From Fidelibacterota bacterium (GTDB lineage: Bacteria; Fidelibacterota; Marinisomatia; Marinisomatales; TCS55), in NCBI GenBank assembly GCA_002724735.1, contig PBPT01000016.1:9674-73673 (forward strand): 64,000 nt of DNA, written 5' to 3'. Made by a program: the position numbers and the translations under genes. The notes under the pieces were generated by a model. That model saw only the letters and a list, made by a program, of their open reading frames with translations. It did not search any database and was not told where the DNA came from. Below are positions 1 to 64,000 of the stretch, one piece after another (position 1 is the first letter of the stretch; each line of letters opens with the position of its first letter).

Positions 1-1
1 T

Positions 2-340
2 GCTGGTGCCTTAGCCGCAATTAAATATTTAAAAGATCATAATGAATTAAGAGAGCAACATCAATCTAAAGCAAAAAAATTAAAACAAATGTTAAAAGAT
101 GTTGACATAGAAGTTTTATCATGTGCTAGTACTCACATTGTACCTGTTATGATAAGAGATGCAAAACGTTGCAAAAAATATAGTGACGAGTTGCTACATG
201 AATATGGGATTTATATACAGCCCATTAACTATCCTACTGTGCCAGAAGGTACAGAAAGATTAAGGATCGCACCAACACCACTACACTCTGACGCTATGAT
301 GAGCGACTTAGTAGATGCATTGGTTAAGGTTATAAAATGA
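2..340 (+). CDS. hemA: 5-aminolevulinate synthase, C-terminal part (5' end outside window)
   Basis: Open from the first bases of the window. The visible C-terminal ~112 residues match the end of alpha-type ALA synthase: the stretch YGIYIQPINYPTVPEGTERL followed by RIAPTP and a closing DLVDALVKVI helix are family hallmarks. The enzyme is PLP-dependent and condenses glycine with succinyl-CoA to 5-aminolevulinate, the Shemin-pathway entry to heme. The PLP lysine and glycine-rich loop lie upstream and cannot be checked here. ALA synthase homologues are known in aquatic phage sequences; the same genome carries heme oxygenase and a bilin reductase near 40-42 kb, suggesting a role in tetrapyrrole supply. 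The downstream YbaN-like gene nearly abuts it. Confidence 0.88.
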   Translation, partial: AGALAAIKYLKDHNELREQHQSKAKKLKQMLKDVDIEVLSCASTHIVPVMIRDAKRCKKYSDELLHEYGIYIQPINYPTVPEGTERLRIAPTPLHSDAMMSDLVDALVKVIK

Positions 341-357
341 TCGCTGAAAGGAATAAT

Positions 358-777
358 ATGAATGTAATTAAAAAATATTTTTATCAAAGTTTAGGCTTAT
401 TTTGCGTAGGCATGGCTTATGTTGGCTTTGTAACTCCAGGAATACCATTTAGTATATTCTTGGTTATCGCGGCATGGGCCTTTGCTAAAAGTTCACCCCG
501 TTTACATGCTTGGTTATACAACCATCCTTGGTTCGGTGAATTTTTAACAAATTGGACTACGAAGAAAGTATTTCCAACCAAAGGCAAATATTTTATGATA
601 ATTGTTATGTCAAGCACATTAGCATTTACATGGTTTACCACAGGCAACGTAAAGGCAGTTCTATACTCAGGCATTTTTATGGCACTAGTAGCAATATGGG
701 CTTGGAGATATCCAGGTTCACTTGAAGAGTACAATCGCAGAGTAATGAATAAGGAGAGGATAGCGTGGCTACGGTAG
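358..777 (+). CDS. YbaN-family (DUF454) inner-membrane protein
   Basis: Small membrane protein matching DUF454/YbaN: an N-terminal membrane helix, then the family signature AAWAFAKSSPRLHAWLYNHP (AAWxFA-SSPRxHxWL-NHxWFG), and two further helices. The family function is not established. The ATG at 358 is chosen because it has a GAAAGGA ribosome site 5 nt upstream and gives the usual family N-terminus; an alternative ATG at 337 overlaps the hemA stop (ATGA) and would add seven residues. Position directly behind hemA suggests co-transcription, and its 3' end overlaps the next gene by 13 nt. Confidence 0.8.
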   Translation: MNVIKKYFYQSLGLFCVGMAYVGFVTPGIPFSIFLVIAAWAFAKSSPRLHAWLYNHPWFGEFLTNWTTKKVFPTKGKYFMIIVMSSTLAFTWFTTGNVKAVLYSGIFMALVAIWAWRYPGSLEEYNRRVMNKERIAWLR

Positions 778-962
778 AGTATGACGATCCACAGATATGG
801 AGTGTCAAGGAATTTTTACAATCAGAAAGAGATGGAATAGCAGAGCTAGTTGAAAAATTAGGAAAAGCAGAACATCCAGATGTTGCTGAAATACAAAAAT
901 TAGTAACAGTTGCAGGTTATTTAGAAGACAGAATTGCTGGAAAATACCTTGACACTTGCTAA
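765..962 (+). CDS. Small hypothetical protein, GTG start
   Basis: A 65-residue acidic, helical protein without a family I recognise. The start is GTG, strongly supported by AGGAGAGGA four bases upstream. It overlaps the YbaN-like gene in another frame. A near-consensus sigma-70 promoter for the next gene lies across its last codons (949-977). Confidence 0.6.
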   Translation: MATVEYDDPQIWSVKEFLQSERDGIAELVEKLGKAEHPDVAEIQKLVTVAGYLEDRIAGKYLDTC

Positions 963-977
963 ATACTATGCTATATT
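949..977 (+). promoter_or_regulatory. Sigma-70-type promoter
   Basis: TTGACA at 949-954, 17-bp spacer, TATATT at 972-977, ahead of the gene at 1014. It sits inside the end of the preceding coding region; a CTAAATA late-type motif lies in the spacer. Confidence 0.75.
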
Positions 978-1013
978 ATATAGCGTACACACAGACACAT
1001 AGGAGAATATATA

Positions 1014-1328
1014 ATGACTGTAGAAACAAAATACGGGGCTGACATTCTTAAGCAGACCCAGGCAATGGCAGAAATGGTTAAAGACATGATGCCAAAAGTA
1101 ACAACAAATAAAAATGGATACGAAATCAGGACAAAAGTCCTAGAGATGGCACAAAGCAATGTATGGCAAGACTATCATGCAAAGTTTGGCGGCTGGGAAC
1201 AATCTGTAAAACGTGATCCTCAAACTAATGAAATTGTAACATCTGTTACAATGCCAGAAGTACCAGGAACAGATGCAGTATTAGAAGCGGCTGAAAAGTT
1301 TTACGATTTCGTAAATGGTAAAAAGTAA
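1014..1328 (+). CDS. Conserved T4-like phage small protein, function unknown
   Basis: A 104-residue soluble protein (MTVETKYGADILKQTQAMAE start, then NGYEIRTKVLEMAQ and WQDYHAKFGGWE, ending AEKFYDFVN). The style resembles small conserved proteins of marine T4-like phages, but I cannot assign a function. AGGAGAATATATA precedes the ATG, and a strong sigma-70 promoter lies about 40 bp upstream, so early or middle expression is likely. Confidence 0.65.
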   Translation: MTVETKYGADILKQTQAMAEMVKDMMPKVTTNKNGYEIRTKVLEMAQSNVWQDYHAKFGGWEQSVKRDPQTNEIVTSVTMPEVPGTDAVLEAAEKFYDFVNGKK

Positions 1329-1386
1329 ATAACAACTAGACAGGATATAAAGGGACATAGTCCTTACAACATATAGGAGTTTAGTA

Positions 1387-1416
1387 ACCCCCGGCACAGG
1401 AAACTATGTCGGGGGT
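1387..1416 (+). terminator. Strong GC-rich hairpin after the 1014-1328 gene
   Basis: ACCCCCGGCA pairs with TGTCGGGGGT around a short loop, about ten base pairs. No T run follows, so it may be a transcript-stabilising or processing hairpin rather than an intrinsic terminator. The rest of the 1329-1509 gap holds a smaller ACTGGC/GCCAGT hairpin (1466-1487) and no convincing gene. Confidence 0.5.
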
Positions 1417-1455
1417 CAATCGTTATAGTATCTTAAAATGATGTAACGCCTACTC

Positions 1456-1462
1456 TTAAATA
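1456..1462 (+). promoter_or_regulatory. T4-type late promoter motif
   Basis: TTAAATA 48 bp upstream of the membrane-protein gene at 1510, resembling the TATAAATA late element. Confidence 0.35.
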
Positions 1463-1509
1463 CATTACTGGCTTTAGTTCATGCCAGTAAAACAAAGGAG
1501 GTATCCATC

Positions 1510-1743
1510 ATGGAAATCTTAAATAAAATAAAAGGATGGGCAGGAGCGATTACTGAAGTAGGTATTTCACTTATTTCATTGGCAATCGTAATGGAAGTTC
1601 TTTTCAACGGCCAAGGCATTCCGTTCTGGCCTAACATCAGTGTCGTAGACAACATAACCGGAATGATAGCTGGACTATCTGCAGAAGGACTTGTTGGCTT
1701 AGTCGCTGTTTGGGTGTTATATCATATCTACAATCGCAAGTAA
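1510..1743 (+). CDS. Small two-helix membrane protein
   Basis: A 77-residue protein with a hydrophobic segment at about residues 15-33 and another near 53-72 (GLVGLVAVWVLYHIY). AAAGGAGG lies 9 nt upstream of the ATG. Length and topology would suit a holin or an infection-stage membrane protein, but I recognise no family. Confidence 0.6.
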   Translation: MEILNKIKGWAGAITEVGISLISLAIVMEVLFNGQGIPFWPNISVVDNITGMIAGLSAEGLVGLVAVWVLYHIYNRK

Positions 1744-1762
1744 AAATTTATAACACACTAAG

Positions 1763-1794
1763 TGAGTAGAGCCTTCTCACATGGGCTCTACTCA
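1763..1794. terminator. Hairpin between convergent genes
   Basis: TGAGTAGAGCC pairs perfectly with GGCTCTACTCA (11 bp, 10-nt loop) between the end of the membrane-protein gene and the end of the opposing alternative oxidase gene. Position suits a bidirectional terminator; T runs are absent. Confidence 0.55.
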
Positions 1795-1801
1795 TGATTG
1801 T

Positions 1802-2395
1802 TCAATCCTTTAGCGTATCGGCCATACCATGATTAACATCTGCATGACCTTGTTCGTCTTTGCGTACAGCAACTATCACATCACTTAACTTTGCAGTCTT
1901 AGGAAGTTTATAATAATCTATTGCAATTTGCGGAGCATCAATATTTTCAACTTCTCCTTTTTCTATTTCTTCTAGATATTGCGTGTAACTTATTACAGCT
2001 TGATCTTCAAAATATCCTATCATTCTGTGTGCAGTGCTAGGAAAGAAAATATAAAGTATCAAATAAAAATGCCAAAAAACAAATTGTGCAAAAGCAATTA
2101 ATAATCTTTCGAATACATTTGGCTGTGCAATCTCAATAAAAATCATTAAATGCATACGCTCATTTTCGGCTTCGTCTAACAAAGTTTTAATCCAACCCCT
2201 TTGATCAGGTTGCATCTTTCTTAAGCTTCGCAAGTGATTCCACATGCCAGCTACCATGCCAGGTACACCTGCCACAGTTTCAAGCACAACAGCTCTATGT
2301 CCATAGCGTTTAACAAAAAAAGTATCTGCTAACCATCTAAAAGACATAGTTAAGCTGAAGGCTACACTATCAGAAATGTCACTTCGTTTTACCAT
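1802..2395 (-). CDS. aox: Alternative oxidase (di-iron ubiquinol oxidase)
   Basis: A 197-residue protein with the full ligand pattern of the AOX/PTOX di-iron family: E39 (VLET), E79 and H82 (EAENERMH), E130 (GYFEDQAV), E181 and H184 (DEQGH, followed by ADVNH). Between them is a hydrophobic membrane-binding segment around residues 96-120. AOX oxidises ubiquinol and reduces oxygen to water without pumping protons, bypassing the cytochrome bc1/oxidase route. It is shorter at the N-terminus than plant or fungal enzymes, as bacterial forms often are. It is the last gene of a minus-strand island of very small genes. Cyanophages carry the related plastoquinol oxidase; a ubiquinol-type version points to a respiring host. 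Confidence 0.9.
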   Translation of the reverse strand: MVKRSDISDSVAFSLTMSFRWLADTFFVKRYGHRAVVLETVAGVPGMVAGMWNHLRSLRKMQPDQRGWIKTLLDEAENERMHLMIFIEIAQPNVFERLLIAFAQFVFWHFYLILYIFFPSTAHRMIGYFEDQAVISYTQYLEEIEKGEVENIDAPQIAIDYYKLPKTAKLSDVIVAVRKDEQGHADVNHGMADTLKD

Positions 2396-2432
2396 TTATC
2401 CAATCTGATTCTTCGTCATTGTAAGGCCACAT
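2379..2432 (-). CDS. Mini-ORF overlapping the alternative oxidase start
   Basis: A 17-codon ORF beginning MWPYNDEES two bases after the stop of the upstream DUF1127 gene, with AGGAGA in front of its ATG. It runs through the alternative oxidase start codon in another frame. It may be a coupling peptide for AOX translation; whether the peptide itself is stable is unknown. Confidence 0.35.
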   Translation of the reverse strand: MWPYNDEESDWINGKTK

Positions 2433-2434
2433 AG

Positions 2435-2632
2435 TTATCTCCTATAAACCTTGCCACCACGTGCAATGTATCCAATATCAGATCGGCTAATGCCTATGTC
2501 TTTAAGCTGTCTATTAGTTAAACTGTTTAAGTCATTATAAACTCCCCAGTTCATGTTTGATCTAAACTTGCTAAAAAATCTTCCTACTGTTTCACAAAAT
2601 TCACAGTAGTATAATGTTAATGTATTATGCAT
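2435..2632 (-). CDS. DUF1127-domain small protein
   Basis: A 65-residue protein whose C-terminal half carries the DUF1127 (YjiS-like) pattern: LNSLTNRQLKDIGISRSDI. The domain is very common in alphaproteobacteria, where small arginine-rich members are linked to RNA metabolism and stress or phosphate responses. Its presence supports an alphaproteobacterial host. The ATG overlaps the preceding mini-gene stop by one base. Confidence 0.8.
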   Translation of the reverse strand: MHNTLTLYYCEFCETVGRFFSKFRSNMNWGVYNDLNSLTNRQLKDIGISRSDIGYIARGGKVYRR

Positions 2633-2718
2633 CAGTCTTTCCTTCCTTTGAAATAATGCTTAGATGGTTCGTAAGGATTTGTAAGTTCCTTCCAAAAGTT
2701 TTTAAATAGCTTCCACAT
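2632..2718 (-). CDS. 28-residue basic aromatic mini-protein
   Basis: ATG at 2718 follows the stop of the 40-residue gene by one base, and its TGA overlaps the DUF1127 start. The product begins MWKLFKNFWKELTNPYE and is basic and amphipathic. No strong ribosome site is visible, so translation probably depends on coupling. Function unknown. Confidence 0.4.
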   Translation of the reverse strand: MWKLFKNFWKELTNPYEPSKHYFKGRKD

Positions 2719-2719
2719 A

Positions 2720-2842
2720 TTATAATTGTGCAAGTGATAACCACATGCAACCAAAAATTACTCCGCCTAGTCCAAACATAAGGACTGCTTCGCAGAATTC
2801 TCCAGTGCATCTAGCTTGTAGTTCTTTAATTACTTTAATCAT
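2720..2842 (-). CDS. 40-residue single-helix membrane protein
   Basis: Starts MIKVIKELQARCTGEFCEA and continues into one hydrophobic segment (VLMFGLGGVIFGCMWLSLA). ACGGAGATC directly precedes the ATG. It belongs to the minus-strand chain of tiny genes leading to alternative oxidase. Function unknown. Confidence 0.5.
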   Translation of the reverse strand: MIKVIKELQARCTGEFCEAVLMFGLGGVIFGCMWLSLAQL

Positions 2843-2934
2843 GATCTCCGTTCCTGTGTGTGTTGATCTTTCCTCACATTGAGAAGCATGCCTCTCCCAT
2901 ATGATTCTGTGATCATTAGTGTTAATAGTAAAAC

Positions 2935-2952
2935 CAAGCAGACCCCTGCTTG
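2935..2952 (-). terminator. Small hairpin inside the minus-strand island
   Basis: CAAGCAG/CTGCTTG with a GGGT loop, a perfect 7-bp stem. It lies between the stop at 2969 and the next gene at 2842 and could act as a partial terminator or processing site. The remaining ~80 bases show no gene. Confidence 0.35.
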
Positions 2953-2968
2953 ATAATTGAATCTGAAT

Positions 2969-3121
2969 TTAGGATCGCTCCCGTACAGCCGCAAGCTCTA
3001 GCATGAGCCTTTTAGCTATGTCATGATGACCTTGTCTAGTTAATTCGTTAGCCGCTCTTGAGTAACTTATTATCTCAACTGTCTTCATTATTCCTTGCCA
3101 TATGTTTGAAAAGATATGCAT
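2969..3121 (-). CDS. Small DUF1127-like helical protein
   Basis: About 50 residues if started at 3121, where the ATG overlaps the upstream stop as TAATG, or 39 residues if started at 3088, which has CAAGGAATA in front. The core reads ISYSRAANELTRQGHHDIAK, resembling the helical part of DUF1127 proteins (RAA-EL-R-----DIA), though weakly. Part of the alternative oxidase island. Confidence 0.5.
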   Translation of the reverse strand: MHIFSNIWQGIMKTVEIISYSRAANELTRQGHHDIAKRLMLELAAVRERS

Positions 3122-3297
3122 TACACCCACCCTTTCAAATTTGGATTAGACTGGGGTGCTTTGTCATGAGCAATCATATACTCATAGGCATAGCGCCAAT
3201 CTTTACCGTACTCTGTTTTAGCCCATGTACGATAACTGTTTTCCTTGGATGTTTTAGATCCAAACAATCGTCGTAGGACTTTAGACACATTTTTCAT
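3121..3297 (-). CDS. Small basic protein, first gene of the minus-strand island
   Basis: A 58-residue protein starting MKNVSKVLRRLFGSKTSKEN and containing TWAKTEYGKDWRYAYEYM. The ATG at 3297 is preferred because AGGAG lies 7 nt upstream; a longer reading from 3414 lacks this. A late-type motif on the minus strand at 3465-3474 could drive the whole island. Function unknown. Confidence 0.5.
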   Translation of the reverse strand: MKNVSKVLRRLFGSKTSKENSYRTWAKTEYGKDWRYAYEYMIAHDKAPQSNPNLKGWV

Positions 3298-3464
3298 TGT
3301 GAATCTCCTGTTTCTAAAAATGTTGGATGCTTGAGGAAAGCAATACCCCGAGTCTTTTCTCGGTGTCAATGTCGCTTTGGACATCGTCAATTGCTGTTTT
3401 AGGAGTGCTTTCAACTCCCTGGTCTATCCCTAGTGTCTGTGTGTGGTTACATTGCTGTAACAAA

Positions 3465-3474
3465 CTTATTTATC
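3465..3474 (-). promoter_or_regulatory. Late promoter motif for the minus-strand island
   Basis: Minus-strand GATAAATAAG, matching the T4 late element, about 170 bp upstream of the first island gene. Confidence 0.4.
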
Positions 3475-3621
3475 ATTCGATATAATAAAATCGTGCAATT
3501 TAGAGCTGATAAACCACGATTTTTCTATTTTTTTTATTAATATCTGGTATGCACAATATGCATAGTATCTTAACATAGTATTAATAAAATTAATATGACT
3601 GTAATCTTAGATTAATCTTTG

Positions 3622-3627
3622 TATAAT
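3622..3627 (+). promoter_or_regulatory. Possible -10 box upstream of the phosphate cluster
   Basis: TATAAT with no TTGACA at the usual distance; CTGTAAT lies there instead, which loosely resembles half a Pho box. The 3298-3706 gap otherwise contains AT-rich sequence, a minus-strand late motif and the leader described separately. Confidence 0.25.
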
Positions 3628-3667
3628 AAATATGATTGGTATAAAGGTGAATTTATACCCTACAACT

Positions 3668-3709
3668 ATGATGGCCCAACAGGGCATTACCATAGAGGAT
3701 AAAAAAATG
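3668..3709 (+). repeat. Leader repeat copy 1
   Basis: A 42-nt element ending in the start codon of the 3707 gene and repeated at 4289-4330 with only two mismatches. It contains GCCC-AACA-GGGC (a small hairpin) and GAGGAT as ribosome site. It is also open in frame with the gene (MMAQQGITIE), and the two mismatches are silent or Asp/Glu. Confidence 0.8.
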
Positions 3710-4258
3710 AAACACATATTAGTGGCGCTCTTTACGGGTGCTTTTTTCTTTTGTGCTCCTGCTATTGCAGAAGAATCAGAGCACAACTACAAGGCAAAAA
3801 TAGACGACTGGGAATATACCTATAGGCATAGAGAAGGTCGTTGGCATTTTGAAGTAGGCAACAAGATAGGTCCAGTTGAAGTAATGTATCGTTATGCTGA
3901 TCAGCGTAGCTCAATAGAAAACCGTATAAAGTTTACTTGGGCATTTCTAGAACTAGATGATCTGACAGTAGAAGGCAGAATGGAATTTAGGGGTTTTGAT
4001 AACAAAGAGTCACATTGGCGTTATCGTTTTATTACAGAATATACTCCACACTTGTTTGGAGATTTTTATCTGTATGTAAAATGGCAACCACGTTGGGCGT
4101 TAAAAGACGCAGGTGTAAAATTTGACTCAAGAGATCAATTAGGCATAACCTACAAAAAGAACAATTGGAAAATTACTCCTTTTATTGAACGCAATGGCAC
4201 AGAAGGTTATGGCTACAAACAGACCGTTTACGGTACGCATTTTGAGATCAAATTATAA
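3707..4258 (+). CDS. Secreted outer-membrane beta-barrel-like protein
   Basis: About 183 residues. The N-terminus MKHILVALFTGAFFFCAPAIA is a clear signal peptide, followed by alternating aromatic/polar strands (WEYTYRHREGRWHFEV, VEVMYRYADQR, YLYVKWQPRW) ending FEIKL, typical of a small outer-membrane barrel. The start at 3707 is chosen because GAGGAT precedes it and the signal peptide begins there. It shares its 42-nt leader with pstS directly downstream, implying co-regulation. It might help phosphate cross the outer membrane, but no specific family is recognised. Confidence 0.65.
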   Translation: MKHILVALFTGAFFFCAPAIAEESEHNYKAKIDDWEYTYRHREGRWHFEVGNKIGPVEVMYRYADQRSSIENRIKFTWAFLELDDLTVEGRMEFRGFDNKESHWRYRFITEYTPHLFGDFYLYVKWQPRWALKDAGVKFDSRDQLGITYKKNNWKITPFIERNGTEGYGYKQTVYGTHFEIKL

Positions 4259-4261
4259 ATA
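4254..4261 (+). promoter_or_regulatory. Late promoter motif upstream of pstS
   Basis: TATAAATA overlapping the stop of the preceding gene, about 70 bp before the pstS start. Confidence 0.45.
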
Positions 4262-4288
4262 GATTTGAGGCAGGAATGTCTCATCCAT

Positions 4289-4330
4289 ATGATGGCCCAA
4301 CAGGGCATAACCATAGAGGAGAAAAAAATG
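4289..4330 (+). repeat. Leader repeat copy 2
   Basis: Second copy of the 42-nt leader found at 3668-3709, 40 of 42 bases identical, ending in the pstS ATG. The GCCC/GGGC hairpin and the GAGGAG ribosome site are conserved. Confidence 0.8.
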
Positions 4331-5329
4331 GTAAAATCATGGCTCGCCGCACTCGTGGCGGTATTTGCAGTTGCATCCGTAGCTGAAGCACGAGAAATTA
4401 GAATTGTAGGATCCTCTACAGTTTATCCTTTCACAACAATCGTAGGAGAAACATTTGCCGCAGAAGGTAACACAGCTCCTGTAGTTGAGTCAACTGGTAC
4501 AGGTGGTGGTATGAAACTGTTCTGTGCAGGTACAGGCGATTCACATCCTGACTTTACAAATGCAAGTAGAGCAATCAAAAGCAGTGAAGTTAAAATGTGT
4601 GATGAAAATGGTGTGACTCCACTAGAAATGTTGGTAGGATATGATGGCATTGTTTTTGCAAACAGCAAAGATAGTGCAGTACTAGAAGTTACTCCAAAAG
4701 AATTATTTCAAGCACTAGCTAAAGATGTTCCACAGGATAACGGTAACTTAGTACCAAACACATTTACACATTGGAATCAAATTAACAGCAGTTTTCCAGC
4801 AATTAAAATAGAAGTGTTAGGACCACCTCCTTCAAGTGGAACACGTGATGCATGGGTAGAGCTTGTAATGGAAAAAGGTTGTAAGACTTACGACTGGGTT
4901 AACGCAATGAAGAAGGTAGACAAAAAAGCATACAAAGGTATCTGTCACGGTATTCGAGAAGATGGTGCTTATGTAGAAGCAGGCGAAAATGATAATTTAA
5001 TTATTCAGAAGCTTACTAATAATCCAAATGCTTTCGGAATCTTCGGATATTCATTCTTAGATCAAAACACAGATGTAATTCAGGGATCTCCTATTGCAGG
5101 TGTAATTCCAACATTTGAATCAATTGCTGACGGTTCATATCCAGCAAGCCGTGGACTATATGTATATGCTAAAAAAGAGCATATGGGTGTTATCCCAGGT
5201 ATGACTGAGTTTATGGAACTTTATCTTAGTGATGACGTGGCGGGAGAAGATGGTTCATTAGGTGATGCAGGACTTATTCCATTACCACAAAAAGAACTTG
5301 ACAAAGTACGTGAAACCGTGTTAAACTAA
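4328..5329 (+). CDS. pstS: Phosphate ABC transporter substrate-binding protein
   Basis: Periplasmic phosphate-binding protein of about 333 residues. Signal peptide MVKSWLAALVAVFAVASVAEA, then the PstS opening IRIVGSSTVYPFTTIVGETF, ESTGTGGGMKLFC, FTNASRAIKSSE, and the later PPPSSGTRDAWVELV loop, all of which line the phosphate site in the family. It captures phosphate in the periplasm for PstC/PstA. The start at 4328 has GAGGAG in front; upstream in-frame codons belong to the leader repeat. PstS alone is common in marine phages; here it heads a full transporter. A strong hairpin separates it from pstC, as often seen where the binding protein is made in excess. Confidence 0.95.
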   Translation: MVKSWLAALVAVFAVASVAEAREIRIVGSSTVYPFTTIVGETFAAEGNTAPVVESTGTGGGMKLFCAGTGDSHPDFTNASRAIKSSEVKMCDENGVTPLEMLVGYDGIVFANSKDSAVLEVTPKELFQALAKDVPQDNGNLVPNTFTHWNQINSSFPAIKIEVLGPPPSSGTRDAWVELVMEKGCKTYDWVNAMKKVDKKAYKGICHGIREDGAYVEAGENDNLIIQKLTNNPNAFGIFGYSFLDQNTDVIQGSPIAGVIPTFESIADGSYPASRGLYVYAKKEHMGVIPGMTEFMELYLSDDVAGEDGSLGDAGLIPLPQKELDKVRETVLN

Positions 5330-5337
5330 CAGTAATA

Positions 5338-5366
5338 GTTAGGGGTGGGTAGCACTTGCCCCTAAC
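5338..5366 (+). terminator. Hairpin between pstS and pstC
   Basis: GTTAGGGG pairs with CCCCTAAC (8 bp, 13-nt loop). Likely a partial terminator or 3' stabiliser that raises pstS mRNA over pstCAB. Confidence 0.6.
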
Positions 5367-5386
5367 ATTCTTTCAAAAGGATTAAT

Positions 5387-6334
5387 ATGCTTATATGGAT
5401 AGGTCCAAAGAAAAAGTCCAACGGGATTAACGAAGATTATTTTAAATTCTTTTTTAGATTATCTAGTTGGATAACAATAGGTATAACATTTGCAATTATA
5501 GCAAGTTTATCGTACGAAACAATAAAATTCTTTACGCTTATAGATCCAAGAGAATTTTTCTTTAACACAACATGGTCCCCACAGACAGCTTTTAGGGCTG
5601 ACAGTGTAGGAAGCTCTGGTGAGTTTGGGCTTATACCTTTGTTATGGGGTACCTTTTTTATTACAACAATAGCAATGTGTATTGCTGGACCGTTAGGATT
5701 GCTTTGTGCTATTCTAACAGCAGAGTATTTAAAACCAAAAGTCAGAATAATAGTAAAACCTTTACTAGAAGTTCTAGCAGGTATACCTACAGTGGTGTAT
5801 GGTTTCTTTGCCGCGATTGTATTAGGACCTTGGCTTAGACAAACTGGGGTTACTTTAGGATTAGATGTCAGTACTGAATCTGCTCTTGCGGCAGGCCTAG
5901 TGATGGGTATAATGATTATACCTCTGATAAGTTCTATTACAGATGATGTACTTACCGCAGTACCTAGTGCAATGCGTGATGGTGCTAGAGGCGTAGGAGC
6001 AACAAGAGAAGAAACAATCCTATCAGTTGTATTACCTGCCGCACTTCCCGGAGTAGTTGCAGGATTTATAATGGCTATTAGTAGAGCAGTAGGCGAAACT
6101 ATGATTGTAGTCATGGCCGCAGGACTTGCCGCCAACCTTACGATTAATCCTCTAGAAGCAGTTACCACAGTAACAGTTCAAATTGTTACACTACTGATTG
6201 GCGACCAAGAGTTTGAAAGTGCAAAAACTCTAAGTGCTTTTGCATTAGCATTTACTCTTTTCACAGTTACATTTATTTTAAATTGGATAGCATACAGGAA
6301 TTATAAAAATGCAGTCAACAGACTTAGACAATAA
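5387..6334 (+). CDS. pstC: Phosphate ABC transporter permease PstC
   Basis: A 315-residue inner-membrane permease with six predicted helices. It contains the PstC pattern LLEVLAGIPTVVYGFFA and the coupling (EAA) loop AMRDGARGVGATREETILSV followed by [15 protein letters not shown] and AVGETMIV. It forms the channel with PstA. The periplasmic segment after the first helix (FFNTTWSPQTAF) is typical. AAAAGGATTAAT precedes the ATG; its end overlaps pstA by 26 nt. Confidence 0.93.
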   Translation: MLIWIGPKKKSNGINEDYFKFFFRLSSWITIGITFAIIASLSYETIKFFTLIDPREFFFNTTWSPQTAFRADSVGSSGEFGLIPLLWGTFFITTIAMCIAGPLGLLCAILTAEYLKPKVRIIVKPLLEVLAGIPTVVYGFFAAIVLGPWLRQTGVTLGLDVSTESALAAGLVMGIMIIPLISSITDDVLTAVPSAMRDGARGVGATREETILSVVLPAALPGVVAGFIMAISRAVGETMIVVMAAGLAANLTINPLEAVTTVTVQIVTLLIGDQEFESAKTLSAFALAFTLFTVTFILNWIAYRNYKNAVNRLRQ

Positions 6335-7490
6335 AATAACAGGACGCAGGCGAGTAGTACAAAAAAGTCTTGAGTATGCATGTTATAGTGCAGTGACATT
6401 GACTGCTATTTTAATGATTATATTTTTTGCTACTTTAGGTTACAGAGGAATAGGAGCATTTACTCAAACAAAAATTGAAGTTGATGTAGTAGAAGTACAA
6501 AGCACAAGTAAAAAAAGTATTAATGAAGCAATGTATAGACTAGTTAAGGAACCTGATCGAACGACTAAAAAAGGATTAAGGCAATTAGTTACACCAAATG
6601 CTTATAGCACAATAGATATTACAGAAGCAGGTACTTATGTTCTTGTAGCACATACTAACGTAGACATGTACGTTAAAGGAGTATACGACAAATTAACAGA
6701 TTCGCAAAGAGAAATAGTAGACATATTAATTTCTGACGGCAAAATATATCGCACATGGAATTGGAGCTTCTGGACAAACTCAGACAGTCGATCTCCTGAG
6801 ATAGCAGGCATCTGGGGAGCAATGGTAGGTACATTCTACACAATAGGACTTGCATTGATATTTGCATTTCCTATAGGAGTAGGTTGTGCCACCTACATGG
6901 AGGAATTTCCAAAGAAACGTAATTCTTGGGCTTATGATTTTATGGAGATCAACATTAATAATCTTGCCGCAGTACCTAGCATAGTTTATGGTTTACTAGG
7001 ACTTGCGGTGTTTATACAATTTTTTGGTATGCCTCGAAGTGCGAGCCTAGTTGGAGGATTAACTTTAGGTATTCTCACATTGCCTACAATAGTAATCGCA
7101 TGTCGAACAGCATTAAGAACTGTGCCACAAAGTGTTAGAGATGCTAGTAATGGACTTGGTGCTAGTAGACTACAAACGACAATGTATCAAGTACTGCCTG
7201 CGGCACTGCCTGGGATTATCACAGGAACTATTATTGGAATTGCAAGAGCAATAGGAGAGTCAGCGCCTCTACTAATGATTGGTATGGTTGCATTTATTCT
7301 TACTGCTCCAACTAGTATATTGGATCCTGCTACAAGTTTGCCTGTGCAAATTTATCTATGGGCAGACAGTCCAGAAAGGGGATTTGCTGAAAAGACTAGT
7401 GCGGCTATCTTAATATTGTTATTAATATTAGTAACATTAAACTTATTAGCTATTTGGCTAAGGAAGAGGTTTGAAATAAAATGGAAATAG
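6309..7490 (+). CDS. pstA: Phosphate ABC transporter permease PstA
   Basis: A 393-residue permease, longer than E. coli PstA because of a soluble insert of roughly 100 residues between the first helix and the permease core, a form seen in alphaproteobacteria. Core motifs are [17 protein letters not shown], the coupling loop [35 protein letters not shown] and [13 protein letters not shown]. It pairs with PstC. The start lies inside the pstC coding end and its stop overlaps pstB, so the three are translationally coupled. Confidence 0.93.
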
Positions 7491-8278
7491 AAACTAGAAA
7501 TACACTTACGCTCACAAAGAGCCAAAAAATAGAAGTTCGTAATCTTAATATTTGGTATGGAGATGCACATGCTATTAAAGATGCAAGCTTAAAAATTAGA
7601 AAGAACAATGTGACCGCACTAATTGGTCCGAGTGGTTGTGGTAAAAGCACATTCTTACGTGCCTTAAACCGAATGAATGATTTTATTGATGACTGTGTTA
7701 CAAAAGGTTCTGTTGGCATAGATGGGACTGACATCTATAGAACACAATATACAAATGTAAACAATTTGCGTAAGAGTGTTGGGATGGTTTTTCAAAAGCC
7801 CAACCCATTTCCGAAATCAATTTATGAAAATGTCGCATACGGCCCGCAATTACATAGGATGCATGAATCAAAGGCACATCTTGATGAAATAGTTAAAAAC
7901 AGTTTACAGAAAGCTAACCTGTGGGATGAAGTAAAAAATAGGCTTACATCAGAAGCATTTAGTTTAAGTGGAGGTCAACAACAGCGATTGTGTATTGCTA
8001 GAACCCTAGCAGTTGATCCACAAGTTGTATTACTTGATGAGCCATGCAGTGCTTTGGATCCTATTAGCACTAATGCTATTGAACAACTAATACTTGAACT
8101 TAAAAAGTCTTACACTATTGTTATGGTTACTCATAACATGCAACAAGCCAAACGTATAAGTGATACTACTGCTTATTTTCATCTCGGTGAAATAGTAGAA
8201 GTAGGAGCCACTAAAAAGATATTTGGAAATCCTAATCACAGATCAACGAGGGCTTATGTAAGTGGAGAATTTGGTTAA
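7481..8278 (+). CDS. pstB: Phosphate ABC transporter ATP-binding protein PstB
   Basis: A 265-residue ABC ATPase. Walker [11 protein letters not shown]-loop [17 protein letters not shown], signature [16 protein letters not shown], Walker B VVLLDEP, and H-loop [10 protein letters not shown] are all present, with the PstB-specific Q-loop wording. It powers phosphate import through PstCA. All catalytic residues appear intact, so the phage seems to encode a functional transporter. No phoU follows. Confidence 0.95.
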
Positions 8279-8283
8279 AGCTC

Positions 8284-8312
8284 TTGACAATATTAGTATT
8301 AGATAGTATACT
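8284..8312 (+). promoter_or_regulatory. Sigma-70 promoter
   Basis: TTGACA, 17-bp spacer, TATACT, just after pstB and 26 bp before the UDP-glucose dehydrogenase gene. Confidence 0.85.
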
Positions 8313-8337
8313 ATAAGAAACAATTACGGATCTACCT

Positions 8338-9126
8338 ATGAAAATAGCAATAGCTGGATATGGTTATGTTGGTAAGGCTGTTGAAGCTTATCTACAACAT
8401 ACTGGTGCTACGACTAAAATAGTTGATCCTGAATACTATAGAATACTAGGTAAAGATCTTACATGTGGACTTAAGGTATCAGATACAAATGCCGATGGTG
8501 TTATCATTTGTGTTAATACTCCGCAGGCAGAAAATGGTGAGTGTGATATATCAAATGTTATTGATGTTTTAGGTGATACACATGCTGAGAAACCAGTACT
8601 AATAAAAAGCACTATTAGCTTAGAAGGTTGGAAACAAATCAAGGAAATATTTCCAAGCCATACAATATCTTTTTCACCTGAGTTTATAAGAGCAGATACA
8701 GCTATAGAAGATATGTTGAATACCAAAACTATATACATTGGTGGAGGACATTATTACTTTTGGGAAAGGGTATTTCAGCGAACCACTAAATTATCAAAAA
8801 TTATACATGCTAAGCCAGAAGAACTAATATTAGCTAAATATTTTCGTAACAGCTTTCTAGCTACTAAGGTTGCTTTCTTTAATCAAATTTATGATTTATG
8901 TGAAGCAACCAACATAGACTTTTCTAAAGTCTCAACACTAATAACGGAGGACAGCCGTATAGGACAAAGCCACACTGAAGTAACAACTGAACGGGGCTTT
9001 GGAGGCCACTGTTTCCCTAAAGACACCCAAGCAATTATAAAGACAGCACACAGGGAAGGTGTAGACCTTTCGTTATTACGAGAGGCTATACGTTATAACA
9101 ATAACATTAGGAAGGGTACCACTTGA
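8338..9126 (+). CDS. UDP-glucose/GDP-mannose dehydrogenase-like protein (short form)
   Basis: A 262-residue protein with the NAD-binding start [19 protein letters not shown], the family segments [13 protein letters not shown] and FSPEFIRAD, a central helix [20 protein letters not shown], and the catalytic cysteine C225 in [11 protein letters not shown]. It would oxidise a nucleotide sugar to its uronic acid. The usual C-terminal UDP-binding domain is missing (the family is about 400-430 residues), so substrate binding must differ or activity may be reduced. Similar short forms occur in T4-like marine phages. Own sigma-70 promoter; the stop overlaps the prs region. Confidence 0.82.
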
Positions 9127-9128
9127 AA

Positions 9129-10061
9129 ATGAAAATCATAACTGGAAATTCAAACCCAGAGTTAGCGGAAAAGATAGCAAAACACTGCTTCGCGACACTG
9201 GTTCCTGCCAACGTGAGTGCGTTTGCAGACGGGGAAACAAGCGTAGAGTTTTTAGAAAATATTAGAGGTGAAGATGTTTTTATTGTAAACTCAACATCAA
9301 CACCAGTAAACGATAGTTTAATGGAATTACTTATAATGATTGATTCTGCTAGACGTAGTTCAGCAAAAAGGATTACCGCAGTTATTCCTTACTTCGGTTA
9401 TGCTAGACAAGATAGAAAAAGTGCAAGTCGTACACCTATCACTGCTAAACTAGTAGCAAACTTGCTTACCACAGCAGGAGCAGATAGAATACTTACTATG
9501 GACTTACATGCTGGTCAAATTCAAGGTTTCTTTGATATACCTGTGGACGATTTAACCAGCAGGAAAGTTTTTGCAGAAGACATACAGGCTAGGGTGAATG
9601 TTGACGAAGGCACAGTATTTGTATCTCCAGATGCAGGCGGTGCCGTTCGTGCTAGAAAGTTTGCTGACATGTTTCATGCAGACATTGCTATCGTTGACAA
9701 ACGTAGGCCGGAGGCTGGTGTTGCAGAAGTAATGGCTCTTATCGGAGATGTCAAAGACAAACATGCAATCTTAGTAGATGATATTGTAGACAGTGGCGGA
9801 ACATTATGTAATGCCGCAAAAGCAATAATGGATGCTGGAGCATTAAGTGTAAGGGCATATATTACTCACGGAGTGCTTAGTGGAGAAGCTACTAAGAAGA
9901 TTGAAAAGAGTGTGCTAGAAGAATGTGTAGTTACAGACAGTATCAACACTAGAGATATTAGTAAAATGAAACGTGTCAGAGAAGTAACAACAGGTTCTTT
10001 ATTTGGTGAAGCTATTCGTAGGGTAACAAATGAAGAAAGCGTAAGTTCTTTGTTTATCTAA
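9129..10061 (+). CDS. prs: Ribose-phosphate pyrophosphokinase (PRPP synthase)
   Basis: A 310-residue enzyme, full family length. Recognisable parts are the start [71 protein letters not shown], and the PRPP loop [12 protein letters not shown]. It makes PRPP from ribose-5-phosphate and ATP, feeding purine, pyrimidine and NAD synthesis. ATG at 9129 is chosen; an in-frame TTG at 9123 overlaps the previous stop and has GGAAGGG upstream. Together with NrdAB and GuaC it suggests nucleotide supply for replication. Confidence 0.93.
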
Positions 10062-10843
10062 ACTTGTAGAGTTTCTAATCCTTTAGACGCCTTTTCGGTA
10101 TGTTCTACATATGCATCTATTGAATGATCTGAAAAGCTATCAATTTTTCCTTTTTTGATGCCTCTCCATATTCCTCTAAATCTATCTTTCACCCTTTGCC
10201 AGCCAGTAAGCTTTCGTACATTTCCCCATGTATTCAAATAATGTTCCATACCATGATGTCTGTAGCCCATAATATTCAAAGGGACTCTTGTTACAATATC
10301 GTTATTGTTTACCCACCTAATGTGCCTTACTCCTAGCGAGTTGCAATATTTAGACCACCCTACTCTTGGACTACCGTAAGTATAAAGTTCATGCGGGTTT
10401 TGAATATCTTCACAATGATAACATCTACTTGCCATTATAGTGGCCATAGCCGCTCCTAACGAATGTCCACAAAACCAAACTGTTTTATTTGCATTTGCCT
10501 TTCGTTGTATATCTTCTAGTATCATAGGCCATAAGTCGTCAACTTCAGTTTTGAAACCGTGATGTACTCGTGATACTGTTTCTGCAACAACAGGATAAGC
10601 TTTGAGGTCAGCTTCAATATCACTATATTGCGTAGGCTGTGTTCCTCGACAAGCTATTACCATGTCAGTCTTATTTTGGAAGCGATATGCCTGAGCACCG
10701 TCTCTATCATAAAATTCTACAGTTGTATAACCTAATTTTTTTGCTTGCTTCTTTGCTTGATCTATGTTATAATAAGCATACTTTGATAGTTTTGCAAACA
10801 AAAGTGAACGTCCATAGAGGTCAAGATCTAATATACTCGGCAT
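10058..10843 (-). CDS. Class 3 lipase-like alpha/beta hydrolase
   Basis: A 261-residue protein on the opposite strand. The serine nucleophile sits in [16 protein letters not shown] (S128), preceded by the class 3 oxyanion region [29 protein letters not shown] supplies a likely catalytic aspartate and a histidine lies towards the end. Class 3 lipases cleave acylglycerols or phospholipids. No signal peptide is visible, so it may act inside the cell or be released at lysis. It is convergent with prs (4-nt overlap). Confidence 0.8.
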
Positions 10844-10895
10844 ATAATCTCCTTTCGAATAGTGTTTGGGATAATACTAGTTATCATTACAGTGA

Positions 10896-10902
10896 TATTT
10901 AT
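10896..10902 (-). promoter_or_regulatory. Late promoter motif (minus) for the lipase gene
   Basis: Minus-strand ATAAATA about 55 bp upstream of the lipase start, divergent from the plus-strand motif at 10915. Confidence 0.4.
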
Positions 10903-10914
10903 GACAGAAATGCA

Positions 10915-10921
10915 CTAAATA
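10915..10921 (+). promoter_or_regulatory. Late promoter motif
   Basis: CTAAATA, 25 bp upstream of the gene at 10946 and the following virion-type operon. Confidence 0.45.
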
Positions 10922-10945
10922 CATTAAGGAAGTGCGAGTAAAAAT

Positions 10946-11209
10946 ATGAAGAAACGTACCAGATCAATATTAGACGAACTAAACCAAGTACATGGTAAAA
11001 GAGACAATGACTTGTTTATTGATTCTACGGCAAATAATATTATAGAAAGTGCAATCAATTTACTTAGTCGTGTACATAGTCACTATGATGTTGACACAGC
11101 TTCAGAACTTGAAAGGCGTTTTATTAATAGTATAAAATCAGGCGATCCTAGGAAGTTTCGCAGAGCAATTCAAAGAATACGTGAAGGAAAAACAAATGAT
11201 GTTGAATGA
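10946..11209 (+). CDS. Conserved small phage protein
   Basis: An 87-residue basic helical protein starting MKKRTRSILDELNQVHGKRD, rich in charged residues and ending REGKTNDVE. No catalytic motif. It leads a run of late-type genes, all overlapping or closely spaced. Function unknown. Confidence 0.55.
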   Translation: MKKRTRSILDELNQVHGKRDNDLFIDSTANNIIESAINLLSRVHSHYDVDTASELERRFINSIKSGDPRKFRRAIQRIREGKTNDVE

Positions 11210-11936
11210 AGGCGGTAAAGCATTCCCTGATGTTGTGCCATTTGATCACAAGATAATTAAGAAAATTCAAAAACCAATCGACAGTGTTTTGAAATCGGTA
11301 GGTGCAGAATCAAGAGCTATAGGATCTGGTGCAACTCCAACTCCTGGTAAAATGAGTGGAGACTTAGATGTTATTGTTGATGCCGATAAGATACAAGGGC
11401 ATTTTAACAGTGCAGATATTCCTACTGCTAGAAAAGACCTAAGGTCACTTTTTGATAAAGCAGGATTACAAACAACACAGTCGGGTAATAGCGTACATGT
11501 AAGAGTCCCTATCGGAAAAGAAGCACACCAAGTAGACATTATGATTGTGCCTAATGCAGAAACAGCCGCTGGTTTTCATACACACGAAATACCAAAGGAT
11601 AGTCCTTATAAAGGAAAACACAAACAAATTGCTGTGGCGTATTTGGCTAAAAATCATCCAAAAAGCTTTAAGTGGTCACCTTACAAAGGCCTAGTAGATA
11701 GACAAAGCGATGAATTAGTTTCTAACAATTTAGACGAAATTGCAAAAATATTAATTGGTCCTAAAGCAACCGCAAAAGATCTAGGTAGTGTTGAAAGTAT
11801 AGCAAAAGCACTAGGTAAAGAACGTGGTGATAAAATGATGGCAGACCTTACAAGTGATAAAGGATTTAATCCTCCACCTAAAGAGTCTCTAGCTGACAGA
11901 CAACTAAGACGTATCAAAGAACTTTTACCAAAATGA
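11196..11936 (+). CDS. Nucleotidyltransferase-fold protein
   Basis: About 246 residues. It has the pol-beta-type nucleotidyltransferase signature: IGSG followed by SGDLDVIVD, with a third acidic residue on a later strand (HQVDIMIV), i.e. the G-S...D-x-D...D metal-binding set. This suggests transfer of a nucleotide to an unknown substrate. ATG at 11196 is favoured by AAGGA 7 nt upstream; a GTG at 11181 would add five residues. It overlaps the following ligase-like gene by 4 nt, so the two are probably coupled. Confidence 0.6.
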   Translation: MMLNEGGKAFPDVVPFDHKIIKKIQKPIDSVLKSVGAESRAIGSGATPTPGKMSGDLDVIVDADKIQGHFNSADIPTARKDLRSLFDKAGLQTTQSGNSVHVRVPIGKEAHQVDIMIVPNAETAAGFHTHEIPKDSPYKGKHKQIAVAYLAKNHPKSFKWSPYKGLVDRQSDELVSNNLDEIAKILIGPKATAKDLGSVESIAKALGKERGDKMMADLTSDKGFNPPPKESLADRQLRRIKELLPK

Positions 11937-13018
11937 GATATCATGAATTTAAATATTTGACCGAAGCAAAGGTAGGGAGAGAGTATCAACATCTCGAAGA
12001 CCTAGTTTTTGTTGATGGCTCTAAGGGTGCATTGAAAGCGGCTGATATTTTAGATGATCTTGGTACTGATTCTGGTGACGTTGCAATTAAATGGGACGGT
12101 AACCCTACATTATATTGGGGCAGAGAACCAGACGGACAATTCGTGCTTGTAGGAAAGAATGGTTGGGGAAGAAATAAATCCACCTCAGCAGATAACTTAT
12201 CTAAATTTATAAAAAATACAGGCAAAGGCGAAGACTGGAGAGAGAAGTTTGGAAATGATATGGCTGGTGTTTTTGATGTTATGAAGTCTGCAACACCACC
12301 TAACTTTAGGGGGTACGCATACGGAGACTTACTATATCATCCAGGCAAACCATACACCGCCGCAGAAGGCGCAGTAGAATTTACTCCTAATCTTGTCAAA
12401 TACACAGTGGATACAAAAAGCGAACTTGGGCAACGCATAGCGGCCTCACAGGTTGGTGTTGTAGCACATACAATATACGACAGTTTTGGGAGTAAACAAA
12501 GTACACCAATAAAAGATGTAAGTATTTTTAATAGTAAAGAGGTAGTAGTATTAGGACAAACTTATGTTACACATCAACCTAAAGTAGATACAAAGGAAAC
12601 TAATGCTATTCGTAAAAAAGCAAGTGCAAGTGCCTCAATTATTGATACTTTTCTTGCACCTGTAAAAGGATTAAGTGATATGAAAAATATCATTTATACA
12701 TATGTAAATCATATGACTCGTACACAGCAACTTAAAAATATAGAATCAGGATTTTTTGATTGGCTAAGTACAAGTAAAGTAAGTGCAAATAAGCAGGCTA
12801 AGATAAAAGCTATGAGTGATGCGTCACCAAAAGCTCTTCCTGGAATATTTGGACTTGTCAAAACGATAATGGCTGTTAAAGACAATATCATAGATCAATT
12901 AGATTCCGCAGATGCAGACGTTAAGGCAACAACAAGAGGCGATAAAGGCGGCGAAGGATATGTCGCACAAAAGAATAAAATCAAACTTGTACCTCGTGCA
13001 AGATGGCAACCAAACTAA
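11933..13018 (+). CDS. Conserved T4-like phage protein with ligase-like KxDG motif
   Basis: A 361-residue protein. Residues 51-58 read AIKWDGNP, resembling the lysine motif I (KxDG) of covalent nucleotidyltransferases such as DNA/RNA ligases; GYAYGDLLYHPG and AEGAVEFTPN could stand for motifs III and IV, though the fit is loose. Similar proteins occur in marine T4-like phages as uncharacterised. It is translated with the nucleotidyltransferase-fold gene. Enzyme activity is an inference. Confidence 0.55.
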   Translation: MRYHEFKYLTEAKVGREYQHLEDLVFVDGSKGALKAADILDDLGTDSGDVAIKWDGNPTLYWGREPDGQFVLVGKNGWGRNKSTSADNLSKFIKNTGKGEDWREKFGNDMAGVFDVMKSATPPNFRGYAYGDLLYHPGKPYTAAEGAVEFTPNLVKYTVDTKSELGQRIAASQVGVVAHTIYDSFGSKQSTPIKDVSIFNSKEVVVLGQTYVTHQPKVDTKETNAIRKKASASASIIDTFLAPVKGLSDMKNIIYTYVNHMTRTQQLKNIESGFFDWLSTSKVSANKQAKIKAMSDASPKALPGIFGLVKTIMAVKDNIIDQLDSADADVKATTRGDKGGEGYVAQKNKIKLVPRARWQPN

Positions 13019-13031
13019 GGAGTTAGAAAAA

Positions 13032-13496
13032 ATGAAAATACATGAAATAGTAGAAGGGTATTACGATGCATCACCTTTTGCACAGAAGATGGCAAAATAT
13101 GGTCGTAGACTAATGCAAATGGGACAAGGCAGTGGAGAGCCTGGTAGCCTAGCAAAAATGTCAGATGAAGAACTAGGCATGATGAATAAAATGGGATCAC
13201 TTGGTTCAGCTCTTTCAAAAGTAGGAACACCTTTCGGTATTAAAGATCCATCAGAGAACGATGGAGTCAGCAGTCCAAAGCAAAGGCTTGCAAAGTTTTT
13301 TGCTGAACTAGAAAAGGCAAGTGGTTGTGATAAAGCAATGTGTATGAAATTGCTTAAAAAAGCAGAAGCCGCAGGCGATATAAAATCCAAAGTTCCTGAT
13401 CCAGAACCTCAAGACGATGGTGATGACGAACCAGAAGATAAAGCACCTAGTGATGATGAAATTGATAGAGACGCAGTAGCATTTGCAAAAGGTTAA
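13032..13496 (+). CDS. Hypothetical protein with acidic tail
   Basis: About 154 residues starting MKIHEIVEGYYDASPFAQKM, with a middle helical part (RLAKFFAELEKASGCDKAMCMK) and a C-terminal acidic stretch (PQDDGDDEPEDK). The start at 13032 has AGGAG upstream; the longer in-frame reading from 12912 overlaps the previous gene. Function unknown, probably virion-related from its neighbourhood. Confidence 0.55.
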   Translation: MKIHEIVEGYYDASPFAQKMAKYGRRLMQMGQGSGEPGSLAKMSDEELGMMNKMGSLGSALSKVGTPFGIKDPSENDGVSSPKQRLAKFFAELEKASGCDKAMCMKLLKKAEAAGDIKSKVPDPEPQDDGDDEPEDKAPSDDEIDRDAVAFAKG

Positions 13497-13501
13497 TTTT
13501 A

Positions 13502-14419
13502 ATGGAAGATACTGCAACACTTGATATAGAAACACAAACAGAAACAGAAGACACTGCATTTTCTTTTATAAAAGACTTGCATGAAGCTCGCATGACCAAA
13601 GATAATGGCAGTGCAAAAAAGCTTACTTTTTCTGATTGTTGTGAAAGACTTTATCTTTCGTTGCTAATACTAGAAACGATGCGACAGTTTCCTGACTTTA
13701 AAGGTCCAGTACAGAGGTATGCCAAAAAAACTATAGGATTTGAAACTTATAAGTTCTACAGAATAATGGCAACAGATCTATATAACTTTATATATTTTAT
13801 AGTTGGTACGGATTCAGCACAGGATAAGTTAAAAGATCCAAAGTCAGCTAAAGAAATGAAGCGTAATACAAGAGTACCTGTAAATGACCTAAATAGATAT
13901 ATTAGATCATTAGCATCTGGATCATCTACTGGTCCTGGATCATTATTCATAAAACTTGAATCTGCTTTAAGAATTACTAACTCCGACTATAAAGCAGTTC
14001 GCAGAAGTGTGATGAACTGGGATAAGCAAACACGATCAGAAAAACGACTTGTAGCAACACGTTTGATATTTGCGGCAAGAGCAAAACTTAGAAGTTCAGA
14101 CTTAATTGATGATTTTGAGAAGTGGGCCGCAATTAAAAACATGGAGAAAGCTAGTGTAACTGATCCGGAACCTACAGTATCAAAACCAGACCTAGCAGGC
14201 TCACAACAGAATTTAGCACTATATAGATATCTTGTAGGATCTAAAAACTTAGCCCTTACAAAACGTTTCTTACAACAGGCAAGCAATGGACAAGCCGCGA
14301 GCAGTGGCATGGTGCAAGCATATATGCCTGCAATAGAAATGATTGATGATATCGTGCAAGCAGGCCCTGCATACGTAAATAACCTACGTGCATTGCATAA
14401 ACGAGCCAAAAAGAGCTAA
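13502..14419 (+). CDS. Conserved phage protein, likely structural or assembly
   Basis: A 305-residue, mostly helical protein (LTFSDCCERLYLSLLILETM, MATDLYNFIYFIVG, AIEMIDDIVQAGPAYVNNLR). No enzyme motif. It lies in the late-type block between ligase-like and small virion proteins, five bases after the previous gene. A virion or assembly role is inferred from position only. Confidence 0.55.
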   Translation: MEDTATLDIETQTETEDTAFSFIKDLHEARMTKDNGSAKKLTFSDCCERLYLSLLILETMRQFPDFKGPVQRYAKKTIGFETYKFYRIMATDLYNFIYFIVGTDSAQDKLKDPKSAKEMKRNTRVPVNDLNRYIRSLASGSSTGPGSLFIKLESALRITNSDYKAVRRSVMNWDKQTRSEKRLVATRLIFAARAKLRSSDLIDDFEKWAAIKNMEKASVTDPEPTVSKPDLAGSQQNLALYRYLVGSKNLALTKRFLQQASNGQAASSGMVQAYMPAIEMIDDIVQAGPAYVNNLRALHKRAKKS

Positions 14420-14445
14420 AACACCCTATATTTTACCATATAAAT

Positions 14446-14453
14446 GATAAATA
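14446..14453 (+). promoter_or_regulatory. Late promoter motif
   Basis: GATAAATA, 57 bp before the 14511 gene. A perfect hairpin AAAGAAGG/CCTTCTTT follows at 14463-14483 in the untranslated leader and may stabilise an abundant mRNA. Confidence 0.55.
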
Positions 14454-14510
14454 AAAGTATACAAAGAAGGAGAGGCCTTCTTTAGTCATTAGAGTATAGG
14501 AGAATATAAA

Positions 14511-14840
14511 ATGGCAGCAGTAACAAGAGTAAATGGTTTGGGTCATGCCCACGCTACACTATATAGCACAGCTAATATTGGCTTTGCAGTAATCGACGCA
14601 GGTGCTTCATTGGCAGCTAAAGGCGGAATTGGTTCAACAATTGAAGCAATCGCACAAGCAGTTAATCCAATTGCACTTGATTCAGAAGGCACAGCTGGTT
14701 TGGTAAACATCTGTTATGATGCTTCACAAACTAATGCCGCTGGCCTACAAGTTATTGTAAGAGGACTAGGAACAGTTGATTCAATCGACCTTTCTTCTGC
14801 TACAGTAACTGAAGGCGGACAGTTTATCGTAAGTGCATAA
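14511..14840 (+). CDS. Small virion-type protein
   Basis: A 109-residue Ala/Gly/Thr-rich, beta-prone protein starting MAAVTRVNGLGHAHATLYST. It has a late motif, a structured leader, a strong AGGAG ribosome site and its own intrinsic terminator, i.e. a monocistronic, highly expressed late gene. This and its composition suggest a capsid-decorating or tail protein. Not matched to a named family. Confidence 0.6.
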   Translation: MAAVTRVNGLGHAHATLYSTANIGFAVIDAGASLAAKGGIGSTIEAIAQAVNPIALDSEGTAGLVNICYDASQTNAAGLQVIVRGLGTVDSIDLSSATVTEGGQFIVSA

Positions 14841-14879
14841 TTTACGTAACTAAAAATAAAATCTACCTTAGGATTTTTA

Positions 14880-14909
14880 AGAGCTCACATTTATGTGGGC
14901 TCTTTTTTT
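14880..14909 (+). terminator. Rho-independent terminator
   Basis: AGAGCTCACA pairs with TGTGGGCTCT (10 bp, one G-T pair, 4-nt loop) followed by a T run. Confidence 0.9.
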
Positions 14910-14915
14910 ATGTCT

Positions 14916-14922
14916 GTAAATA
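14916..14922 (+). promoter_or_regulatory. Late-type motif immediately before a start codon
   Basis: GTAAATA ending 4 nt before the ATG at 14927; if used as a late promoter the transcript would start at or near the start codon. Confidence 0.35.
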
Positions 14923-14926
14923 CTGT

Positions 14927-15325
14927 ATGGACACTTTCAGACTGATTACATTAGTAGACATAACCGAGACTGGTGCTAGACGTGGGGAAGATCCTGTAGA
15001 ATTTAGGCAACAACAAAACTTTCTTTCAGTATTGCAGACGATAGGTTTACGCACAAATCTTGATTATTCTTCTGGTCCTATACAAAAAAAGGGTCAATCA
15101 ATTAAAAATAATTTAGGGTCAGAGTATAAAGGACAACAATCTATTTGGCAGTTTGATTTTACTATTCCTGCACCTGATTCATTAACTGTAGACATGTTAA
15201 ACAACGATTTTAATTTAATTCCTATAATTACAAATTTAACTGAAACAGCTGAATTTAAAAACAACGTTTTTATCACCCAAAATGATAAAATATCTAATGT
15301 TTATTTCGAACTTTTGGATAAATAA
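14927..15325 (+). CDS. Conserved T4-like phage protein
   Basis: A 132-residue protein starting MDTFRLITLVDITETGARRG, a wording I associate with conserved unknown proteins of T4-like marine phages. No Shine-Dalgarno is visible, and the TAAATA motif lies 4 nt upstream, so it may be translated from a leaderless mRNA. Function unknown. Confidence 0.6.
   Translation: MDTFRLITLVDITETGARRGEDPVEFRQQQNFLSVLQTIGLRTNLDYSSGPIQKKGQSIKNNLGSEYKGQQSIWQFDFTIPAPDSLTVDMLNNDFNLIPIITNLTETAEFKNNVFITQNDKISNVYFELLDK
15317..15324 (+). promoter_or_regulatory. Late promoter motif
   Basis: GATAAATA overlapping the end of the preceding gene, about 100 bp before the gene at 15427. The gap also holds two small hairpins and no gene. 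Confidence 0.45.
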
Positions 15326-15426
15326 TATTGTTAGACAAAAACTATCCAGGCATCTAAAAAGACCCATTAAGGCCAACTAAGAGTTTACTTAATAAACTTA
15401 CTGAGCGTAAGTAATCGGAGATATAG

Positions 15427-15660
15427 ATGGCTGGAGCCACAGAATTAGAAAGAGAGAACCTTGAAGCACATGTTGATTTATGTCAACAAAGATATGAAGC
15501 TTTAGAAGGTAGACTCACAAAAATAGAAGAAAAAGTAGATAGCATTCATAAAGATGTTGTCGAAGGCCAAAAGAGTATGACAAAAGTCCTCATTGGCGCC
15601 GCTGGCACGATCGTAGCCGGCTTATTATCCACTATCATTGTTTTAGTAATGAACCTTTAA
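15427..15660 (+). CDS. Coiled-coil plus C-terminal membrane helix protein (holin/XhlA-like)
   Basis: A 77-residue protein: coiled-coil at about residues 5-50 (LEAHVDLCQQRYEALEGRLT, IEEKVDSIHKDV), then one C-terminal hydrophobic helix (VLIGAAGTIVAGLLSTIIVL). This layout resembles XhlA/holin-associated phage proteins. A role in lysis is possible but not proven. Confidence 0.55.
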   Translation: MAGATELERENLEAHVDLCQQRYEALEGRLTKIEEKVDSIHKDVVEGQKSMTKVLIGAAGTIVAGLLSTIIVLVMNL

Positions 15661-15666
15661 AATCCG

Positions 15667-15673
15667 CTAAATA
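15667..15673 (+). promoter_or_regulatory. Late-type motif immediately before a start codon
   Basis: CTAAATA ending 5 nt before the ATG at 15679, with no Shine-Dalgarno; predicted transcription start coincides with the start codon. Confidence 0.35.
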
Positions 15674-15678
15674 ACTAT

Positions 15679-16092
15679 ATGTTATTACGGGAACTATACA
15701 TACCACCTAAAGATGCCGTTGAAGTAGAGAATCCTAAAACAGGATTTACCTACAAGGTTGACAAAAAGAAAGCTAGGCAACTTGTACGCAAGCATGGCTA
15801 TAAAGTTGTCGCTGTTCATCATGAGGATGATATCGGCGAAGGTCCTACATGGGCTAGGTCAGGTAAGAAAGTTGTACGAAAGTATAGATGTTCAGGTGGC
15901 CCCCGCAAAAACAGAATTGTATCTAAATTACAACAATGTTTTGCTCCACCTAATGTTAAAAAACGTATGGCACTTAAAAGGATAAAAGCAAGATTAGGTT
16001 CAAGAATAGCTAGGAAAGCTAAGAGAACAAAAAGAATTAATCCAGCATCAATAAGAGTACAGCGTTTAAATAAAGCTACAAGAAGGCGATAA
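15679..16092 (+). CDS. Very basic Cys-containing phage protein (copy 1)
   Basis: A 137-residue protein. The C-terminal ~80 residues are highly basic, with RKYRCSGGPRKNRIVSK, a second Cys (LQQCFAPPNV) and a tail RKAKRTKRINPAS...RRR. The downstream gene repeats this domain. Proteins of this type recur in T4-like marine phages; binding of DNA or RNA, perhaps in the virion, is plausible. The N-terminal ~50 residues are unique to this copy. No ribosome site is visible. Confidence 0.6.
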   Translation: MLLRELYIPPKDAVEVENPKTGFTYKVDKKKARQLVRKHGYKVVAVHHEDDIGEGPTWARSGKKVVRKYRCSGGPRKNRIVSKLQQCFAPPNVKKRMALKRIKARLGSRIARKAKRTKRINPASIRVQRLNKATRRR

Positions 16093-16093
16093 A

Positions 16094-16420
16094 ATGCTTA
16101 TTCGCGAAATAACAGATACTGTAGAAGGTGCAACACCCATATTTGCCAAGAAAGGCACACAGGTTGTACGTAAATACAGATGTACAAGTGGTACAAGGAA
16201 AGGAAGAATAGTATCCAAACCTAAAACTTGTACAGCGCCTAAGAATGTTAAAGCTATGACTACAATGAAAAAAACTAGGCGTAGCAAAGGAGCAACAGTA
16301 AATATTAGGGCAAATAGAACAAAAAGGACTAGTCCAGCTAGCCAAAAGTTAAAAAGATTAAACGTAGGTTCTAGGAGAAGGATAACTCCAAAGAAAAGGC
16401 GCGGAGCAAAAAGGAGATAG
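16094..16420 (+). CDS. Very basic Cys-containing phage protein (copy 2)
   Basis: A 108-residue paralogue of the preceding gene: RKYRCTSGTRKGRIVSK, TCTAPKNVK, RTKRTSPASQKL and an extremely basic tail (KKRRGAKRR). One base separates the two genes, so this is a tandem duplication with divergence. Probably nucleic-acid binding; exact role unknown. Confidence 0.6.
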   Translation: MLIREITDTVEGATPIFAKKGTQVVRKYRCTSGTRKGRIVSKPKTCTAPKNVKAMTTMKKTRRSKGATVNIRANRTKRTSPASQKLKRLNVGSRRRITPKKRRGAKRR

Positions 16421-16424
16421 TAAA

Positions 16425-16667
16425 ATGAAAATGTCAGATATCATAACAGAAATAGATCAAATTTTACAAATTGAAAAAGATGACGACAATGAAACTGTCC
16501 TTATTGATCCAAAAACTAAAATTAAAACTGTCGTACCAAAAGATCCTAGCAAGCCAGGTGCTATTGCAAAAGATGAACGCGGCAATTTGACATTAGACAC
16601 AAAAACCAAAGGTACTGTAGATCGCGGGATTAAGCCCGGAGACAATGTAACAGTAAAAAACGCATAA
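16425..16667 (+). CDS. Small hypothetical protein
   Basis: An 80-residue acidic/charged protein starting MKMSDIITEIDQILQIEKDD. AGGAGATAG precedes it. Its last base overlaps the next start (TAATGA). Not recognised. Confidence 0.5.
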   Translation: MKMSDIITEIDQILQIEKDDDNETVLIDPKTKIKTVVPKDPSKPGAIAKDERGNLTLDTKTKGTVDRGIKPGDNVTVKNA

Positions 16668-16882
16668 TGAAGGTAAATGAGCTCATAGACAATTTTGAGA
16701 TTTTCACCACCAACGAGGAAGGTAGCCTATTGGAAAGACTAGGCTCAGAGCCATTACCATTATCATCATTCACAGAACACGATCAAGTCATAATTAATAA
16801 CCTTATACGTAAGAGTGTTATAAGTAAGATAAGCAATCCAAACAATAGTTCTGTAATGGTGATGAAGAATGATTTCGAATAA
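16667..16882 (+). CDS. Small hypothetical protein
   Basis: A 71-residue protein, MKVNELIDNFEIFTTNEEGS onward, coupled to genes on both sides. It resembles short leucine-rich phage proteins of the same style but has no identifiable family. Confidence 0.5.
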   Translation: MKVNELIDNFEIFTTNEEGSLLERLGSEPLPLSSFTEHDQVIINNLIRKSVISKISNPNNSSVMVMKNDFE

Positions 16883-17291
16883 TCTATTAAGTGACCTTGA
16901 AGATATTGTTAATAAAGGCTTAGAAGATAGTCCTATTCCTCATGCTAAAGGGAATAGTATAAGAATAAAACAATATATAATAAGAAGTAGTAAAGCAGGT
17001 TACTTAATTTATGATAGCACAACTAATAAGCAAATACATAGGACACAATTTAAATCTGTGGCTGTAGCTATTGCAAAAAATCTTGCTGATCGTAAGAAAC
17101 ATAGGGTAGATGCAATATTAAATATTGAAAATAACCTAGCAAAACACTATAATGATGCTGTTTTTTACAAACATGCTATTAGAAAGACGGATTGTGAGAG
17201 CAAAAAACTTACAAGAGAGACAAGATTACAAATTTCTTTGGAAGAAGCCCAAAGAATAAGAAACAAATTAGATGAGTATATCTTCGCCTAA
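16869..17291 (+). CDS. Hypothetical helical protein
   Basis: A 140-residue basic helical protein starting MISNNLLSDLEDIVNKGLED and ending with a helix EEAQRIRNKLDEYI. It overlaps the previous gene by 14 nt. Virion or assembly context only; function unknown. Confidence 0.5.
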   Translation: MISNNLLSDLEDIVNKGLEDSPIPHAKGNSIRIKQYIIRSSKAGYLIYDSTTNKQIHRTQFKSVAVAIAKNLADRKKHRVDAILNIENNLAKHYNDAVFYKHAIRKTDCESKKLTRETRLQISLEEAQRIRNKLDEYIFA

Positions 17292-17293
17292 AT

Positions 17294-17301
17294 GATAAAT
17301 A
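17294..17301 (+). promoter_or_regulatory. Late promoter motif
   Basis: GATAAATA, 31 bp upstream of the scaffold-like gene at 17333, which has its own AAGGA ribosome site. Confidence 0.55.
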
Positions 17302-17332
17302 TACATATAACGGATAGTCAAGGAACACTAAA

Positions 17333-18094
17333 ATGAAAGTTAGAGAATTTACAAAACCAGTTACAGCTGATAAGCTTAATGAAAGTTTAGCTAGTCGCTT
17401 TGGATCTAAAATTGATCTAGAAGCTTTTTCAACAGAGCAACTAGAAGATGCAAGAAATAAAGTAAGAACAGCTTTAAGTCAGACAGAAACAAATGAAGCT
17501 TTTGACGCAGTACAAGATACAACTTATCAAAAAAATAAACTATTCCTTGACGTTTTAAACACAGCTATTGCAGAGCGTGATGATAATATTGTATCCGAAA
17601 TTGACGAAGCAGTACAGGAAATAAAAGAAGGCGAAGAAGACAAAGCCGAACTAGTTATGGCCGCAAAGGACATGGTAGATAGACTTACTGGTTGGATGGA
17701 AGATACAGCTGAAATGCAAACAGAATCAATGCTTGAACTAGCAGATGCTATCCGTGATGAAATGGGTAGCGAAGCATCTGAAGCATTTACAAATTTAGTT
17801 AAACCTGCACTAGAATCCATGTATGAAGTAATGGAAACAACACGTGGCACACTGACACAAGGTGTAGGTCAGCTTACAGGAGAAGCACAACCAATGGACA
17901 CAATGGGTGCTGAAGATCCTGCCGCAGAACCAGAAATGGAACCAACAGTTGATGCAGACGCAGAACTTGCTCCAGGAGAAGTAGGTATGCCTGATGATGA
18001 CGGTATGGGAGCGGCTGATGCTGCCGCTGGTGGCGAAGAAGAAGCTGGCAGAGAAAAACGTGAGTCTGTAGAGCGTTCAAAAAAAAAGTCATAG
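17333..18094 (+). CDS. Scaffold-like acidic phage protein, zero-frame product
   Basis: A 253-residue protein starting MKVREFTKPVTADKLNESLA, with helical regions (EQLEDARNKVRTALSQTETN, YQKNKLFLDVLNTAIAERD), an acidic Ala/Glu/Asp/Gly-rich region at about 185-235, and the end GREKRESVERSKKKS. Similar proteins occur in T4-like marine phages; the acidic helical make-up resembles prohead core or scaffold proteins. Near the stop is a nine-A run containing the slippery heptamer A AAA AAG (18082-18088); a -1 shift would extend the protein to 18399. Confidence 0.6.
   Translation: MKVREFTKPVTADKLNESLASRFGSKIDLEAFSTEQLEDARNKVRTALSQTETNEAFDAVQDTTYQKNKLFLDVLNTAIAERDDNIVSEIDEAVQEIKEGEEDKAELVMAAKDMVDRLTGWMEDTAEMQTESMLELADAIRDEMGSEASEAFTNLVKPALESMYEVMETTRGTLTQGVGQLTGEAQPMDTMGAEDPAAEPEMEPTVDADAELAPGEVGMPDDDGMGAADAAAGGEEEAGREKRESVERSKKKS
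18082..18088 (+). promoter_or_regulatory. Candidate -1 ribosomal slippery site A AAA AAG
   Basis: Part of an A9 run at 18079-18087, four bases before the zero-frame stop. A small GCTG/CAGC hairpin follows closely. Transcriptional slippage on the A run would have the same result. Confidence 0.5.
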
Positions 18095-18399
18095 AAGCTG
18101 TTGACAGCACATCAATATTTCAAATCTTAGATCATTTAAAAGATACTGATCGCACAGTGTTAAGCATTAAAAAATTGGATAAATTTATGCGTAATACTGG
18201 ACGCAACCAATTTAGCTTTGATGTATTTAAAGCCGCATATGACGAAGATCCCCGCATTCAAAAGATTGTTAAAAACTTTGACAAAGAAAAAATCGAACTT
18301 AAAACTTCTGAATTAGATGATGTGCCTGCAGATGCCAAAAAACCAGACGCAGATAATACTGTAAGTTCAATGGCAAAACGTGCTACCGATTTAGGTTAA
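18088..18399 (+). CDS. -1 frame extension of the scaffold-like protein
   Basis: An open frame of about 103 codons continuing in the -1 frame from the slippery site, beginning VIEAVDSTSIFQILDHLKDT and containing SIKKLDKFMRNTGRNQ. As a free gene it would need a GTG at 18157, which has no ribosome site, so expression by frameshift or transcript slippage is more likely. A deletion in the A run (real mutation or sequencing error) splitting one gene is the alternative. Confidence 0.5.
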   Translation, partial: VIEAVDSTSIFQILDHLKDTDRTVLSIKKLDKFMRNTGRNQFSFDVFKAAYDEDPRIQKIVKNFDKEKIELKTSELDDVPADAKKPDADNTVSSMAKRATDLG

Positions 18400-18406
18400 T
18401 TAGAAC

Positions 18407-18435
18407 TTGACAACTTGTTGATTTTGTGTTACTAT
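18407..18435 (+). promoter_or_regulatory. Sigma-70 promoter
   Basis: TTGACA, 17-bp spacer, TACTAT, 23 bp ahead of the nfu gene. Confidence 0.8.
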
Positions 18436-18458
18436 AGTAGTTACGCATTGGAAAAGTA

Positions 18459-18809
18459 ATGAGTAATAAAGAACAATATGACAGAATAGTCCAAAATATT
18501 AAACAGGTTTTAGACAACTATGTTGCTCCAGCCGTAGCTGGACACGGCGGCTTAGTAAATTTTGTAGATTTTCAAGATGGAACATTAACACTCGAAATGA
18601 GTGGTGCATGCTCAGGCTGTGCAATGTCTGCTATGACACTTCAACAAGGAATAGAAGGTATTATGATATCTATGGTTCCTGAAGTAAAAACTATAGTAGG
18701 TGTTGACGATCCAAATTCCGGTGTGAGTCCTTTTATGAGTCATAACTATGGTTATGACCCCCAAGAATATTGGGATGACAAAGACGACATTATAGCTACT
18801 GACAAATAG
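18459..18809 (+). CDS. NifU C-terminal-domain (Nfu-type) Fe-S scaffold
   Basis: A 116-residue protein. Residues 10-80 form an Nfu domain: IVQNIKQVLDNYVAPAVAGH, GGLVNFVDF, then the cluster-binding SGACSGCAMSAMTLQQGIEG (C51, C54). Nfu proteins carry 4Fe-4S clusters and deliver them to apo-proteins. A C-terminal acidic tail of about 35 residues is specific to this protein. With IscU at 31270 the phage has two Fe-S assembly proteins. Own sigma-70 promoter; the nuclease gene follows after 7 bases. Confidence 0.88.
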   Translation: MSNKEQYDRIVQNIKQVLDNYVAPAVAGHGGLVNFVDFQDGTLTLEMSGACSGCAMSAMTLQQGIEGIMISMVPEVKTIVGVDDPNSGVSPFMSHNYGYDPQEYWDDKDDIIATDK

Positions 18810-18816
18810 GATTCCC

Positions 18817-19497
18817 ATGTCATTAATAACCGAGAAGTTTCAATATACAAAATTAGAACGAGTAGAAGTAAACGGAAAAAGAAGATACCTTACGCCAGGT
18901 GGCGGAAAGGTAGCAAGTGTAACTACCATACTTGATGCTACAAAAGATAAATCCCATTTAATTGCTTGGAAAAAACGTGTAGGTGAAAAGAAAGCACAGG
19001 AAATTGTTACCGAAGCATCAGGTGTTGGTACTCGCATGCACAAATACCTTGAAGATTACATAGAATTTGGAGAATGGCCTACGCCAGGATCTAATCCATA
19101 TGCAAAACAAGCACATCAAATGGCAACTGTTATAAAAGACAATGCAATGAATGATGTAGACGAAATATGGGGAAGTGAAGTTCCCTTATATGTTCCTCAA
19201 ATGTATGCCGGAACAACAGACTTAGTAGGACAATATAAAGGCAATCCATGTATAATGGATTTTAAACAAACTAATAAGCCAAAAAAACCTGAATGGGTAT
19301 ATGATTACTACTTACAATTAACAGCATATGCTATTGCCCACAACGATGTTCATGGCACTGATATACGTGAAGGACACGTTTTCATGTGCAGTCGCGACCT
19401 AGATTATCAACAATTTGATATATGGCCCGACGAATTTGACGACTGGGAACAAGAGTGGTGGAAAAGAGTATATGAGTATTACGAGAAACACGGCTAA
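18817..19497 (+). CDS. PD-(D/E)XK exonuclease
   Basis: A 226-residue RecB/Cas4-type nuclease. It shows the N-terminal VTTILD, GVGTRMHKYLEDYI (H75), E121 (SEVPLY), D135 (AGTTDLVGQY) and D148-F-K150 (CIMDFKQTN), which together form the PD-(D/E)XK active site. A similar exonuclease is common in T4-like marine phages. It probably acts in DNA recombination, repair or host DNA degradation. Being beside the Nfu gene is suggestive because some nucleases of this fold bind Fe-S clusters, but the cysteine set for that is not evident here. Confidence 0.8.
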   Translation: MSLITEKFQYTKLERVEVNGKRRYLTPGGGKVASVTTILDATKDKSHLIAWKKRVGEKKAQEIVTEASGVGTRMHKYLEDYIEFGEWPTPGSNPYAKQAHQMATVIKDNAMNDVDEIWGSEVPLYVPQMYAGTTDLVGQYKGNPCIMDFKQTNKPKKPEWVYDYYLQLTAYAIAHNDVHGTDIREGHVFMCSRDLDYQQFDIWPDEFDDWEQEWWKRVYEYYEKHG

Positions 19498-19502
19498 GTC
19501 TG

Positions 19503-19510
19503 TATAAATA
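19503..19510 (+). promoter_or_regulatory. Late promoter motif
   Basis: A perfect TATAAATA 28 bp before the fibre gene at 19539. Confidence 0.7.
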
Positions 19511-19538
19511 CATAAAACACATGTAGGAGATAATAGCA

Positions 19539-21158
19539 GTGGCCGTAGTATCTATATCACGAATACAAGTCCGTAGAGGACGAAAAAATCAAGGATCTGG
19601 CTTGCCGCAACTTGCTAGTGGAGAACTAGGTTGGGCAGTCGATGCACAAGAACTTTGGATAGGTAACGGCGCAGTATCAGAAGGATCACCTTATGTTGGT
19701 AATACTAAATTACTAAGTGAACACGATGATCTTTTTCAATTTGCAAAAACTTATGCATACAAAAGTTTAAGCAATAATTACCAAACAGGGCCAAGTGTAA
19801 ATGCCCCTATTCAAAGAACTTTACAGGCAAGATTAGATGATAGAGTTAGTATTAGGTCTTTTGGTGCTAACGGAGACGGATTAGATCAAACAGCCGCCTT
19901 TCAAAGAGCATTAGATCAATTATACTTAAATGCCGCAACTAAACTTACTGCCCCGTCTAGAGTAGTACTTTATGTTGAAGCAGGTAATTATACATTTTCA
20001 AGTGCAGTCAGAGTACCACCTTATGCAACTATTGTAGGTGCTGGTATAGATAAAACTATAATTAATTGTACGTCTAACAATGGCTGTGCATTTATCACTG
20101 TTAATGACTCAAGTACACCAGGAAATTATGCTAGCGATGCTACAAGCACTACATTAAATCAAGCTAGAGAAATTCAAATATCAGGCATGACAATTCAAAT
20201 GCCTAATGGCGGTAATGCATTAGATCTTACATCATGTAAAGATAGTACATTTAAAGACTTAAAACTTAAAGGAGCTTGGGAAAATAACGATAGTGTTACA
20301 AACGGAGCAGGCTTATATTTTACATCTTTAAGCACAGCAGTAAATTGTTTCCGTAATAGATTTGAAGATGTTAGATTTGAAGGTTGGACCAATGCTGTTA
20401 AATCAGACCATGATATTACAGATAATATTTTTACACAGTGCAGTTTCAAAACATGTAGAACCGGAATAGACTTTGGTAGTGCAACAGTTCTTGGCACAAG
20501 CGGACAGTTAACCGGTCCTATAAGAAATACAATAGAGAAGTCAACTTTTGATGATATCAGTAGACAAGCATTAGATATTACAGTAGGGTCGGATAATTTA
20601 AGTACAAATAATAGGTTTTATAATTGTGGCAATAATATGGGATCTTCATCAAATCCTGTGCATTCTATAATTAAATTTACATCATTTAAGAATCAAACTA
20701 TAGATGATTGGTTTCAAAGGACCGAAGAACTAGGTTATGATGCAAGTTATCAGACTAACATTCCGTATGTTCCAGAAGTAGAAGGATCGACTATTGCAGA
20801 TATTGGAACTACTTACAAAGTTACAATAACAAACTACGGAGAGTATTCAAAACTTTTTAGACTAGCGGCAGATACTACTAGAGCATATGAAATAGAATAT
20901 GTGTATAAAAGCAGTGCAGTCAATGCTTCACGAACAGGAAAACTAGATGTGCTAGTTAATCCTGCACAAAATCTTGTAACCCTTACCGATGACTATGATT
21001 ACATTGGTGATGTCAACTTAGCACAAAATTTAAAATTCAAAGCCCAAAATTATGATGAAAATTCCAATTCTTCGGTTGACACAGTGGCCATTATGGTGTT
21101 AAACTCTACTAATAGCGATAATGCAACTTTAACATATAAGGTGAAAATTAAATCATAA
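19539..21158 (+). CDS. Tail fibre / spike with pectate-lyase-like beta-helix
   Basis: A 539-residue protein with GTG start and TAGGAG upstream. The N-terminal ~70 residues (ISRIQVRRGRKNQG, SGELGWAVDAQELWIGNG) match the attachment segment of phage fibre proteins. Then comes SIRSFGANGDGLDQTAAFQRALDQ, the typical pectate-lyase/glycosyl hydrolase 28-like entry, followed by a right-handed beta-helix with repeated short strands, and a C-terminal beta domain. It likely binds or degrades a surface polysaccharide. It has a perfect late promoter. Confidence 0.82.
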   Translation: MAVVSISRIQVRRGRKNQGSGLPQLASGELGWAVDAQELWIGNGAVSEGSPYVGNTKLLSEHDDLFQFAKTYAYKSLSNNYQTGPSVNAPIQRTLQARLDDRVSIRSFGANGDGLDQTAAFQRALDQLYLNAATKLTAPSRVVLYVEAGNYTFSSAVRVPPYATIVGAGIDKTIINCTSNNGCAFITVNDSSTPGNYASDATSTTLNQAREIQISGMTIQMPNGGNALDLTSCKDSTFKDLKLKGAWENNDSVTNGAGLYFTSLSTAVNCFRNRFEDVRFEGWTNAVKSDHDITDNIFTQCSFKTCRTGIDFGSATVLGTSGQLTGPIRNTIEKSTFDDISRQALDITVGSDNLSTNNRFYNCGNNMGSSSNPVHSIIKFTSFKNQTIDDWFQRTEELGYDASYQTNIPYVPEVEGSTIADIGTTYKVTITNYGEYSKLFRLAADTTRAYEIEYVYKSSAVNASRTGKLDVLVNPAQNLVTLTDDYDYIGDVNLAQNLKFKAQNYDENSNSSVDTVAIMVLNSTNSDNATLTYKVKIKS

Positions 21159-21168
21159 ATGGCATTTC

Positions 21169-21594
21169 ATGTTCGATAAAGATTTCGATAGTAGATTAGC
21201 AACTTGGGCAAAATTCCGCGAAACACTTGAAACAACAAAAGATCCTATTCAGGATACAATTGATTTCTTCAATCCGGCGCCACTTGTTAATATACAAACT
21301 GATCCTTACACTCCGAGCTCTTGGCCCGATCCGTGGGAACTAATTAAGGAAAATACTTATTGTTCCTTCGTTAAGATTCTTGCAATTTGTTACACCTTGC
21401 AATTAACCGAAGTTTTATCTGTTGAAGATTTTGAGATACATATTACACACGACAATAAAAAATCGTCAACGTATTATCTGCTATATGTAGGCGACAGGGT
21501 CGTTGGTTTCAAAGAGAATACACATGTCAGTAAAAAAGATATTCCAAATAGTCTTATTTCACATCATGAGTTTTCCATGCCACGGCTAAACTAA
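21169..21594 (+). CDS. Conserved T4-like phage protein
   Basis: A 141-residue protein starting MFDKDFDSRLATWAKFRETL and containing SSWPDPWELIKENTYCSF. This WPDPWEL wording recurs in T4-like marine phages beside fibre or virion genes. Function unknown. Confidence 0.6.
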   Translation: MFDKDFDSRLATWAKFRETLETTKDPIQDTIDFFNPAPLVNIQTDPYTPSSWPDPWELIKENTYCSFVKILAICYTLQLTEVLSVEDFEIHITHDNKKSSTYYLLYVGDRVVGFKENTHVSKKDIPNSLISHHEFSMPRLN

Positions 21595-21597
21595 ATA
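21591..21597 (+). promoter_or_regulatory. Late-type motif upstream of nrdA
   Basis: CTAAATA over the end of the preceding gene, 22 bp from the nrdA ATG, with a normal GGGAG ribosome site in between. Confidence 0.4.
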
Positions 21598-21619
21598 TTT
21601 TACTGAATAGGGAGTAGAC

Positions 21620-23935
21620 ATGAGTAACGGAATAATGATAGTCAAACGTGACGGCACAAAAGAAAATCTTAACATTGATAAAATACATTTTGTAGTAGAG
21701 GAGGCATGTAAAGGTCTCGCTGGTGCAAGCTCTAGTCAGATTGAAATGAATGCTAATTTACAATTTTACGATGGTATGACTACAGAAGAAATACAAGAGA
21801 TTTTAATTAAAAGTGCAAACGATCTTATATCATTAGAGAATCCAAATTATCAAACAGCGGCGGCTAGACTACTAAGCTATACTGTTAATAAGCAAGTGTT
21901 TGGCAAGTTTCAACCTATTAGCCTTAAAGAAATGATTGATCTAAATATAGATCGTGGTGTTTATGATCCAGAAATTTTAAACTTTTATAGTGAAGAAGAA
22001 CTAGCAAAACTAGATAGTTTTATTTGTCACTCAAGAGATGAGAATTTTACTTATGCTGGAATGCGTCAAGTGGTTGACAAGTATCTTTGTCAAGATAGAA
22101 GCAATAATCAATTATTTGAAACCCCGCAGTTTATGTATATGATGATTGCGGCTACATTATTTTCGCAGTACCCAAAAGAAACACGCCTACAATATGTAAG
22201 GAGATATTATGATGCGACATCGTTATTCAAAATCAACATACCGACGCCGGTTATGGCAGGAGTTAGAACACCGGTCAGACAATTTGCAAGTTGTGTTCTC
22301 GTTGACAGCAATGATACTCTTGACAGCATTTTTGCTAGTGACATGGCAATTGGTAGATATACAGCCCAACGTGCAGGCATTGGAATTAATGCTGGGCGTA
22401 TCAGAGGAGTCAATTCTAAAATTAGGGGAGGAGAAGTAGCACACACAGGAATCATTCCGTTCCTAAAAAAGTTTGAATCTACTGTAAGGTGTTGTACACA
22501 AAATGGTGTTCGCGGAGGTTCAGCTACTACACACTTTCCTTTTTGGCATCAAGAAATTGAAGATATACTCGTGTTAAAAAATAACAAGGGTACAGAAGAT
22601 AACAGAGTGCGTAAATTAGACTATTCAATTCAACTTAATAAAACAATGTACGAACGGTTACTGAGTAATGGTGACATTACTCTTTTCTCACCACATGATG
22701 TTCCCGGACTTTATGAGGCATATTTTGATGATGCTGATAAGTTTAAAGAATTATATGAAAAGTATGAAAGAGCTTATTCTGTTAAAAAGAAAACTATACC
22801 AGCAATGGAATTATTTTCTGCATTAATTAAAGAACGTGCAGAGACAGGAAGAATTTACATAATGAATGTAGATCACTGTAATACTCATAGCTCATTTAAA
22901 GATAAAGTATATATGAGCAATCTATGCCAAGAAATAACACTGCCTACGAAGCCTTTAGAACACATAGATGACGCAGAGGGCGAAATAGCTTTATGTATTT
23001 TATCTGCAATAAATGTTGGCACTCTTAAATCACTTGATGATCTAGAAGAATTATGTGAATTAGCAGTTAGAGCTTTAGAAGAAATTATTGATTATCAAAA
23101 ATATCCAATCAAGGCGGCTGAAGCTAGCACAAAAGCTAGACGTTCATTAGGTATTGGATACATTGGTTTAGCACATTTCCTTGCCAAAAATCATGCAAAG
23201 TACGAAGACAAAGAAGCATGGCAATTGGTGCATGATTTGTCAGAAGCTTTCCAATACTTTTTATTAAAAGCATCTAATAAACTTGCAGAAGAAAGAGGTG
23301 CTTGCGACTATTTTGAACGTACTAAATATAGTGAGGGCATTCTACCAATTGATACATACAAAAAAGAAGTAGACACAATAGTAAAAGGAAAATTAAAATA
23401 TGACTGGGATACTCTTCGCAAGGACATTCAATTACACGGTCTTAGGCACTCAACATTGTCCGCACAAATGCCTTCAGAGAGTAGTTCCGTTGTGTCGAAC
23501 GCAACCAATGGAATCGAACCGCCTAGAGGATACTTGTCCGTTAAAAAATCAAAAAAAGGGCCTCTTAAGCAGATTGTTCCGCAGTATATTAAACTAAAGA
23601 ATCAGTATACATTACTCTGGGAAATGCCTAGTAATGAAGGATACATTAATATAGTGTCAGTAATGCAAAAATTCTTTGACCAAGCCATAAGCGGTAATTG
23701 GTCTTACAATCCGACGCACTTTGCTAACAATGAAGTTCCGATGAGCGTGATGATGAAAGACTTGCTAACAACATATAAAATGGGTTGGAAGACAAGTTAT
23801 TATCAAAATACTTACGACTACAAAACTGATCCAAGTGAAGTAGACGATGAACCTGTAATTGAAGCACCGTTAGCAACGCAGAATCCTTATTTGACTGAAG
23901 AAAATGAGGAAGAATGTGAAGCCTGTGCAATTTAA
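21620..23935 (+). CDS. nrdA: Ribonucleoside-diphosphate reductase, alpha chain
   Basis: A 771-residue class Ia large subunit. An N-terminal ATP-cone region (MIVKRDGTKENLNIDKIHFV) is followed by the active-site cysteine in FASCVLVDSNDTLDSIF, the glycyl/loop regions AGIGINAGRIRG and CTQNGVRGGSATTHFPFWH, NLCQEITLPTKPL with the thiyl-radical cysteine, and MPSESSSVVSNATNGIEPPR. It ends ECEACAI, the redox-shuttle cysteine pair. It reduces NDPs to dNDPs together with NrdB and glutaredoxin, as in T4. Confidence 0.97.
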   Translation: MSNGIMIVKRDGTKENLNIDKIHFVVEEACKGLAGASSSQIEMNANLQFYDGMTTEEIQEILIKSANDLISLENPNYQTAAARLLSYTVNKQVFGKFQPISLKEMIDLNIDRGVYDPEILNFYSEEELAKLDSFICHSRDENFTYAGMRQVVDKYLCQDRSNNQLFETPQFMYMMIAATLFSQYPKETRLQYVRRYYDATSLFKINIPTPVMAGVRTPVRQFASCVLVDSNDTLDSIFASDMAIGRYTAQRAGIGINAGRIRGVNSKIRGGEVAHTGIIPFLKKFESTVRCCTQNGVRGGSATTHFPFWHQEIEDILVLKNNKGTEDNRVRKLDYSIQLNKTMYERLLSNGDITLFSPHDVPGLYEAYFDDADKFKELYEKYERAYSVKKKTIPAMELFSALIKERAETGRIYIMNVDHCNTHSSFKDKVYMSNLCQEITLPTKPLEHIDDAEGEIALCILSAINVGTLKSLDDLEELCELAVRALEEIIDYQKYPIKAAEASTKARRSLGIGYIGLAHFLAKNHAKYEDKEAWQLVHDLSEAFQYFLLKASNKLAEERGACDYFERTKYSEGILPIDTYKKEVDTIVKGKLKYDWDTLRKDIQLHGLRHSTLSAQMPSESSSVVSNATNGIEPPRGYLSVKKSKKGPLKQIVPQYIKLKNQYTLLWEMPSNEGYINIVSVMQKFFDQAISGNWSYNPTHFANNEVPMSVMMKDLLTTYKMGWKTSYYQNTYDYKTDPSEVDDEPVIEAPLATQNPYLTEENEEECEACAI

Positions 23936-23938
23936 CTA

Positions 23939-23967
23939 TTGACAATTAGTTAAATATAGTATAAAAT
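23939..23967 (+). promoter_or_regulatory. Sigma-70 promoter
   Basis: TTGACA, 17-bp spacer, TAAAAT (or TATAAA at 15 bp), directly after nrdA and before nrdB. Confidence 0.7.
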
Positions 23968-24004
23968 AATATAAGTAGTAGAAAGAAGGAAGAAGGGCCC
24001 ACCC

Positions 24005-25108
24005 ATGGCGAAGACAGTTTTTAATCAAGAAAAAGTAGATTTTACAAAGCAAAATATGTTTTTTGGCGAAGACCAAAACACACAGAGATATGATGTTTTT
24101 AAGTTTCCGGTGTTTGATAAACTTAATCAAACAATGCTAGGATATTTTTGGAGACCTGAAGAAGTAAGTCTTCAAAAGGACAGAGCAGATTACGCAAGCT
24201 TTCGTCCAGAACAAAAACATATTTTTACAAGTAATTTAAAATATCAAACACTTTTAGATAGTGTACAAGGTAGAGGTCCCTGCCTTGCATTCTTACCACA
24301 TGTAAGTTTGCCTGAGTTGGAAGGTTGTATTGTAACTTGGGATTTCTTTGAAACAATCCATAGTAGATCATACACACATATTATGAAAAATGTGTACCCA
24401 GATCCTTCTGTTGTGTTTGATACTATCTTAGATGATAAAAAAATTATTGCAAGAGCTACTAGTGTTACAAAAAATTATGATGCATTTACAGAAGCCGCTG
24501 ATGATTTTACTCATCATAAAAAAGGATCAATGTATGATGTAAAGAAAAAACTTTACCTCGCAATGCATAATGTAAATATTTTAGAAGGACTACGTTTTTA
24601 TGTTAGTTTTGCTTGCACATTTGCATTTGGTGAATTAAAACTTATGGAAGGAAGTGCAAAAATTATATCTCTAATTGCTAGAGATGAAGCACAGCATTTA
24701 GCTCTAAGTACACATGTCCTTAAAAATTGGGCTCAAGGTAAAGATGATCCAGACATGGTCAAAATTGCAAAAGAAACCCAAGAAGAAGTCTTAGATATGT
24801 GGAGAGAATGTGTAGCAGAAGAAAAGGATTGGGCCGAGTACCTGTTTAAAGATGGATCAATGATTGGACTTAATGAAACATTACTTCACAAGTATGTAGA
24901 ATATATTGCAAATCGTAGGCTCAAAGCATTAGGATTGCCAATGATTTTTGATCAACCTAGCACACAAAACCCACTTCCTTGGACGCAACATTGGTTATCA
25001 AGTTCTGGCTTACAAGTTGCTCCACAAGAAACAGAAGTAGAGTCATATGTAATTGGCGGTATCAAACAAGATGTTGACGAAGATGCCTTGAAAGGATTCA
25101 GTTTATGA
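24005..25108 (+). CDS. nrdB: Ribonucleoside-diphosphate reductase, beta chain
   Basis: A 367-residue class Ia small subunit. Iron ligands and radical site are present: WDFFETIHSRSYTHIMKNVY gives E116, H119 and the radical tyrosine Y123, and ARDEAQHLALSTH supplies the second E-x-x-H. The C-terminal peptide that docks to NrdA is acidic (DVDEDALKGFSL). It generates the tyrosyl radical. Its own sigma-70 promoter lies between nrdA and nrdB; the stop overlaps the glutaredoxin start. Confidence 0.96.
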   Translation: MAKTVFNQEKVDFTKQNMFFGEDQNTQRYDVFKFPVFDKLNQTMLGYFWRPEEVSLQKDRADYASFRPEQKHIFTSNLKYQTLLDSVQGRGPCLAFLPHVSLPELEGCIVTWDFFETIHSRSYTHIMKNVYPDPSVVFDTILDDKKIIARATSVTKNYDAFTEAADDFTHHKKGSMYDVKKKLYLAMHNVNILEGLRFYVSFACTFAFGELKLMEGSAKIISLIARDEAQHLALSTHVLKNWAQGKDDPDMVKIAKETQEEVLDMWRECVAEEKDWAEYLFKDGSMIGLNETLLHKYVEYIANRRLKALGLPMIFDQPSTQNPLPWTQHWLSSSGLQVAPQETEVESYVIGGIKQDVDEDALKGFSL

Positions 25109-25371
25109 GTTCTACACAAAATGTTGTTGTATTATCTAAACCTCACTGTCCATACTGTGATATGGCAAGAGCATTATTAGACAAAATGGGTGTAGATTAC
25201 ACTACAAGAACATTAGGCAAAGACTTAACTAGAGAAGAAGTATTCGAACTAGCACCACAAGCCCGAACATTTCCCCAGATAATCATCAATAACCAAGTAA
25301 TTGGCGGTTATAATCAGTTAAATACATATATAGAGAACACAGGGTTTAACGGAACGGGGTATACATTATAA
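25105..25371 (+). CDS. Glutaredoxin
   Basis: An 88-residue glutaredoxin with the dithiol site C15-P-Y-C18 (KPHCPYCDMARALL), the TFPQIIIN cis-proline loop and the GGYNQL glutathione-binding end. It would recycle NrdA cysteines. It overlaps nrdB by 4 nt and the next gene by 1, so it is part of the nrd operon. Confidence 0.93.
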   Translation: MSSTQNVVVLSKPHCPYCDMARALLDKMGVDYTTRTLGKDLTREEVFELAPQARTFPQIIINNQVIGGYNQLNTYIENTGFNGTGYTL

Positions 25372-25670
25372 TGGCATTATTACAAACAACAGTAGAAAAA
25401 GACGATATTATTACTATTAGAACAGTTCAGGGCTTTGAAATGGTAGCTAAATTTGTATCTGAATCTTCTGCGTCAATTAAGGTAAACAAACCTTTAATGA
25501 TTACAGGGACAAGTTCAGTTGCAGATACAGGAGTAACAAAAGCTCTTTTTGGTCCAGTTGCTTCTACAATGGCTACACTAGGCGATATTGAAATTAATAG
25601 TGTTAATATTCTTTGCGCCAACGAAACAGATAGCGATATAGCGGACCAGTATAAATCACAGGTAAGTTAA
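25371..25670 (+). CDS. Small beta-rich phage protein
   Basis: A 99-residue protein (MALLQTTVEKDDIITIRTVQ, MVAKFVSESSASIKVNKPLM) whose start resembles Sm-like phage proteins. It is joined by overlap to glutaredoxin upstream and virion peptidases downstream. Function unknown. Confidence 0.5.
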   Translation: MALLQTTVEKDDIITIRTVQGFEMVAKFVSESSASIKVNKPLMITGTSSVADTGVTKALFGPVASTMATLGDIEINSVNILCANETDSDIADQYKSQVS

Positions 25671-25671
25671 A

Positions 25672-26760
25672 ATGAGTGGTGTAAATACAACTCCAACTAC
25701 ACCAAACTCAACTGAATCAGGACATCCTGGTAACAGTATGACGCATACGGGCGTTGACGCCCACGAAGGGTCAACTGTCACTAGCAACCCTGATGAACAT
25801 TCACATGTACATTTCGATGACGGTTATAAATTACATTTTGGCGAAATAGCTAGCTTGTTTGAAGATATCCAAGCTGATATTAGAATAATAACAGATAGAG
25901 CAACAAGCCTTACAAAAGGTTTATATAAAAGAGATGCAGATACAACTGCACCTAATGCCGCAAATATTGCATTACAGGCCGCGGCAGAAGTTAACTTTGA
26001 TGCTACTGGAATTTTATCACAACTTAATGCTGAAATGTCCCGTCCTACAAATTACGCAGATACTACAAGCCAAAACTATGCAACAGTGCAAGGTGGCGGC
26101 ACCTCAGGTAACTTTGTAGGAAGTAATAATTACCAAAGACCTGCAGGATATGCAAGTGCAAGTACAGTAATAGTTCAGAATGATGACGGAACTACTACAG
26201 CAAAAAGAACAGGCGATGTCACATTACAAGAACTAGAAGCGGCTGGTTTAGCAACAACAGGTTCAGCTAGCGGTAATGTAAAATATGGTAACCAAGGTAA
26301 AATACGTAATCGTCCTTTACAACAAGCACTTATGGATATTTTAATTGCAGGTGCTAATGCCGCGAATGTTGATGTTTTAATTACAAGTGGCGGACAACTT
26401 GCCGCAAGAGATGGCGGAGTTGACGGAAGGACTAGGACAGGATCTAATAGACACGATAATGGATATGCCGCAGACGTTGTTATATTTAAAGACGGATTTC
26501 AAGGACGCGAATTATCTAGTAGAAATTCAGACGACTTAGCAATTATGGTTGCATTTATGAAAGCATGTAAAGATGCAGGAGCAACTGCAATAGGTCAAGG
26601 AAATAATTACATGGGCGATACAGGGATTCATGTAGACATTGCTTTAACAGGACAATCAGCAGGACAACTTACTAAAATTAGTACAGCATCTTTCTGGGGA
26701 GGAAAAGATGCTAAACGTGGATTGGCTCCACAATACTTATCGGACATAATGACAGCATAA
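25672..26760 (+). CDS. Virion protein with C-terminal M15-type peptidase domain
   Basis: A 362-residue protein. The N-terminal part contains a short His-rich segment (DEHSHVHFDDGYKLHF) and helical ADIRIITDRATSLTKG. The C-terminal ~140 residues look like a D-Ala-D-Ala carboxypeptidase/endolysin domain: RTGSNRHDNGYAADVVIF and GDTGIHVDIAL carry the His and Asp residues expected for the zinc site. It probably cuts peptidoglycan peptide bridges during entry or lysis, as part of the tail or baseplate. Confidence 0.65.
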   Translation: MSGVNTTPTTPNSTESGHPGNSMTHTGVDAHEGSTVTSNPDEHSHVHFDDGYKLHFGEIASLFEDIQADIRIITDRATSLTKGLYKRDADTTAPNAANIALQAAAEVNFDATGILSQLNAEMSRPTNYADTTSQNYATVQGGGTSGNFVGSNNYQRPAGYASASTVIVQNDDGTTTAKRTGDVTLQELEAAGLATTGSASGNVKYGNQGKIRNRPLQQALMDILIAGANAANVDVLITSGGQLAARDGGVDGRTRTGSNRHDNGYAADVVIFKDGFQGRELSSRNSDDLAIMVAFMKACKDAGATAIGQGNNYMGDTGIHVDIALTGQSAGQLTKISTASFWGGKDAKRGLAPQYLSDIMTA

Positions 26761-27560
26761 TGCCTATACGATTTACACATACAGATTACACTGAAGAACT
26801 TAACAGGATTATCACTGCCATGACAGGTATTCGTAATGACATTAGATTATTAAGAAGAACATTAGAAGACCCAGAACAAGGTGTAGCAGTTAGTCATGTA
26901 ATGAATGATTTACAAAAAGCTCTAATGGCAGTGGCTTTAAGTAATGATGGTGCAGGAAATGCAGAAGTAGTACGCAAAAAAATAATTTCAGGGGCAGGTG
27001 CTTCCTTAAATGCAGGAGCAGGAGTAACATCCGCTGGCACAAGTCAAGAAAATATTGCGGCTATTAAACAAGGTGCTCCACCTAAGGCAACCGCAGTTGA
27101 CCCTAGTATTGGAGACAAACGTTGGCCTGCTGAAAGAGCGGCAGGATCAGTTGCATTACCTAATGCGGGACCTAATTCAGATCTTGTAAATCCTGCCACA
27201 GGTGAAGTTATTGCAGTTGGTAGAGATCAACAAATTGCTAACGTACAATCTGCTACGTCTCCTCAACCAGCTACTGGAGATCCAGTAATAGGCGTTGCAC
27301 AAACAGAAAGACAACGTATACTTGAAAAATTAGGGCAGGATATTGCAAGCACAAAAGTTTTAATTAGAGTAGCTGGACAATATTATTTTGAAGCTGATCC
27401 TACAGCAGGACCAGATGACGGTACTGTAGGTTCAATCCCCCAAGTAACAAAATTTGCACTTGGCACACAATTAGGATATCAATCTAAATCAGGCGGCGGA
27501 GATGATGAAGATTATGGACATGATACATCTGCAAGAAGTAGTCAAGGAAGTGTACAATAA
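26760..27560 (+). CDS. Virion protein, Ala/Gly-rich
   Basis: A 266-residue protein starting MPIRFTHTDYTEELNRIITA with the same helical opening style as its upstream neighbour (GIRNDIRLLRRTLEDP versus DIQADIRIITDRATSL). The middle is low-complexity Ala/Gly/Pro. It overlaps its neighbours by one base each. Likely a baseplate or tail component; no enzyme motif. Confidence 0.55.
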   Translation: MPIRFTHTDYTEELNRIITAMTGIRNDIRLLRRTLEDPEQGVAVSHVMNDLQKALMAVALSNDGAGNAEVVRKKIISGAGASLNAGAGVTSAGTSQENIAAIKQGAPPKATAVDPSIGDKRWPAERAAGSVALPNAGPNSDLVNPATGEVIAVGRDQQIANVQSATSPQPATGDPVIGVAQTERQRILEKLGQDIASTKVLIRVAGQYYFEADPTAGPDDGTVGSIPQVTKFALGTQLGYQSKSGGGDDEDYGHDTSARSSQGSVQ

Positions 27561-28348
27561 TGGCTAAGGTTCATAGAGTAGGAGACTTTGATACAAGCGG
27601 AGCGATGTCAAGTACTGGCTCTGAAAATGTTTTTGCCAATGGCGGACCCACATTAGGAGGAGGAGTATCTGAAGTTTTTGATTTACCTGACGCAGTAGGA
27701 GTAACTGATATTGCCGCTAGAATGATATTATCAGATAGGGCAGATGAAATTAATAGAGGCGAAATTGATCCGGACATGAATGAACCATTCGAACAGTTTG
27801 ATCCTGCTAGCGGCAAAGGCATTAATCCAGTTGATGGATCAACAGCGATAATTGGTGCACCTGGCTCACCTGCTGGAGGCGCCGGCGGAAATTTTGAAAC
27901 AGACGCAGACGAAGAAACTGTCACTGTACCTTTTGATAATTCTACACCAATTTCTGATATGTTATTACCTGAGCCACAAGTAAATATGAATGTATCAACA
28001 GATACCTTTAATAAGGCAGTTAAACTTGCAAAAAATTTAGGCAGACCGCTTAGAATAAACAGTGGGTATAGAACTCCAGAATATAATAGAAAAGTTGGAG
28101 GAGCCAAAAATAGTCAACATGTCGCAAAAAAAGCAATGGATATAAGATGGCCTGATGGAGATTTCAGTACTAGAATAGCATTTATCCAATTAGCTTGTGA
28201 TGTTGGATTTACAGGCATAGGTGTGTATAATAATTTCATGCATGTTGATACAGGTCCAAAAAGATGTTGGGGTCCATCGGGAGGAAGAGCTAGTGTATAT
28301 CAACAGTACGTATCAGTTTTAAGAAAAAATGGATATACTGTTGGTTGA
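27560..28348 (+). CDS. Virion protein with M15A-type peptidase domain
   Basis: A 262-residue protein. The C-terminal ~120 residues form a clear peptidase M15A domain: RPLRINSGYRTPEYNRKVGG, NSQHVAKKAMDIRW (first zinc His and Asp) and NNFMHVDTGPKRCWG (second His and Asp). The N-terminal part is Gly/Asp-rich and has no recognised fold. It probably cleaves cell-wall peptide cross-links; together with the 25672 gene it makes two such domains in one operon. Confidence 0.78.
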   Translation: MAKVHRVGDFDTSGAMSSTGSENVFANGGPTLGGGVSEVFDLPDAVGVTDIAARMILSDRADEINRGEIDPDMNEPFEQFDPASGKGINPVDGSTAIIGAPGSPAGGAGGNFETDADEETVTVPFDNSTPISDMLLPEPQVNMNVSTDTFNKAVKLAKNLGRPLRINSGYRTPEYNRKVGGAKNSQHVAKKAMDIRWPDGDFSTRIAFIQLACDVGFTGIGVYNNFMHVDTGPKRCWGPSGGRASVYQQYVSVLRKNGYTVG

Positions 28349-28373
28349 CAACTATCATATTTGATGTTATAAT
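28345..28373 (+). promoter_or_regulatory. Consensus sigma-70 promoter
   Basis: Perfect TTGACA and TATAAT hexamers with 17-bp spacing, overlapping the end of the peptidase gene and 33 bp before the HAD gene. Confidence 0.92.
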
Positions 28374-28405
28374 GGTATTATAAAATTAAATAAAGATTGG
28401 ATAGT

Positions 28406-29008
28406 ATGGCTGAAAAACTAATACTAACAGACGCAGATGGAGTACTTTTAAACTGGGAGTATGCATTTACATGCTTTATGGACCAACAAGGTTTCCAAAA
28501 ACAACCAGGATCAGCATTCCAATATGACATTGCAAAAGCTTTTAATTTAAAGTCTAATAATCAAGGACACAAACTAATTAAAAGATTTAATGAAAGTGCG
28601 GCAATGGGCTTTTTACCTGCACTAAGAGATAGTGTCCATTATGTAAAAAAATTACACGAAGAGCATGGATATGAATTTCATTGTATTACTTCAATGAGCA
28701 CTGACACATATGCATACAAACTTCGTAGAATGAATATAGAAAAGCTTTTTGGAACATCAGCTTTTACAAAACTTATATGTTTAGCTACAGGGGCACCTAA
28801 AGATGATGCCTTAGCTGAATATAAAGGTTCTAACTATTTTTGGATAGAAGATAAGTTAGATAATGCGGTCGCAGGCCTAAAACAAGGATTGCGTCCACTT
28901 TTGGTCGAACACGGCCACAATATGAATGAAGAACTTCCTGAAGGCATACATAAAGTAGTCAATTGGAAAGAAATTTATTCTATTATAACAGGAGAAAATG
29001 ATGAGTGA
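28406..29008 (+). CDS. HAD-superfamily phosphatase (nucleotidase-like)
   Basis: About 200 residues. Motif I LTDADGVLLNWEYAF has the nucleophile Asp and the acid/base Asp; HCITSMSTD is motif II and FWIEDKLDNAVAG fits motif IV. Size and motif I wording suit 5'(3')-deoxyribonucleotidase-like HAD enzymes, so dephosphorylation of nucleotides is a fair guess. ATG at 28406 is preferred over an upstream TTG at 28397. Confidence 0.75.
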   Translation: MAEKLILTDADGVLLNWEYAFTCFMDQQGFQKQPGSAFQYDIAKAFNLKSNNQGHKLIKRFNESAAMGFLPALRDSVHYVKKLHEEHGYEFHCITSMSTDTYAYKLRRMNIEKLFGTSAFTKLICLATGAPKDDALAEYKGSNYFWIEDKLDNAVAGLKQGLRPLLVEHGHNMNEELPEGIHKVVNWKEIYSIITGENDE

Positions 29009-29186
29009 ATTATCACAACACGAACAGATTGTTCAAGCGTTTAATCAATACCTTGCAGAAGCTGAGACTTTTGATGAAAAAGGTGTGAAGGCCGCGGCAG
29101 CTAGAGCCAGAAAGGCCCTTGGAGATCTAGGCAAACTTGCCAAGACAAGAAGAGCAGAAATCCAAGAGAAAAAGAACAACATGTAA
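28998..29186 (+). CDS. Small basic histone-like phage protein
   Basis: A 62-residue helical protein with GVKAAAARARKALGDLGKLA, a pattern seen in short conserved T4-like marine phage proteins and reminiscent of lysine/alanine-rich DNA-binding helices. AGGAG precedes the double ATG; it overlaps the HAD gene by 11 nt. Confidence 0.55.
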   Translation: MMSELSQHEQIVQAFNQYLAEAETFDEKGVKAAAARARKALGDLGKLAKTRRAEIQEKKNNM

Positions 29187-29392
29187 TGAGCGGGCAACGA
29201 CTATGGCTCAGGACATGGGCAAGGATAGTTGGAATGCCTATAGGTATGACAGATGATGACAAACCTGAATTTCTGCCTATACCGCAGACTAGTGTAAAAC
29301 GTGCATTGGCGGCTAGAACTTTCTGGATCGTCTTGCACGTTGTTACATGTTGTATGATAATTGCCGGTAATGCAAAAGCACTTTTTTGGTAG
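29186..29392 (+). CDS. Small membrane protein
   Basis: A 68-residue protein with one C-terminal hydrophobic helix (FWIVLHVVTCCMIIAGNAKA). Start overlaps the previous stop (TAATG). Function unknown. Confidence 0.5.
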   Translation: MSGQRLWLRTWARIVGMPIGMTDDDKPEFLPIPQTSVKRALAARTFWIVLHVVTCCMIIAGNAKALFW

Positions 29393-29400
29393 GAGGTAAT

Positions 29401-29775
29401 ATGAAAAAACTTTTAATCTTAATAATACTAGGCGTTGCAATATTTGCAACCTTACCAGCAAACGCAGATCACCGTTATGGTTATGGTAATCAATGGAATA
29501 ATCATTCATATGGTTATTATAATCATGGCGGCCCTTGGAATAACCGTTGGCATAATCCAAGAGGTTATAGACCACATATGCATCACAGACATAATGGTGG
29601 TAGATGGCATAGACGCAATAATGATATTGCAGGAGTGATTATAGGTGGCATAATTCTTAACGAAATATTTAGGAATAATAATCAAAGATACCAACAACAA
29701 TGTTATGATGTAAAAAGGCAAGGATATAACCAAAATGGTTATTATACCGAATGGTACGAAAGGGTTTGTAATTAA
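29401..29775 (+). CDS. Secreted Gly/Tyr/His/Asn-rich protein
   Basis: About 124 residues. Signal peptide MKKLLILIILGVAIFATLPA-NA, then a low-complexity region rich in Tyr, Gly, His, Asn and Trp (HRYGYGNQWNNHSYGYY), a hydrophobic IAGVIIGGIILNEIF segment and a Cys-containing end. GGAGG lies 5 nt before the ATG. The middle glycine-rich hydrophobic stretch resembles glycine-zipper surface proteins. It may alter the host envelope; function unknown. Confidence 0.6.
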   Translation: MKKLLILIILGVAIFATLPANADHRYGYGNQWNNHSYGYYNHGGPWNNRWHNPRGYRPHMHHRHNGGRWHRRNNDIAGVIIGGIILNEIFRNNNQRYQQQCYDVKRQGYNQNGYYTEWYERVCN

Positions 29776-30372
29776 GTGGGACAATACCCATTCTTCTATT
29801 TTTATGATTTAGAATTTGATGCTAGTAAAATTTTAGACTTCATCAATACTATACCAGATGAAGAATGGGTAGGACCACACATTGGCAATTATGATCCTGA
29901 CATAGATACAACAGAGCATTTAGCAGACAACAACTTATGGACTGCTAATAATCTCCAAACTGATTTTACTAAATGTAATGAAATTAATAAAATAGCAAAA
30001 TACTTTTCCCCAGGTAGACGTTTCTTCAAAGGCATGATGATAAAGAAAAGTAAAAAGGATTTTAAATCACCTTTTCATCCACTAATGCAAAATTTAGAAT
30101 TTGATAAAAAAAATAACATTGTAAGAACATTTGATATAATAGTACCTATTCAAGGAGGATTTGTAGAAAGTCCATTAGAAGCAATTGATACAAAAACAAA
30201 CGAACACTTTACATTAGTGCCAAAAGGTTTAGCCTTTATGGTTCCTAATGATCCCAGTTGGCATTTTAGCTGGTGTGAAACAATACATGACTTTCGATAT
30301 ACTTTACACCTAAGGGGAGTAATGCCTATCAAACATGAATTCATGAAAGGCTATTATCACAAAAATGTCTGA
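29776..30372 (+). CDS. Possible dioxygenase-fold (cupin-like) protein
   Basis: A 198-residue protein with GTG start immediately after the previous stop. Segments such as FDIIVPIQGGFVESPLEA and VPKGLAFMVPNDPSWHFSW have the beta-barrel cadence of cupin or 2-oxoglutarate dioxygenase-like proteins, but the metal motif is not clear. It overlaps by 8 nt the next gene, which is a better match to that fold. Low certainty. Confidence 0.45.
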   Translation: MGQYPFFYFYDLEFDASKILDFINTIPDEEWVGPHIGNYDPDIDTTEHLADNNLWTANNLQTDFTKCNEINKIAKYFSPGRRFFKGMMIKKSKKDFKSPFHPLMQNLEFDKKNNIVRTFDIIVPIQGGFVESPLEAIDTKTNEHFTLVPKGLAFMVPNDPSWHFSWCETIHDFRYTLHLRGVMPIKHEFMKGYYHKNV

Positions 30373-30873
30373 CTATCTAATTGAATTACCTCATTTTGAA
30401 TATAATAAATCAGCACTAATTGATTACCAAAAGGAAATCAAGGACTGGCGTCCTAATAATCATTATACAAGAGCAGGAATTGATACAGGTAAAGCTAACA
30501 GTTGGTTTGACTATTATCCTGACAAAAATAATTCAGTAATAAAGGAAATTACAAATAATCTAAATATTGATCTTGTAATACAAAAACCGTATAAGTTTAC
30601 AATGCATTTAGCTGGAGGTAAACTACCTTGGCATATCGATCCAAAAAGAGAATGTGTATTAATGATTCCTTTAACAGATGATAACGAAGGACTTAAATGG
30701 ATTAATAGTAAGGGTGAAACCTTATGTGAACATATCTATACATGCCCTACAGTTATAAATGCAAAAATTATGCATGGCTGTCCCACTATTACAAAAGATA
30801 GAATATTCTTGCAGGTTGATATACCATGTTCTTGGAGTACCTTAAAAGAGGATTATAAATATATTTTCAATGT

Positions 30874-30883
<10 letters not shown>
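30365..30883 (+). CDS. 2-oxoglutarate/Fe(II) dioxygenase-like protein
   Basis: A 172-residue protein with the elements of a double-stranded beta-helix oxygenase: FTMHLAGGKLPWHIDPKRE gives the H-x-D pair, KIMHG a distal His and KDRIFLQVDI the 2-oxoglutarate-binding Arg. Many phages carry such enzymes; substrates may be protein or nucleic acid. The last three codons and the stop (TAG) lie inside the 5' end of the tRNA-Thr gene, an overlap of 10 nt. Confidence 0.62.
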
Positions 30884-30949
<66 letters not shown>

Positions 30950-30955
30950 TTTTCA

Positions 30956-30962
30956 CTAAATA
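30956..30962 (+). promoter_or_regulatory. Late-type motif just before a start codon
   Basis: CTAAATA ending 6 nt before the ATG at 30969, without Shine-Dalgarno. Confidence 0.35.
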
Positions 30963-30968
30963 TTAATA

Positions 30969-31235
30969 ATGTCTACTATACCAAACAATGCTATGCCAAT
31001 GACAAAAGATGTAGAATATCTTAACAGTCTACGTCGGCAAGAAGATGTAAGGATAGAAAAGCAATTAGAAGCAAAACGGTTAGAAGAGTTCAACAATAAA
31101 AAAATTATACTTTCAGAACTAATGTTGCAAAAATACTACGAAAGATTAGATGCACTTGCCTTATATAACAGACAAAAGCAACTAGAAAGAGCTCAAGCCG
31201 AGCAAGGCCGTTTTGTAGACATAGAAGTTAAGTAA
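30969..31235 (+). CDS. Charged coiled-coil small protein
   Basis: An 88-residue highly charged helical protein (LNSLRRQEDVRIEKQLEAKR, RQKQLERAQAEQGRF). No recognised family. The start is supported by the late motif spacing rather than a ribosome site. Confidence 0.5.
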   Translation: MSTIPNNAMPMTKDVEYLNSLRRQEDVRIEKQLEAKRLEEFNNKKIILSELMLQKYYERLDALALYNRQKQLERAQAEQGRFVDIEVK

Positions 31236-31239
31236 TCAG

Positions 31240-31246
31240 CTAAATA
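31240..31246 (+). promoter_or_regulatory. Late-type motif upstream of iscU
   Basis: CTAAATA 23 bp before the iscU ATG; AGAGGA serves as ribosome site between them. Confidence 0.4.
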
Positions 31247-31269
31247 CACTACACAAGAGGACGCAAACC

Positions 31270-31659
31270 ATGGCGTATTCAGATAAGGTGATAGATCATT
31301 ACGAAAATCCACGTAATGTTGGCAAATGGGATCCCAAAACAGACGGAGTAGGAACTGGAATGGTAGGAGCCCCTGCCTGTGGTGATGTTATGAGATTACA
31401 AATAAAAGTAAAAGATAACATAATAGAAGATGCCAAATTTAAAACTTATGGATGCGGTAGTGCAATAGCTTCTAGTTCTTTGCTCACAGAATGGGTCAAA
31501 GGTAGAACATTGGAAGAAGCAGGTGAAATAAAGAACGTAGAGATAGCAAACGAACTGGCTCTACCACCTGTAAAAATCCATTGTAGTGTTTTGGCAGAGG
31601 ATGCTATAAAGGCCGCTATTGCAAATTACAAAGAAATAAACGGAGAAAATAATGTATGA
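31270..31659 (+). CDS. iscU: IscU-type Fe-S cluster scaffold
   Basis: A 129-residue protein, standard IscU length. It opens YSDKVIDHYENPRNVGKWD and has all ligand positions: C37 with D39 (APACGDVM), C62 (TYGCGSAIASSS) and H104-C105 (PPVKIHCSVLAEDAI). IscU assembles 2Fe-2S clusters using sulfur from a cysteine desulfurase, presumably the host's. The chaperone-recognition LPPVK is intact, so HscA/HscB could act on it. A complete scaffold in a phage is notable. Confidence 0.93.
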   Translation: MAYSDKVIDHYENPRNVGKWDPKTDGVGTGMVGAPACGDVMRLQIKVKDNIIEDAKFKTYGCGSAIASSSLLTEWVKGRTLEEAGEIKNVEIANELALPPVKIHCSVLAEDAIKAAIANYKEINGENNV

Positions 31660-31822
31660 TAACACTCAAGCTGAACACATTTATCAACAATGGGCACAAA
31701 TCCAGCAAGGCTTACCACAAGGTAACCTTGAACAGTTACTTATAAACGAGTTGCACCTTAAAAAATCCGAAGCAATACAACTTGCAAAAAAATTAAATAA
31801 AAAATATCAAAAAACAGGTTGA
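31652..31822 (+). CDS. Small protein coupled to iscU
   Basis: A 56-residue ORF starting MYDNTQAEHIYQQWAQIQQG, overlapping the iscU stop by 8 nt, with CGGAGAA upstream. The end (KKSEAIQLAKKLNKKY) is basic and helical. The promoter for the next gene begins at its stop. It might assist IscU or be unrelated; function unknown. Confidence 0.55.
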   Translation: MYDNTQAEHIYQQWAQIQQGLPQGNLEQLLINELHLKKSEAIQLAKKLNKKYQKTG

Positions 31823-31847
31823 CAGCCTAAACAAAAGAAAGTATACT
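31819..31847 (+). promoter_or_regulatory. Sigma-70 promoter
   Basis: TTGACA, 17-bp spacer, TATACT, ahead of the helix-turn-helix gene. Confidence 0.85.
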
Positions 31848-31887
31848 GTAAAAACAATGAGGCTAAGAGAATAGCTTCTTGGTGAGC

Positions 31888-31905
31888 GGAGTAGTTATCT
31901 ACTCC
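31888..31905 (+). promoter_or_regulatory. Leader hairpin
   Basis: GGAGTAG/CTACTCC with TTAT loop followed by ATTTTAT, in the ~80-nt leader of the 31934 gene. A five-codon ORF (MRLRE) precedes it, so an attenuator is possible but unproven. Confidence 0.4.
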
Positions 31906-31933
31906 ATTTTATAAACTTTGAGAGAGGTAAATT

Positions 31934-32182
31934 ATGGCTTTTACAACCATTAAAACTAACCAGAAAACTTTCTTAGAAAACTATCTAAGAGGTACTGGCA
32001 AAACTTTGACTGCGGCTGATGCCAATGCAAGGTTCGGCATTCAAAAACTAGCGGCTAGAATGAGCGAAATGAAAGCGGCTGGCTTGAATGTTAAAACTTC
32101 AACTGCTTCAACAGGCAAAGTGAAGTATGGCATTTCTGCTCGTGACGTAAACGGCAGTAGAGCTAAGGTATTCGCTTCCTAA
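31934..32182 (+). CDS. Winged-helix-like phage protein
   Basis: An 82-residue protein: MAFTTIKTNQKTFLENYLRG, then LTAADANARFGIQKLAARMSEMKAAGL, which has a helix-turn-helix cadence, and ISARDVNGSRAKVF. This family recurs in T4-like marine phages. Probably a DNA-binding regulator. It has a sigma-70 promoter, structured leader and strong terminator, i.e. it is a separate transcription unit. Confidence 0.65.
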   Translation: MAFTTIKTNQKTFLENYLRGTGKTLTAADANARFGIQKLAARMSEMKAAGLNVKTSTASTGKVKYGISARDVNGSRAKVFAS

Positions 32183-32198
32183 CATAAAAAGCGACACG

Positions 32199-32227
32199 AA
32201 AAAGGCGTCTCAGGGCGCCTTTTTTTA
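32199..32227 (+). terminator. Rho-independent terminator
   Basis: AAAAAGGCG pairs with CGCCTTTTT around TCTCAGGG, followed by a T run. Confidence 0.92.
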
Positions 32228-32296
32228 CGACCACACAAGGAGAACGACTTCTCGATATACGTAAAGAGAATAGTTATAAACTGTGTATTGATCGCA

Positions 32297-32389
32297 ATGA
32301 CTTGGATCATAGAGAATGAACCAGAACTTTGTCGATTCAAAAAAAAGGGCGAACAATCCTCAGTGGTTGAAATCGAAGTTGACATCTAA
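32297..32389 (+). CDS. Mini-ORF before the tmRNA
   Basis: A 30-codon ORF (MTWIIENEPELCRFKKKGEQ). The same frame is open for about 16 further codons upstream (YVKRIVINCVLIA) and AAGGAG lies at the far end, but no ATG/GTG sits at the right distance; an ATA does. It may be a decayed or unusually started gene. Confidence 0.3.
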   Translation: MTWIIENEPELCRFKKKGEQSSVVEIEVDI

Positions 32390-32401
32390 TAAAATCTATG
32401 T

Positions 32402-32409
32402 TATAAATA
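32402..32409 (+). promoter_or_regulatory. Late promoter motif for the tmRNA
   Basis: Perfect TATAAATA; the predicted start would fall about 6 nt downstream, at the 5' end of the tmRNA acceptor piece. Confidence 0.55.
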
Positions 32410-32412
32410 AAC

Positions 32413-32681
32413 TGCAACGTTGAAGCAAGCTCAACGACATACTGGACCCGGGGGCGGTACCCGGCGACTCCACCATAAACACATTTTACCGCAAGTGTGC
32501 TTATGATGGGGTCGAAATAGGATCGACAGGTGTTTAATAGGTAAGTGGAGTTGTCCGGATGTAAGCTCGGTTAACGCGAACAAAAACTATAATTGCAAAT
32601 GACAATTATGCGCCAGAAATGGCAATGGCGGCCTAAATAGGCTTTCCGGGGTGGGTACTACCTGGCAACAGAAGTGCCAAC
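32413..32681 (+). ncRNA. ssrA: Circularly permuted (two-piece, alphaproteobacterial-type) tmRNA
   Basis: The acceptor half comes first, with GGACCCGGGGGCGGTACCCG and CGACTCC-ACCA ending at 32475. A 32-nt intervening hairpin follows (ATAA...TTAT), then the 5' coding half starting GGGGTCG at 32508, whose seven bases pair with CGACTCC. GGATCGACAGG is the D-loop-like part. The tag frame runs from GCA at 32595 to TAA at 32634-32636 and reads ANDNYAPEMAMAA, a typical alphaproteobacterial degradation tag ending in AA. The outer ends are approximate. It releases stalled ribosomes and tags products for Clp proteases. Order and tag identify the permuted class. Confidence 0.92.
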
Positions 32682-32757
32682 TATTTACAAAAAGACATAT
32701 TTTTTGATAAGTAAAAGTGCAAGAAATATTTGCAATCCAAAAAACGAAAGGAATACA

Positions 32758-33345
32758 ATGACAAAATATTTTGTAACGATCATCGCTGTGGCTTTATTTT
32801 CTTCAGTCGCAGTCGCAGATGATTTTGATAATACAGCACTTACACTGGCCGTAGAAGGCACTGACTACGGTATTGAATTATCAGCTAATGAAACAAGTAG
32901 ATCATTTGAACTACACACTAATGATATGCCAGTAGCTCAATATGCTGTTGGCATGACAGATAATGAAAGTGCGAGAGATTGGAGTGTATCGGTGACACCG
33001 AGTGTCAGCCAAGACGTGAGATCTTTTACTCTTTATGTTGAACCATTATTTGGACTCAACTGGGGAGACAATCATGATAAGACACAACTAGAACTTACAC
33101 CAACAATAGGTGCTTCTTATCATGGCAGACCTGAAGCAATACCTTACTTCGAAATAACAGGCAGGAACGTTGCCGAAGCAGGTGACATTTTTGATATAGA
33201 AGCTAGTGAAAGGATTGCAACACTTGGTGCTATAGTACCAGTTAATCCAGTAGTTGATGTTGACTTAATGATGATTCAAACAATGGACAAAGAATGGGAC
33301 AATGCGAATAGACAAATAGAAGCAAAGCTTTCTATAAAGTTTTAA
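32758..33345 (+). CDS. Secreted outer-membrane barrel-like protein
   Basis: About 195 residues. Signal peptide MTKYFVTIIAVALFSSVAVA, then alternating beta segments (LTLAVEGTDYGIELSANETS, RSFTLYVEPLFGLNWG, AIPYFEITGRNV) and a terminal phenylalanine strand (IEAKLSIKF), the usual signal for outer-membrane insertion. The start at 32758 has AAAGGA 5 nt upstream. It follows the tmRNA and ends in a terminator. It could modify host surface or permeability; no named family. Confidence 0.62.
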   Translation: MTKYFVTIIAVALFSSVAVADDFDNTALTLAVEGTDYGIELSANETSRSFELHTNDMPVAQYAVGMTDNESARDWSVSVTPSVSQDVRSFTLYVEPLFGLNWGDNHDKTQLELTPTIGASYHGRPEAIPYFEITGRNVAEAGDIFDIEASERIATLGAIVPVNPVVDVDLMMIQTMDKEWDNANRQIEAKLSIKF

Positions 33346-33365
33346 TTTACCATTTTTATAGAAAG

Positions 33366-33390
33366 AGGTCGCCTTAAGCGGCCTTTTTTT
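33366..33390 (+). terminator. Rho-independent terminator
   Basis: AGGTCGC pairs with GCGGCCT (one G-T pair, 5-nt loop) followed by seven T. Confidence 0.9.
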
Positions 33391-33423
33391 ATGACTAAAT
33401 ATTACGTAATAGAAAGGAAGCAG

Positions 33424-33621
33424 ATGATAAAAAATTTAAAAGATTTAATCATATGCGTTTTGGTTGCAGGAGTATTAGTTTTATTAGGTATTATCATTAT
33501 TGGAGATTATTATGTTGCCTTACAAGAAAACAGACCAGTTGACGAAAGCGTAATCACATTAATGAAAATGAGCTTAACAGGGATGATCGGTATAATTGCT
33601 GGTTACATAGGGAGTAGATAA
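33424..33621 (+). CDS. Small two-helix membrane protein (holin candidate)
   Basis: About 65 residues with an N-terminal helix LIICVLVAGVLVLLGIIIIG and a C-terminal helix MSLTGMIGIIAGYIG, the short turn carrying ENRPVDESV. AAAGGAAG lies before the ATG at 33424. Small two-helix proteins of this design are common in T4-like marine phages; a holin role fits the nearby cell-wall hydrolase but is unproven. Confidence 0.55.
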   Translation: MIKNLKDLIICVLVAGVLVLLGIIIIGDYYVALQENRPVDESVITLMKMSLTGMIGIIAGYIGSR

Positions 33622-34082
33622 TGTACGAATATAGATGTAAAGTTGTAAAAGTAATAGACGGTGACACAGTTGATGTAGATATAGATCTAGGTTTTGGTAT
33701 CTGGCAAATGGACGAGCGAGTCCGTATTATGGGTATAGATACTCCAGAAAGTAGAACACGAGATAAAGTAGAAAAAGCATTTGGATTAGCCGCAAAAGCT
33801 AAATTAAAAGAATTACTTAAAGGCACTCCTACTTTAAAAACACAAATTAACAAACACGGCGAAGATATGAAAGGCAAGTTTGGAAGAATACTTGGCGACT
33901 TTATTGTTGAAGATGGGTATGGCGGATACAAAAATGGATCTTTGGTAACTGAAATAATGATTGCTGAAGGACATGCAGTTCCATATACCGGAGGATCCAA
34001 AGAAGAAATCCAAGCCATGCATATGAAAAATCGTGAAAGGCTTATTGCTGAAGGATTAGTAACTCCTCCAAACCTAAAATAA
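33621..34082 (+). CDS. Staphylococcal nuclease-like endonuclease
   Basis: A 153-residue SNase-fold protein. VKVIDGDTVDVDIDLGFGIW is the entry strand with metal-binding aspartates; RVRIMGIDTPESR places R35, D40 and E43 exactly like the nuclease catalytic set, and KFGRILGD supplies the second arginine (R89). Calcium-dependent DNA/RNA hydrolysis is expected. No signal peptide, so intracellular. It overlaps the previous stop by one base. Confidence 0.87.
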   Translation: MYEYRCKVVKVIDGDTVDVDIDLGFGIWQMDERVRIMGIDTPESRTRDKVEKAFGLAAKAKLKELLKGTPTLKTQINKHGEDMKGKFGRILGDFIVEDGYGGYKNGSLVTEIMIAEGHAVPYTGGSKEEIQAMHMKNRERLIAEGLVTPPNLK

Positions 34083-34084
34083 GG

Positions 34085-34113
34085 TTGACATATACTTTCG
34101 TAGATGTTATAAT
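34085..34113 (+). promoter_or_regulatory. Consensus sigma-70 promoter
   Basis: TTGACA and TATAAT with 17-bp spacing, between the nuclease and the 34137 gene. Confidence 0.92.
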
Positions 34114-34136
34114 GAAATATAATTGTAACATGGAGA

Positions 34137-34568
34137 ATGTCTATGACTATGAGTTTGGCACGAGGGCTAACTACTCTCAACACACGAAAGCGTAAGCCTA
34201 AGAAATTTACTCTAAAACAGCAAGAGAAAAATGAAATTGATCGTAGAGCTTATAATAAGCGTATGAAACAACTTGGCTTGCATAATCAACAAATGAATTC
34301 AGAAGAGTATGAGCAGTATCTTTTGGGTAATTATAAGTCAAAAAAGAAACAAGAGTTCAAACCTTATGTTCCAAAAGACAATCCTTTCTACAGAGAAACA
34401 CCTGAAATTCCTAGCAATGGAAATGGTATAGGTAATTGCTATAAAAAGGAAAATAACACCTATACAGGTACATTAATTACAGGTATTGCTACAATGCATA
34501 AAAGCAACGCCGTGCCTATTACTAATAAAAAACAGGCAATTGACGTAGCCAATATGCGTAGAAACTAA
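34137..34568 (+). CDS. Conserved T4-like phage protein
   Basis: A 143-residue basic protein. The C-terminal half YTGTLITGIATMHKSNAVPI and the RETPEIPSNGNGIGN linker match conserved short proteins of T4-like marine phages. Function unknown; the consensus promoter suggests early expression. Confidence 0.65.
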   Translation: MSMTMSLARGLTTLNTRKRKPKKFTLKQQEKNEIDRRAYNKRMKQLGLHNQQMNSEEYEQYLLGNYKSKKKQEFKPYVPKDNPFYRETPEIPSNGNGIGNCYKKENNTYTGTLITGIATMHKSNAVPITNKKQAIDVANMRRN

Positions 34569-34622
34569 AATATGTACTTAATAACCACTGAAATTTCAAT
34601 TAAATAATAGATGAGGCTTACT

Positions 34623-35192
34623 ATGAAACAGATAAGAGACGGTCTGACCTTAGCAGTTATATCCATCTTTACTTATATGGGTACAGGATTAGCAGAAACA
34701 GTGTCAGGCATAAACGAACTGTATGCGGAAGAAGAAAGACCGCAGGAATACTGCCTAGCACTTAATATGTATTTTGAGTCTAGAGGAAGTAGTGTTGCCG
34801 ACATGGCAGGCGTGAGTGATGTAGTACTAAATAGAGTAAAGGATGCGAGATATCCTAATACAATTTGCGAAGTTATTAAGCAAGGTCCAGTAAGAGAAAG
34901 TTGGAAAACTAAAAAAGATCCAGACTTACTTGATCATGAAAGAGTATATAATCCTGTAAGACACAAATGCCAATTTAGTTGGTATTGTGACGGCAAAGCT
35001 GATGTTCCACGTAACCAAGATTTATGGCACCTAGTGCAGAACATGGCATACTTAATGATCTGGGAAAAGAAGTATGTAGGTATTACTGAAGGATCTACGC
35101 ATTATCACGCAGAATATGTAAACCCAAGGTGGGCGAATGGTTTACATTTAACGGGTAGAATAGGAAAGCATATATTCTACCGCTGGGAATAG
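34623..35192 (+). CDS. SleB-type cell-wall hydrolase
   Basis: About 189 residues. The Hydrolase_2 (SleB) core is visible: CLALNMYFESRGSSVADMAG with the catalytic glutamate, VVLNRVKDARYPNTICEV, CQFSWYCDGKAD and GSTHYHAEYVNPRWA. N-terminal residues 8-22 are hydrophobic (LTLAVISIFTYMGTGLA), a likely signal/anchor, so it may be exported by the host Sec system. It cleaves peptidoglycan and is the best lysin candidate here. ATG at 34623 has GAGG upstream. Confidence 0.82.
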   Translation: MKQIRDGLTLAVISIFTYMGTGLAETVSGINELYAEEERPQEYCLALNMYFESRGSSVADMAGVSDVVLNRVKDARYPNTICEVIKQGPVRESWKTKKDPDLLDHERVYNPVRHKCQFSWYCDGKADVPRNQDLWHLVQNMAYLMIWEKKYVGITEGSTHYHAEYVNPRWANGLHLTGRIGKHIFYRWE

Positions 35193-35201
35193 GAGAAACA
35201 T

Positions 35202-37121
35202 ATGTTTTTAGGGGTATTAGTTTTACTTACGGCTCTGACCATCTCCGCCGTTGCTATCTATTATAGTGTCAGTGGATTGGTTGCAATATTTGCGGCCGCG
35301 GCTCTGCCGATTATGATTATGGGAGGAGTACTAGAAGTTGGTAAACTAGTTACCGCAGTTTGGCTTCATAGGTACTGGGCACAAACAAAGTGGTGGCTAA
35401 AGTCTTATCTGTCTTTAGCTGTCATATTACTAATGTTTATTACAAGCATGGGCATATTTGGGTTCCTATCTAAAGCTCACATAGAACAAACAAGTGCAAG
35501 TGAAGAAAGTGTTGCACAAGTACAAAGAATAGATACAGAAATAGCAAGATATAATGCAGTAATAGATAGAGCAGAAGAAAAAATTGAGACCTTAGAAACT
35601 AGAGGTACAGGCGGACAATCAAATATACAATCCCAAATTGATATCGAAGAAGAAAGAATTAAAACAGCATATGAAAGATATCAACCACAAATTGAAGAAC
35701 AACAAAAAATAATTGACCAACAACAAGAACTTTACAATAATCAATTAACCCAACTTGATGATTTATTAGGAAGTGTGCAAGAGTTTATTGCACAAGGAAC
35801 AGATTCTTCTATCAAACAAGCACAAACAATTATAGGAACAAGAGCAGATGGAAATTGGGGAAGTGGATCAGCCAGAACTTATCGAAATTGGGTAGCAACA
35901 CAAGAAGAACGTAGACAAGAAATAATTTCTAAAATTGAGCAACTTGCCAATAATCCTACTGTGATTGCCGCAAGAGAAGAAATATTAAGATTAAGGGGAT
36001 TAGCTGAGAAGCAAATAGAGGAATCTAACAGACTAATTACTTCTTATAGGGAACAGTTATCAAGCAACAGAACCATAGATGTGGGTAGCTTGATTGATGC
36101 AGAGTTAGCAAAAATAAATGAAACTAATGACAACATAGACAAGCTTACAGAAGAAAAGTATGCATTAGAAGCCGAGTATAGAAAATTAGAAGCAGAAGTA
36201 GGACCTATCAAATACATTGCTGAATTTGTTTATGGCGAACAAGCTGACAAAGATCTATTAGAACAAGCAGTTAGATGGGTTATCTTACTAATTATATTTG
36301 TTTTTGATCCGCTTGCAGTTTTACTATTAATTGCAAGTCAGTATACTTTTGAGACTATACGCAATAAAAAACCAAAAAAAGAAGTTTTTGACTGGGATGA
36401 CTATGAGCATAAAAGGGCACAAGCAATAGTTGATAATCCCGGACCAGAGGGAGATAAAGATGTCAATGTCAATGAAGCACCTGATAGTGTCGATGATGAA
36501 CTTGCACAATCATCAGCCACAGAAGAAGAACAAGCAGTTGATAAGCAACCTGAACAAACAGAATCAAGAGCCGAAGACGAAGCCAGCGATGACTCCAGCA
36601 GAGCTGAAAGAGATATTGGGGGACAGCCTGGAACCCCGCCTTTGGGAGACGATACAGTTTACGAAATAGCAAAAAGTACAGCCTCTATGACAATGGAACC
36701 ATTTGACGGAAAGTTAGCTGAAGAAACAGTAAAAGAGCAAATGGAGGCTGAAGAACTTGTACCAGATGTAATCGAGCCAGCAGTTAATATGAAAATTGAT
36801 GAAGAATGGCAAGAAAGAGAAAAGCCAGAAACTAAAAAAAAACAAGAATCATCGGAACGTTTAAAGGCTCTTGAAGAAAAGGAAAATGACGAAGAGTATG
36901 TTGCCGCAAGGACAAAATGGAAAGCTGAAAATCCTGATCAAACTCTGAAGCACTATAAAAACTTATATGCAAAAGGAGTTATAGATTCATTACCTTGGGA
37001 GCAAAATACAATAGAAAATAAGTATACTCGTGAGCCACTTACTGAAGTAATTGAACCAGAAGGATATTCACAAAACAGTGAACAAAATGAAAATACTCTT
37101 TTTAACAAACTTAAAAAATAG
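35202..37121 (+). CDS. Large membrane protein with long coiled coil
   Basis: A 639-residue protein. Three hydrophobic helices at about residues 1-100 (including GLVAIFAAAALPIMIMGGVL), a coiled coil from about 105 to 345, another hydrophobic segment near 360-385 (WVILLIIFVFDPLAVLLLIA), then a long acidic, disordered tail. Proteins of this architecture are conserved in T4-like marine phages, unassigned. It may anchor a complex at the host membrane. Confidence 0.6.
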   Translation: MFLGVLVLLTALTISAVAIYYSVSGLVAIFAAAALPIMIMGGVLEVGKLVTAVWLHRYWAQTKWWLKSYLSLAVILLMFITSMGIFGFLSKAHIEQTSASEESVAQVQRIDTEIARYNAVIDRAEEKIETLETRGTGGQSNIQSQIDIEEERIKTAYERYQPQIEEQQKIIDQQQELYNNQLTQLDDLLGSVQEFIAQGTDSSIKQAQTIIGTRADGNWGSGSARTYRNWVATQEERRQEIISKIEQLANNPTVIAAREEILRLRGLAEKQIEESNRLITSYREQLSSNRTIDVGSLIDAELAKINETNDNIDKLTEEKYALEAEYRKLEAEVGPIKYIAEFVYGEQADKDLLEQAVRWVILLIIFVFDPLAVLLLIASQYTFETIRNKKPKKEVFDWDDYEHKRAQAIVDNPGPEGDKDVNVNEAPDSVDDELAQSSATEEEQAVDKQPEQTESRAEDEASDDSSRAERDIGGQPGTPPLGDDTVYEIAKSTASMTMEPFDGKLAEETVKEQMEAEELVPDVIEPAVNMKIDEEWQEREKPETKKKQESSERLKALEEKENDEEYVAARTKWKAENPDQTLKHYKNLYAKGVIDSLPWEQNTIENKYTREPLTEVIEPEGYSQNSEQNENTLFNKLKK

Positions 37122-37128
37122 GCTGTAA

Positions 37129-37527
37129 TTGAAGAATATAAACATAATCACACCGCCAGATAAATTATTCAACGATGCCCTACAAGTGTTGCTAGTGTTT
37201 CCTACAAAAGAAACACAAGAACAAGTGCAATCTAATCTTCTTGCTTATGTAGAAGAAGATGTCAACATTTATTATTATGATGCAGAAGTATGTGCTGAAA
37301 AGGATATAGATTGGCTTTTAACTGTGTTCAAAATGTCCGATTTAGCAATAATTGATATAGATAATGTCCAACCTTATGCAAGAGATCTAATTGGATACAT
37401 GATTGCAAAGCCAAAATCTTTCTGGTTGACAAAAGGCCAGAACATAGTGTATAATAAATTAAGTAAAAATGAAATAACGGATTTTAAATTTTTGTCCAAG
37501 TTAGGAGGTAATTTTGAGACGAAATAA
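37129..37527 (+). CDS. Conserved phage protein, TTG start
   Basis: A 132-residue protein starting KNINIITPPDKLFNDALQVL, with a Rossmann-like alternation (VLLVFPTKETQE, LAIIDIDNVQPYARDLIGYM). Similar proteins precede bS21 in other T4-like marine phages. The promoter of the next gene lies inside it (37426-37455). Confidence 0.55.
   Translation: MKNINIITPPDKLFNDALQVLLVFPTKETQEQVQSNLLAYVEEDVNIYYYDAEVCAEKDIDWLLTVFKMSDLAIIDIDNVQPYARDLIGYMIAKPKSFWLTKGQNIVYNKLSKNEITDFKFLSKLGGNFETK
37426..37455 (+). promoter_or_regulatory. Internal sigma-70 promoter for bS21/guaC
   Basis: TTGACA, 18-bp spacer, TATAAT inside the upstream coding region, about 60 bp before the bS21 start. Confidence 0.7.
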
Positions 37528-37765
37528 AGGTGGCTTTCGCCACAACAAAGAAAAACCACTCGGCAAAGGTTTATACGTCGAAGTTAGGAATAACGATCTA
37601 AATTGGGCACTACGGAAGTTTAAGAAAAAAGTACAAGAAGATGGTGTCTTGCAAGAATTTAAAGAGAGGCAGTTTTACACTAAACCAAGTGAAAAACGTA
37701 AAAGAGCTAAAGCCGCAGGCAGGGCTAGATGGCTAAAGAAATTAGAAAAGCAAAGGTTGGATTAA
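37514..37765 (+). CDS. rpsU: Ribosomal protein bS21 homologue
   Basis: An 83-residue protein. After a short basic N-terminus comes the bS21 core: GLYVEVRNNDLNWALRKFKK, FYTKPSEKRKRAKAAGRARW. The start is TTG with a perfect AGGAGG 5 nt upstream, overlapping the previous gene. bS21 sits near the anti-Shine-Dalgarno on the small subunit; phages including pelagic myoviruses are known to carry it, and it is thought to favour phage mRNA. Confidence 0.9.
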   Translation: MRRNKGGFRHNKEKPLGKGLYVEVRNNDLNWALRKFKKKVQEDGVLQEFKERQFYTKPSEKRKRAKAAGRARWLKKLEKQRLD

Positions 37766-37766
37766 A

Positions 37767-38891
37767 ATGCGTATTGAAGAAGATGTGAAATTGGATTTCA
37801 AAGATGTTCTTTTCAAACCAAAGCGAAGTAAGTTAGAAAGTCGCCGAGACGTTGATTTGACAAGGACATTTAAGTTTCATAACAGTGGAAATGAATGGAC
37901 TGGCGTTCCTATTATGGCAAGTAATATGGACGGAGTAGGTACGTTCGAAATGGCTAAAATCTTACAAGAACATAAGATGATTACAGTCATGCGAAAACAT
38001 TATACCATTGATGATTGGAAAGAACAAAGTCAAGGCGTCAAAATGAAATACCTTAGTGTATGCACAGGCACAGGTGTTATATGGGATTCTAATGCACAAG
38101 ATTATGCTACAATGAAAGCAGTGCTAGAAATGTATCCAGACATCAAATTTATTACTGTTGATGTAGCTAATGCATATCACGAAAACTATGCAGAATTCAT
38201 TGCTAGATTAAGAGATGCTTATCCAGATAAAACTATTGTAGCAGGAAATGTAATTTCTGCAGAAATGGTCGAAGAACTTATTATCAGAGGAGCAGATATT
38301 GTAAAGTGTGGTATTGGACCAGGTAGTGTTTGCACTACACGTTTGATGACTGGTGTAGGTGTACCACAACTTTCAGGAATTATTGAATGTGCTGATGCGG
38401 CTAATGGTATAGGCGGACATATGATTGCAGACGGAGGTTGTGTATATCCAGGTGATGTAAGTAAAGCATTTGGAGCAGGCGCACACTTTGTTATGCTTGG
38501 AGGTATGCTAGCTGGACATAAAGAAGGTGGCGGCAATATTATAACAAAGCACACTGCAACTGGAGGCGCATTTAAAGCAGAAAGCGGAACTTATGTACCA
38601 CACTTTGCTGAACAAAACTTTGTTGAGTTTTATGGTATGAGTTCAGATGCGGCTATGGCTACACATGGAACCCGTAAAGATGGATATAGAGGAGCAGAAG
38701 GTAAAGTTGTTTCTATTCCATACAAAGGCAATGTGCAAGACACATTAACTGAAATTTTAGGCGGTGTACGATCTACTTGTACATATATAGGTGCTAAAAG
38801 GCTAAAAGACATGTCAAAATGCACTACATTTGTACGTTGTACACAACAAGTAAACCAGATATTTACTCCCTTTGACGTACAAAAGGGATAA
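37767..38891 (+). CDS. guaC: GMP reductase
   Basis: A 374-residue enzyme close to the E. coli GuaC pattern from the start (MRIEEDVKLDFKDVLFKPKR) through VPIMASNMDGVGTF, DVANAYHENY, and the catalytic loop KCGIGPGSVCTTRLMTGVG (C189), to FYGMSSDAAM, AEGKVVSIPYKG and GGVRSTCTYIGA. It converts GMP to IMP and ammonia with NADPH. It has an insert near residues 255-285. In a phage it could rebalance purines salvaged from host RNA and DNA. One base after bS21. Confidence 0.93.
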   Translation: MRIEEDVKLDFKDVLFKPKRSKLESRRDVDLTRTFKFHNSGNEWTGVPIMASNMDGVGTFEMAKILQEHKMITVMRKHYTIDDWKEQSQGVKMKYLSVCTGTGVIWDSNAQDYATMKAVLEMYPDIKFITVDVANAYHENYAEFIARLRDAYPDKTIVAGNVISAEMVEELIIRGADIVKCGIGPGSVCTTRLMTGVGVPQLSGIIECADAANGIGGHMIADGGCVYPGDVSKAFGAGAHFVMLGGMLAGHKEGGGNIITKHTATGGAFKAESGTYVPHFAEQNFVEFYGMSSDAAMATHGTRKDGYRGAEGKVVSIPYKGNVQDTLTEILGGVRSTCTYIGAKRLKDMSKCTTFVRCTQQVNQIFTPFDVQKG

Positions 38892-38894
38892 ATA
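38887..38894 (+). promoter_or_regulatory. Late promoter motif upstream of hsp20
   Basis: GATAAATA at the end of guaC. The ~85-nt leader that follows contains two hairpins (GTAAGGC/GCTTTAC and GAG-GAAA-CTC types). Confidence 0.5.
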
Positions 38895-38978
38895 AAAGTG
38901 TAAGGCAATGTATGCTTTACATTAACCGAGTGCCGAAAGGGCTCATTTTATAAATCTTGCTTATTAAAGGAGAAAACA

Positions 38979-39437
38979 ATGACAAGACTAACAACCCTAG
39001 ATATCAACCCCCATTTTCAAAGAGCAACTATTGGATTTGATCGAATCTTTGATCAACTCGAAAGACAGTTTGCTAATAGTCCAAACGGACAGGGGTATCC
39101 ACCATATAACATTGCACAGTTGAACGAAGATGAGTTTATGATCTCTCTTGCAGTTGCTGGCTTTGGTATGGATAATTTAGATATCACCAAAGACGGTGAA
39201 ACCTTAAGAATTGAAGGGACTGCACCGGGTGGTGACGATCAAATAAATTATTTACACAAAGGAATTGGTGGACGTAATTTCCGTAGGGAATTTACACTTG
39301 CTGAACATGTTGAAGTTGTAAATGCTCAACTTGAACTTGGTATGCTTAATGTACACCTAAAGCGTAACTTACCGGAAGAATTACAGCCTAAAAAAATTAA
39401 AATTAATGAAGGCGTAACAATCGACCAAAGCAAGTAA
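38979..39437 (+). CDS. Small heat-shock protein (Hsp20/IbpA type)
   Basis: A 152-residue alpha-crystallin-domain protein. N-terminus FQRATIGFDRIFDQLERQFA, core YPPYNIAQLNEDEFMISLAV, FGMDNLDITKDGETLRIEG, YLHKGIGGRNFRREFTLAEH, and the final LNVHLKRNLPEE. It holds unfolded proteins. Hsp20 is common in T4-like cyanophages. A hairpin separates it from clpS. Confidence 0.93.
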   Translation: MTRLTTLDINPHFQRATIGFDRIFDQLERQFANSPNGQGYPPYNIAQLNEDEFMISLAVAGFGMDNLDITKDGETLRIEGTAPGGDDQINYLHKGIGGRNFRREFTLAEHVEVVNAQLELGMLNVHLKRNLPEELQPKKIKINEGVTIDQSK

Positions 39438-39446
39438 TAGGCATCT

Positions 39447-39469
39447 GGGGGAGTACTAGTTATTCCCCC
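39447..39469 (+). terminator. Hairpin between hsp20 and clpS
   Basis: GGGGGA pairs with TCCCCC (11-nt loop). Without a T run it is more likely an attenuator or RNA processing/stability element. Confidence 0.5.
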
Positions 39470-39486
39470 ATACCTAGGAGGAAAAA

Positions 39487-39798
39487 ATGACTACAGTGAC
39501 AGATATAGATGTTAAAATAGATGAAAAGATCAAAGATCTTATTCAAGAACCTAGCCGTTATAATGTCATCTTTCTAAACGATGATGCCACACCCATGGAA
39601 TGGGTAATTGACTTATTAGTAAGAGTATTCAAACATACTCAGACTTCCGCACAAAATCTAACATTGGAGATACATACTAATGGTAGTGCAGTTGTCGGCA
39701 CTTACAGCTATGAAATTGCCGAACAGAAAGCTATAGAATCTACTACAGCAAGTAGAGAAAACGGCTTTCCACTACAGATTAAAGTGGAAGTGGAATAA
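39487..39798 (+). CDS. clpS: ClpS-like Clp protease adaptor
   Basis: A 103-residue protein with the ClpS core: RYNVIFLNDDATPMEWVIDL, LVRVFKHT, LEIHTNGSAVVGTYSYEIAEQK. The N-degron pocket residues (NDD..P) are visible. ClpS binds ClpA, delivers N-end-rule substrates and suppresses degradation of tmRNA-tagged substrates by ClpAP. AGGAGG precedes the ATG; one base before heme oxygenase it ends, so they are co-translated. Confidence 0.88.
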   Translation: MTTVTDIDVKIDEKIKDLIQEPSRYNVIFLNDDATPMEWVIDLLVRVFKHTQTSAQNLTLEIHTNGSAVVGTYSYEIAEQKAIESTTASRENGFPLQIKVEVE

Positions 39799-40353
39799 AT
39801 GTCGAACTTAAAAGAGTTAACTTGGGAACATCACAAGAACGCTGAGCGACAAGAATTTGTTAAAGAACTAATGTCCGGAGACATATCAAAAAAAAGATAT
39901 GCAACTCTTTTATTTAATTTACATCCATGCTATAATATTTTAGAAACATTTGCACGATTATATGATCTTTTAGATGTTAGACTCGCACCATCTATACATG
40001 CAGACTATCATGAATTATGGAACGAAACTGAGGAGTACCAACCACCATTACTGCCAGTAGTAAGAGAATATATGGATCACATAGTATCAATACAAGAAGA
40101 TCCAGACAAATTAATGGCACATCTATATGTTAGACATATGGGTGATCTTAGTGGAGGACAAATGATAGCAAAGAAAGTACCAGGATCTGGAACCATGTAT
40201 AAGTTTAACGAAGATGTAAAAGTGCTGAAAGAAAAAATACGTGCTAGGCTAGATGACAGTATGGCTGAAGAAGCAAAAATAGCATTTACTTTCGCTACTA
40301 AACTATTTAAACAAATGATGGAAATTGAAAATGGTAGCAAACAAAAACACTGA
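39799..40353 (+). CDS. ho1: Heme oxygenase
   Basis: A 184-residue enzyme. The proximal histidine lies in TWEHHKNAERQEF (H12), and the distal helix reads HLYVRHMGDLSGGQMIAKKV, the family signature with the flexible GDLSGG. It opens heme to biliverdin, CO and iron. Phage heme oxygenases are known from cyanophages and alphaproteobacterial phages and pair with a bilin reductase, here two genes downstream. Its end overlaps the nitrilase-like gene by 23 nt. Confidence 0.93.
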   Translation: MSNLKELTWEHHKNAERQEFVKELMSGDISKKRYATLLFNLHPCYNILETFARLYDLLDVRLAPSIHADYHELWNETEEYQPPLLPVVREYMDHIVSIQEDPDKLMAHLYVRHMGDLSGGQMIAKKVPGSGTMYKFNEDVKVLKEKIRARLDDSMAEEAKIAFTFATKLFKQMMEIENGSKQKH

Positions 40354-41380
40354 CCCAGTCCAACAAAATCGACCAAAATCAATAAAACGCCAAAGTGTAA
40401 GATTCGGCGGTGCTCAAATTCCTGTCACACATGATTTAAAAAAGAATGTTGTAGAAATTAAAGAAGCAATTGATTGGGCCGCAGAAAATAAAGTAGATTA
40501 TCTAGTCACACCAGAAGGATCACTTAGCGGTTACTACGATAAATTTATGGACCAACCACATCAACTAGAGGAACTTCGTGCAGGAGAATGGGAAGTAACT
40601 CAGTATGCAGGAAGCAAACAACTAGGTTTATGCTTAGGAACATTGTTTTTAGATTACGAACCATCTGGTCAATTAAAAAGAGATCAGATAAGATTTTACA
40701 ATAAGTCTGGGCAAATAGAAGATGTGTATAACAAAATCCAACTTATACTCAATGATGTAGTGGTTCCAGGAGAATTTAAAGAATATAACACAACCCATCC
40801 AGATAAAGAATGGCAAGGGCACCCTATAATAAATTTACCTGCTGGTCCGACGACAAAGGTGCAAGTCAGTGCATTGATATGTAATGACATGTATGGAGAA
40901 AATCCAAAAGGAGAAGGCATTGCAAGAAGAGCTTTGTATATGTTAAGCACTTGTCCTAATCCGATAGAATTAATAATCCATCCTACTTATGGACTTAGAG
41001 GCACCGAGGTAATAGAAAATTTTCAATATGATGGTACTCGTGATGGTAAAGAAGTACCAGCAGAATTTGCAGATCATATACGCAAGACAATGGAAGATTG
41101 GCATGAAAGTACTTTAGTAATGTTGTCTTATCAATTAAATCAAACATTTTTTATAGTAGATGCATGTTCTGATTTTTCTGGACAAATGTCAGACTTTAAC
41201 ACAAGTAGTCCTAGTGGAGTAGTTAGTAAAGGAGAATGGTTAGTCAAAGCCCCTAGGAAGGGCAAACAATATTTTTATCATGATTTCGAACTGCCTACAA
41301 TAATAGATTACAGTATGACTACCAATAGAGATATTGTAGGATTACTAGAAAAGAATAATCCAAAACCGATTGAGGAATAG
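40331..41380 (+). CDS. Nitrilase-superfamily carbon-nitrogen hydrolase
   Basis: About 349 residues. The Glu-Lys-Cys catalytic triad is in place: E62 (LVTPEGSLSGYY), K135 (DVYNKIQLIL) and C184 (VSALICNDMYGENP). The family hydrolyses nitriles, amides or carbamoyl groups, or transfers acyl groups. It lies inside the heme oxygenase-bilin reductase operon: overlapping the first, two bases from the second. I know of no reported link between such an enzyme and phage bilin synthesis. ATG at 40331 is chosen; TTG at 40325 would add two residues. Confidence 0.85.
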   Translation: MVANKNTDPVQQNRPKSIKRQSVRFGGAQIPVTHDLKKNVVEIKEAIDWAAENKVDYLVTPEGSLSGYYDKFMDQPHQLEELRAGEWEVTQYAGSKQLGLCLGTLFLDYEPSGQLKRDQIRFYNKSGQIEDVYNKIQLILNDVVVPGEFKEYNTTHPDKEWQGHPIINLPAGPTTKVQVSALICNDMYGENPKGEGIARRALYMLSTCPNPIELIIHPTYGLRGTEVIENFQYDGTRDGKEVPAEFADHIRKTMEDWHESTLVMLSYQLNQTFFIVDACSDFSGQMSDFNTSSPSGVVSKGEWLVKAPRKGKQYFYHDFELPTIIDYSMTTNRDIVGLLEKNNPKPIEE

Positions 41381-41382
41381 CT

Positions 41383-42096
41383 ATGTTTACTTTTGAACCA
41401 CCACCAGAGTCAGAAATATGGGACAAATTAATATTGTGCCAAAACGACATTATTGAAATGTTTGATCACTATGCTGAAGAATTTGAAGAACCAGGATTAG
41501 ATTATTTTAATAAACCAGATGGCAGTTGGATTAATAGAGTTTGGAAGAATAAACATATACGTAGAGCTCATATTGATGTAGTAGATGCTAGAGCGACAAA
41601 AGGACTATGGATGATGCATGTATGTTGTTTTCCTGATTTAAATAATGATGGTCCTATATATGGTTTTGATGTAATAGCTGGTAAAAATAAAATCACAGGA
41701 GCATTTCACGATTTTTCTCCTAGTGCCACTTTAGAACATGAACTAATTGATGAATATTATAGATCAGTAGAAAACTTTGTGCCTAAAAAACAAAGAGAAT
41801 TACCTGAATGGGCAAAAAATATTTTTACTGATAAAATGTTGGCCGCAAGCAATGTGAAAGCAGATGAAGCAGATGATATAATCGCTATAGCAATTCGTAA
41901 TCTAGCTATGTATTTCATGACTATTGGTGAGTCTGCAGGACAAGGTAATGTAGATGAAGTAAAAGGCGCTCAAAACTACTATTGTGAAAACCAACAAATG
42001 AATCCACATACACCTAATGTAATGAAAAGTTTAGGCCTGCCTGAAGCCGATGTAGAAAAATTCTGCACAGATATGCTGTTTCCAAAAATCGTATAA
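41383..42096 (+). CDS. pcyX: Ferredoxin-dependent bilin reductase, PcyX-like
   Basis: A 237-residue FDBR-family protein. Diagnostic stretches are RAHIDVVDARATKGLWMMHV, CCFPDLNNDGPIYGFDVIAG with the central Asp (D96), and GKNKITGAFHDFSP; a second acidic cluster (DEADD, about 161-165) is where the other active-site acid is expected, and NQQMNPHTPNVMKSLGL is the C-terminal binding loop. These enzymes reduce biliverdin with ferredoxin electrons. Phage members (PebS, PcyX) make phycoerythrobilin; PcyX comes from phages of alphaproteobacteria, so it is the closest fit in context. The exact subclass needs a tree. Confidence 0.85.
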   Translation: MFTFEPPPESEIWDKLILCQNDIIEMFDHYAEEFEEPGLDYFNKPDGSWINRVWKNKHIRRAHIDVVDARATKGLWMMHVCCFPDLNNDGPIYGFDVIAGKNKITGAFHDFSPSATLEHELIDEYYRSVENFVPKKQRELPEWAKNIFTDKMLAASNVKADEADDIIAIAIRNLAMYFMTIGESAGQGNVDEVKGAQNYYCENQQMNPHTPNVMKSLGLPEADVEKFCTDMLFPKIV

Positions 42097-42099
42097 ATA
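42092..42099 (+). promoter_or_regulatory. Late promoter motif directly before a start codon
   Basis: Perfect TATAAATA ending 4 nt before the ATG at 42104, no Shine-Dalgarno: predicted leaderless late mRNA. Confidence 0.5.
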
Positions 42100-42103
42100 C
42101 TTT

Positions 42104-43270
42104 ATGCGTTACTCAGATTTCAAACAACCTTTATTTGAAGGGTATACAATAGGAGATATTGCGGAAACACTATGGGGAGCCGCAGTAACAGCCGCTTTTG
42201 AAAACTATCCTGCTCCTGCACAGCCTGCAGATGTAAACAGGATAATGGCCAGTCTTAAAAATCTAAGTTATACAAAAACAAGAGCAGACGGACTTAAAAG
42301 TGAAATGACTGATGAAGTAAGCTTTGTTAATCAAATCGCAATGAAAGATCACGTAGCAGATATAAAAGCATGGCCGAACTCAGTATTTCCTACTAAAAGA
42401 ATTGATATAGTAACAGGTAATGTTATTAAAGATGCTAATTTACAAGTTAAAACAGCAGGGCTAGATCTAAAGCAAATCTTTGCAAATGGTAAAGCAGACA
42501 AAATTGTTATTGGAGCTCAAGGCGGAGCAGACCAAAAAGGCACTAAAGTTGATGTAGCAATTACGCATAGTGTTCAAGGTGCTACAGAAACAATTCATTT
42601 AGGATATAGTCTTAAAACAAACGATAAAGATGCAAAGCTTATGCCAGTAGGACAAAATCCTGGAGTCAAATCAGCAAGGGGTTCTGGTAGAAGTGTAGTT
42701 GAATTTTTTACTGATCTTGGCATCAAAGATATTAAAGAACCATTATATGATGCGGCCGCAGAATTGAATAAGCAGATTAAAGACCAATTTGCATTAGGTA
42801 GAACTGACCAAGCAAAGATACTTCGAAAAGGCGGAGAAGTAAATCAAGACATGAACGATAACATGGCTAAAGCAGTTCAACAAATAAACGATAGAGTTAA
42901 CAACGATGCAGAAGAAAGGAAGTTTTTCGAAGACTTAATTAATTTCCTTAATGTGCATATTAACAAAGGTGAAAAAGGTTTAAAACTTTTAACAATTGGT
43001 AAAGAAGAAGTATATACAAGTACTCTTGAAAAATTTGCCGAAATGGCTCCTCAACTAAAAATATCTGCAAAACATTTCCCACAAGGACAAAAGTTTTTCA
43101 TTTATGCAGAAAATGATGAAACTGGTGAACAAGATGCAATTCTTGAAGTAAGATTAAAAACTACCGGCGGAGTACCTAGTAGTAAAAATGCCGCAATCTA
43201 TAGAAATTTAAGATATACACTTACAGTTTCAACTGGACCTGGTTACAACAAGTACGCCAAGATTTCCTAA
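42104..43270 (+). CDS. Conserved phage protein, possibly nuclease-like
   Basis: A 388-residue protein starting MRYSDFKQPLFEGYTIGDIA. A central segment KVDVAITH...IHLGYSLKTNDK has the D-(x)n-xxK spacing seen in restriction-nuclease folds, but the match is weak. Homologues appear in T4-like marine phages without function. The start resembles that of the ligase-like protein at 11933 (MRYHEFKYL). Confidence 0.5.
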   Translation: MRYSDFKQPLFEGYTIGDIAETLWGAAVTAAFENYPAPAQPADVNRIMASLKNLSYTKTRADGLKSEMTDEVSFVNQIAMKDHVADIKAWPNSVFPTKRIDIVTGNVIKDANLQVKTAGLDLKQIFANGKADKIVIGAQGGADQKGTKVDVAITHSVQGATETIHLGYSLKTNDKDAKLMPVGQNPGVKSARGSGRSVVEFFTDLGIKDIKEPLYDAAAELNKQIKDQFALGRTDQAKILRKGGEVNQDMNDNMAKAVQQINDRVNNDAEERKFFEDLINFLNVHINKGEKGLKLLTIGKEEVYTSTLEKFAEMAPQLKISAKHFPQGQKFFIYAENDETGEQDAILEVRLKTTGGVPSSKNAAIYRNLRYTLTVSTGPGYNKYAKIS

Positions 43271-43293
43271 CACCATTTAAGACCCCTTAAACA

Positions 43294-43311
43294 CCGTCAA
43301 AATTTTGACGG
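43294..43311. terminator. Perfect palindrome CCGTCAAAATTTTGACGG
   Basis: Nine-base arms with no loop bases beyond the A/T centre, after the 42104 gene; likely a bidirectional terminator hairpin. The 43312-43436 stretch that follows holds a late motif and no gene. Confidence 0.6.
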
Positions 43312-43385
43312 ATAACTTTTACAAATTTCTTACACCTAAGTTGTGCAAAAAAATGCTTACTCCCAGCGATTTTTTTATTTTTAGA

Positions 43386-43393
43386 AATAAATA
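43386..43393 (+). promoter_or_regulatory. Late promoter motif
   Basis: AATAAATA 44 bp upstream of the Asn/Thr-rich protein gene. Confidence 0.45.
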
Positions 43394-43436
43394 CATTTGA
43401 GCAAAGCGTGAGGGCTTTGACATAGGATTGAAATAG

Positions 43437-44594
43437 ATGAATAAGTTTAAATTGAGGGTAGCGATCGTTGTGTTCGCATTAGGTTTCCTTGCTTTCGAAA
43501 GTGTCGCACAAGTTGAGAATGATGCTGATGGATTATATGATAGCACAAGCCTAGTTGATACAAATACTAACACCACATCTAACAGTACGGTGAACAGTAC
43601 CAATACAAATAATAACAATACTACTATTAATAGTACTAATGCAAATACCAACACTAATACAAACACCAATACCAACACGAATACTAGTACCAGTACGAGT
43701 ACTAATACCAACAATAACACTAACACAAATACAAATAATAGTACAATTAATAGTACCAATGTAAACACAAACAACAATGTTTTGAGCGGAGGCACAAACA
43801 ATACTAATGTGAATACAAATACTAATAATACTACTATCAATAGCACAACGAACAGTACAAGTACAAATACTAATAACAATAATAATGTTAATACAAGTAC
43901 TTCTAACAATACAAATACAAATAACAGTACAATTAACAGTACTTCTAATAATACGAATACTAATACTAACACTAACAACAGTACTGTAAATCAAACAGTT
44001 AATCAAACTACAAACAGCACAGTAGATCAAACTGTTAACAGTACAAGCAATAATACAAACACTAATAATAATACGAACACAAATACTAACACCAATACGA
44101 ATACTAATAATACACAAGTTAATAGTACAAGTACCAATACCAATAACAACAACAATGTGAGCAGAATTGAGCAAAAAATTGAGAGCCCTCCGCCAACTGC
44201 TATTGCTCCAACTGTTAATGCAGGAGGAATTGATACTTGTACAACTAGTGTCAGCGGAGCAGTACAAACACAGATATTAGGTATATCAGGTGGTACACAC
44301 ATACGAGACCTAAACTGTGAACGATTAAAGAATTCGAAAACCCTTTACAATATGGGTATGAAAGTGGCGGCAGTCGCTCTGATGTGTCAAGATCCAGGAG
44401 TCTTTGAAGCTATGAAGATGGCCGGAACTCCATGTCCATTTAATGGTAAAATAGGCGTAGAAGCACAGGCAGAATGGGACGCAAATCCTAAGATGCAACC
44501 TGTGGCTAAAGAAGTGGAGACAAGACGCAATGATAAAATCGACGGAGCTCTTATGGGCATCGGCGGTGTTGGCCTGCTACTACTTCTTCTCTAG
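43437..44594 (+). CDS. Secreted Asn/Thr-rich low-complexity protein
   Basis: A 385-residue protein. Signal peptide MNKFKLRVAIVVFALGFLAF..VAQ, then about 200 residues made almost only of Asn, Thr, Ser and Val (runs such as NTNTNTNT, NNTTINST), then a folded Cys-containing domain (CTTSVSGAVQTQILG, GTHIRDLNCERLKNSKTLYN, VAALMCQDPGVFEAM) and a C-terminal hydrophobic helix (GALMGIGGVGLLLLLL). The N/T region could form a beta-solenoid or an extended, possibly glycosylated stalk. Its last 65 nt overlap the signal peptide of the next gene. Function unknown; probably envelope or virion surface. Confidence 0.7.
   Translation: MNKFKLRVAIVVFALGFLAFESVAQVENDADGLYDSTSLVDTNTNTTSNSTVNSTNTNNNNTTINSTNANTNTNTNTNTNTNTSTSTSTNTNNNTNTNTNNSTINSTNVNTNNNVLSGGTNNTNVNTNTNNTTINSTTNSTSTNTNNNNNVNTSTSNNTNTNNSTINSTSNNTNTNTNTNNSTVNQTVNQTTNSTVDQTVNSTSNNTNTNNNTNTNTNTNTNTNNTQVNSTSTNTNNNNNVSRIEQKIESPPPTAIAPTVNAGGIDTCTTSVSGAVQTQILGISGGTHIRDLNCERLKNSKTLYNMGMKVAAVALMCQDPGVFEAMKMAGTPCPFNGKIGVEAQAEWDANPKMQPVAKEVETRRNDKIDGALMGIGGVGLLLLLL
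43554..44159 (+). repeat. Low-complexity AAY/ACN codon tract
   Basis: About 600 bp dominated by Asn and Thr codons (AAT/AAC, ACA/ACT) in frame, giving an irregular short-period repeat with no fixed unit. Prone to expansion and contraction. Confidence 0.85.
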
Positions 44595-47091
44595 TACAGC
44601 ATACGCACAAACGGTAAACCCTAATAACTGTCCTAACACGTACACAGGTTCATCAACAGCCTATGACAGCTATAATGCAACAGACTATTCTAATACAGTT
44701 ATATGTAATAGTATACAATTAAAAAATCTAGTTGATAGTACTATACTTAATTTTGAATTACCAACTGATGGACAAGGCTTACCTCAAAGTTTGTATGATC
44801 CTAGCACAGACACGCTTTCTTTTTCACAACAGGCAGGACTATTAGTAACAGCTAAAGCTTCTTTTGCTATCAATGCCGCATTACAAGCCGCAGGTATTGG
44901 TTTAGAATTTAGAGGATTTAAATATGAATGGGAAGTATACAAGCCAACAGCTAGCAGTGAATTAAAAATTACTGTGAGGATTAAATCAAATGGCTCCGGT
45001 GGATTAGTAGGTAATGGGTTAATTTATCAAGCAACACACAATTATACAGGAACAGCGTTTACATCTTGGACCTTACGTGACGATACAGGATTTGGTAAGC
45101 CACCGTTTGCATTTGTAATACAAGATGAATGGACTGTAGAGGGTGAGGTAAAAAATGATGATCCACAGAATAAGATACGTAATATGAAATATACATTTTC
45201 TTATGCACCTAAAATAGGTCATGAAGATGACTTCGATCCTAATTATGTATATCCCGGACAGCAACAAGACACAACTACAACTAAAACAGACTTCGAAGAA
45301 CAATGTGAAATAGATCCCCAGTTTAGTCCAGGTTGTGCAGATTACGTAGATCCTAACATAGATGATGGCATAAATGACGGTGGTAATTCACATACAGGAT
45401 TAGGACATAATGATGATTTACAAGAAGAACTAGCTAACGCAGGTATTGATAATTTAATTAGCGATACTGCACTACAAACTGGTACTAATGCAGATGGTTC
45501 ACTTAGCTCGGCTATAATAGATACCGGTGCAGACATACAAGATGGTACAGGTGGGCATCACGATGGGCATCACGATGGTAGTTTACCAGAAATGCCTGAA
45601 GATACTATTGCTGTCATTATGATTGTTGATAATACCGGAGAACCTTTACAAGAAGATCAGCTATTAGAATTAGATGAAATACTTAATGAAACACTAATGG
45701 ATTTACCTGGAGGTCCAGATTTAAATATGGATGTCGTGCAAGATGCTCTAAATGATGCTTTGGATGAAATAGGCGGAACTATAGAAGTAATAGAGTTACC
45801 CGAAGCCGAAATACAAGCTATTGATGAACAATTACAAGAACTATCAGGAGGTCCGCCAATTACTGGTAATCCCCAAGGACCTGGAAATGGACAAAATATC
45901 GAACCTAATATGGGCGGGCCAAATTTAGATGCATTGCCTATAGAAGGTGACATAAGCACCGAAATATCAGAAAGTGGAGAAGTTGCATTAGAAGTAGACG
46001 GCACTCTAAGTAACTTGCCTGAAGAACCAGGAGGGCCTGATCGAGAAGAAATAATTGATGTAGAGCCAGTTGAGTCAGTAGTTGAAAGTGCAGTAGAAGA
46101 AGTTGCTGTAGTATCTGAAACTGGTACAATATCAGAAACTGCCCCTGTAGCCAAACCAACTTTAAGTGTTATACAAAAGAAAGCACTTAGTATAGCATCA
46201 GCAACAACAGTTGCCGCTATAGAAGTAGCAGGGCAACAAGCATACGCAAGCACTACAAGCGGTATAGCACAGTCACAAAGTGGATCTAGTTTAGACGCTC
46301 AAGGAAGTAACAGTGGAAGCACAGGCAGTAATTTAGATGGATCTCCATCTAGCGGCAGTGATAGCGGAATGAGCTTTGGTAGTACAGGCAGTTCAAGCGG
46401 AATGGACACAGGTTCATCGACTACAGCAAACAACAACACAGGTAATTTTAACATAGAGCAAAATAATAACACAGGCCCACAAACAGTTCTAGGACAAGGT
46501 ACATCCTCTACAGGAGATGTAGAAATTTCATCTATTATAGCAGATTCAAGTATTAGTTCGCTTAATCAAAGTGGACCCAGCGGTGTATTTGAATCAGAAG
46601 AAAATTTAACTGGGCAGATTGATACTGGAGAAGGACTTGCCAAAGGAGGAGCAATCACATACGAAGAAACCAATGAGACTATGTTTGGCACTATTGTTAT
46701 TCCACAGTTAGACTTTACAGTACGTGAAATGATTGATGCCGTAATTAGACAAACACTTGTTGACGCAGGAGCAGAACCAGAATTTTTAACACTAGACGAA
46801 GTATCTGAACAAGAACTTAAAGAACAACAAGCCTTAGAAGACAGGCTTGTACAAGAAGCTATAGCAGGAAGCACAAGCGAAGATGCTAATGCGGCTTTGT
46901 TGGGATATAACCCAACATTTAGAGACTATGTAACCCCTCAAGTATATGGTGCTGGGACACAAGCATTTTATGCACCAGAAGAAATATATACGGGTAACAG
47001 AAATTATGATAACCCTAATCAACGTTTCTTCAATGGAGCAAGTGATGCACTACATAGAAAAATGATTAGATTACAATATGGAGAAAACTAA
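44530..47091 (+). CDS. Large secreted acidic protein
   Basis: An 853-residue protein. Signal peptide LLWASAVLACYYFFSSTAYA, then a beta-rich N-terminal domain to about residue 260 (Cys pairs at CPNTY and VICNS), an acidic Gly/Asp-rich middle with His-rich GHHDGHHDG, Pro/Gly stretches, a Ser/Gly low-complexity region near 590-700, and a C-terminal helix-rich part. It begins inside the Asn/Thr-rich gene. Likely a partner of that protein, exported or part of the virion; no family recognised. Confidence 0.6.
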   Translation: MIKSTELLWASAVLACYYFFSSTAYAQTVNPNNCPNTYTGSSTAYDSYNATDYSNTVICNSIQLKNLVDSTILNFELPTDGQGLPQSLYDPSTDTLSFSQQAGLLVTAKASFAINAALQAAGIGLEFRGFKYEWEVYKPTASSELKITVRIKSNGSGGLVGNGLIYQATHNYTGTAFTSWTLRDDTGFGKPPFAFVIQDEWTVEGEVKNDDPQNKIRNMKYTFSYAPKIGHEDDFDPNYVYPGQQQDTTTTKTDFEEQCEIDPQFSPGCADYVDPNIDDGINDGGNSHTGLGHNDDLQEELANAGIDNLISDTALQTGTNADGSLSSAIIDTGADIQDGTGGHHDGHHDGSLPEMPEDTIAVIMIVDNTGEPLQEDQLLELDEILNETLMDLPGGPDLNMDVVQDALNDALDEIGGTIEVIELPEAEIQAIDEQLQELSGGPPITGNPQGPGNGQNIEPNMGGPNLDALPIEGDISTEISESGEVALEVDGTLSNLPEEPGGPDREEIIDVEPVESVVESAVEEVAVVSETGTISETAPVAKPTLSVIQKKALSIASATTVAAIEVAGQQAYASTTSGIAQSQSGSSLDAQGSNSGSTGSNLDGSPSSGSDSGMSFGSTGSSSGMDTGSSTTANNNTGNFNIEQNNNTGPQTVLGQGTSSTGDVEISSIIADSSISSLNQSGPSGVFESEENLTGQIDTGEGLAKGGAITYEETNETMFGTIVIPQLDFTVREMIDAVIRQTLVDAGAEPEFLTLDEVSEQELKEQQALEDRLVQEAIAGSTSEDANAALLGYNPTFRDYVTPQVYGAGTQAFYAPEEIYTGNRNYDNPNQRFFNGASDALHRKMIRLQYGEN

Positions 47092-47582
47092 TGGCTGAAC
47101 TAGAATTTGGCGGAATGAAATTTCGCGGAGGTAGACTAGTAACAATATTAACTGCACTTTCAATGTTAGGAGGAGCGGCATGGGGATCATTTGAATTTTA
47201 TAATGATTATCGAATGATGAAAAAGAAAATTAATTCATATGTGGCACCCGACCTTTCATCTATCAATGAACGTTTATCTGTAATGGAAGAACAAGTAGTA
47301 AACGCTGTGGACAATACTCGGACAGTCAAAATTGACTTGAAAAGAGATATACAAACTATAGAAACACAGGTTGACAGAGTTGAAAAAATTGTTAAAGATA
47401 CGCAGGATAATATAGACGAAACTCTACGTGAAGTAGAAATAGTGAGTAGAGAATCTGAAAAAGATACTAGAGATAGAATGCGTGAAACCGAAGATAGAAT
47501 AGATGCTGAAATGTTAAAATTAGAGAAAAAGATTTCAGAACAAATTCAGGAGGCTTTAGACAACCCACTTGCACAACAATAA
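47091..47582 (+). CDS. Membrane-anchored coiled-coil protein
   Basis: A 163-residue protein: one N-terminal hydrophobic helix (LVTILTALSMLGGAAWGSF), then a long coiled coil to the end (INERLSVMEEQVVNAVDNT, LREVEIVSRESEKDTRDRM). Start overlaps the previous stop by one base. The type recurs in T4-like marine phages; it may act with the two secreted proteins upstream. Confidence 0.6.
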   Translation: MAELEFGGMKFRGGRLVTILTALSMLGGAAWGSFEFYNDYRMMKKKINSYVAPDLSSINERLSVMEEQVVNAVDNTRTVKIDLKRDIQTIETQVDRVEKIVKDTQDNIDETLREVEIVSRESEKDTRDRMRETEDRIDAEMLKLEKKISEQIQEALDNPLAQQ

Positions 47583-47585
47583 ATA
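47578..47585 (+). promoter_or_regulatory. Late-type motif
   Basis: AATAAATA across the stop of the coiled-coil gene, 8 nt before the ATG at 47594. Confidence 0.3.
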
Positions 47586-47593
47586 TTTGTGTA

Positions 47594-47803
47594 ATGATAT
47601 ATCGGTGTGAAGCACAACAAGCTATATTAGAGCTAAGGGATAAAGGTGGTTCTTCTGCTTTATATAAGCGAGGACAACTAATGTTTGTTGGTTCAAGTTC
47701 AGTTGCAATGAAATGGTTTGTAGATTTGTGTGGTAAAGATCTAGATATGAAAACGCTTAAGGCTTTGAGAAAACGTTTAGATGTGCGTAAAGCTAACTCG
47801 TAG
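47594..47803 (+). CDS. Small hypothetical protein
   Basis: A 69-residue basic protein starting MIYRCEAQQAILELRDKGGS. No Shine-Dalgarno; a late-type motif lies 8 nt upstream. It is convergent with a minus-strand gene and overlaps it by 11 nt. Function unknown. Confidence 0.45.
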   Translation: MIYRCEAQQAILELRDKGGSSALYKRGQLMFVGSSSVAMKWFVDLCGKDLDMKTLKALRKRLDVRKANS

Positions 47804-47981
47804 TCATATGAAATAGTGCTGGACCAAAACTACTAGCCGCCCATCCAAGTGCAATAATAGTAATTAGACCATAGATAAGCCATTTTACTTTAAAATCATC
47901 TACTACCATTTTTAGTGCAACAAGTTCGTTGCCTAGCACTCTAACAGCTACTTCTAGTTTTCCTGTATTATCTTCTGCCAT
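47793..47981 (-). CDS. Small membrane protein
   Basis: A 62-residue protein with an N-terminal amphipathic helix (LEVAVRVLGNELVALKMVVD) and one hydrophobic helix (WLIYGLITIIALGWAASSFG). Start adjoins the stop of the minus-strand gene upstream. The layout resembles small holin-like or tail-tape-associated membrane proteins; unassigned. Confidence 0.5.
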   Translation of the reverse strand: MAEDNTGKLEVAVRVLGNELVALKMVVDDFKVKWLIYGLITIIALGWAASSFGPALFHMTTS

Positions 47982-48464
47982 TTACCATTTTCCTCTATCC
48001 ATCCCAACAAGGTATACCATACCGATCAAAAGACCAGCTATAGCGGCTAATCCTATTATGACCATTATAATCTCAAAAACTTTGCGTCTACGTTCTTGTT
48101 GATCGTAAATTGCTTGTTGGCGTTTTTTACGTATGTCAGCTTCTGTTTTCAAAAGTTCTTCCCAAGCACTAGGTCCGCGAGTCATACTTATAATTGTTTT
48201 AAGCTCTGCTCGCATATCTTCTGCTTTTTTCCTTGCCATGAAAGTTGCCATGGCCTCTTCTTCTACAGAACCTGCTTGAAATAATTTTTTAAATAGCGGC
48301 GGTTTCTTAGCGTATTCTTCTGCTTTCTTAATGTCACTTACGGCACCCATCCAACGGCCAAGGTCACCCGCCATAGATTCTACTTCTCTACCAACTGCAA
48401 ACCCTTGTTTGATTGTGTTAAATGCCGCTGTAGCGGTTGCCACTGCGGTGATTGGATCTATCAA
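47982..48464 (-). CDS. Helical protein with C-terminal membrane segment
   Basis: A 160-residue protein starting MIDPITAVATATAAFNTIKQ, followed by charged helices (KKRQQAIYDQQERRRKVFEI) and a C-terminal hydrophobic helix (IMVIIGLAAIAGLLIGMVYL). This pattern is seen in T4-like marine phages as an uncharacterised structural-type protein. Minus-strand late motif at 48508 probably drives it and 47981. Confidence 0.55.
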   Translation of the reverse strand: MIDPITAVATATAAFNTIKQGFAVGREVESMAGDLGRWMGAVSDIKKAEEYAKKPPLFKKLFQAGSVEEEAMATFMARKKAEDMRAELKTIISMTRGPSAWEELLKTEADIRKKRQQAIYDQQERRRKVFEIIMVIIGLAAIAGLLIGMVYLVGMDRGKW

Positions 48465-48507
48465 TATACCCTACTTTCTGTAACGAATAATAGTTACCCC
48501 TCAATAG

Positions 48508-48514
48508 TATTTAG
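48508..48514 (-). promoter_or_regulatory. Late promoter motif (minus)
   Basis: Minus-strand CTAAATA 44 bp upstream of the 48464 gene, divergent from the plus motif at 48548. Confidence 0.45.
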
Positions 48515-48547
48515 CCTTTTATTAAAATGCAATGTATATTCATTATC

Positions 48548-48555
48548 TATAAATA
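48548..48555 (+). promoter_or_regulatory. Late promoter motif
   Basis: Perfect TATAAATA 50 bp upstream of the gene at 48605. Confidence 0.6.
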
Positions 48556-48604
48556 GTGAGTAAGAAGAAAACTTTTTACTAATCACCAATAAAAGGAGGG
48601 AACA

Positions 48605-49003
48605 ATGTACGTAACTGAAGCGATGATTAATAGCATGGAAGAAATGCAACGTAATGCTGGAGATATGGAAAAGCATATTAAAGCTATGATGGAAACTGAA
48701 GCTAGAATGCACGGCTTAGAACTAGACAGTAGAAACAACGCTAGAGATATGTGGGGACAATTATCTGCACATATGGCTAACATGCCAGCAGACGAACCAG
48801 TAATGGACGAAGATGAAGAAGCTTTAGATGATGAAGCACATTGGGAGCAACCAGAAATGACTCCAATGGAAGAAGCACCTATTGAAGTTGAACATACTCA
48901 TGCAGATGGCACTACTCATGCACACGAAGGTGGAGATGTTGAACATACCCATGATGAACCTGTAATTGAGCCACCATCAGATGGTACAACACCACATGGT
49001 TAA
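48605..49003 (+). CDS. Acidic His/Glu-rich protein
   Basis: A 132-residue protein. The helical N-terminal half has regular Met residues (MINSMEEMQRNAGDMEKHIK), the C-terminal half is acidic with HTH repeats (EHTHADGTTHAHEGG, EHTHDEP) that could bind metal ions. AGGAGG lies 7 nt upstream. Probably a virion or late protein by its promoter; function unknown. Confidence 0.55.
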   Translation: MYVTEAMINSMEEMQRNAGDMEKHIKAMMETEARMHGLELDSRNNARDMWGQLSAHMANMPADEPVMDEDEEALDDEAHWEQPEMTPMEEAPIEVEHTHADGTTHAHEGGDVEHTHDEPVIEPPSDGTTPHG

Positions 49004-49010
49004 ATAACGG

Positions 49011-49039
49011 TAGACAAAACGTAATAACTATGTTATATT
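49011..49039 (+). promoter_or_regulatory. Weaker sigma-70-type promoter
   Basis: TAGACA, 17-bp spacer, TATATT, 50 bp before the hydrolase gene. Confidence 0.55.
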
Positions 49040-49088
49040 ATTAGTGGGGCTATAGAAATATAGGCCCACTATTTCTCTAAGAGGCATA

Positions 49089-49700
49089 ATGAACTTTAAA
49101 TTACCGAAAAGAAAACATACACATGTAGTTGTTATACACGGAGCAAATGCTAGTCCAAAAAGTTTCAACTACATATTAGAAAATACCAACCTAACTAATG
49201 TAACAAAAGTTAGGTATTTTAGTGGCGATGGTTTCTATAATAATTTAGAGAAACTTAAAATACAATTACAAGGTATAGAAAAATGTTTTGTAATTGCTCA
49301 TAGCCTTGGCGGTATCTATACCTTGCATTTATTGCAACACATCAATATAATTGGAGTTGTTAGTATAGCTACACCATTTGGAGGAAGTATGACTGCTGAC
49401 TGGGTGAAATATTTAATCCCAAGAAGATTGTATTCAGAAATAGGGGTATCTAGTTCTCCTATTACAAACGGACATAAGATTGCAATTAATATACCTTGGA
49501 CACAGATAGTGACTACTGAAGGTGCTATTCCTGTACATTTTTCAAAAAATGATGGAGTAGTTACATACAAAAGTATGACACATAGGAAAGACATGCAATT
49601 TTTTGAAATACCTTATAATCATTATGAGATTATGAATTCTCCTGAAGTTGTGCATACAATTAATAAGAAACTAAAGTCTAACTTTATTTACTTTGGTTAA
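49089..49700 (+). CDS. Alpha/beta-fold hydrolase
   Basis: A 203-residue protein with HVVVIHGANASPKSFNYILE (oxyanion HG), the nucleophile elbow FVIAHSLGGIYTL, VVSIATPFGG and a C-terminal FEIPYNHYEIMNSPEV that may hold the catalytic His. It resembles lipase/esterase-like hydrolases. Substrate unknown. Own promoter; followed by a convergent gene. Confidence 0.75.
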   Translation: MNFKLPKRKHTHVVVIHGANASPKSFNYILENTNLTNVTKVRYFSGDGFYNNLEKLKIQLQGIEKCFVIAHSLGGIYTLHLLQHINIIGVVSIATPFGGSMTADWVKYLIPRRLYSEIGVSSSPITNGHKIAINIPWTQIVTTEGAIPVHFSKNDGVVTYKSMTHRKDMQFFEIPYNHYEIMNSPEVVHTINKKLKSNFIYFG

Positions 49701-49731
49701 ACGACGGGTGGCTCCTTAATCAGCCCGGTGG

Positions 49732-49752
49732 GGATCACGGTTAATCCCCAAT
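49732..49752. terminator. Hairpin between convergent genes
   Basis: GGGGAT and ATCCCC around CACGGTTA, covering the end of the minus-strand gene at 49741; likely terminates one or both directions. Confidence 0.4.
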
Positions 49753-50160
49753 TATATAAATTTCGGGACTTTCAGGATTACTTACTGTTATTTCAATAAA
49801 GTTTGAAAGAAAATTAAAATGCTTAGATAAAGTGCCGAAAAGTTCTCCATTCATATAGTCGGCCGCTACACTATAACTACCTATACCTATATCTTGATAA
49901 TAACTTTTTTTAATACCATGTCTCTTACCATATTCAGGAAATACTCCTGTTACAAATAAACAAGTATCTCCTAATTCTTTAGGTGTCTTATTATTCATGT
50001 AGCTTTCTGCAAAAGTTCCTTTAGGTAAAAAATCTGGTTGATCTACTTTAGAAGCAAGTAGCATAACAATATATGCTTCTATGTGATGTGGAAGTGTATA
50101 GCCTGTGCTATCTTGAGTTTGTTTAACAACGCCATAAAAAGCGTCTGTGTAATGATCCAT
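49741..50160 (-). CDS. Hypothetical protein
   Basis: A 139-residue soluble protein starting MDHYTDAFYGVVKQTQDSTG and ending EIYIIGD. It reads as a globular domain but no family is recognised. Lone minus-strand gene among plus-strand early-type genes. Confidence 0.5.
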   Translation of the reverse strand: MDHYTDAFYGVVKQTQDSTGYTLPHHIEAYIVMLLASKVDQPDFLPKGTFAESYMNNKTPKELGDTCLFVTGVFPEYGKRHGIKKSYYQDIGIGSYSVAADYMNGELFGTLSKHFNFLSNFIEITVSNPESPEIYIIGD

Positions 50161-50248
50161 TAGTCAAAGCCTTTTCCAGTTGTAATATTATTTATTCGGT
50201 TGTACGATCTCAAAATTTGTGTTAAAATAAATATAATAGGAGAAAATA

Positions 50249-50443
50249 ATGACTATTGAATCACTTTATAAAAAAGAAGAAATCTTTACCAATGTTGATA
50301 AAGAAAAAGGCACAGTCGATATGACTATTCCGGAAGAAGTTAAATCCAGAATGGGCTGGAAAGAAGGTGACGTCCTTGCATTTAAGGTTTTGGACGATGG
50401 AAGCATAGAAGTTACCAAAAAAGACCTTGACTCAGCATCATAA
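50249..50443 (+). CDS. AbrB/SpoVT-like DNA-binding protein
   Basis: A 64-residue protein whose second half MTIPEEVKSRMGWKEGDVLAFK.. has the swapped-hairpin AbrB pattern (IP---R--L-I--GD-L-----). These proteins act as transition-state regulators or antitoxins. No toxin gene lies next to it, so a regulator is more likely. Confidence 0.65.
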   Translation: MTIESLYKKEEIFTNVDKEKGTVDMTIPEEVKSRMGWKEGDVLAFKVLDDGSIEVTKKDLDSAS

Positions 50444-50455
50444 TGATGCTATAAT
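50427..50455 (+). promoter_or_regulatory. Sigma-70 promoter
   Basis: TTGACT, 17-bp spacer, TATAAT over the end of the AbrB-like gene, upstream of the SprT-like gene. The spacer contains the palindrome GCATCATAATGATGC, a possible operator. Confidence 0.8.
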
Positions 50456-50482
50456 ATATTACAGTTAGACAGCTAGGATATT

Positions 50483-51013
50483 GTGGATATGAGTAACTAT
50501 ATTGATTATTTGAGCGGCCAAAATATGATGGAAGTAAACATCAAAGGTGGTACTGTCACGCAGAAAAAATATGCTGAAAGTATAACATGGTTTGTATGTA
50601 GGAAGTTAATGCCTAGGCTGATGAACAAATTAGTAATTAATATACATATCAAATCTTTTGGTAAGGACGATACACTAGGTTATTGCTTGCCTGATGATGA
50701 TGCTGATGAACAGCGTCCAAGAGAGTTTAACATTGAAATCAACAAAACCTCTAGACTACGTCGATTATTAGAAACAGTTGCACACGAGTTAGTACATGCA
50801 AAACAATTTGCAAGAGGTGAATTGTATTGGAGCACAATCAAAGGACAAAACCGTTGGCAGGGAGAGTGGCTTAGTAATACACGTAAGGCAGTAAAAGACT
50901 ACTGGGACCAACCTTGGGAAATAGAAGCTCATGGCAGAGAATGTGGGTTATTTGTCCGTTGGGCAGAACAGGAAGGACTTGCTAGTAGAAAATGGGCACA
51001 GGATCTAAATTAG
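50483..51013 (+). CDS. SprT-like zinc metalloprotein
   Basis: A 176-residue protein with the zinc motif HELVHAKQ (H101, E102, H105) after LRRLLETVA, and PWEIEAHGRECGLF downstream with the third ligand region. SprT/Spartan-type proteases degrade DNA-crosslinked proteins; phage copies are common in T4-like marine phages. GTG at 50483 fits the AGGAT site; ATG at 50489 is the alternative. Confidence 0.8.
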   Translation: MDMSNYIDYLSGQNMMEVNIKGGTVTQKKYAESITWFVCRKLMPRLMNKLVINIHIKSFGKDDTLGYCLPDDDADEQRPREFNIEINKTSRLRRLLETVAHELVHAKQFARGELYWSTIKGQNRWQGEWLSNTRKAVKDYWDQPWEIEAHGRECGLFVRWAEQEGLASRKWAQDLN

Positions 51014-51016
51014 AGG

Positions 51017-51044
51017 TTGACAATATATCTATTGATGCTATACT
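51017..51044 (+). promoter_or_regulatory. Sigma-70 promoter
   Basis: TTGACA, 16-bp spacer, TATACT, just after the SprT-like gene. Confidence 0.85.
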
Positions 51045-51076
51045 ATGTATATTAATTAGGCAAAATAGAGGCGCAA

Positions 51077-51823
51077 ATGTTCCAAACTAAAGAAGCATTT
51101 AAAAAAGAAGAGCTCACCCAAGAGCTTATGGGCGAAATGCAAATAAAAGAAATCAAGCAAGCAAAAACATCAGAAGTTATTGCCGTTGCATGTGCGGCTT
51201 ATCGTATCAATAAAAATGAATATGTTAGAGATACAAGAAGGTTCAGCACACCAGAAAACAATACTTTGTTTGCCAATAAAGAATTAGTAAAAATGTATTT
51301 TGGCGCATATAGGCCAGAAGATTATATTCCATTTCAACCTACCGAAGAAGATTATGCACAGGCAGAAGAAATTCGTAAATGGATGAAAAGGTATGTATTA
51401 TTAGGTTTAGGTGATTTGCCTGAATTTAAACGTGATATGGTTAACGCCGCTTTACAGGAAGAAACTACAAAAAGGTATTTTGGTATACTTGCCTTTATTC
51501 CAGCATTTGTTAAAAGAGACAAACATGAAAGTGGTTTAAAGAAAGAAATTCGTGTAGAATATAGAGATAGTAAACATCTCGGTAAAGAAAAAGATACTGT
51601 AGAAGGCGTAATAAAAATATTAGATGGCCGCTATAGTGATAGATGGGAAAGCTACAATTATACAGCCGTTATGGACGGTAACCTTGTAAGCTTTATGAAT
51701 AAGTATAAGCACGAAAATGGCACTATGAAACGTATTAAAGCAAAAGTAAGGTCTCTTACTGAAAATCGACTGTTTGGTGCTAACGAAACTCGTTTAAACT
51801 ACGTAAAATTATTTAAGGTATAA
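51077..51823 (+). CDS. Conserved T4-like phage protein
   Basis: A 248-residue protein (ELTQELMGEMQIKEIKQAKT, EEIRKWMKRYVLLGLGDLPE, WESYNYTAVMDGNLVSFMNK). The spacing of an N-terminal helical part and a C-terminal beta part resembles phage single-strand DNA or recombination accessory proteins, but there is no motif to prove it. Heads a run of small early-type genes. Confidence 0.5.
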   Translation: MFQTKEAFKKEELTQELMGEMQIKEIKQAKTSEVIAVACAAYRINKNEYVRDTRRFSTPENNTLFANKELVKMYFGAYRPEDYIPFQPTEEDYAQAEEIRKWMKRYVLLGLGDLPEFKRDMVNAALQEETTKRYFGILAFIPAFVKRDKHESGLKKEIRVEYRDSKHLGKEKDTVEGVIKILDGRYSDRWESYNYTAVMDGNLVSFMNKYKHENGTMKRIKAKVRSLTENRLFGANETRLNYVKLFKV

Positions 51824-51828
51824 AAATA

Positions 51829-52050
51829 ATGATAAGATTAAAACCACCCGCTGGGGAATCAGAAATAATAATAGATCTTACCGGTCCTGAAGGTAATGCA
51901 TTTCATCTAATGGCATATGCAAAACAATTATGCAAAAGGCTTGGATGGGATTCTAATGGAATTCTTGAGGAAATGAAGAAAGGCGATTACGAGCACCTTG
52001 TACAAACATTTGATTTACACTTTGGTGAATTTGTAATTTTGGAGAGATAG
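51829..52050 (+). CDS. Small hypothetical protein
   Basis: A 73-residue protein starting MIRLKPPAGESEIIIDLTGP with a helix NAFHLMAYAKQLCKRLGW, a composition seen in conserved early phage proteins. Function unknown. Confidence 0.55.
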   Translation: MIRLKPPAGESEIIIDLTGPEGNAFHLMAYAKQLCKRLGWDSNGILEEMKKGDYEHLVQTFDLHFGEFVILER

Positions 52051-52263
52051 ATGACATTTTTTACTGCAAATATTTTATGGTTGCTTTTTGCTTATGTTTC
52101 GGGTAGTGTTTTTACTGGATTTGTTTTTTATAAGTCTGGCACTCGAAATGGTATAGAAAGTACTATTGATAATTTAGTTAGCCAAGGGTTTCTTCGTCAT
52201 AAAAGAGTAAATGGTGAAATTGAAATCCTTAAATGGAACGACTCGGCCAGCGAAGAAGCTTAA
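52051..52263 (+). CDS. Small membrane protein
   Basis: A 70-residue protein with one N-terminal hydrophobic helix (ILWLLFAYVSGSVFTGFVFY) and a charged soluble tail. Directly follows the previous stop; GGAGAG overlaps that stop as ribosome site. Confidence 0.5.
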   Translation: MTFFTANILWLLFAYVSGSVFTGFVFYKSGTRNGIESTIDNLVSQGFLRHKRVNGEIEILKWNDSASEEA

Positions 52264-52301
52264 ATACAATGCAATACAGACATCAAAAAAGGGAGAGTCA
52301 A

Positions 52302-52532
52302 GTGACACATAAAGCACACAAAATTGAAAATAACAAAATAACTTTAGATAACTCATTAGATTCAGATGACTATGGGCTAATTGTATCAAAGAACGGAGAA
52401 CTAAAAGGTATTTGGATTCCGGATACTGTGGAAGATAAAGAAAACTTTCCAAAAGCAATCGCAAACCTTTGTATTAATTACTTTGGCTTGGATCCAAATG
52501 CTGATGAGGAATATCCTGCTACATTACACTAG
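52302..52532 (+). CDS. Small acidic hypothetical protein, GTG start
   Basis: A 76-residue protein (GLIVSKNGELKGIWIPDTVE, NFPKAIANLCINYFGLDP). The GTG at 52302 is chosen because GGGAGAG lies 4 nt upstream; upstream ATG codons at 52269 and 52233 lack a site. Function unknown. Confidence 0.5.
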   Translation: MTHKAHKIENNKITLDNSLDSDDYGLIVSKNGELKGIWIPDTVEDKENFPKAIANLCINYFGLDPNADEEYPATLH

Positions 52533-52538
52533 GTAGAT

Positions 52539-52790
52539 ATGGAAGAAAAGAAAGCAACTATAAAGCAGTTAGCCGACCTTGCACGAGAAGGGGAAATGAA
52601 AGACCCTATCGATTGGGGTGAGTTAGCAGTTCAAGAAGAACAAGCATATTTAATGATGGCTTCTCAAGTGTTGGAGCAAATGGAATCTTGCCCTGAAGAT
52701 CAAAGGGCAGTAGTCGCAATGGCTACTATGACAAAATTGCTAGTAGAAAATTTTGTCCTTAATCTAAGATTGGAAGGAAAAGTTAAATGA
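52539..52790 (+). CDS. Small acidic helical protein
   Basis: An 83-residue protein (MEEKKATIKQLADLAREGEM, AVVAMATMTKLLVENFVLNL). Its end overlaps the acyl carrier protein start by 4 nt. Function unknown. Confidence 0.5.
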   Translation: MEEKKATIKQLADLAREGEMKDPIDWGELAVQEEQAYLMMASQVLEQMESCPEDQRAVVAMATMTKLLVENFVLNLRLEGKVK

Positions 52791-53023
52791 CAACAACTAT
52801 AGAAGATAGAGTAAGGAAACTAATTGTAGAATTTATTGATCCTCCAGAAGACTTTAGCAATGATACGCCTTTTAGCCAACTAGGTAGTGATTCACTACTC
52901 ATGATGGAACTTGTAATGGAAGTTGAAGATGAATTCGGTTTAGAAATTGACGATGCTACAGTTGAAAACTTACAAACCACAAATGATTTAATTAATTATA
53001 TACAAGGACAATTAAATGAATAA
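52787..53023 (+). CDS. Acyl carrier protein-like
   Basis: A 78-residue protein of standard ACP size and sequence: helix I VRKLIVEFI, then SQLGSDSLLMMELVMEVEDE with the phosphopantetheine serine S36, and FGLEIDDATVENLQTTNDLI. It would be modified by a host phosphopantetheinyl transferase and carry acyl groups, or bind other partners in its apo form. No fatty-acid gene is adjacent, so its role is open. Confidence 0.88.
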   Translation: MTTTIEDRVRKLIVEFIDPPEDFSNDTPFSQLGSDSLLMMELVMEVEDEFGLEIDDATVENLQTTNDLINYIQGQLNE

Positions 53024-53249
53024 TACTTACTATGCAACTGAAGCAGAAATTACTTGCACAGGAAATGACAGAGTAGTAACTGCTGAAATCGACAACTTTA
53101 AGTTTCAAGATTCATTAACCGCATTTATTGCTACAAATAAAATTCCAATGAAATGGACTGGGCGTGTATATGTTGGAAATGCTCATGGTATGGAATTTAC
53201 AACTCCTGGACCTAAAGAACTTGCCAAAGCTTTTTCAAGGAGGCGATAA
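53016..53249 (+). CDS. Small hypothetical protein
   Basis: A 77-residue protein (EAEITCTGNDRVVTAEIDNF, MEFTTPGPKELAKAFSRRR), overlapping the acyl carrier protein by 8 nt. Beta-strand-rich. Function unknown. Confidence 0.5.
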   Translation: MNNTYYATEAEITCTGNDRVVTAEIDNFKFQDSLTAFIATNKIPMKWTGRVYVGNAHGMEFTTPGPKELAKAFSRRR

Positions 53250-53431
53250 TGGAACAAGGTCCACTAAAAAGTGCATTAGAAAATACCGAAGGTGTAATTA
53301 GTCAAGAACTTGTAACTTTTAGAGTTCGTAACGGACAACTAATTAAAGAAACTGTTACACGAAGATTCAGCAAAGATGATTACCACGATAGTTCTTCATA
53401 TGAGCCTTTAATAAACTTGGAGGAAAAATAA
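53249..53431 (+). CDS. Small hypothetical protein
   Basis: A 60-residue charged protein (MEQGPLKSALENTEGVISQE, TVTRRFSKDDYHDSSSYEPL) coupled by one-base overlaps on both sides. The LRVRNGxLxxETVxRxF-like core resembles short conserved early proteins of T4-like marine phages. Confidence 0.5.
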   Translation: MEQGPLKSALENTEGVISQELVTFRVRNGQLIKETVTRRFSKDDYHDSSSYEPLINLEEK

Positions 53432-53616
53432 TGCCTATACCAGAAAAAGTTTTTATACCAGCAGGGAAAGATCCAGGACAATTTCACTTTTATGTAAGTC
53501 TAGTCAAAAGTGCAATAAGAATTGGAGCTGGTATTGCATTGATAATGGGCAGTCTAGTTTGGGCAGGCGCATTACTAATTGGTGCAGAAATTTTAGGAAT
53601 AGTAGAAGAACTGTGA
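53431..53616 (+). CDS. Small membrane protein
   Basis: A 61-residue protein with one hydrophobic helical region at about 27-55 (AIRIGAGIALIMGSLVWAGA). AGGAGG-like GGAGGAAAA lies upstream. Function unknown. Confidence 0.5.
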   Translation: MPIPEKVFIPAGKDPGQFHFYVSLVKSAIRIGAGIALIMGSLVWAGALLIGAEILGIVEEL

Positions 53617-53645
53617 GAAGTCCTTGGTACACGGAAGGTGATGGT

Positions 53646-53951
53646 ATGAACATAGTCAAAGACAAGGTAGCTAAATTAAAAGGAATTCCTACTCGCGAAG
53701 TGTTAATGGAGCGATTAGAAAATGAAGTTTTAGAAGTCACTTTCCTTAAAATTAATGGCGATAAACGTATTATGACTTGTACATTAAAAGATGATATAAA
53801 GCCAAAAGCTACCAAAACAGATCCTATGAGCCAAAAGGCTGTTCGAACAGTATCGGACAAGGTCTGTTCCGTTTGGGACATTAATGCTAAAGGTTGGAGA
53901 AGTTTTAGGTACGATAATGTACAGGAAGTGAAAACAGTTGCAAATGGATAA
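53646..53951 (+). CDS. Small beta protein of DUF2693 style
   Basis: About 101 residues: EVLMERLENEVLEVTFLKIN, DKRIMTCTLKDDIKPKATK, and CSVWDINAKGWRSFRYDNVQ. The CTL...VWD---GWRSFR-D pattern resembles a short SH3-like family widespread in T4-like phages. ATG at 53646 has AAGG upstream; a GTG at 53613 is the alternative. Confidence 0.6.
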   Translation: MNIVKDKVAKLKGIPTREVLMERLENEVLEVTFLKINGDKRIMTCTLKDDIKPKATKTDPMSQKAVRTVSDKVCSVWDINAKGWRSFRYDNVQEVKTVANG

Positions 53952-54042
53952 AGAGTGGCAATTATTACTTTTTGGCATGGTAATCATATTTGGAGGTACA
54001 CTTCTTCTTAATTTTATAGTCCAATTATTGTTGCCCTTATAA
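53944..54042 (+). CDS. 32-residue membrane mini-protein
   Basis: Starts inside the end of the previous gene (ATG at 53944); MDKEWQLLLFGMVIIFGGTL continues hydrophobically to the stop. A single-helix membrane peptide, perhaps regulatory; function unknown. Confidence 0.45.
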   Translation: MDKEWQLLLFGMVIIFGGTLLLNFIVQLLLPL

Positions 54043-54048
54043 AAGTGG

Positions 54049-54077
54049 TTGACAATTCCGTTAAATACTGCTATACT
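54049..54077 (+). promoter_or_regulatory. Sigma-70 promoter
   Basis: TTGACA, 17-bp spacer, TATACT, 30 bp before the glycine-zipper protein. Confidence 0.88.
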
Positions 54078-54106
54078 ATAGTTAAACTTTAACCAAAGGA
54101 GTTATT

Positions 54107-54616
54107 ATGAAGAAACTATTTTTCGGTGTAGCTGGTCTTGCAATGATGCTAGCTACCACTACCCAAGCGGCAACATTTGTTGTACAGGGTACAGTAACTG
54201 ATGTTACTCCTAACACAGTTCAAGTCCAAATTCCGGATCATCAAAGACAATGTAGCGTGGTTGATGTTCCGATTTATGGAAGTAGCCAACCAAATAATGG
54301 TAATGCAATTTTAGGTGCAATTATCGGTGGCGTAATAGGTAACCAGTTCGGATCAGGGGACGGTAATAAAGCCGCAACTGCCGCAGGTGCCGCAATAGGA
54401 GCAGTTAAAGGTTCTCAGATGCAATCAGATAGACCAATTGTTGGTTATAAAAGAGAAGAACGTTGCCATATGGTTGAGAACTTTCGTTATGAATCAAAAA
54501 TTAGAGACTATACTGTAAAATATGAGTGGAATGGATACAAAGGTGCCGTTGTAACTTATAACCAATTCAGTGTAGGAGATAAAATAAATCTAAATATGGA
54601 TTTAAGAGCCAAATAG
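54107..54616 (+). CDS. Secreted glycine-zipper (17-kDa antigen-like) protein
   Basis: A 169-residue protein. Signal peptide MKKLFFGVAGLAMMLATTTQA, then a glycine-zipper 2TM-type segment (NAILGAIIGGVIGNQFGSGD, AATAAGAAIGAVKGSQM), like rickettsial 17-kDa surface antigens and outer-membrane lipoproteins, but without a lipobox cysteine. The C-terminal part has CxxxxNF and YTVKYEWNGYKGAVVTYN strands. It probably inserts in or associates with the host envelope. Confidence 0.72.
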   Translation: MKKLFFGVAGLAMMLATTTQAATFVVQGTVTDVTPNTVQVQIPDHQRQCSVVDVPIYGSSQPNNGNAILGAIIGGVIGNQFGSGDGNKAATAAGAAIGAVKGSQMQSDRPIVGYKREERCHMVENFRYESKIRDYTVKYEWNGYKGAVVTYNQFSVGDKINLNMDLRAK

Positions 54617-54625
54617 GAGGAGTTA

Positions 54626-54793
54626 TTGGGAAAACGTTTGATACCTGGCAAATCACCTAAGGACAAAAAGAAGAATGGAAAGATGTATTCTCATCGCCCA
54701 GTAAGAGCAATGAACGCCTACTGGAGCGAAGAGGATCATAAATGGTATAGCAAGAAGGAGATTGCCAGTGATAATAGAAAAATACCTAATTAA
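54626..54793 (+). CDS. Small basic protein, TTG start
   Basis: A 55-residue ORF beginning (TTG) GKRLIPGKSPKDKKKNGKMY and containing AYWSEEDHKWYSKKE. AGGAGG lies 5 nt upstream. Its end overlaps the pseudoazurin start by 26 nt. The beginning resembles the short basic N-terminus of the ORF at 63385 (MKKYIPGETKAQRKARK). Confidence 0.55.
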   Translation: MGKRLIPGKSPKDKKKNGKMYSHRPVRAMNAYWSEEDHKWYSKKEIASDNRKIPN

Positions 54794-55211
54794 AGGATTA
54801 GCCGCATGGCTAATATTGAGTGTAAGTACTGCATTCGCAAATAATGTAGATGTAGAAATGCTTAACAAAAGAGACGACGGAGCCAAAATGGTTTACAGCC
54901 TAGATATTGTAGATGTAGGCGTTGGCGGAACAGTAACTTGGGTTCCGACAGATAAAGGACATAATGTAGAATTCATTGCCGGGCCCGATACGGCTGTCCT
55001 ACCAAAAAAAAGCAAAATGAATAAATCATTTAGTCATGAATTTGAAGTACCAGGAATTTATTTGTATGTTTGCACTCCTCATAAAGCAATGGGAATGATT
55101 GGATTAGTTATTGTAGGCGATAATACAAACAATAAAGATCAAATAGCAAATGTTAAAATGCCTGGAAAGAGTAAAAGGAGATTGGCAAAATTAATTGCCG
55201 ATATTAACTAA
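54768..55211 (+). CDS. Pseudoazurin-like blue copper protein
   Basis: About 147 residues. Signal peptide ends ...SVSTAFA, then VDVEMLNKRDDGAKMVYSL, the pseudoazurin-type GGTVTWVPTDKGHNVEFI with copper ligand H65, and YLYVCTPHKAMGMIGLVIVG with C102, H105 and M110. The C-terminal helices (RRLAKLIADI) also fit pseudoazurin rather than plastocyanin. It is a periplasmic one-electron carrier, in bacteria serving cytochrome-linked or denitrification enzymes. GTG at 54768 with AAGGAG upstream is chosen. Confidence 0.88.
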   Translation: MIIEKYLIKGLAAWLILSVSTAFANNVDVEMLNKRDDGAKMVYSLDIVDVGVGGTVTWVPTDKGHNVEFIAGPDTAVLPKKSKMNKSFSHEFEVPGIYLYVCTPHKAMGMIGLVIVGDNTNNKDQIANVKMPGKSKRRLAKLIADIN

Positions 55212-55220
55212 GGAGATCTT

Positions 55221-55466
55221 ATGTTAAATGGAACTATTAAAATTGTAGCTATTATTCTCGGAGTATTATGGACTATTGCCGCAATACCGCCAGTAATTAA
55301 CACTTACTACTATTTGGACGAATTGTCATGCACAGACGACGGATGTGACAATTATGAAATTTGGGATAACGAAGAAGAACTTCTCGGATTACAGAATGAA
55401 ATAGATATTCTCGAACAACGTCTTGCCGCTTGTACGGCGTTAGTCGAAGAACGTGTTAAAAAATAA
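55221..55466 (+). CDS. Small membrane protein with coiled-coil tail
   Basis: An 81-residue protein: N-terminal helix IKIVAIILGVLWTIAAIPPV, a Cys-containing CTDDGCDNYEIWDNEEE region and a leucine-zipper-like tail. Start has AAGGAG. Next to pseudoazurin; function unknown. Confidence 0.5.
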   Translation: MLNGTIKIVAIILGVLWTIAAIPPVINTYYYLDELSCTDDGCDNYEIWDNEEELLGLQNEIDILEQRLAACTALVEERVKK

Positions 55467-55654
55467 TGCAATTTGTATGGGTTTTATTATTAACAGTTTG
55501 CAATGGCAGTGATTGTATTAGCCAAAAAGTAGGCTTTTACCAAGACGAACGACAATGTAAAGTGTTCCAAAAAGAGCATGAAGCATTACCGCAAGATGGT
55601 GATTGGAGCTCAGTCACTTATCATTGTCGTCCAAAAAATAGCAAATCTACCTAA
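55466..55654 (+). CDS. Small Cys-rich secreted-type protein
   Basis: A 62-residue protein starting MQFVWVLLLTVCNGSDCISQ, with four cysteines (CNGSDC, QCKVF, YHC). A short hydrophobic N-terminus suggests export. It overlaps the previous stop by one base. Function unknown. Confidence 0.5.
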   Translation: MQFVWVLLLTVCNGSDCISQKVGFYQDERQCKVFQKEHEALPQDGDWSSVTYHCRPKNSKST

Positions 55655-55662
55655 ATTTCTGG

Positions 55663-55690
55663 TTGACAAACTCTAGATAGATGCTATACT
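55663..55690 (+). promoter_or_regulatory. Sigma-70 promoter
   Basis: TTGACA, 16-bp spacer, TATACT, 35 bp before the phosphoesterase gene; drives the phosphoesterase-SWIM-ligase unit. Confidence 0.88.
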
Positions 55691-55724
55691 ATATGTATAG
55701 TTAATAGAAACAGAGGGCGATACA

Positions 55725-56246
55725 ATGGCAGATATTTGGGTTATAAGTGATACTCATTTCAATCACGAAGCTATTCTCACTTTCAAAGATTATGCTGGTA
55801 AGCCTCCAAGGAATGGTTTTATTGATGTTGATCACATGAATGAAACTATGTTGGATAACTGGGCAGATGTTGTAAAGCCTAACGATACTATCATTCATTG
55901 TGGAGATGTATTGTTTGGACATAACAAATTAGATTGGTTACATTCAAACTTTGCAAAGTTACCTGGGAAGAAAAGACTTGTTCTTGGCAACCATGATAAC
56001 TTAAAGTTTCTTGCTCCATTCTTTAAAGATGTTCAAATGTGGATTGATATGAGCGACATAGGTTTGTTGTTTAGTCATACTCCACAACATGCTAGTACAC
56101 TTGCTGAGTCACATAGGTTTGGTGACAAGCCTATATTGAACGTGCATGGACACATTCACAGTAATCCTTCACCAGAAGGCCCATACAAATGTGTTTGTGT
56201 TGAGCAAATCAATTACACTCCTATTAATATTGAGGAGTTGATATGA
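55725..56246 (+). CDS. Calcineurin-like metallophosphoesterase
   Basis: A 173-residue enzyme with all metal motifs: ISDTHFNHEA (D9, H11), IIHCGDVLFG, VLGNHDNLKF, FSHTP and NVHGHIHSNP. It is a small phosphoesterase; related phage enzymes act on nucleic acid ends or cyclic/di-nucleotides, but the substrate is not evident. It overlaps the SWIM gene by 4 nt. Confidence 0.88.
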   Translation: MADIWVISDTHFNHEAILTFKDYAGKPPRNGFIDVDHMNETMLDNWADVVKPNDTIIHCGDVLFGHNKLDWLHSNFAKLPGKKRLVLGNHDNLKFLAPFFKDVQMWIDMSDIGLLFSHTPQHASTLAESHRFGDKPILNVHGHIHSNPSPEGPYKCVCVEQINYTPINIEELI

Positions 56247-56467
56247 GCAAGTTCAAAGAAAAATATTTAGTACCTACTGTCTTTCGTCCTAACGGGCATT
56301 GGATGGTAGGTACTATCTGGCCTGTTAAAGGGTCAAAGGGAAATGAATATAGTGTTGAATTACACGATAAAGGATTTAATTGTGATTGTCCAGGATTTAC
56401 ATTTAGGGGTTCCTGCAAACATTCGCAAGCAATATTAAAAAAAGTAGAGGGAGTAATGGAATGGTAA
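56243..56467 (+). CDS. SWIM-type zinc-binding protein
   Basis: A 74-residue protein with FNCDCPGFTFRGSCKHSQAI, the C-x-C...C-x-H SWIM zinc motif. SWIM domains bind DNA or proteins. It lies between phosphoesterase and DNA ligase with overlaps on both sides, suggesting an accessory role in DNA processing. Confidence 0.78.
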   Translation: MSKFKEKYLVPTVFRPNGHWMVGTIWPVKGSKGNEYSVELHDKGFNCDCPGFTFRGSCKHSQAILKKVEGVMEW

Positions 56468-57789
56468 GAACACAACCACAAGCAATAATTGATAAACTAG
56501 AAGCTGATAACAGTCGTCTTGCTAAAGAAGCAGTTATCCAAGAAGCAATGGACGAAGGCCTTGATGAATTTTTTGATGGCGTTCGAATGGCTCTTGATCC
56601 GCTTGTTACTTTTGGAGTAAAGCAAGTTCCTGAAAAAGAAGAAAATGAAGTTTTATCTGCACAAGGATTAAGTTGGGAAAACTTTAAAGCCCTCGCTGAT
56701 AAATTACATAATCGCGAGTTAACAGGACATGCGGCTCGTGATGCAATTATTTTACAAATGAATGTTGCGACAGCAGAACAATGGAATAAATTTTATCGTA
56801 GAATTTTGATAAAAGATTTACGTTGTGGCGTAAGCGAGAAAACTGTGAACAAAATTGCTAAAAAGTTTCCGCAATACAAGGTTCCTACATTTACTTGCCA
56901 ACTAGCACATGATAGTGCTAATCATGAAAAGAAAATGATTGGACAGAAGCAGATTGAGATAAAACTTGATGGCGTAAGGGTTGTTACAATTATACAAGGT
57001 AACAAAGTTGAAATGTTTAGTCGTAACGGTAAGCAGTTTCATAACTTTGGACATATTATTGCAGAAATTGAAACAGTTCTCAAAGATCATCCATCTCCTT
57101 ATCCACTGGTATTAGATGGCGAAGTAATGAGTGCGAACTTCCAAGACCTTATGAAGCAAGTACATCGTAAAGATGGAAAGCAGTCTACTGATGCAGTCTT
57201 ACATTTATTTGATATGATTCCATTAGCAGACTTCCAAAAAGGTAGCTGGGATAAGCCACAACACATAAGAAGCCAATATGTAAGATCTTGGGTCGAAAAG
57301 CATGCTGATGTTTTAGATCATGTACAAGCATTAGACTGGGAGGATGTAGACCTAAGTACTACTGAAGGCGAAAAACGCTTTGTAGAGCTTAATAAAGCGG
57401 CTGTAGACGGTGGTTATGAAGGTGTTATGATAAAAGATATCGATGCTCCATACGAATGTAAAAGAAGCCATGCTTGGTTAAAAGCAAAACCATTTATAGA
57501 GGTTACATTAGAAGTAACAGATGTTGAAGAAGGGACTGGAAGAAATGAAGGTAGATTGGGAGCCGTTGTATGCTCTGGGACGGATGATGGCAAGGATATA
57601 CGTGTCAACGTTGGTAGTGGCTTTACGGATGATAACAGAACCAGTTTTTGGTCTGATCGCGATGCTCTTATTGGTCAGCTTGTTGAGGTTAGGGCAGATG
57701 CAGTAACACAAAATCAAGACGGAACTTACAGTTTACGTTTTCCACGTTTCAAAACATTTAGAGGATTTGAGCCAGGAGAAAAATTGTGA
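56461..57789 (+). CDS. ATP-dependent DNA ligase
   Basis: A 442-residue ligase, close to T4 gp30 in size. An N-terminal DNA-binding region (about 60-140) precedes motif I EIKLDGVRV (K168), then FSRNGKQFHNF, LVLDGEVM (motif III), YEGVMIKD (motif IV), and SHAWLKAKP (motif V), followed by the OB-fold with GRLGAVVCSG. It seals nicks in replication and repair. Confidence 0.94.
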   Translation: MVRTQPQAIIDKLEADNSRLAKEAVIQEAMDEGLDEFFDGVRMALDPLVTFGVKQVPEKEENEVLSAQGLSWENFKALADKLHNRELTGHAARDAIILQMNVATAEQWNKFYRRILIKDLRCGVSEKTVNKIAKKFPQYKVPTFTCQLAHDSANHEKKMIGQKQIEIKLDGVRVVTIIQGNKVEMFSRNGKQFHNFGHIIAEIETVLKDHPSPYPLVLDGEVMSANFQDLMKQVHRKDGKQSTDAVLHLFDMIPLADFQKGSWDKPQHIRSQYVRSWVEKHADVLDHVQALDWEDVDLSTTEGEKRFVELNKAAVDGGYEGVMIKDIDAPYECKRSHAWLKAKPFIEVTLEVTDVEEGTGRNEGRLGAVVCSGTDDGKDIRVNVGSGFTDDNRTSFWSDRDALIGQLVEVRADAVTQNQDGTYSLRFPRFKTFRGFEPGEKL

Positions 57790-58136
57790 AGAAGATAGGT
57801 TTTTGGATTTATGATTTATATAACTTTTTCTTTAGTTTAAAAATAAATCCATTACGTCATATTCCAAACGAACTAACGCAATTTATTTTAATGTTCTATC
57901 TAAGTGTTATGTGGACAGCGGTATTCACGATATGGGTAGGTGGCACTATATACTTTGGTATAGGAAGTGTAGGAGCACACTTAGTAGTTTTATTTGCGTT
58001 CTTTTTTACAGCTCTTTTATTTCGTGATGCAGAAAAGAATGGCCATTTATGGGTAAAAAGAGATTACAAACCAAAGCCAAAATATTATGAAGCAGATAAA
58101 AATAAGTGTATTTGGGATTTAGAAAGAGAAGGTTAA
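57786..58136 (+). CDS. Small membrane protein (paralogue A)
   Basis: A 116-residue protein with GTG start overlapping the ligase stop. It has INPLRHIPNELTQFILMFYL and two hydrophobic helices (MWTAVFTIWVGGTIYFGIGS, HLVVLFAFFFTALLF). A clear paralogue lies at 58533, with a glycosylase gene between. Conserved in T4-like marine phages; function unknown. Confidence 0.6.
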   Translation: MKKIGFWIYDLYNFFFSLKINPLRHIPNELTQFILMFYLSVMWTAVFTIWVGGTIYFGIGSVGAHLVVLFAFFFTALLFRDAEKNGHLWVKRDYKPKPKYYEADKNKCIWDLEREG

Positions 58137-58531
58137 TGAGAGAAGACTTAATGGTACAACAACAGGTTTCATCGGTATGGCAACATATGGTCGGTGTGAT
58201 CTGTCTTAATCAAACAAGTAGGCATCAAGTAAAAAGGGTACTGCCTGAACTATTTAAAAATTGTCCTACTCCTGAATTATTCCTAAAAACTGCTCCTAGT
58301 TTACTCAAAGAAATACTAAAACCGCTAGGAATGGTTAACGTAAGGGAAAAACGTATTCGCCAAATGTCTAAAGATTATTTGACATGGGATGGTGAAGATG
58401 CTACCAAACTATATGGCATAGGAAAGTATGGTAGTGATAGCTATCGGTTGTTTTATAAAAATGAAATACCCGAAAATGTTTCAGACCATGAACTGAAAAG
58501 ATACATAAAAGAAGAGCTGAAAGGAAGTTAA
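58136..58531 (+). CDS. HhH-GPD base-excision DNA glycosylase-like
   Basis: A 131-residue protein. WQHMVGVICLNQTSRHQVKR matches the LNQT region of HhH-GPD glycosylases, ILKPLGMVNVREKRIRQMSK the helix before the hairpin, and LYGIGKYGSDSYRLF the helix-hairpin-helix and active-site lead; an acidic residue in VSDHELKRYI may be the catalytic Asp. No Fe-S cluster cysteines. It resembles the MBD4/thymine-glycosylase branch and probably removes damaged or mismatched bases. Start overlaps the previous stop (TAATG). Confidence 0.72.
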   Translation: MREDLMVQQQVSSVWQHMVGVICLNQTSRHQVKRVLPELFKNCPTPELFLKTAPSLLKEILKPLGMVNVREKRIRQMSKDYLTWDGEDATKLYGIGKYGSDSYRLFYKNEIPENVSDHELKRYIKEELKGS

Positions 58532-58532
58532 A

Positions 58533-58892
58533 ATGAGAGTATGGGTTTACGATTGTTGGAATAGTGTTATGAATTACGAAAGAAATCCTTTAAAACACAT
58601 TCCTGATTTACATGCAAGACATATGATTATGCAAATTTTAGCATGGATATGGTGCATTGCGTTTAGTTTGTACCTTGGAAGTTTTGTAGTGTTTGGTATC
58701 AGTGCAGTCGCACATGTGGCTCTTCTCGGAGCAATAGTAATTACTGTCGGCACATTCGAAACTGCAAAGAGAGCGCCGGGTGTGTTCGAATTTAAAAAAG
58801 GATATCATACGCCTAGCAGAGGACGAGCTATATATGTTGACGGGGAACGCATTGAGTTACCAAAAGGCGACTCAGGCGGAGAACACGACTAA
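58533..58892 (+). CDS. Small membrane protein (paralogue B)
   Basis: A 119-residue paralogue of the 57786 product: ERNPLKHIPDLHARHMIMQI, a helix ILAWIWCIAFSLYLGSFVVF and a second helix AVAHVALLGAIVITVGTF. The C-terminal tail is hydrophilic and ends GDSGGEHD. Function unknown. Confidence 0.6.
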   Translation: MRVWVYDCWNSVMNYERNPLKHIPDLHARHMIMQILAWIWCIAFSLYLGSFVVFGISAVAHVALLGAIVITVGTFETAKRAPGVFEFKKGYHTPSRGRAIYVDGERIELPKGDSGGEHD

Positions 58893-58902
58893 TCAAAAAA
58901 GA

Positions 58903-58931
58903 TTGACATTTTAGACAAACGACTATATAGT
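58903..58931 (+). promoter_or_regulatory. Sigma-70 promoter
   Basis: TTGACA, 17-bp spacer, TATAGT (or TATATA at 15 bp), upstream of the 58964 gene. Confidence 0.7.
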
Positions 58932-58963
58932 AGTGATAACAAAACAAATCATGGGTGACAGCA

Positions 58964-60265
58964 ATGAGTCTAAAAAATATAAAGACGACAAAAAGGAAGA
59001 AACCTAGACGGTCGTCTAGAATTACCAAAAGTGCAAAATCAATGGTCCCTGTGTGGGATGGTTGGGAAGAGTGGGATGGTCAAAAGTTTCATCGATTTAA
59101 AACTAGTTCCCAAAGTTGGTTTTATCAAACATTCAAACATACAGAATTGCACCCTCATCTATTTAATTGGATGTTGAAAAATGATTATACTAAAAAAGAT
59201 GTGCAAGCTTGTAAAGCATTGCCTAATTGGAAATTATCCACTAACGTCTGTATAAATGCAAAAATGTTGCTAGATGGTATGCCAGACTTCAACAAAAAAG
59301 AAGATGAATATTGGCAATCACTAGCTGGCACAATGGGGGAAGTTAGACCTGTTACAGTACACATGAAAAAATCTATCCAGGAATGGATAGAAGAAGGTTC
59401 TACACTACTTAAAAATAAAAAAGTCGAAGAAAAGAAAAAAGCAGATGTATATGTTCCTAGTATTCAAGAACGTATAAGAGAGCAAGCTTCAATGGCTTCC
59501 GAAGACATTGATGTTTGGTTAGATGAATTTGTTACTAATAAAGATGGATTTGATCCAAAAGGATTCGACTTCAAAAGGCACTTTCAACAAAAAGGTGTAA
59601 CACAAGCACATGCACGTAAAATAATTAAATTTTATGAGGGCGAACTAGAAGAATTTAGAGACTTACTAAAGATTCCTACTGCAAGCCAACTATCTAAAAT
59701 GGATGAAAAAGATGCTGACTGGTGGGAACAATTAAAAGAAGGTTATTCGCATCTTAGCAAAAAAGATGTACAAAAGTTTATCTCTGCACTAGAATCGCTT
59801 GTAGAAGCTTGTAATTACGTTATAGACACCAGCAAAGCTACACGTAAGCCTCGTAAGACTAAACCTAAGAGTGCTGACAAGTTAGTTGAGAAACTTAAAT
59901 TTGCAAAAACTAATGACAAGTATAAACTTGCAAGTATAGTACCAACTGAAATAGTAGGCGCTAATGAGCTTTGGGTTTTTAATGTAAAAACACGTAAAAT
60001 AGGCAAATATATTGCAAGCAATATAGACCCACAAGGTATGAAAAGAGCTGGTTCTGGTTTAAGTGTTAAAGGGACTACAATACAAGGATTTCATGAAGAA
60101 AATAGTATACAAAAAACCTTACGTAAGCCTGATGAACAACTAAAAGAGTTTAAAGGTGCAGGAAAAGTTGCACTTAGAAAGTTCTTAGATGAAATTAAAA
60201 CCACAGATACAAAGCTTAATGGGCGTATTAATCTGGACACAATACTATTAAAGGTATCTGGATAA
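58964..60265 (+). CDS. Conserved T4-like phage protein
   Basis: About 433 residues: basic N-terminus (KTTKRKKPRRSSRITKSAKS), a region WDGWEEWDGQKFHRFKTSSQ, a helical middle, a basic linker (TRKPRKTKPKSADK) and a beta C-terminal domain (NELWVFNVKTRKIGKYIASN). The layout is that of large conserved T4-like marine phage proteins with unknown role, perhaps DNA-associated. ATG at 58964 preferred to GTG at 58955. Confidence 0.55.
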   Translation: MSLKNIKTTKRKKPRRSSRITKSAKSMVPVWDGWEEWDGQKFHRFKTSSQSWFYQTFKHTELHPHLFNWMLKNDYTKKDVQACKALPNWKLSTNVCINAKMLLDGMPDFNKKEDEYWQSLAGTMGEVRPVTVHMKKSIQEWIEEGSTLLKNKKVEEKKKADVYVPSIQERIREQASMASEDIDVWLDEFVTNKDGFDPKGFDFKRHFQQKGVTQAHARKIIKFYEGELEEFRDLLKIPTASQLSKMDEKDADWWEQLKEGYSHLSKKDVQKFISALESLVEACNYVIDTSKATRKPRKTKPKSADKLVEKLKFAKTNDKYKLASIVPTEIVGANELWVFNVKTRKIGKYIASNIDPQGMKRAGSGLSVKGTTIQGFHEENSIQKTLRKPDEQLKEFKGAGKVALRKFLDEIKTTDTKLNGRINLDTILLKVSG

Positions 60266-60268
60266 ATA
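60261..60268 (+). promoter_or_regulatory. Late promoter motif directly before a start codon
   Basis: GATAAATA ending 5 nt before the ATG at 60274, no Shine-Dalgarno; predicted leaderless late mRNA for the fibre gene. Confidence 0.5.
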
Positions 60269-60273
60269 TTAGT

Positions 60274-61377
60274 ATGAGCACAGATATGCAAAAAATTACT
60301 GATAGTCTATCATCACTTGCTACTGCAATACAAGAGCTAGCAAATGATAGTCCTACTGAGATAGAAATTAATGACCGTAGTCTAAGCGGCAATAAAATAC
60401 ATGGCGGAATGATAACAAAGTTCCAAAGTAAAGGAATCAAAGACGAAAGCACTAAAGATAAAGTACTTGTTAATGATTTAGGCTTACATGTAGATAACAT
60501 TTCAGTTGAAAGTATTTTAAACCCTGTAACTATCAAAGGAGATTTGAACGTTGAGGGTAATATCACTGCTACAAAATTACACGTAAATGAAATCACAGCA
60601 GATATACGTCATGAACGCACTAGTCCCTTAGAGTTTGTTTCAGAAGGCGATGCTGGCATCTACGGTAAAGGCTTACAATGGCGTGGAGACGGTCCTACAA
60701 AACAATTTGTTTATAGGGGCAATCCAGATAGAATTTGGACAACTGAAAGTATAGACTTAAACTCAGGTTGTAGTTTATATATTGATAGTGTACCAGTCCT
60801 TAGTGAAAAAGAACTTGGTAGTACAATTAGTAAGAGTAGCTTAACAACTGTAGGTACTCTTAATAATTTACAAACCTCAAATGATCTTTGTATTGATGGC
60901 TGGATATATTATGAATCTGATTCAAATAGATTAGGTATAGGAACAGAAGCTCCAAATGCTCAATTAAGTATTGTAAGTTTAGAATCTGAATTTATTGTAG
61001 ATTGCGAAACATCTAGCACAAGAATAGGCAATTGGACAACTGATAATTTAGATATTGTTACGGACAACACAACTAGGATTACTATAAACGCCCATGGCGA
61101 TATTGTTTTAGGTACTAACAATGAAACTAAAACAAAAGTAGTAGGTAAACTTGGTATTAATGTAAACAATCCATCAAATGACATTGAAACATCTGGTCCT
61201 GTAAAGTTTCAAGGGAAAAAGTTTGAAACAGGTATAGCTATACCAACAAGCGGGTTATACAATATTGGCGACATTGTATGGAACCAATCACCAACGCCAA
61301 CTGGATACGTAGGATGGATTTGTGTTCGTGAGGGGTCTCCAGGAGAATGGAAACCTTTCGGTCAAATTAACGTTTGA
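60274..61377 (+). CDS. Tail fibre-like protein
   Basis: A 367-residue beta-rich protein: N-terminal helix (MQKITDSLSSLATAIQELAN), then repeated short strands typical of phage fibres (VTIKGDLNVEGNITATKLHV, NRLGIGTEAPNAQLSIV, KLGINVNNPSNDIETSG) and a C-terminal head (GDIVWNQSPTPTGYVGWICV). The GIGT-P-A-L-I and GINV-NPS units match fibre repeats. Probably part of the long or short tail fibres. Confidence 0.72.
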   Translation: MSTDMQKITDSLSSLATAIQELANDSPTEIEINDRSLSGNKIHGGMITKFQSKGIKDESTKDKVLVNDLGLHVDNISVESILNPVTIKGDLNVEGNITATKLHVNEITADIRHERTSPLEFVSEGDAGIYGKGLQWRGDGPTKQFVYRGNPDRIWTTESIDLNSGCSLYIDSVPVLSEKELGSTISKSSLTTVGTLNNLQTSNDLCIDGWIYYESDSNRLGIGTEAPNAQLSIVSLESEFIVDCETSSTRIGNWTTDNLDIVTDNTTRITINAHGDIVLGTNNETKTKVVGKLGINVNNPSNDIETSGPVKFQGKKFETGIAIPTSGLYNIGDIVWNQSPTPTGYVGWICVREGSPGEWKPFGQINV

Positions 61378-61406
61378 TCAGCATCCCTAAATTATAAGAG
61401 AGTTAG

Positions 61407-61730
61407 ATGGTAAAAAAGAATGTTCGCCATAAAAATAATTATGTGAAATCGAAAGTTGCAAGATGGGATATGTTTGCAAGGTTTATACCTATATCTCTTT
61501 TGTGCTTAAATATTTTCTTAGTAACTTTTAATTACGTAGATTTTGAAAATGCATTTTGGATAACAATGGCCTTAGCGTCAGTTATAAGTTGTGTGTGGTG
61601 GGTATGGACTATTACAACTATTAGACTTGTTAGAACTACCCTAAAGAGTGCAGAAGATAGTCTACTAGAAGTAAAAACAGAAGTAAAAGATGTCATAGAA
61701 GACGTAAAAGATTTCCGTCAGCGTCCTTAA
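61407..61730 (+). CDS. Small membrane protein with coiled-coil tail
   Basis: A 107-residue protein: basic N-terminus, two hydrophobic helices (FIPISLLCLNIFLVTFNYVD, FWITMALASVISCVWWVWTI), then a charged tail (LLEVKTEVKDVIEDVKDF). Function unknown. Confidence 0.55.
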   Translation: MVKKNVRHKNNYVKSKVARWDMFARFIPISLLCLNIFLVTFNYVDFENAFWITMALASVISCVWWVWTITTIRLVRTTLKSAEDSLLEVKTEVKDVIEDVKDFRQRP

Positions 61731-61743
61731 AGATATATACAAT

Positions 61744-62331
61744 ATGTTAGTAATAGGCAACGGTGAAAGCCGTAAAGATATCAATATCTCAAATATCAAT
61801 ATGAAAAAGGTTGGATGTAATGCTATACATAGAGATCACTATGTAGATCATCTAATCTGTGTTGATCGTCGGATGGTTCAAGAAGCTGTGGATAACCGGT
61901 ATCATCAAAATAGCAAAATATATACTAGACAGGATTGGTTTAATTATTTTGCTCAAAAGAAGAATATAAGAATGGTTCCAGATTTACCTTTTACAGGATT
62001 TGAAAGATGGGATACACCTTGGCATTGGGGTGCTGGTCCTTATGCTGTATTAGTTGCAACGAAGCACTCAGACAAAATACATTTGCTTGGGTTTGATTTA
62101 TATAGTAAAGACCAGTTTATCAACAACATCTATAAGGACACTGCTAATTACAATATAGCTACTAAAAGAGCAGTTGATCCTAGCTATTGGATACATCAAA
62201 TTGGTAGACTTTTTAAACACTATAAGGACAAAAAGTTTATTATACATCAAGAAGAAGATTGGATTTTGCCAAAAGAATGGACACATAGCAATGTATCGGT
62301 TGACATTTTAGTTAATCTATATTATAATTAG
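61744..62331 (+). CDS. DUF115/sialyltransferase-like glycan protein
   Basis: A 195-residue protein. The start MLVIGNGESRKDINISNINM and the later DHLICVDRRMVQEAV, and IHLLGFDLYSKDQF follow the pattern of DUF115/CstII-like proteins (GNGPS--..., DY---D, ---GFDL), which transfer or handle sugars. Probably acts on a surface or virion glycan. No ribosome site is seen. Confidence 0.5.
   Translation: MLVIGNGESRKDINISNINMKKVGCNAIHRDHYVDHLICVDRRMVQEAVDNRYHQNSKIYTRQDWFNYFAQKKNIRMVPDLPFTGFERWDTPWHWGAGPYAVLVATKHSDKIHLLGFDLYSKDQFINNIYKDTANYNIATKRAVDPSYWIHQIGRLFKHYKDKKFIIHQEEDWILPKEWTHSNVSVDILVNLYYN
62300..62328 (+). promoter_or_regulatory. Consensus sigma-70 promoter
   Basis: TTGACA, 17-bp spacer, TATAAT inside the end of the preceding gene, 26 bp before the QueD-like gene. 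Confidence 0.88.
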
Positions 62332-62353
62332 AAGTATAACAAGAGGTAAATGT

Positions 62354-62857
62354 ATGGCATACTTTTCAACAAAAACTTACGGACACAACATCGGACTTTC
62401 AGCGGTGTTCCGTCAACCAAACGCAGATCATTCACACTGTCATTTGCTACACGGCTACAGTTTACAATTTAAGTTTACATTTGGTTGCTCAGATCTTGAC
62501 AACAAAAACTGGGCTGTAGACTTTGGTGGTTTAAAGCCTTTGAAGGCTTGGCTTGAAGATTCATTTGATCATAAGACTTGTGTTGATGTTAATGATCCAC
62601 ACAAACAAGATTTTTATGATTTACAAGATAAAGACTTATGCGAAGTAAGAGAGTTTGATGGTGTAGGAGCAGAAAAATTTGCAGAGCATGCATGGCGATT
62701 TGCAGACAATTTAGTACGTGAAGCTACTAACAATCGTTGTTGGTGTGAATCAGCAGAGTGTGCAGAACATGGTGCGAATAGTGCAATCTATACTCCTTTT
62801 ACTACAAGGAAAATTTCTATGTCTGATGCTAATGAAAAAGTTTTTGGCAAAGGATAA
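62354..62857 (+). CDS. 6-pyruvoyl-tetrahydropterin synthase / QueD-like protein
   Basis: A 167-residue T-fold protein: SAVFRQPNADHSHCHLLHGY holds the zinc histidines, WAVDFGGLKPLKAWLEDSFD the core helix, DHKTCV the substrate region and GVGAEKFAEHAW the glutamate. QueD makes carboxy-tetrahydropterin, a precursor of 7-deazaguanines used in tRNA or phage DNA modification. Partner genes (queC, queE, folE) are not in this window. Homologues occur in marine T4-like phages. Confidence 0.78.
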   Translation: MAYFSTKTYGHNIGLSAVFRQPNADHSHCHLLHGYSLQFKFTFGCSDLDNKNWAVDFGGLKPLKAWLEDSFDHKTCVDVNDPHKQDFYDLQDKDLCEVREFDGVGAEKFAEHAWRFADNLVREATNNRCWCESAECAEHGANSAIYTPFTTRKISMSDANEKVFGKG

Positions 62858-62860
62858 TGG

Positions 62861-63385
62861 ATGAGACAAGAATTTTGGAAAGAACTTAACGAAGCAAGAC
62901 ATCAAGGAGTATGCAAATATTGGGAAAATGTTTTTCCAGAAGCTAATGTCATTGACTTTAATTTATTAGTAGAGTTAAATCAATATATAGTGTCAGTTAC
63001 TGGCCAAAATGTGCTTCGAAATGATAGTGCAAACATATCAGGAGCTCATGCAGATGCAAGAATCAAACCTTTCTTTACAGAGTTTATTAATAATTATAAA
63101 CGTATTGATACAGAGATAGATTTTAATAGTTTATTATTCTTTAGTTTTTCAGATAGTCATCATAGTGTAAATTTACATAGAGATACAGAAACTGTATTTT
63201 TAATACAAGGATACGGTGAATGTGTGTTTGTCGCAGTAAATGATGACGGATCTCAAAAAGATCTATATAGGATGAAAACAGGAGATGCAATTATACTTCC
63301 TCCTATGTATTCCCATAAATCAGTTCCATTAGGTCCTCGAGTAACTTTAAGTTTAGGTGGGTTGCCAAAGCAACATAGCCATTAA
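62861..63385 (+). CDS. Cupin / double-stranded beta-helix protein
   Basis: A 174-residue protein. SVNLHRDTETVFLIQGYGEC and GDAIILPPMYSHKSVPLGPR give a cupin-type H-x-D...H set on a beta-barrel, like cupin or JmjC-like proteins. It may be a 2-oxoglutarate oxygenase or sugar-related protein. Its stop overlaps the following ATG (TAATG). Confidence 0.55.
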   Translation: MRQEFWKELNEARHQGVCKYWENVFPEANVIDFNLLVELNQYIVSVTGQNVLRNDSANISGAHADARIKPFFTEFINNYKRIDTEIDFNSLLFFSFSDSHHSVNLHRDTETVFLIQGYGECVFVAVNDDGSQKDLYRMKTGDAIILPPMYSHKSVPLGPRVTLSLGGLPKQHSH

Positions 63386-64000
63386 TGAAAAAATATATTC
63401 CAGGCGAGACTAAAGCACAAAGAAAAGCAAGAAAAAATGCAAAAAAAGCGTCTAAGGAAAATGCACCGGTAGCTCAGCTGGATAGAGCATCTGGCTACGA
63501 ACCAGAAGGTCGGGGGTTCGAATCCTCCCCGGTGCGCCAAGATCAAAAAAACTTTGTATTATGTCTTAAATGGGGTACCAAATACAGCCCTGATTATGTT
63601 AATAAGTTGTATCGTATGGTGCAACGTAATCTAACACTTGATCACGAGTTTATTTGTATCACAGAAAATCCAACTAATTTAGATCCAGGAATTAAAATTA
63701 TGGATTTAGAACTGAAAGCTGGAATAGAAGGTTGGTGGTACAAGCCAATGATATTTAATCCACATCTAGGACTACAAGGAACAATACTTTTTTTAGATCT
63801 AGATATGATTATATTTGGAAATATGGATAAGCTCTTTTCTTACAAGCAAGGTGAATTTTGTATTATAAGAGATTTTAACAGACATATTATACCTAACTAT
63901 GACAAATTTAATTCTAGTATAATGAGATTTGAAACAGGCCAGCATTCGCAAGTTTATCACAAGTACATGGAAGATATGCAAGGAATTTCAAGAAGGTTTC
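63385..64000 (+). CDS. Glycosyltransferase-like ORF containing a whole tRNA gene (3' end outside window)
   Basis: Open from ATG 63385 to the end of the window, over 200 codons. Residues 1-26 are a short basic stretch (MKKYIPGETKAQRKARK..), residues 27-52 are read from the tRNA-Arg gene, and the rest is a GT-A-type glycosyltransferase start: FVLCLKWGTKYSPDYVNKLY, FICITENPTN, WWYKPMIFNPHLGLQGTILF and LDLDMIIFGNMDKLF with the D-x-D metal site. After the tRNA there is no ATG before 63619; in frame there is only a GTG at 63532, inside the tRNA. Either the tRNA landed between two genes or the real start is unusual. Confidence 0.6.
   Translation, partial: MKKYIPGETKAQRKARKNAKKASKENAPVAQLDRASGYEPEGRGFESSPVRQDQKNFVLCLKWGTKYSPDYVNKLYRMVQRNLTLDHEFICITENPTNLDPGIKIMDLELKAGIEGWWYKPMIFNPHLGLQGTILFLDLDMIIFGNMDKLFSYKQGEFCIIRDFNRHIIPNYDKFNSSIMRFETGQHSQVYHKYMEDMQGISRRF
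63463..63539 (+). tRNA. tRNA-Arg (anticodon ACG)
   Basis: A 77-nt cloverleaf: acceptor GCACCGG/CCGGTGC, D-arm GCTC-AGCTGGATA-GAGC, anticodon arm TCTGG-CTACGAA-CCAGA, T-arm GGGGG-TTCGAAT-CCTCC, discriminator G and encoded CCA. The ACG anticodon needs host TadA (A34 to inosine) to read CGU/CGC/CGA. It lies wholly inside an open reading frame, starting exactly on a codon boundary. Confidence 0.97.

Follow-up and report, generated by a model that had tools for sequence, protein, structure and literature searches.

Heme oxygenase (HO) and the bilin reductase PcyX make up a marine phage cassette, hemO-pcyX (Ledermann et al. 2016, cited in PMC11480375), and the co-occurrence of HO and a bilin reductase in marine phages outside the cyanophages has been termed enigmatic (PMC11480375). 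In the 64,000-nt stretch of DNA analyzed here (the window), a gene for a nitrilase-superfamily carbon-nitrogen (C-N) hydrolase lies between the two. Is this hydrolase part of the bilin pathway, an accessory to it, or an unrelated passenger? No description of the arrangement was found in the literature searched, which left out most subscription journals and all preprints. The relevant features, in window coordinates, are:

1..337, plus strand: 3' end of a phage 5-aminolevulinate synthase (AlaS) gene (TIGR01821, 1.8e-40 for the fragment in the window)
37767..38891, plus strand: GMP reductase / IMP dehydrogenase-like enzyme (PF00478, 2.9e-66)
38979..39437, plus strand: Hsp20 small heat-shock protein (PF00011, 2.7e-13)
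39487..39798, plus strand: ClpS (PF02617, 3.6e-27)
39799..40353, plus strand: heme oxygenase, 184 aa (PF01126, E 6.5e-22)
40331..40353, plus strand: 23 nt shared by the HO 3' end and the start of the hydrolase (from the sequence and ORF ends)
40331..41380, plus strand: nitrilase-superfamily C-N hydrolase, 349 aa (PF00795, 2e-11; phrog_36475, 2e-47)
41383..42096, plus strand: PcyX-type ferredoxin-dependent bilin reductase, 237 aa (PF05996, 1.1e-18)
42104..43270, plus strand: gene directly 3' of PcyX, without a Pfam match

HO, hydrolase and PcyX run head to tail, all three on the plus strand. The hydrolase ATG is at 40331 and the HO stop codon at 40351-40353; at the other end, 2 nt separate the hydrolase stop (41380) from the PcyX ATG (41383). 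The three ORFs, the overlap and the two-base gap reported in an earlier note on this DNA are thus borne out by the sequence. The 1,029 nt from the HO stop to the PcyX start are occupied by the hydrolase, and hemO and pcyX, immediate neighbors in syntenic sister phages, are not so here. Could the middle gene be an artifact? A pseudogene is ruled out by full-length ORFs and intact triads, and a chimera or misassembly by the identical gene order in unrelated contigs and in phages from other metagenomes.

On the 5' side, ClpS adjoins HO in nearly all sister arrays, and the GMP reductase-like protein matches, at 52%, the annotated GMP reductase of a 290-kb record. On the 3' side, the position of the gene following PcyX is taken in sister phages by a variable 'MRF/MRY..' protein. 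Beyond it, a 385-aa ORF made up mostly of Asn/Thr repeats (43437-44594, no Pfam match) and an 853-aa secreted-looking protein (44530-47091, no PHROG match) stand where sister phages have CsgG and curlin genes. In one sister (L012) the region 3' of PcyX encodes CsgG (PF03783, 4.5e-50; 8876-9784) and a curlin-repeat protein (PF07012; 9859-10533), and such genes may constitute a phage-encoded curli-like system. Elsewhere in the window (4265-10061), clustered phage genes encode a phosphate-binding protein (PBP_like_2), an ABC transporter ATPase, a UDP-glucose dehydrogenase-like protein and a ribose-phosphate pyrophosphokinase.

The window belongs to a 335,231-bp contig (C57) in a metagenome-assembled bin; a 93-kb portion of the contig sequence is present in IMG/VR. 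On account of its T4-type major capsid gene (Gp23, E 4e-97), we take C57 to be a jumbo T4-like phage binned together with a bacterium. Gp23 matches with identical scores occur twice in the bin (G000:C77:86051-86995 and C57:237745-238689), an indication that this MAG contains two assemblies of the phage or of a near twin. The full AlaS gene is at C57:8835-10010 (TIGR01821, 557.5 bits), about 40 kb upstream of HO, and the hydrolase is the sole C-N hydrolase found on the contig. A search for phytochrome domains returned none in 25 cassette-bearing records and none in the window's own bin.

Are the flanking genes what they appear to be? HO has the proximal-histidine motif TWEHHKNAE (H12) as well as GDLSGGQ. 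Its best solved relatives are HO-2 and HO-1 (E 5e-14), H12 aligns with the HO-2 proximal histidine, and the protein has both the PF01126 domain and the proximal histidine. The best solved relative of the reductase is 5owg (PcyX_EBK42635, E 4e-78), PcyA being far weaker (3e-15), and H63, D65, H79 and D96 are invariant among its cassette relatives. D65 occupies the position of the PcyA catalytic Glu and is invariant in an alignment of 12 cassette reductases; on our reading of that alignment it corresponds to Asp55, the PcyX-specific catalytic residue (PMC11480375). Judged by sequence, the reductase is truly PcyX-like, and the identities that the earlier note gave to both flanking genes hold. From their families and catalytic residues, HO and PcyX would form the known core that converts heme to biliverdin and then, by a four-electron reduction, to phycoerythrobilin (PEB). 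Two HO-like proteins beside PcyX in other phages, L008:5418-5987 (TSASQANAE) and L113:2629-3255 (TAKYYDEAG), lack the proximal histidine and so are probably no longer heme oxygenases.

The E-K-C amidohydrolases of the nitrilase superfamily cut an amide or carbamoyl C-N bond via a cysteine acyl-enzyme. The window hydrolase scores 44.1 bits against PF00795 (cut-off 23.2), and its E62/K135/C184 triad is invariant in an alignment of relatives (64/64), which confirms the intact C-N hydrolase previously reported. Between the Lys and the Cys the superfamily has a second conserved Glu, for which the window protein has D142; across the 64 sequences this column has D in 37, E in 13 and other residues in 14. 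The window hydrolase has an N-terminal extension of about 22 residues, which is missing in those relatives inspected that also lie between HO and PcyX. The AlphaFold2 model has the nitrilase fold (mean pLDDT 83), and its best Foldseek matches in the PDB are N-carbamoyl amidohydrolases (D-carbamoylase, E 4e-16, probability 1.0). The family profile likewise finds these enzymes as the nearest solved structures; phmmer with the single sequence found nothing in the PDB, the matches coming from the profile. The window hydrolase has no match to the N-carbamoylputrescine amidase equivalog TIGR03381 (AguB), which 17 of the 64 relatives match weakly.

How often does a hydrolase occupy this junction? IMG/VR was scanned with HO, PcyX and the hydrolase family as queries; for the last a family alignment was needed, the single hydrolase sequence having retrieved only the window's own contig. 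Many phages share a conserved array (TM protein, 132-aa protein, 83-aa protein, GMP reductase-like enzyme, Hsp20, ClpS, HO, PcyX). From the PcyX-based scan the best 80 of at least 583 PcyX loci were typed, a selection blind to the hydrolase, and these gave 62 clusters (95% nt) with HO upstream. The HO|PcyX junction was empty in 54 of the 62 cassettes (87%). Five junctions, the window's included, held a hydrolase, five held a halogenase (three of these with a hydrolase too) and one held a small ORF. The ClpS|HO junction was interrupted in 3 of the 62. A first sample of 53 clusters had 30 empty junctions, the remainder holding a small ORF (8), a hydrolase (4), a halogenase (4), a 2OG oxygenase and a hydrolase (3), a halogenase and a hydrolase (2), a hydrolase, a second HO and a 2OG oxygenase (1) or a 2OG oxygenase (1); of its ten cases with a hydrolase, six had been retrieved by the hydrolase scan, and leaving those out gives 4/47. 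At least 11 distinct phages (L309 counted) have a hydrolase between HO and PcyX, six of the 11 having been first found through the hydrolase itself. The orders seen are HO-NIT-PcyX, HO-2OG-NIT-PcyX, HO-halogenase-NIT-PcyX and HO-NIT-HO2-2OG-PcyX, where NIT is the hydrolase. A strictly conserved three-gene operon is ruled out by the many sisters that lack the hydrolase, and a unique one-off insertion by the 11 phages that have it in this slot.

The halogenase of the slot is a PF04820 (Trp halogenase) protein, with E about 1e-90, and the oxygenase a PF13640 (2OG-Fe(II) oxygenase) protein, the L138 copy being slightly below the cut-off. Junction enzymes of the Trp-halogenase FAD type, relatives of VirX1, are at L044:5539-7032, L057:5530-7026, L059:5530-7050, L129:4436-6004, L134:2418-3992, L309:1712-3226 and L339:2313-3881. 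Among these seven, PF04820 was confirmed in L044, L129 and L134, and in three phages a nitrilase lies alongside. One phage clade has a small ORF of 60-78 aa in the junction (L074:1055-1291, L075:3476-3658, L067:5618-5827, L342:3793-4002); the one tested had no Pfam match.

Is the position a matter of chance? In 41 cassette records picked via HO or PcyX, with the window's own excluded, the family profile found seven hydrolases. The HO|PcyX slot holds three of them; the same phages have three second copies about 9 kb farther downstream, and the remaining match, a weak one, is elsewhere. If genes are taken to be spaced roughly 850 bp apart, random placement would put 0.09 hydrolases in the slot, against the 3 observed (P about 1e-4, or 0.004 with two related phages counted as one event). 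In a tree of the hydrolases, the slot members form three lineages within a larger phage clade, to which members from outside the slot belong as well; a single origin is disfavored though not rejected (AU p = 0.064), and the window protein is on a long branch. To account for hydrolase presence, five changes are needed on the PcyX tree and six on the HO tree, and close sister phages differ in it. Given the enrichment, the three slot lineages and these five to six changes, the hydrolase gene comes and goes, yet it returns to the same junction. Slot hydrolases are under purifying selection, since dN/dS is about 0.09-0.44 in the pairs where dS is unsaturated. They evolve faster than the neighboring HO and PcyX; between the window and the other slot lineages, hydrolase identity is about 36-44% and HO identity 57-72%.

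The earlier note had argued from tight coupling to a shared pathway, and proposed a search of phages for the three-gene order. The order does recur and its link to the cassette is non-random, so this part of the argument stands; a regular step between heme and PEB is not supported, with most cassettes lacking the hydrolase and close sisters differing. That note had also said that its idea would suffer if HO and PcyX stayed adjacent without the hydrolase, if the hydrolase turned up in unrelated positions, and if bilin products were unaffected; on the genomic side, HO-PcyX pairs without it and family members elsewhere are both what we find.

What does the family do outside the slot? It has at least 245 loci in IMG/VR. 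The Sf-FS3 member belongs to a glycan cluster that includes fucosyltransferases and, three genes upstream of the hydrolase, a NadE-like gene. Members in L102, L109, L111 and L121 are near a carbamoyltransferase, assigned by Pfam (PF02543/PF16861) in L109 and by sequence resemblance in the other three; the clusters at L102:3376-6858 (where the genes overlap) and L109:5992-10551 are consistent with carbamoyl chemistry for the family. In P-SSM2-like cyanophages the members form tandem arrays, and bacterial and archaeal relatives are scattered and about 30% identical. Because its members also occur in glycan clusters, carbamoyltransferase clusters and tandem arrays, the family counts as a general amidohydrolase of phages, with one branch that is drawn to the bilin cassette.

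The best overall explanation, to which we give a probability of about 0.5, is that the three genes are a coupled unit with a modular slot, and that the hydrolase in this slot is an accessory that can be absent or exchanged. The empty slots and the repeated changes on both trees point to an optional gene, whose product is probably an active accessory of the bilin cassette and not a fixed pathway step. In this 335-kb T4-like jumbo phage, HO, hydrolase and PcyX would be carried on one transcript as one translationally coupled unit. C184 is predicted to attack an amide or carbamoyl carbon with the assistance of E62 and K135; an acyl-enzyme would form, and water would then free the acid and ammonia. 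Co-translation would supply the hydrolase at the time and dose of the bilin enzymes, and it would therefore support the same phase of infection. Its substrate is more likely a small amide or carbamoyl metabolite than a tetrapyrrole, because heme and the known bilins have carboxylates and lactams but no open amide or nitrile, and because most cassettes lack the gene; no result in this analysis favors a bilin or tetrapyrrole amide over another small amide. Against the coupled-accessory explanation, marine T4-like phages commonly carry halogenases, 2OG oxygenases and nitrilases as accessory genes, and the slot may simply tolerate insertions; moreover, the hydrolase diverges faster than its neighbors, as a replaceable passenger would, and has D142 in place of the canonical second Glu.

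These last points lead to the alternatives. If the junction is merely permissive, the hydrolase could have an unrelated task, for instance the recovery of nitrogen from amides or ureido compounds of the host. Its patchiness among close sisters and its abundance elsewhere fit such a passenger, as do the extra genes at other junctions of the array, such as DnaK and a 2OG oxygenase that precedes the GMP reductase-like gene. We nevertheless think this unlikely, for in the arrays searched HO|PcyX is the only junction that nitrilases and halogenases entered, three hydrolase lineages are found there, and gene combinations repeat. Alternatively, might the hydrolase, like the slot halogenase and 2OG oxygenase, act directly on biliverdin, PEB or another tetrapyrrole to give variant bilins? 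All three are small-molecule enzymes, and PcyX is present in every case where a nitrilase was found next to HO. Furthermore, halogenase and nitrilase share the slot in 3 of 5 cases each among the 62 cassettes (Fisher p 0.0025, partly due to one clade). The bond chemistry of bilins and the many cassettes without a hydrolase speak against it, however, as do the family members that lie among glycan or carbamoyltransferase genes, far from any bilin gene, and we rate direct tailoring as rather improbable. Its broader form, in which alternative tailoring enzymes (hydrolase, flavin halogenase, 2OG oxygenase) plug into the HO|PcyX junction and different phages make differently modified bilins, such as halogenated or C-N-processed ones, strikes us as doubtful.

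Two further ideas come from the superfamily itself. The commonest weak match of the family is the NCBIfam NAD+ synthase PRK13981 (54/64 members), and the Sf-FS3 member has its NadE-like gene nearby; by analogy with the nitrilase domain of glutamine-dependent NAD synthetase, the hydrolase might be a glutaminase subunit that frees ammonia for a separate synthetase. This is very improbable, the match being 18 bits against a curated cut-off of 479 and NAD_synthase (PF02540) having no match on C57. Nor is the gene product a glutamine-dependent NAD+ synthetase in its own right, as it is a 349-aa single-domain protein with no synthetase domain. N-terminal amidases are one branch of the nitrilase superfamily, and with ClpS two genes upstream the hydrolase might work in N-degron proteolysis. 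We give this the least credence, for ClpS and HO adjoin in the same way with or without the hydrolase, and its best matches are the N-carbamoyl amidohydrolases.

The HO-PcyX cassette was already known; the exchangeable enzyme slot inside it is the wider finding, and more interesting than the single gene. This recurrent slot in a bilin operon names partner enzymes to co-express with HO and PcyX, and these provide a concrete handle on the identity of the product, be it unmodified PEB or another compound.

How does the locus compare with known systems? It resembles that of Pelagibacter phage Mosig EXVC030M, the window proteins being 46% identical to Mosig HO and 54% to Mosig PcyX; in Mosig and most relatives nothing lies between the two genes, whereas here the hydrolase does. 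In the 'broken' form of the valaS-hemO-pcyA/X cassette (PMC11480375), AlaS is on the same genome away from hemO and pcyX. Since AlaS is likewise encoded on C57 at a distance from both, the window phage carries a 'broken' AlaS-HO-PcyX cassette in that sense. The third gene of the published cassette is AlaS, however, not a hydrolase between HO and PcyX, and the main text of PMC11480375 mentions no nitrilase, hydrolase or halogenase. With the N-carbamoyl amidohydrolases (D-carbamoylase 6lei, plant N-carbamoylputrescine amidohydrolase 5h8i) the window hydrolase shares the fold and the E-K-C triad, but it is only about 15-17% identical to them and, as noted, falls outside TIGR03381. It is closer to the phage CN hydrolases of phrog_36475 (P-SSM2, P-SSM5, Sf-FS3), at about 32-36% identity and with the signatures PEGSLSGY and CND; unlike the window hydrolase, these lie away from HO-PcyX, either close to ssb as tandem copies or within glycan clusters. 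The marine viral flavin halogenase VirX1 (6qgm) is a different enzyme, with relatives that fill the HO|PcyX slot of other phages; no halogenase match was found in the window's genome bin.
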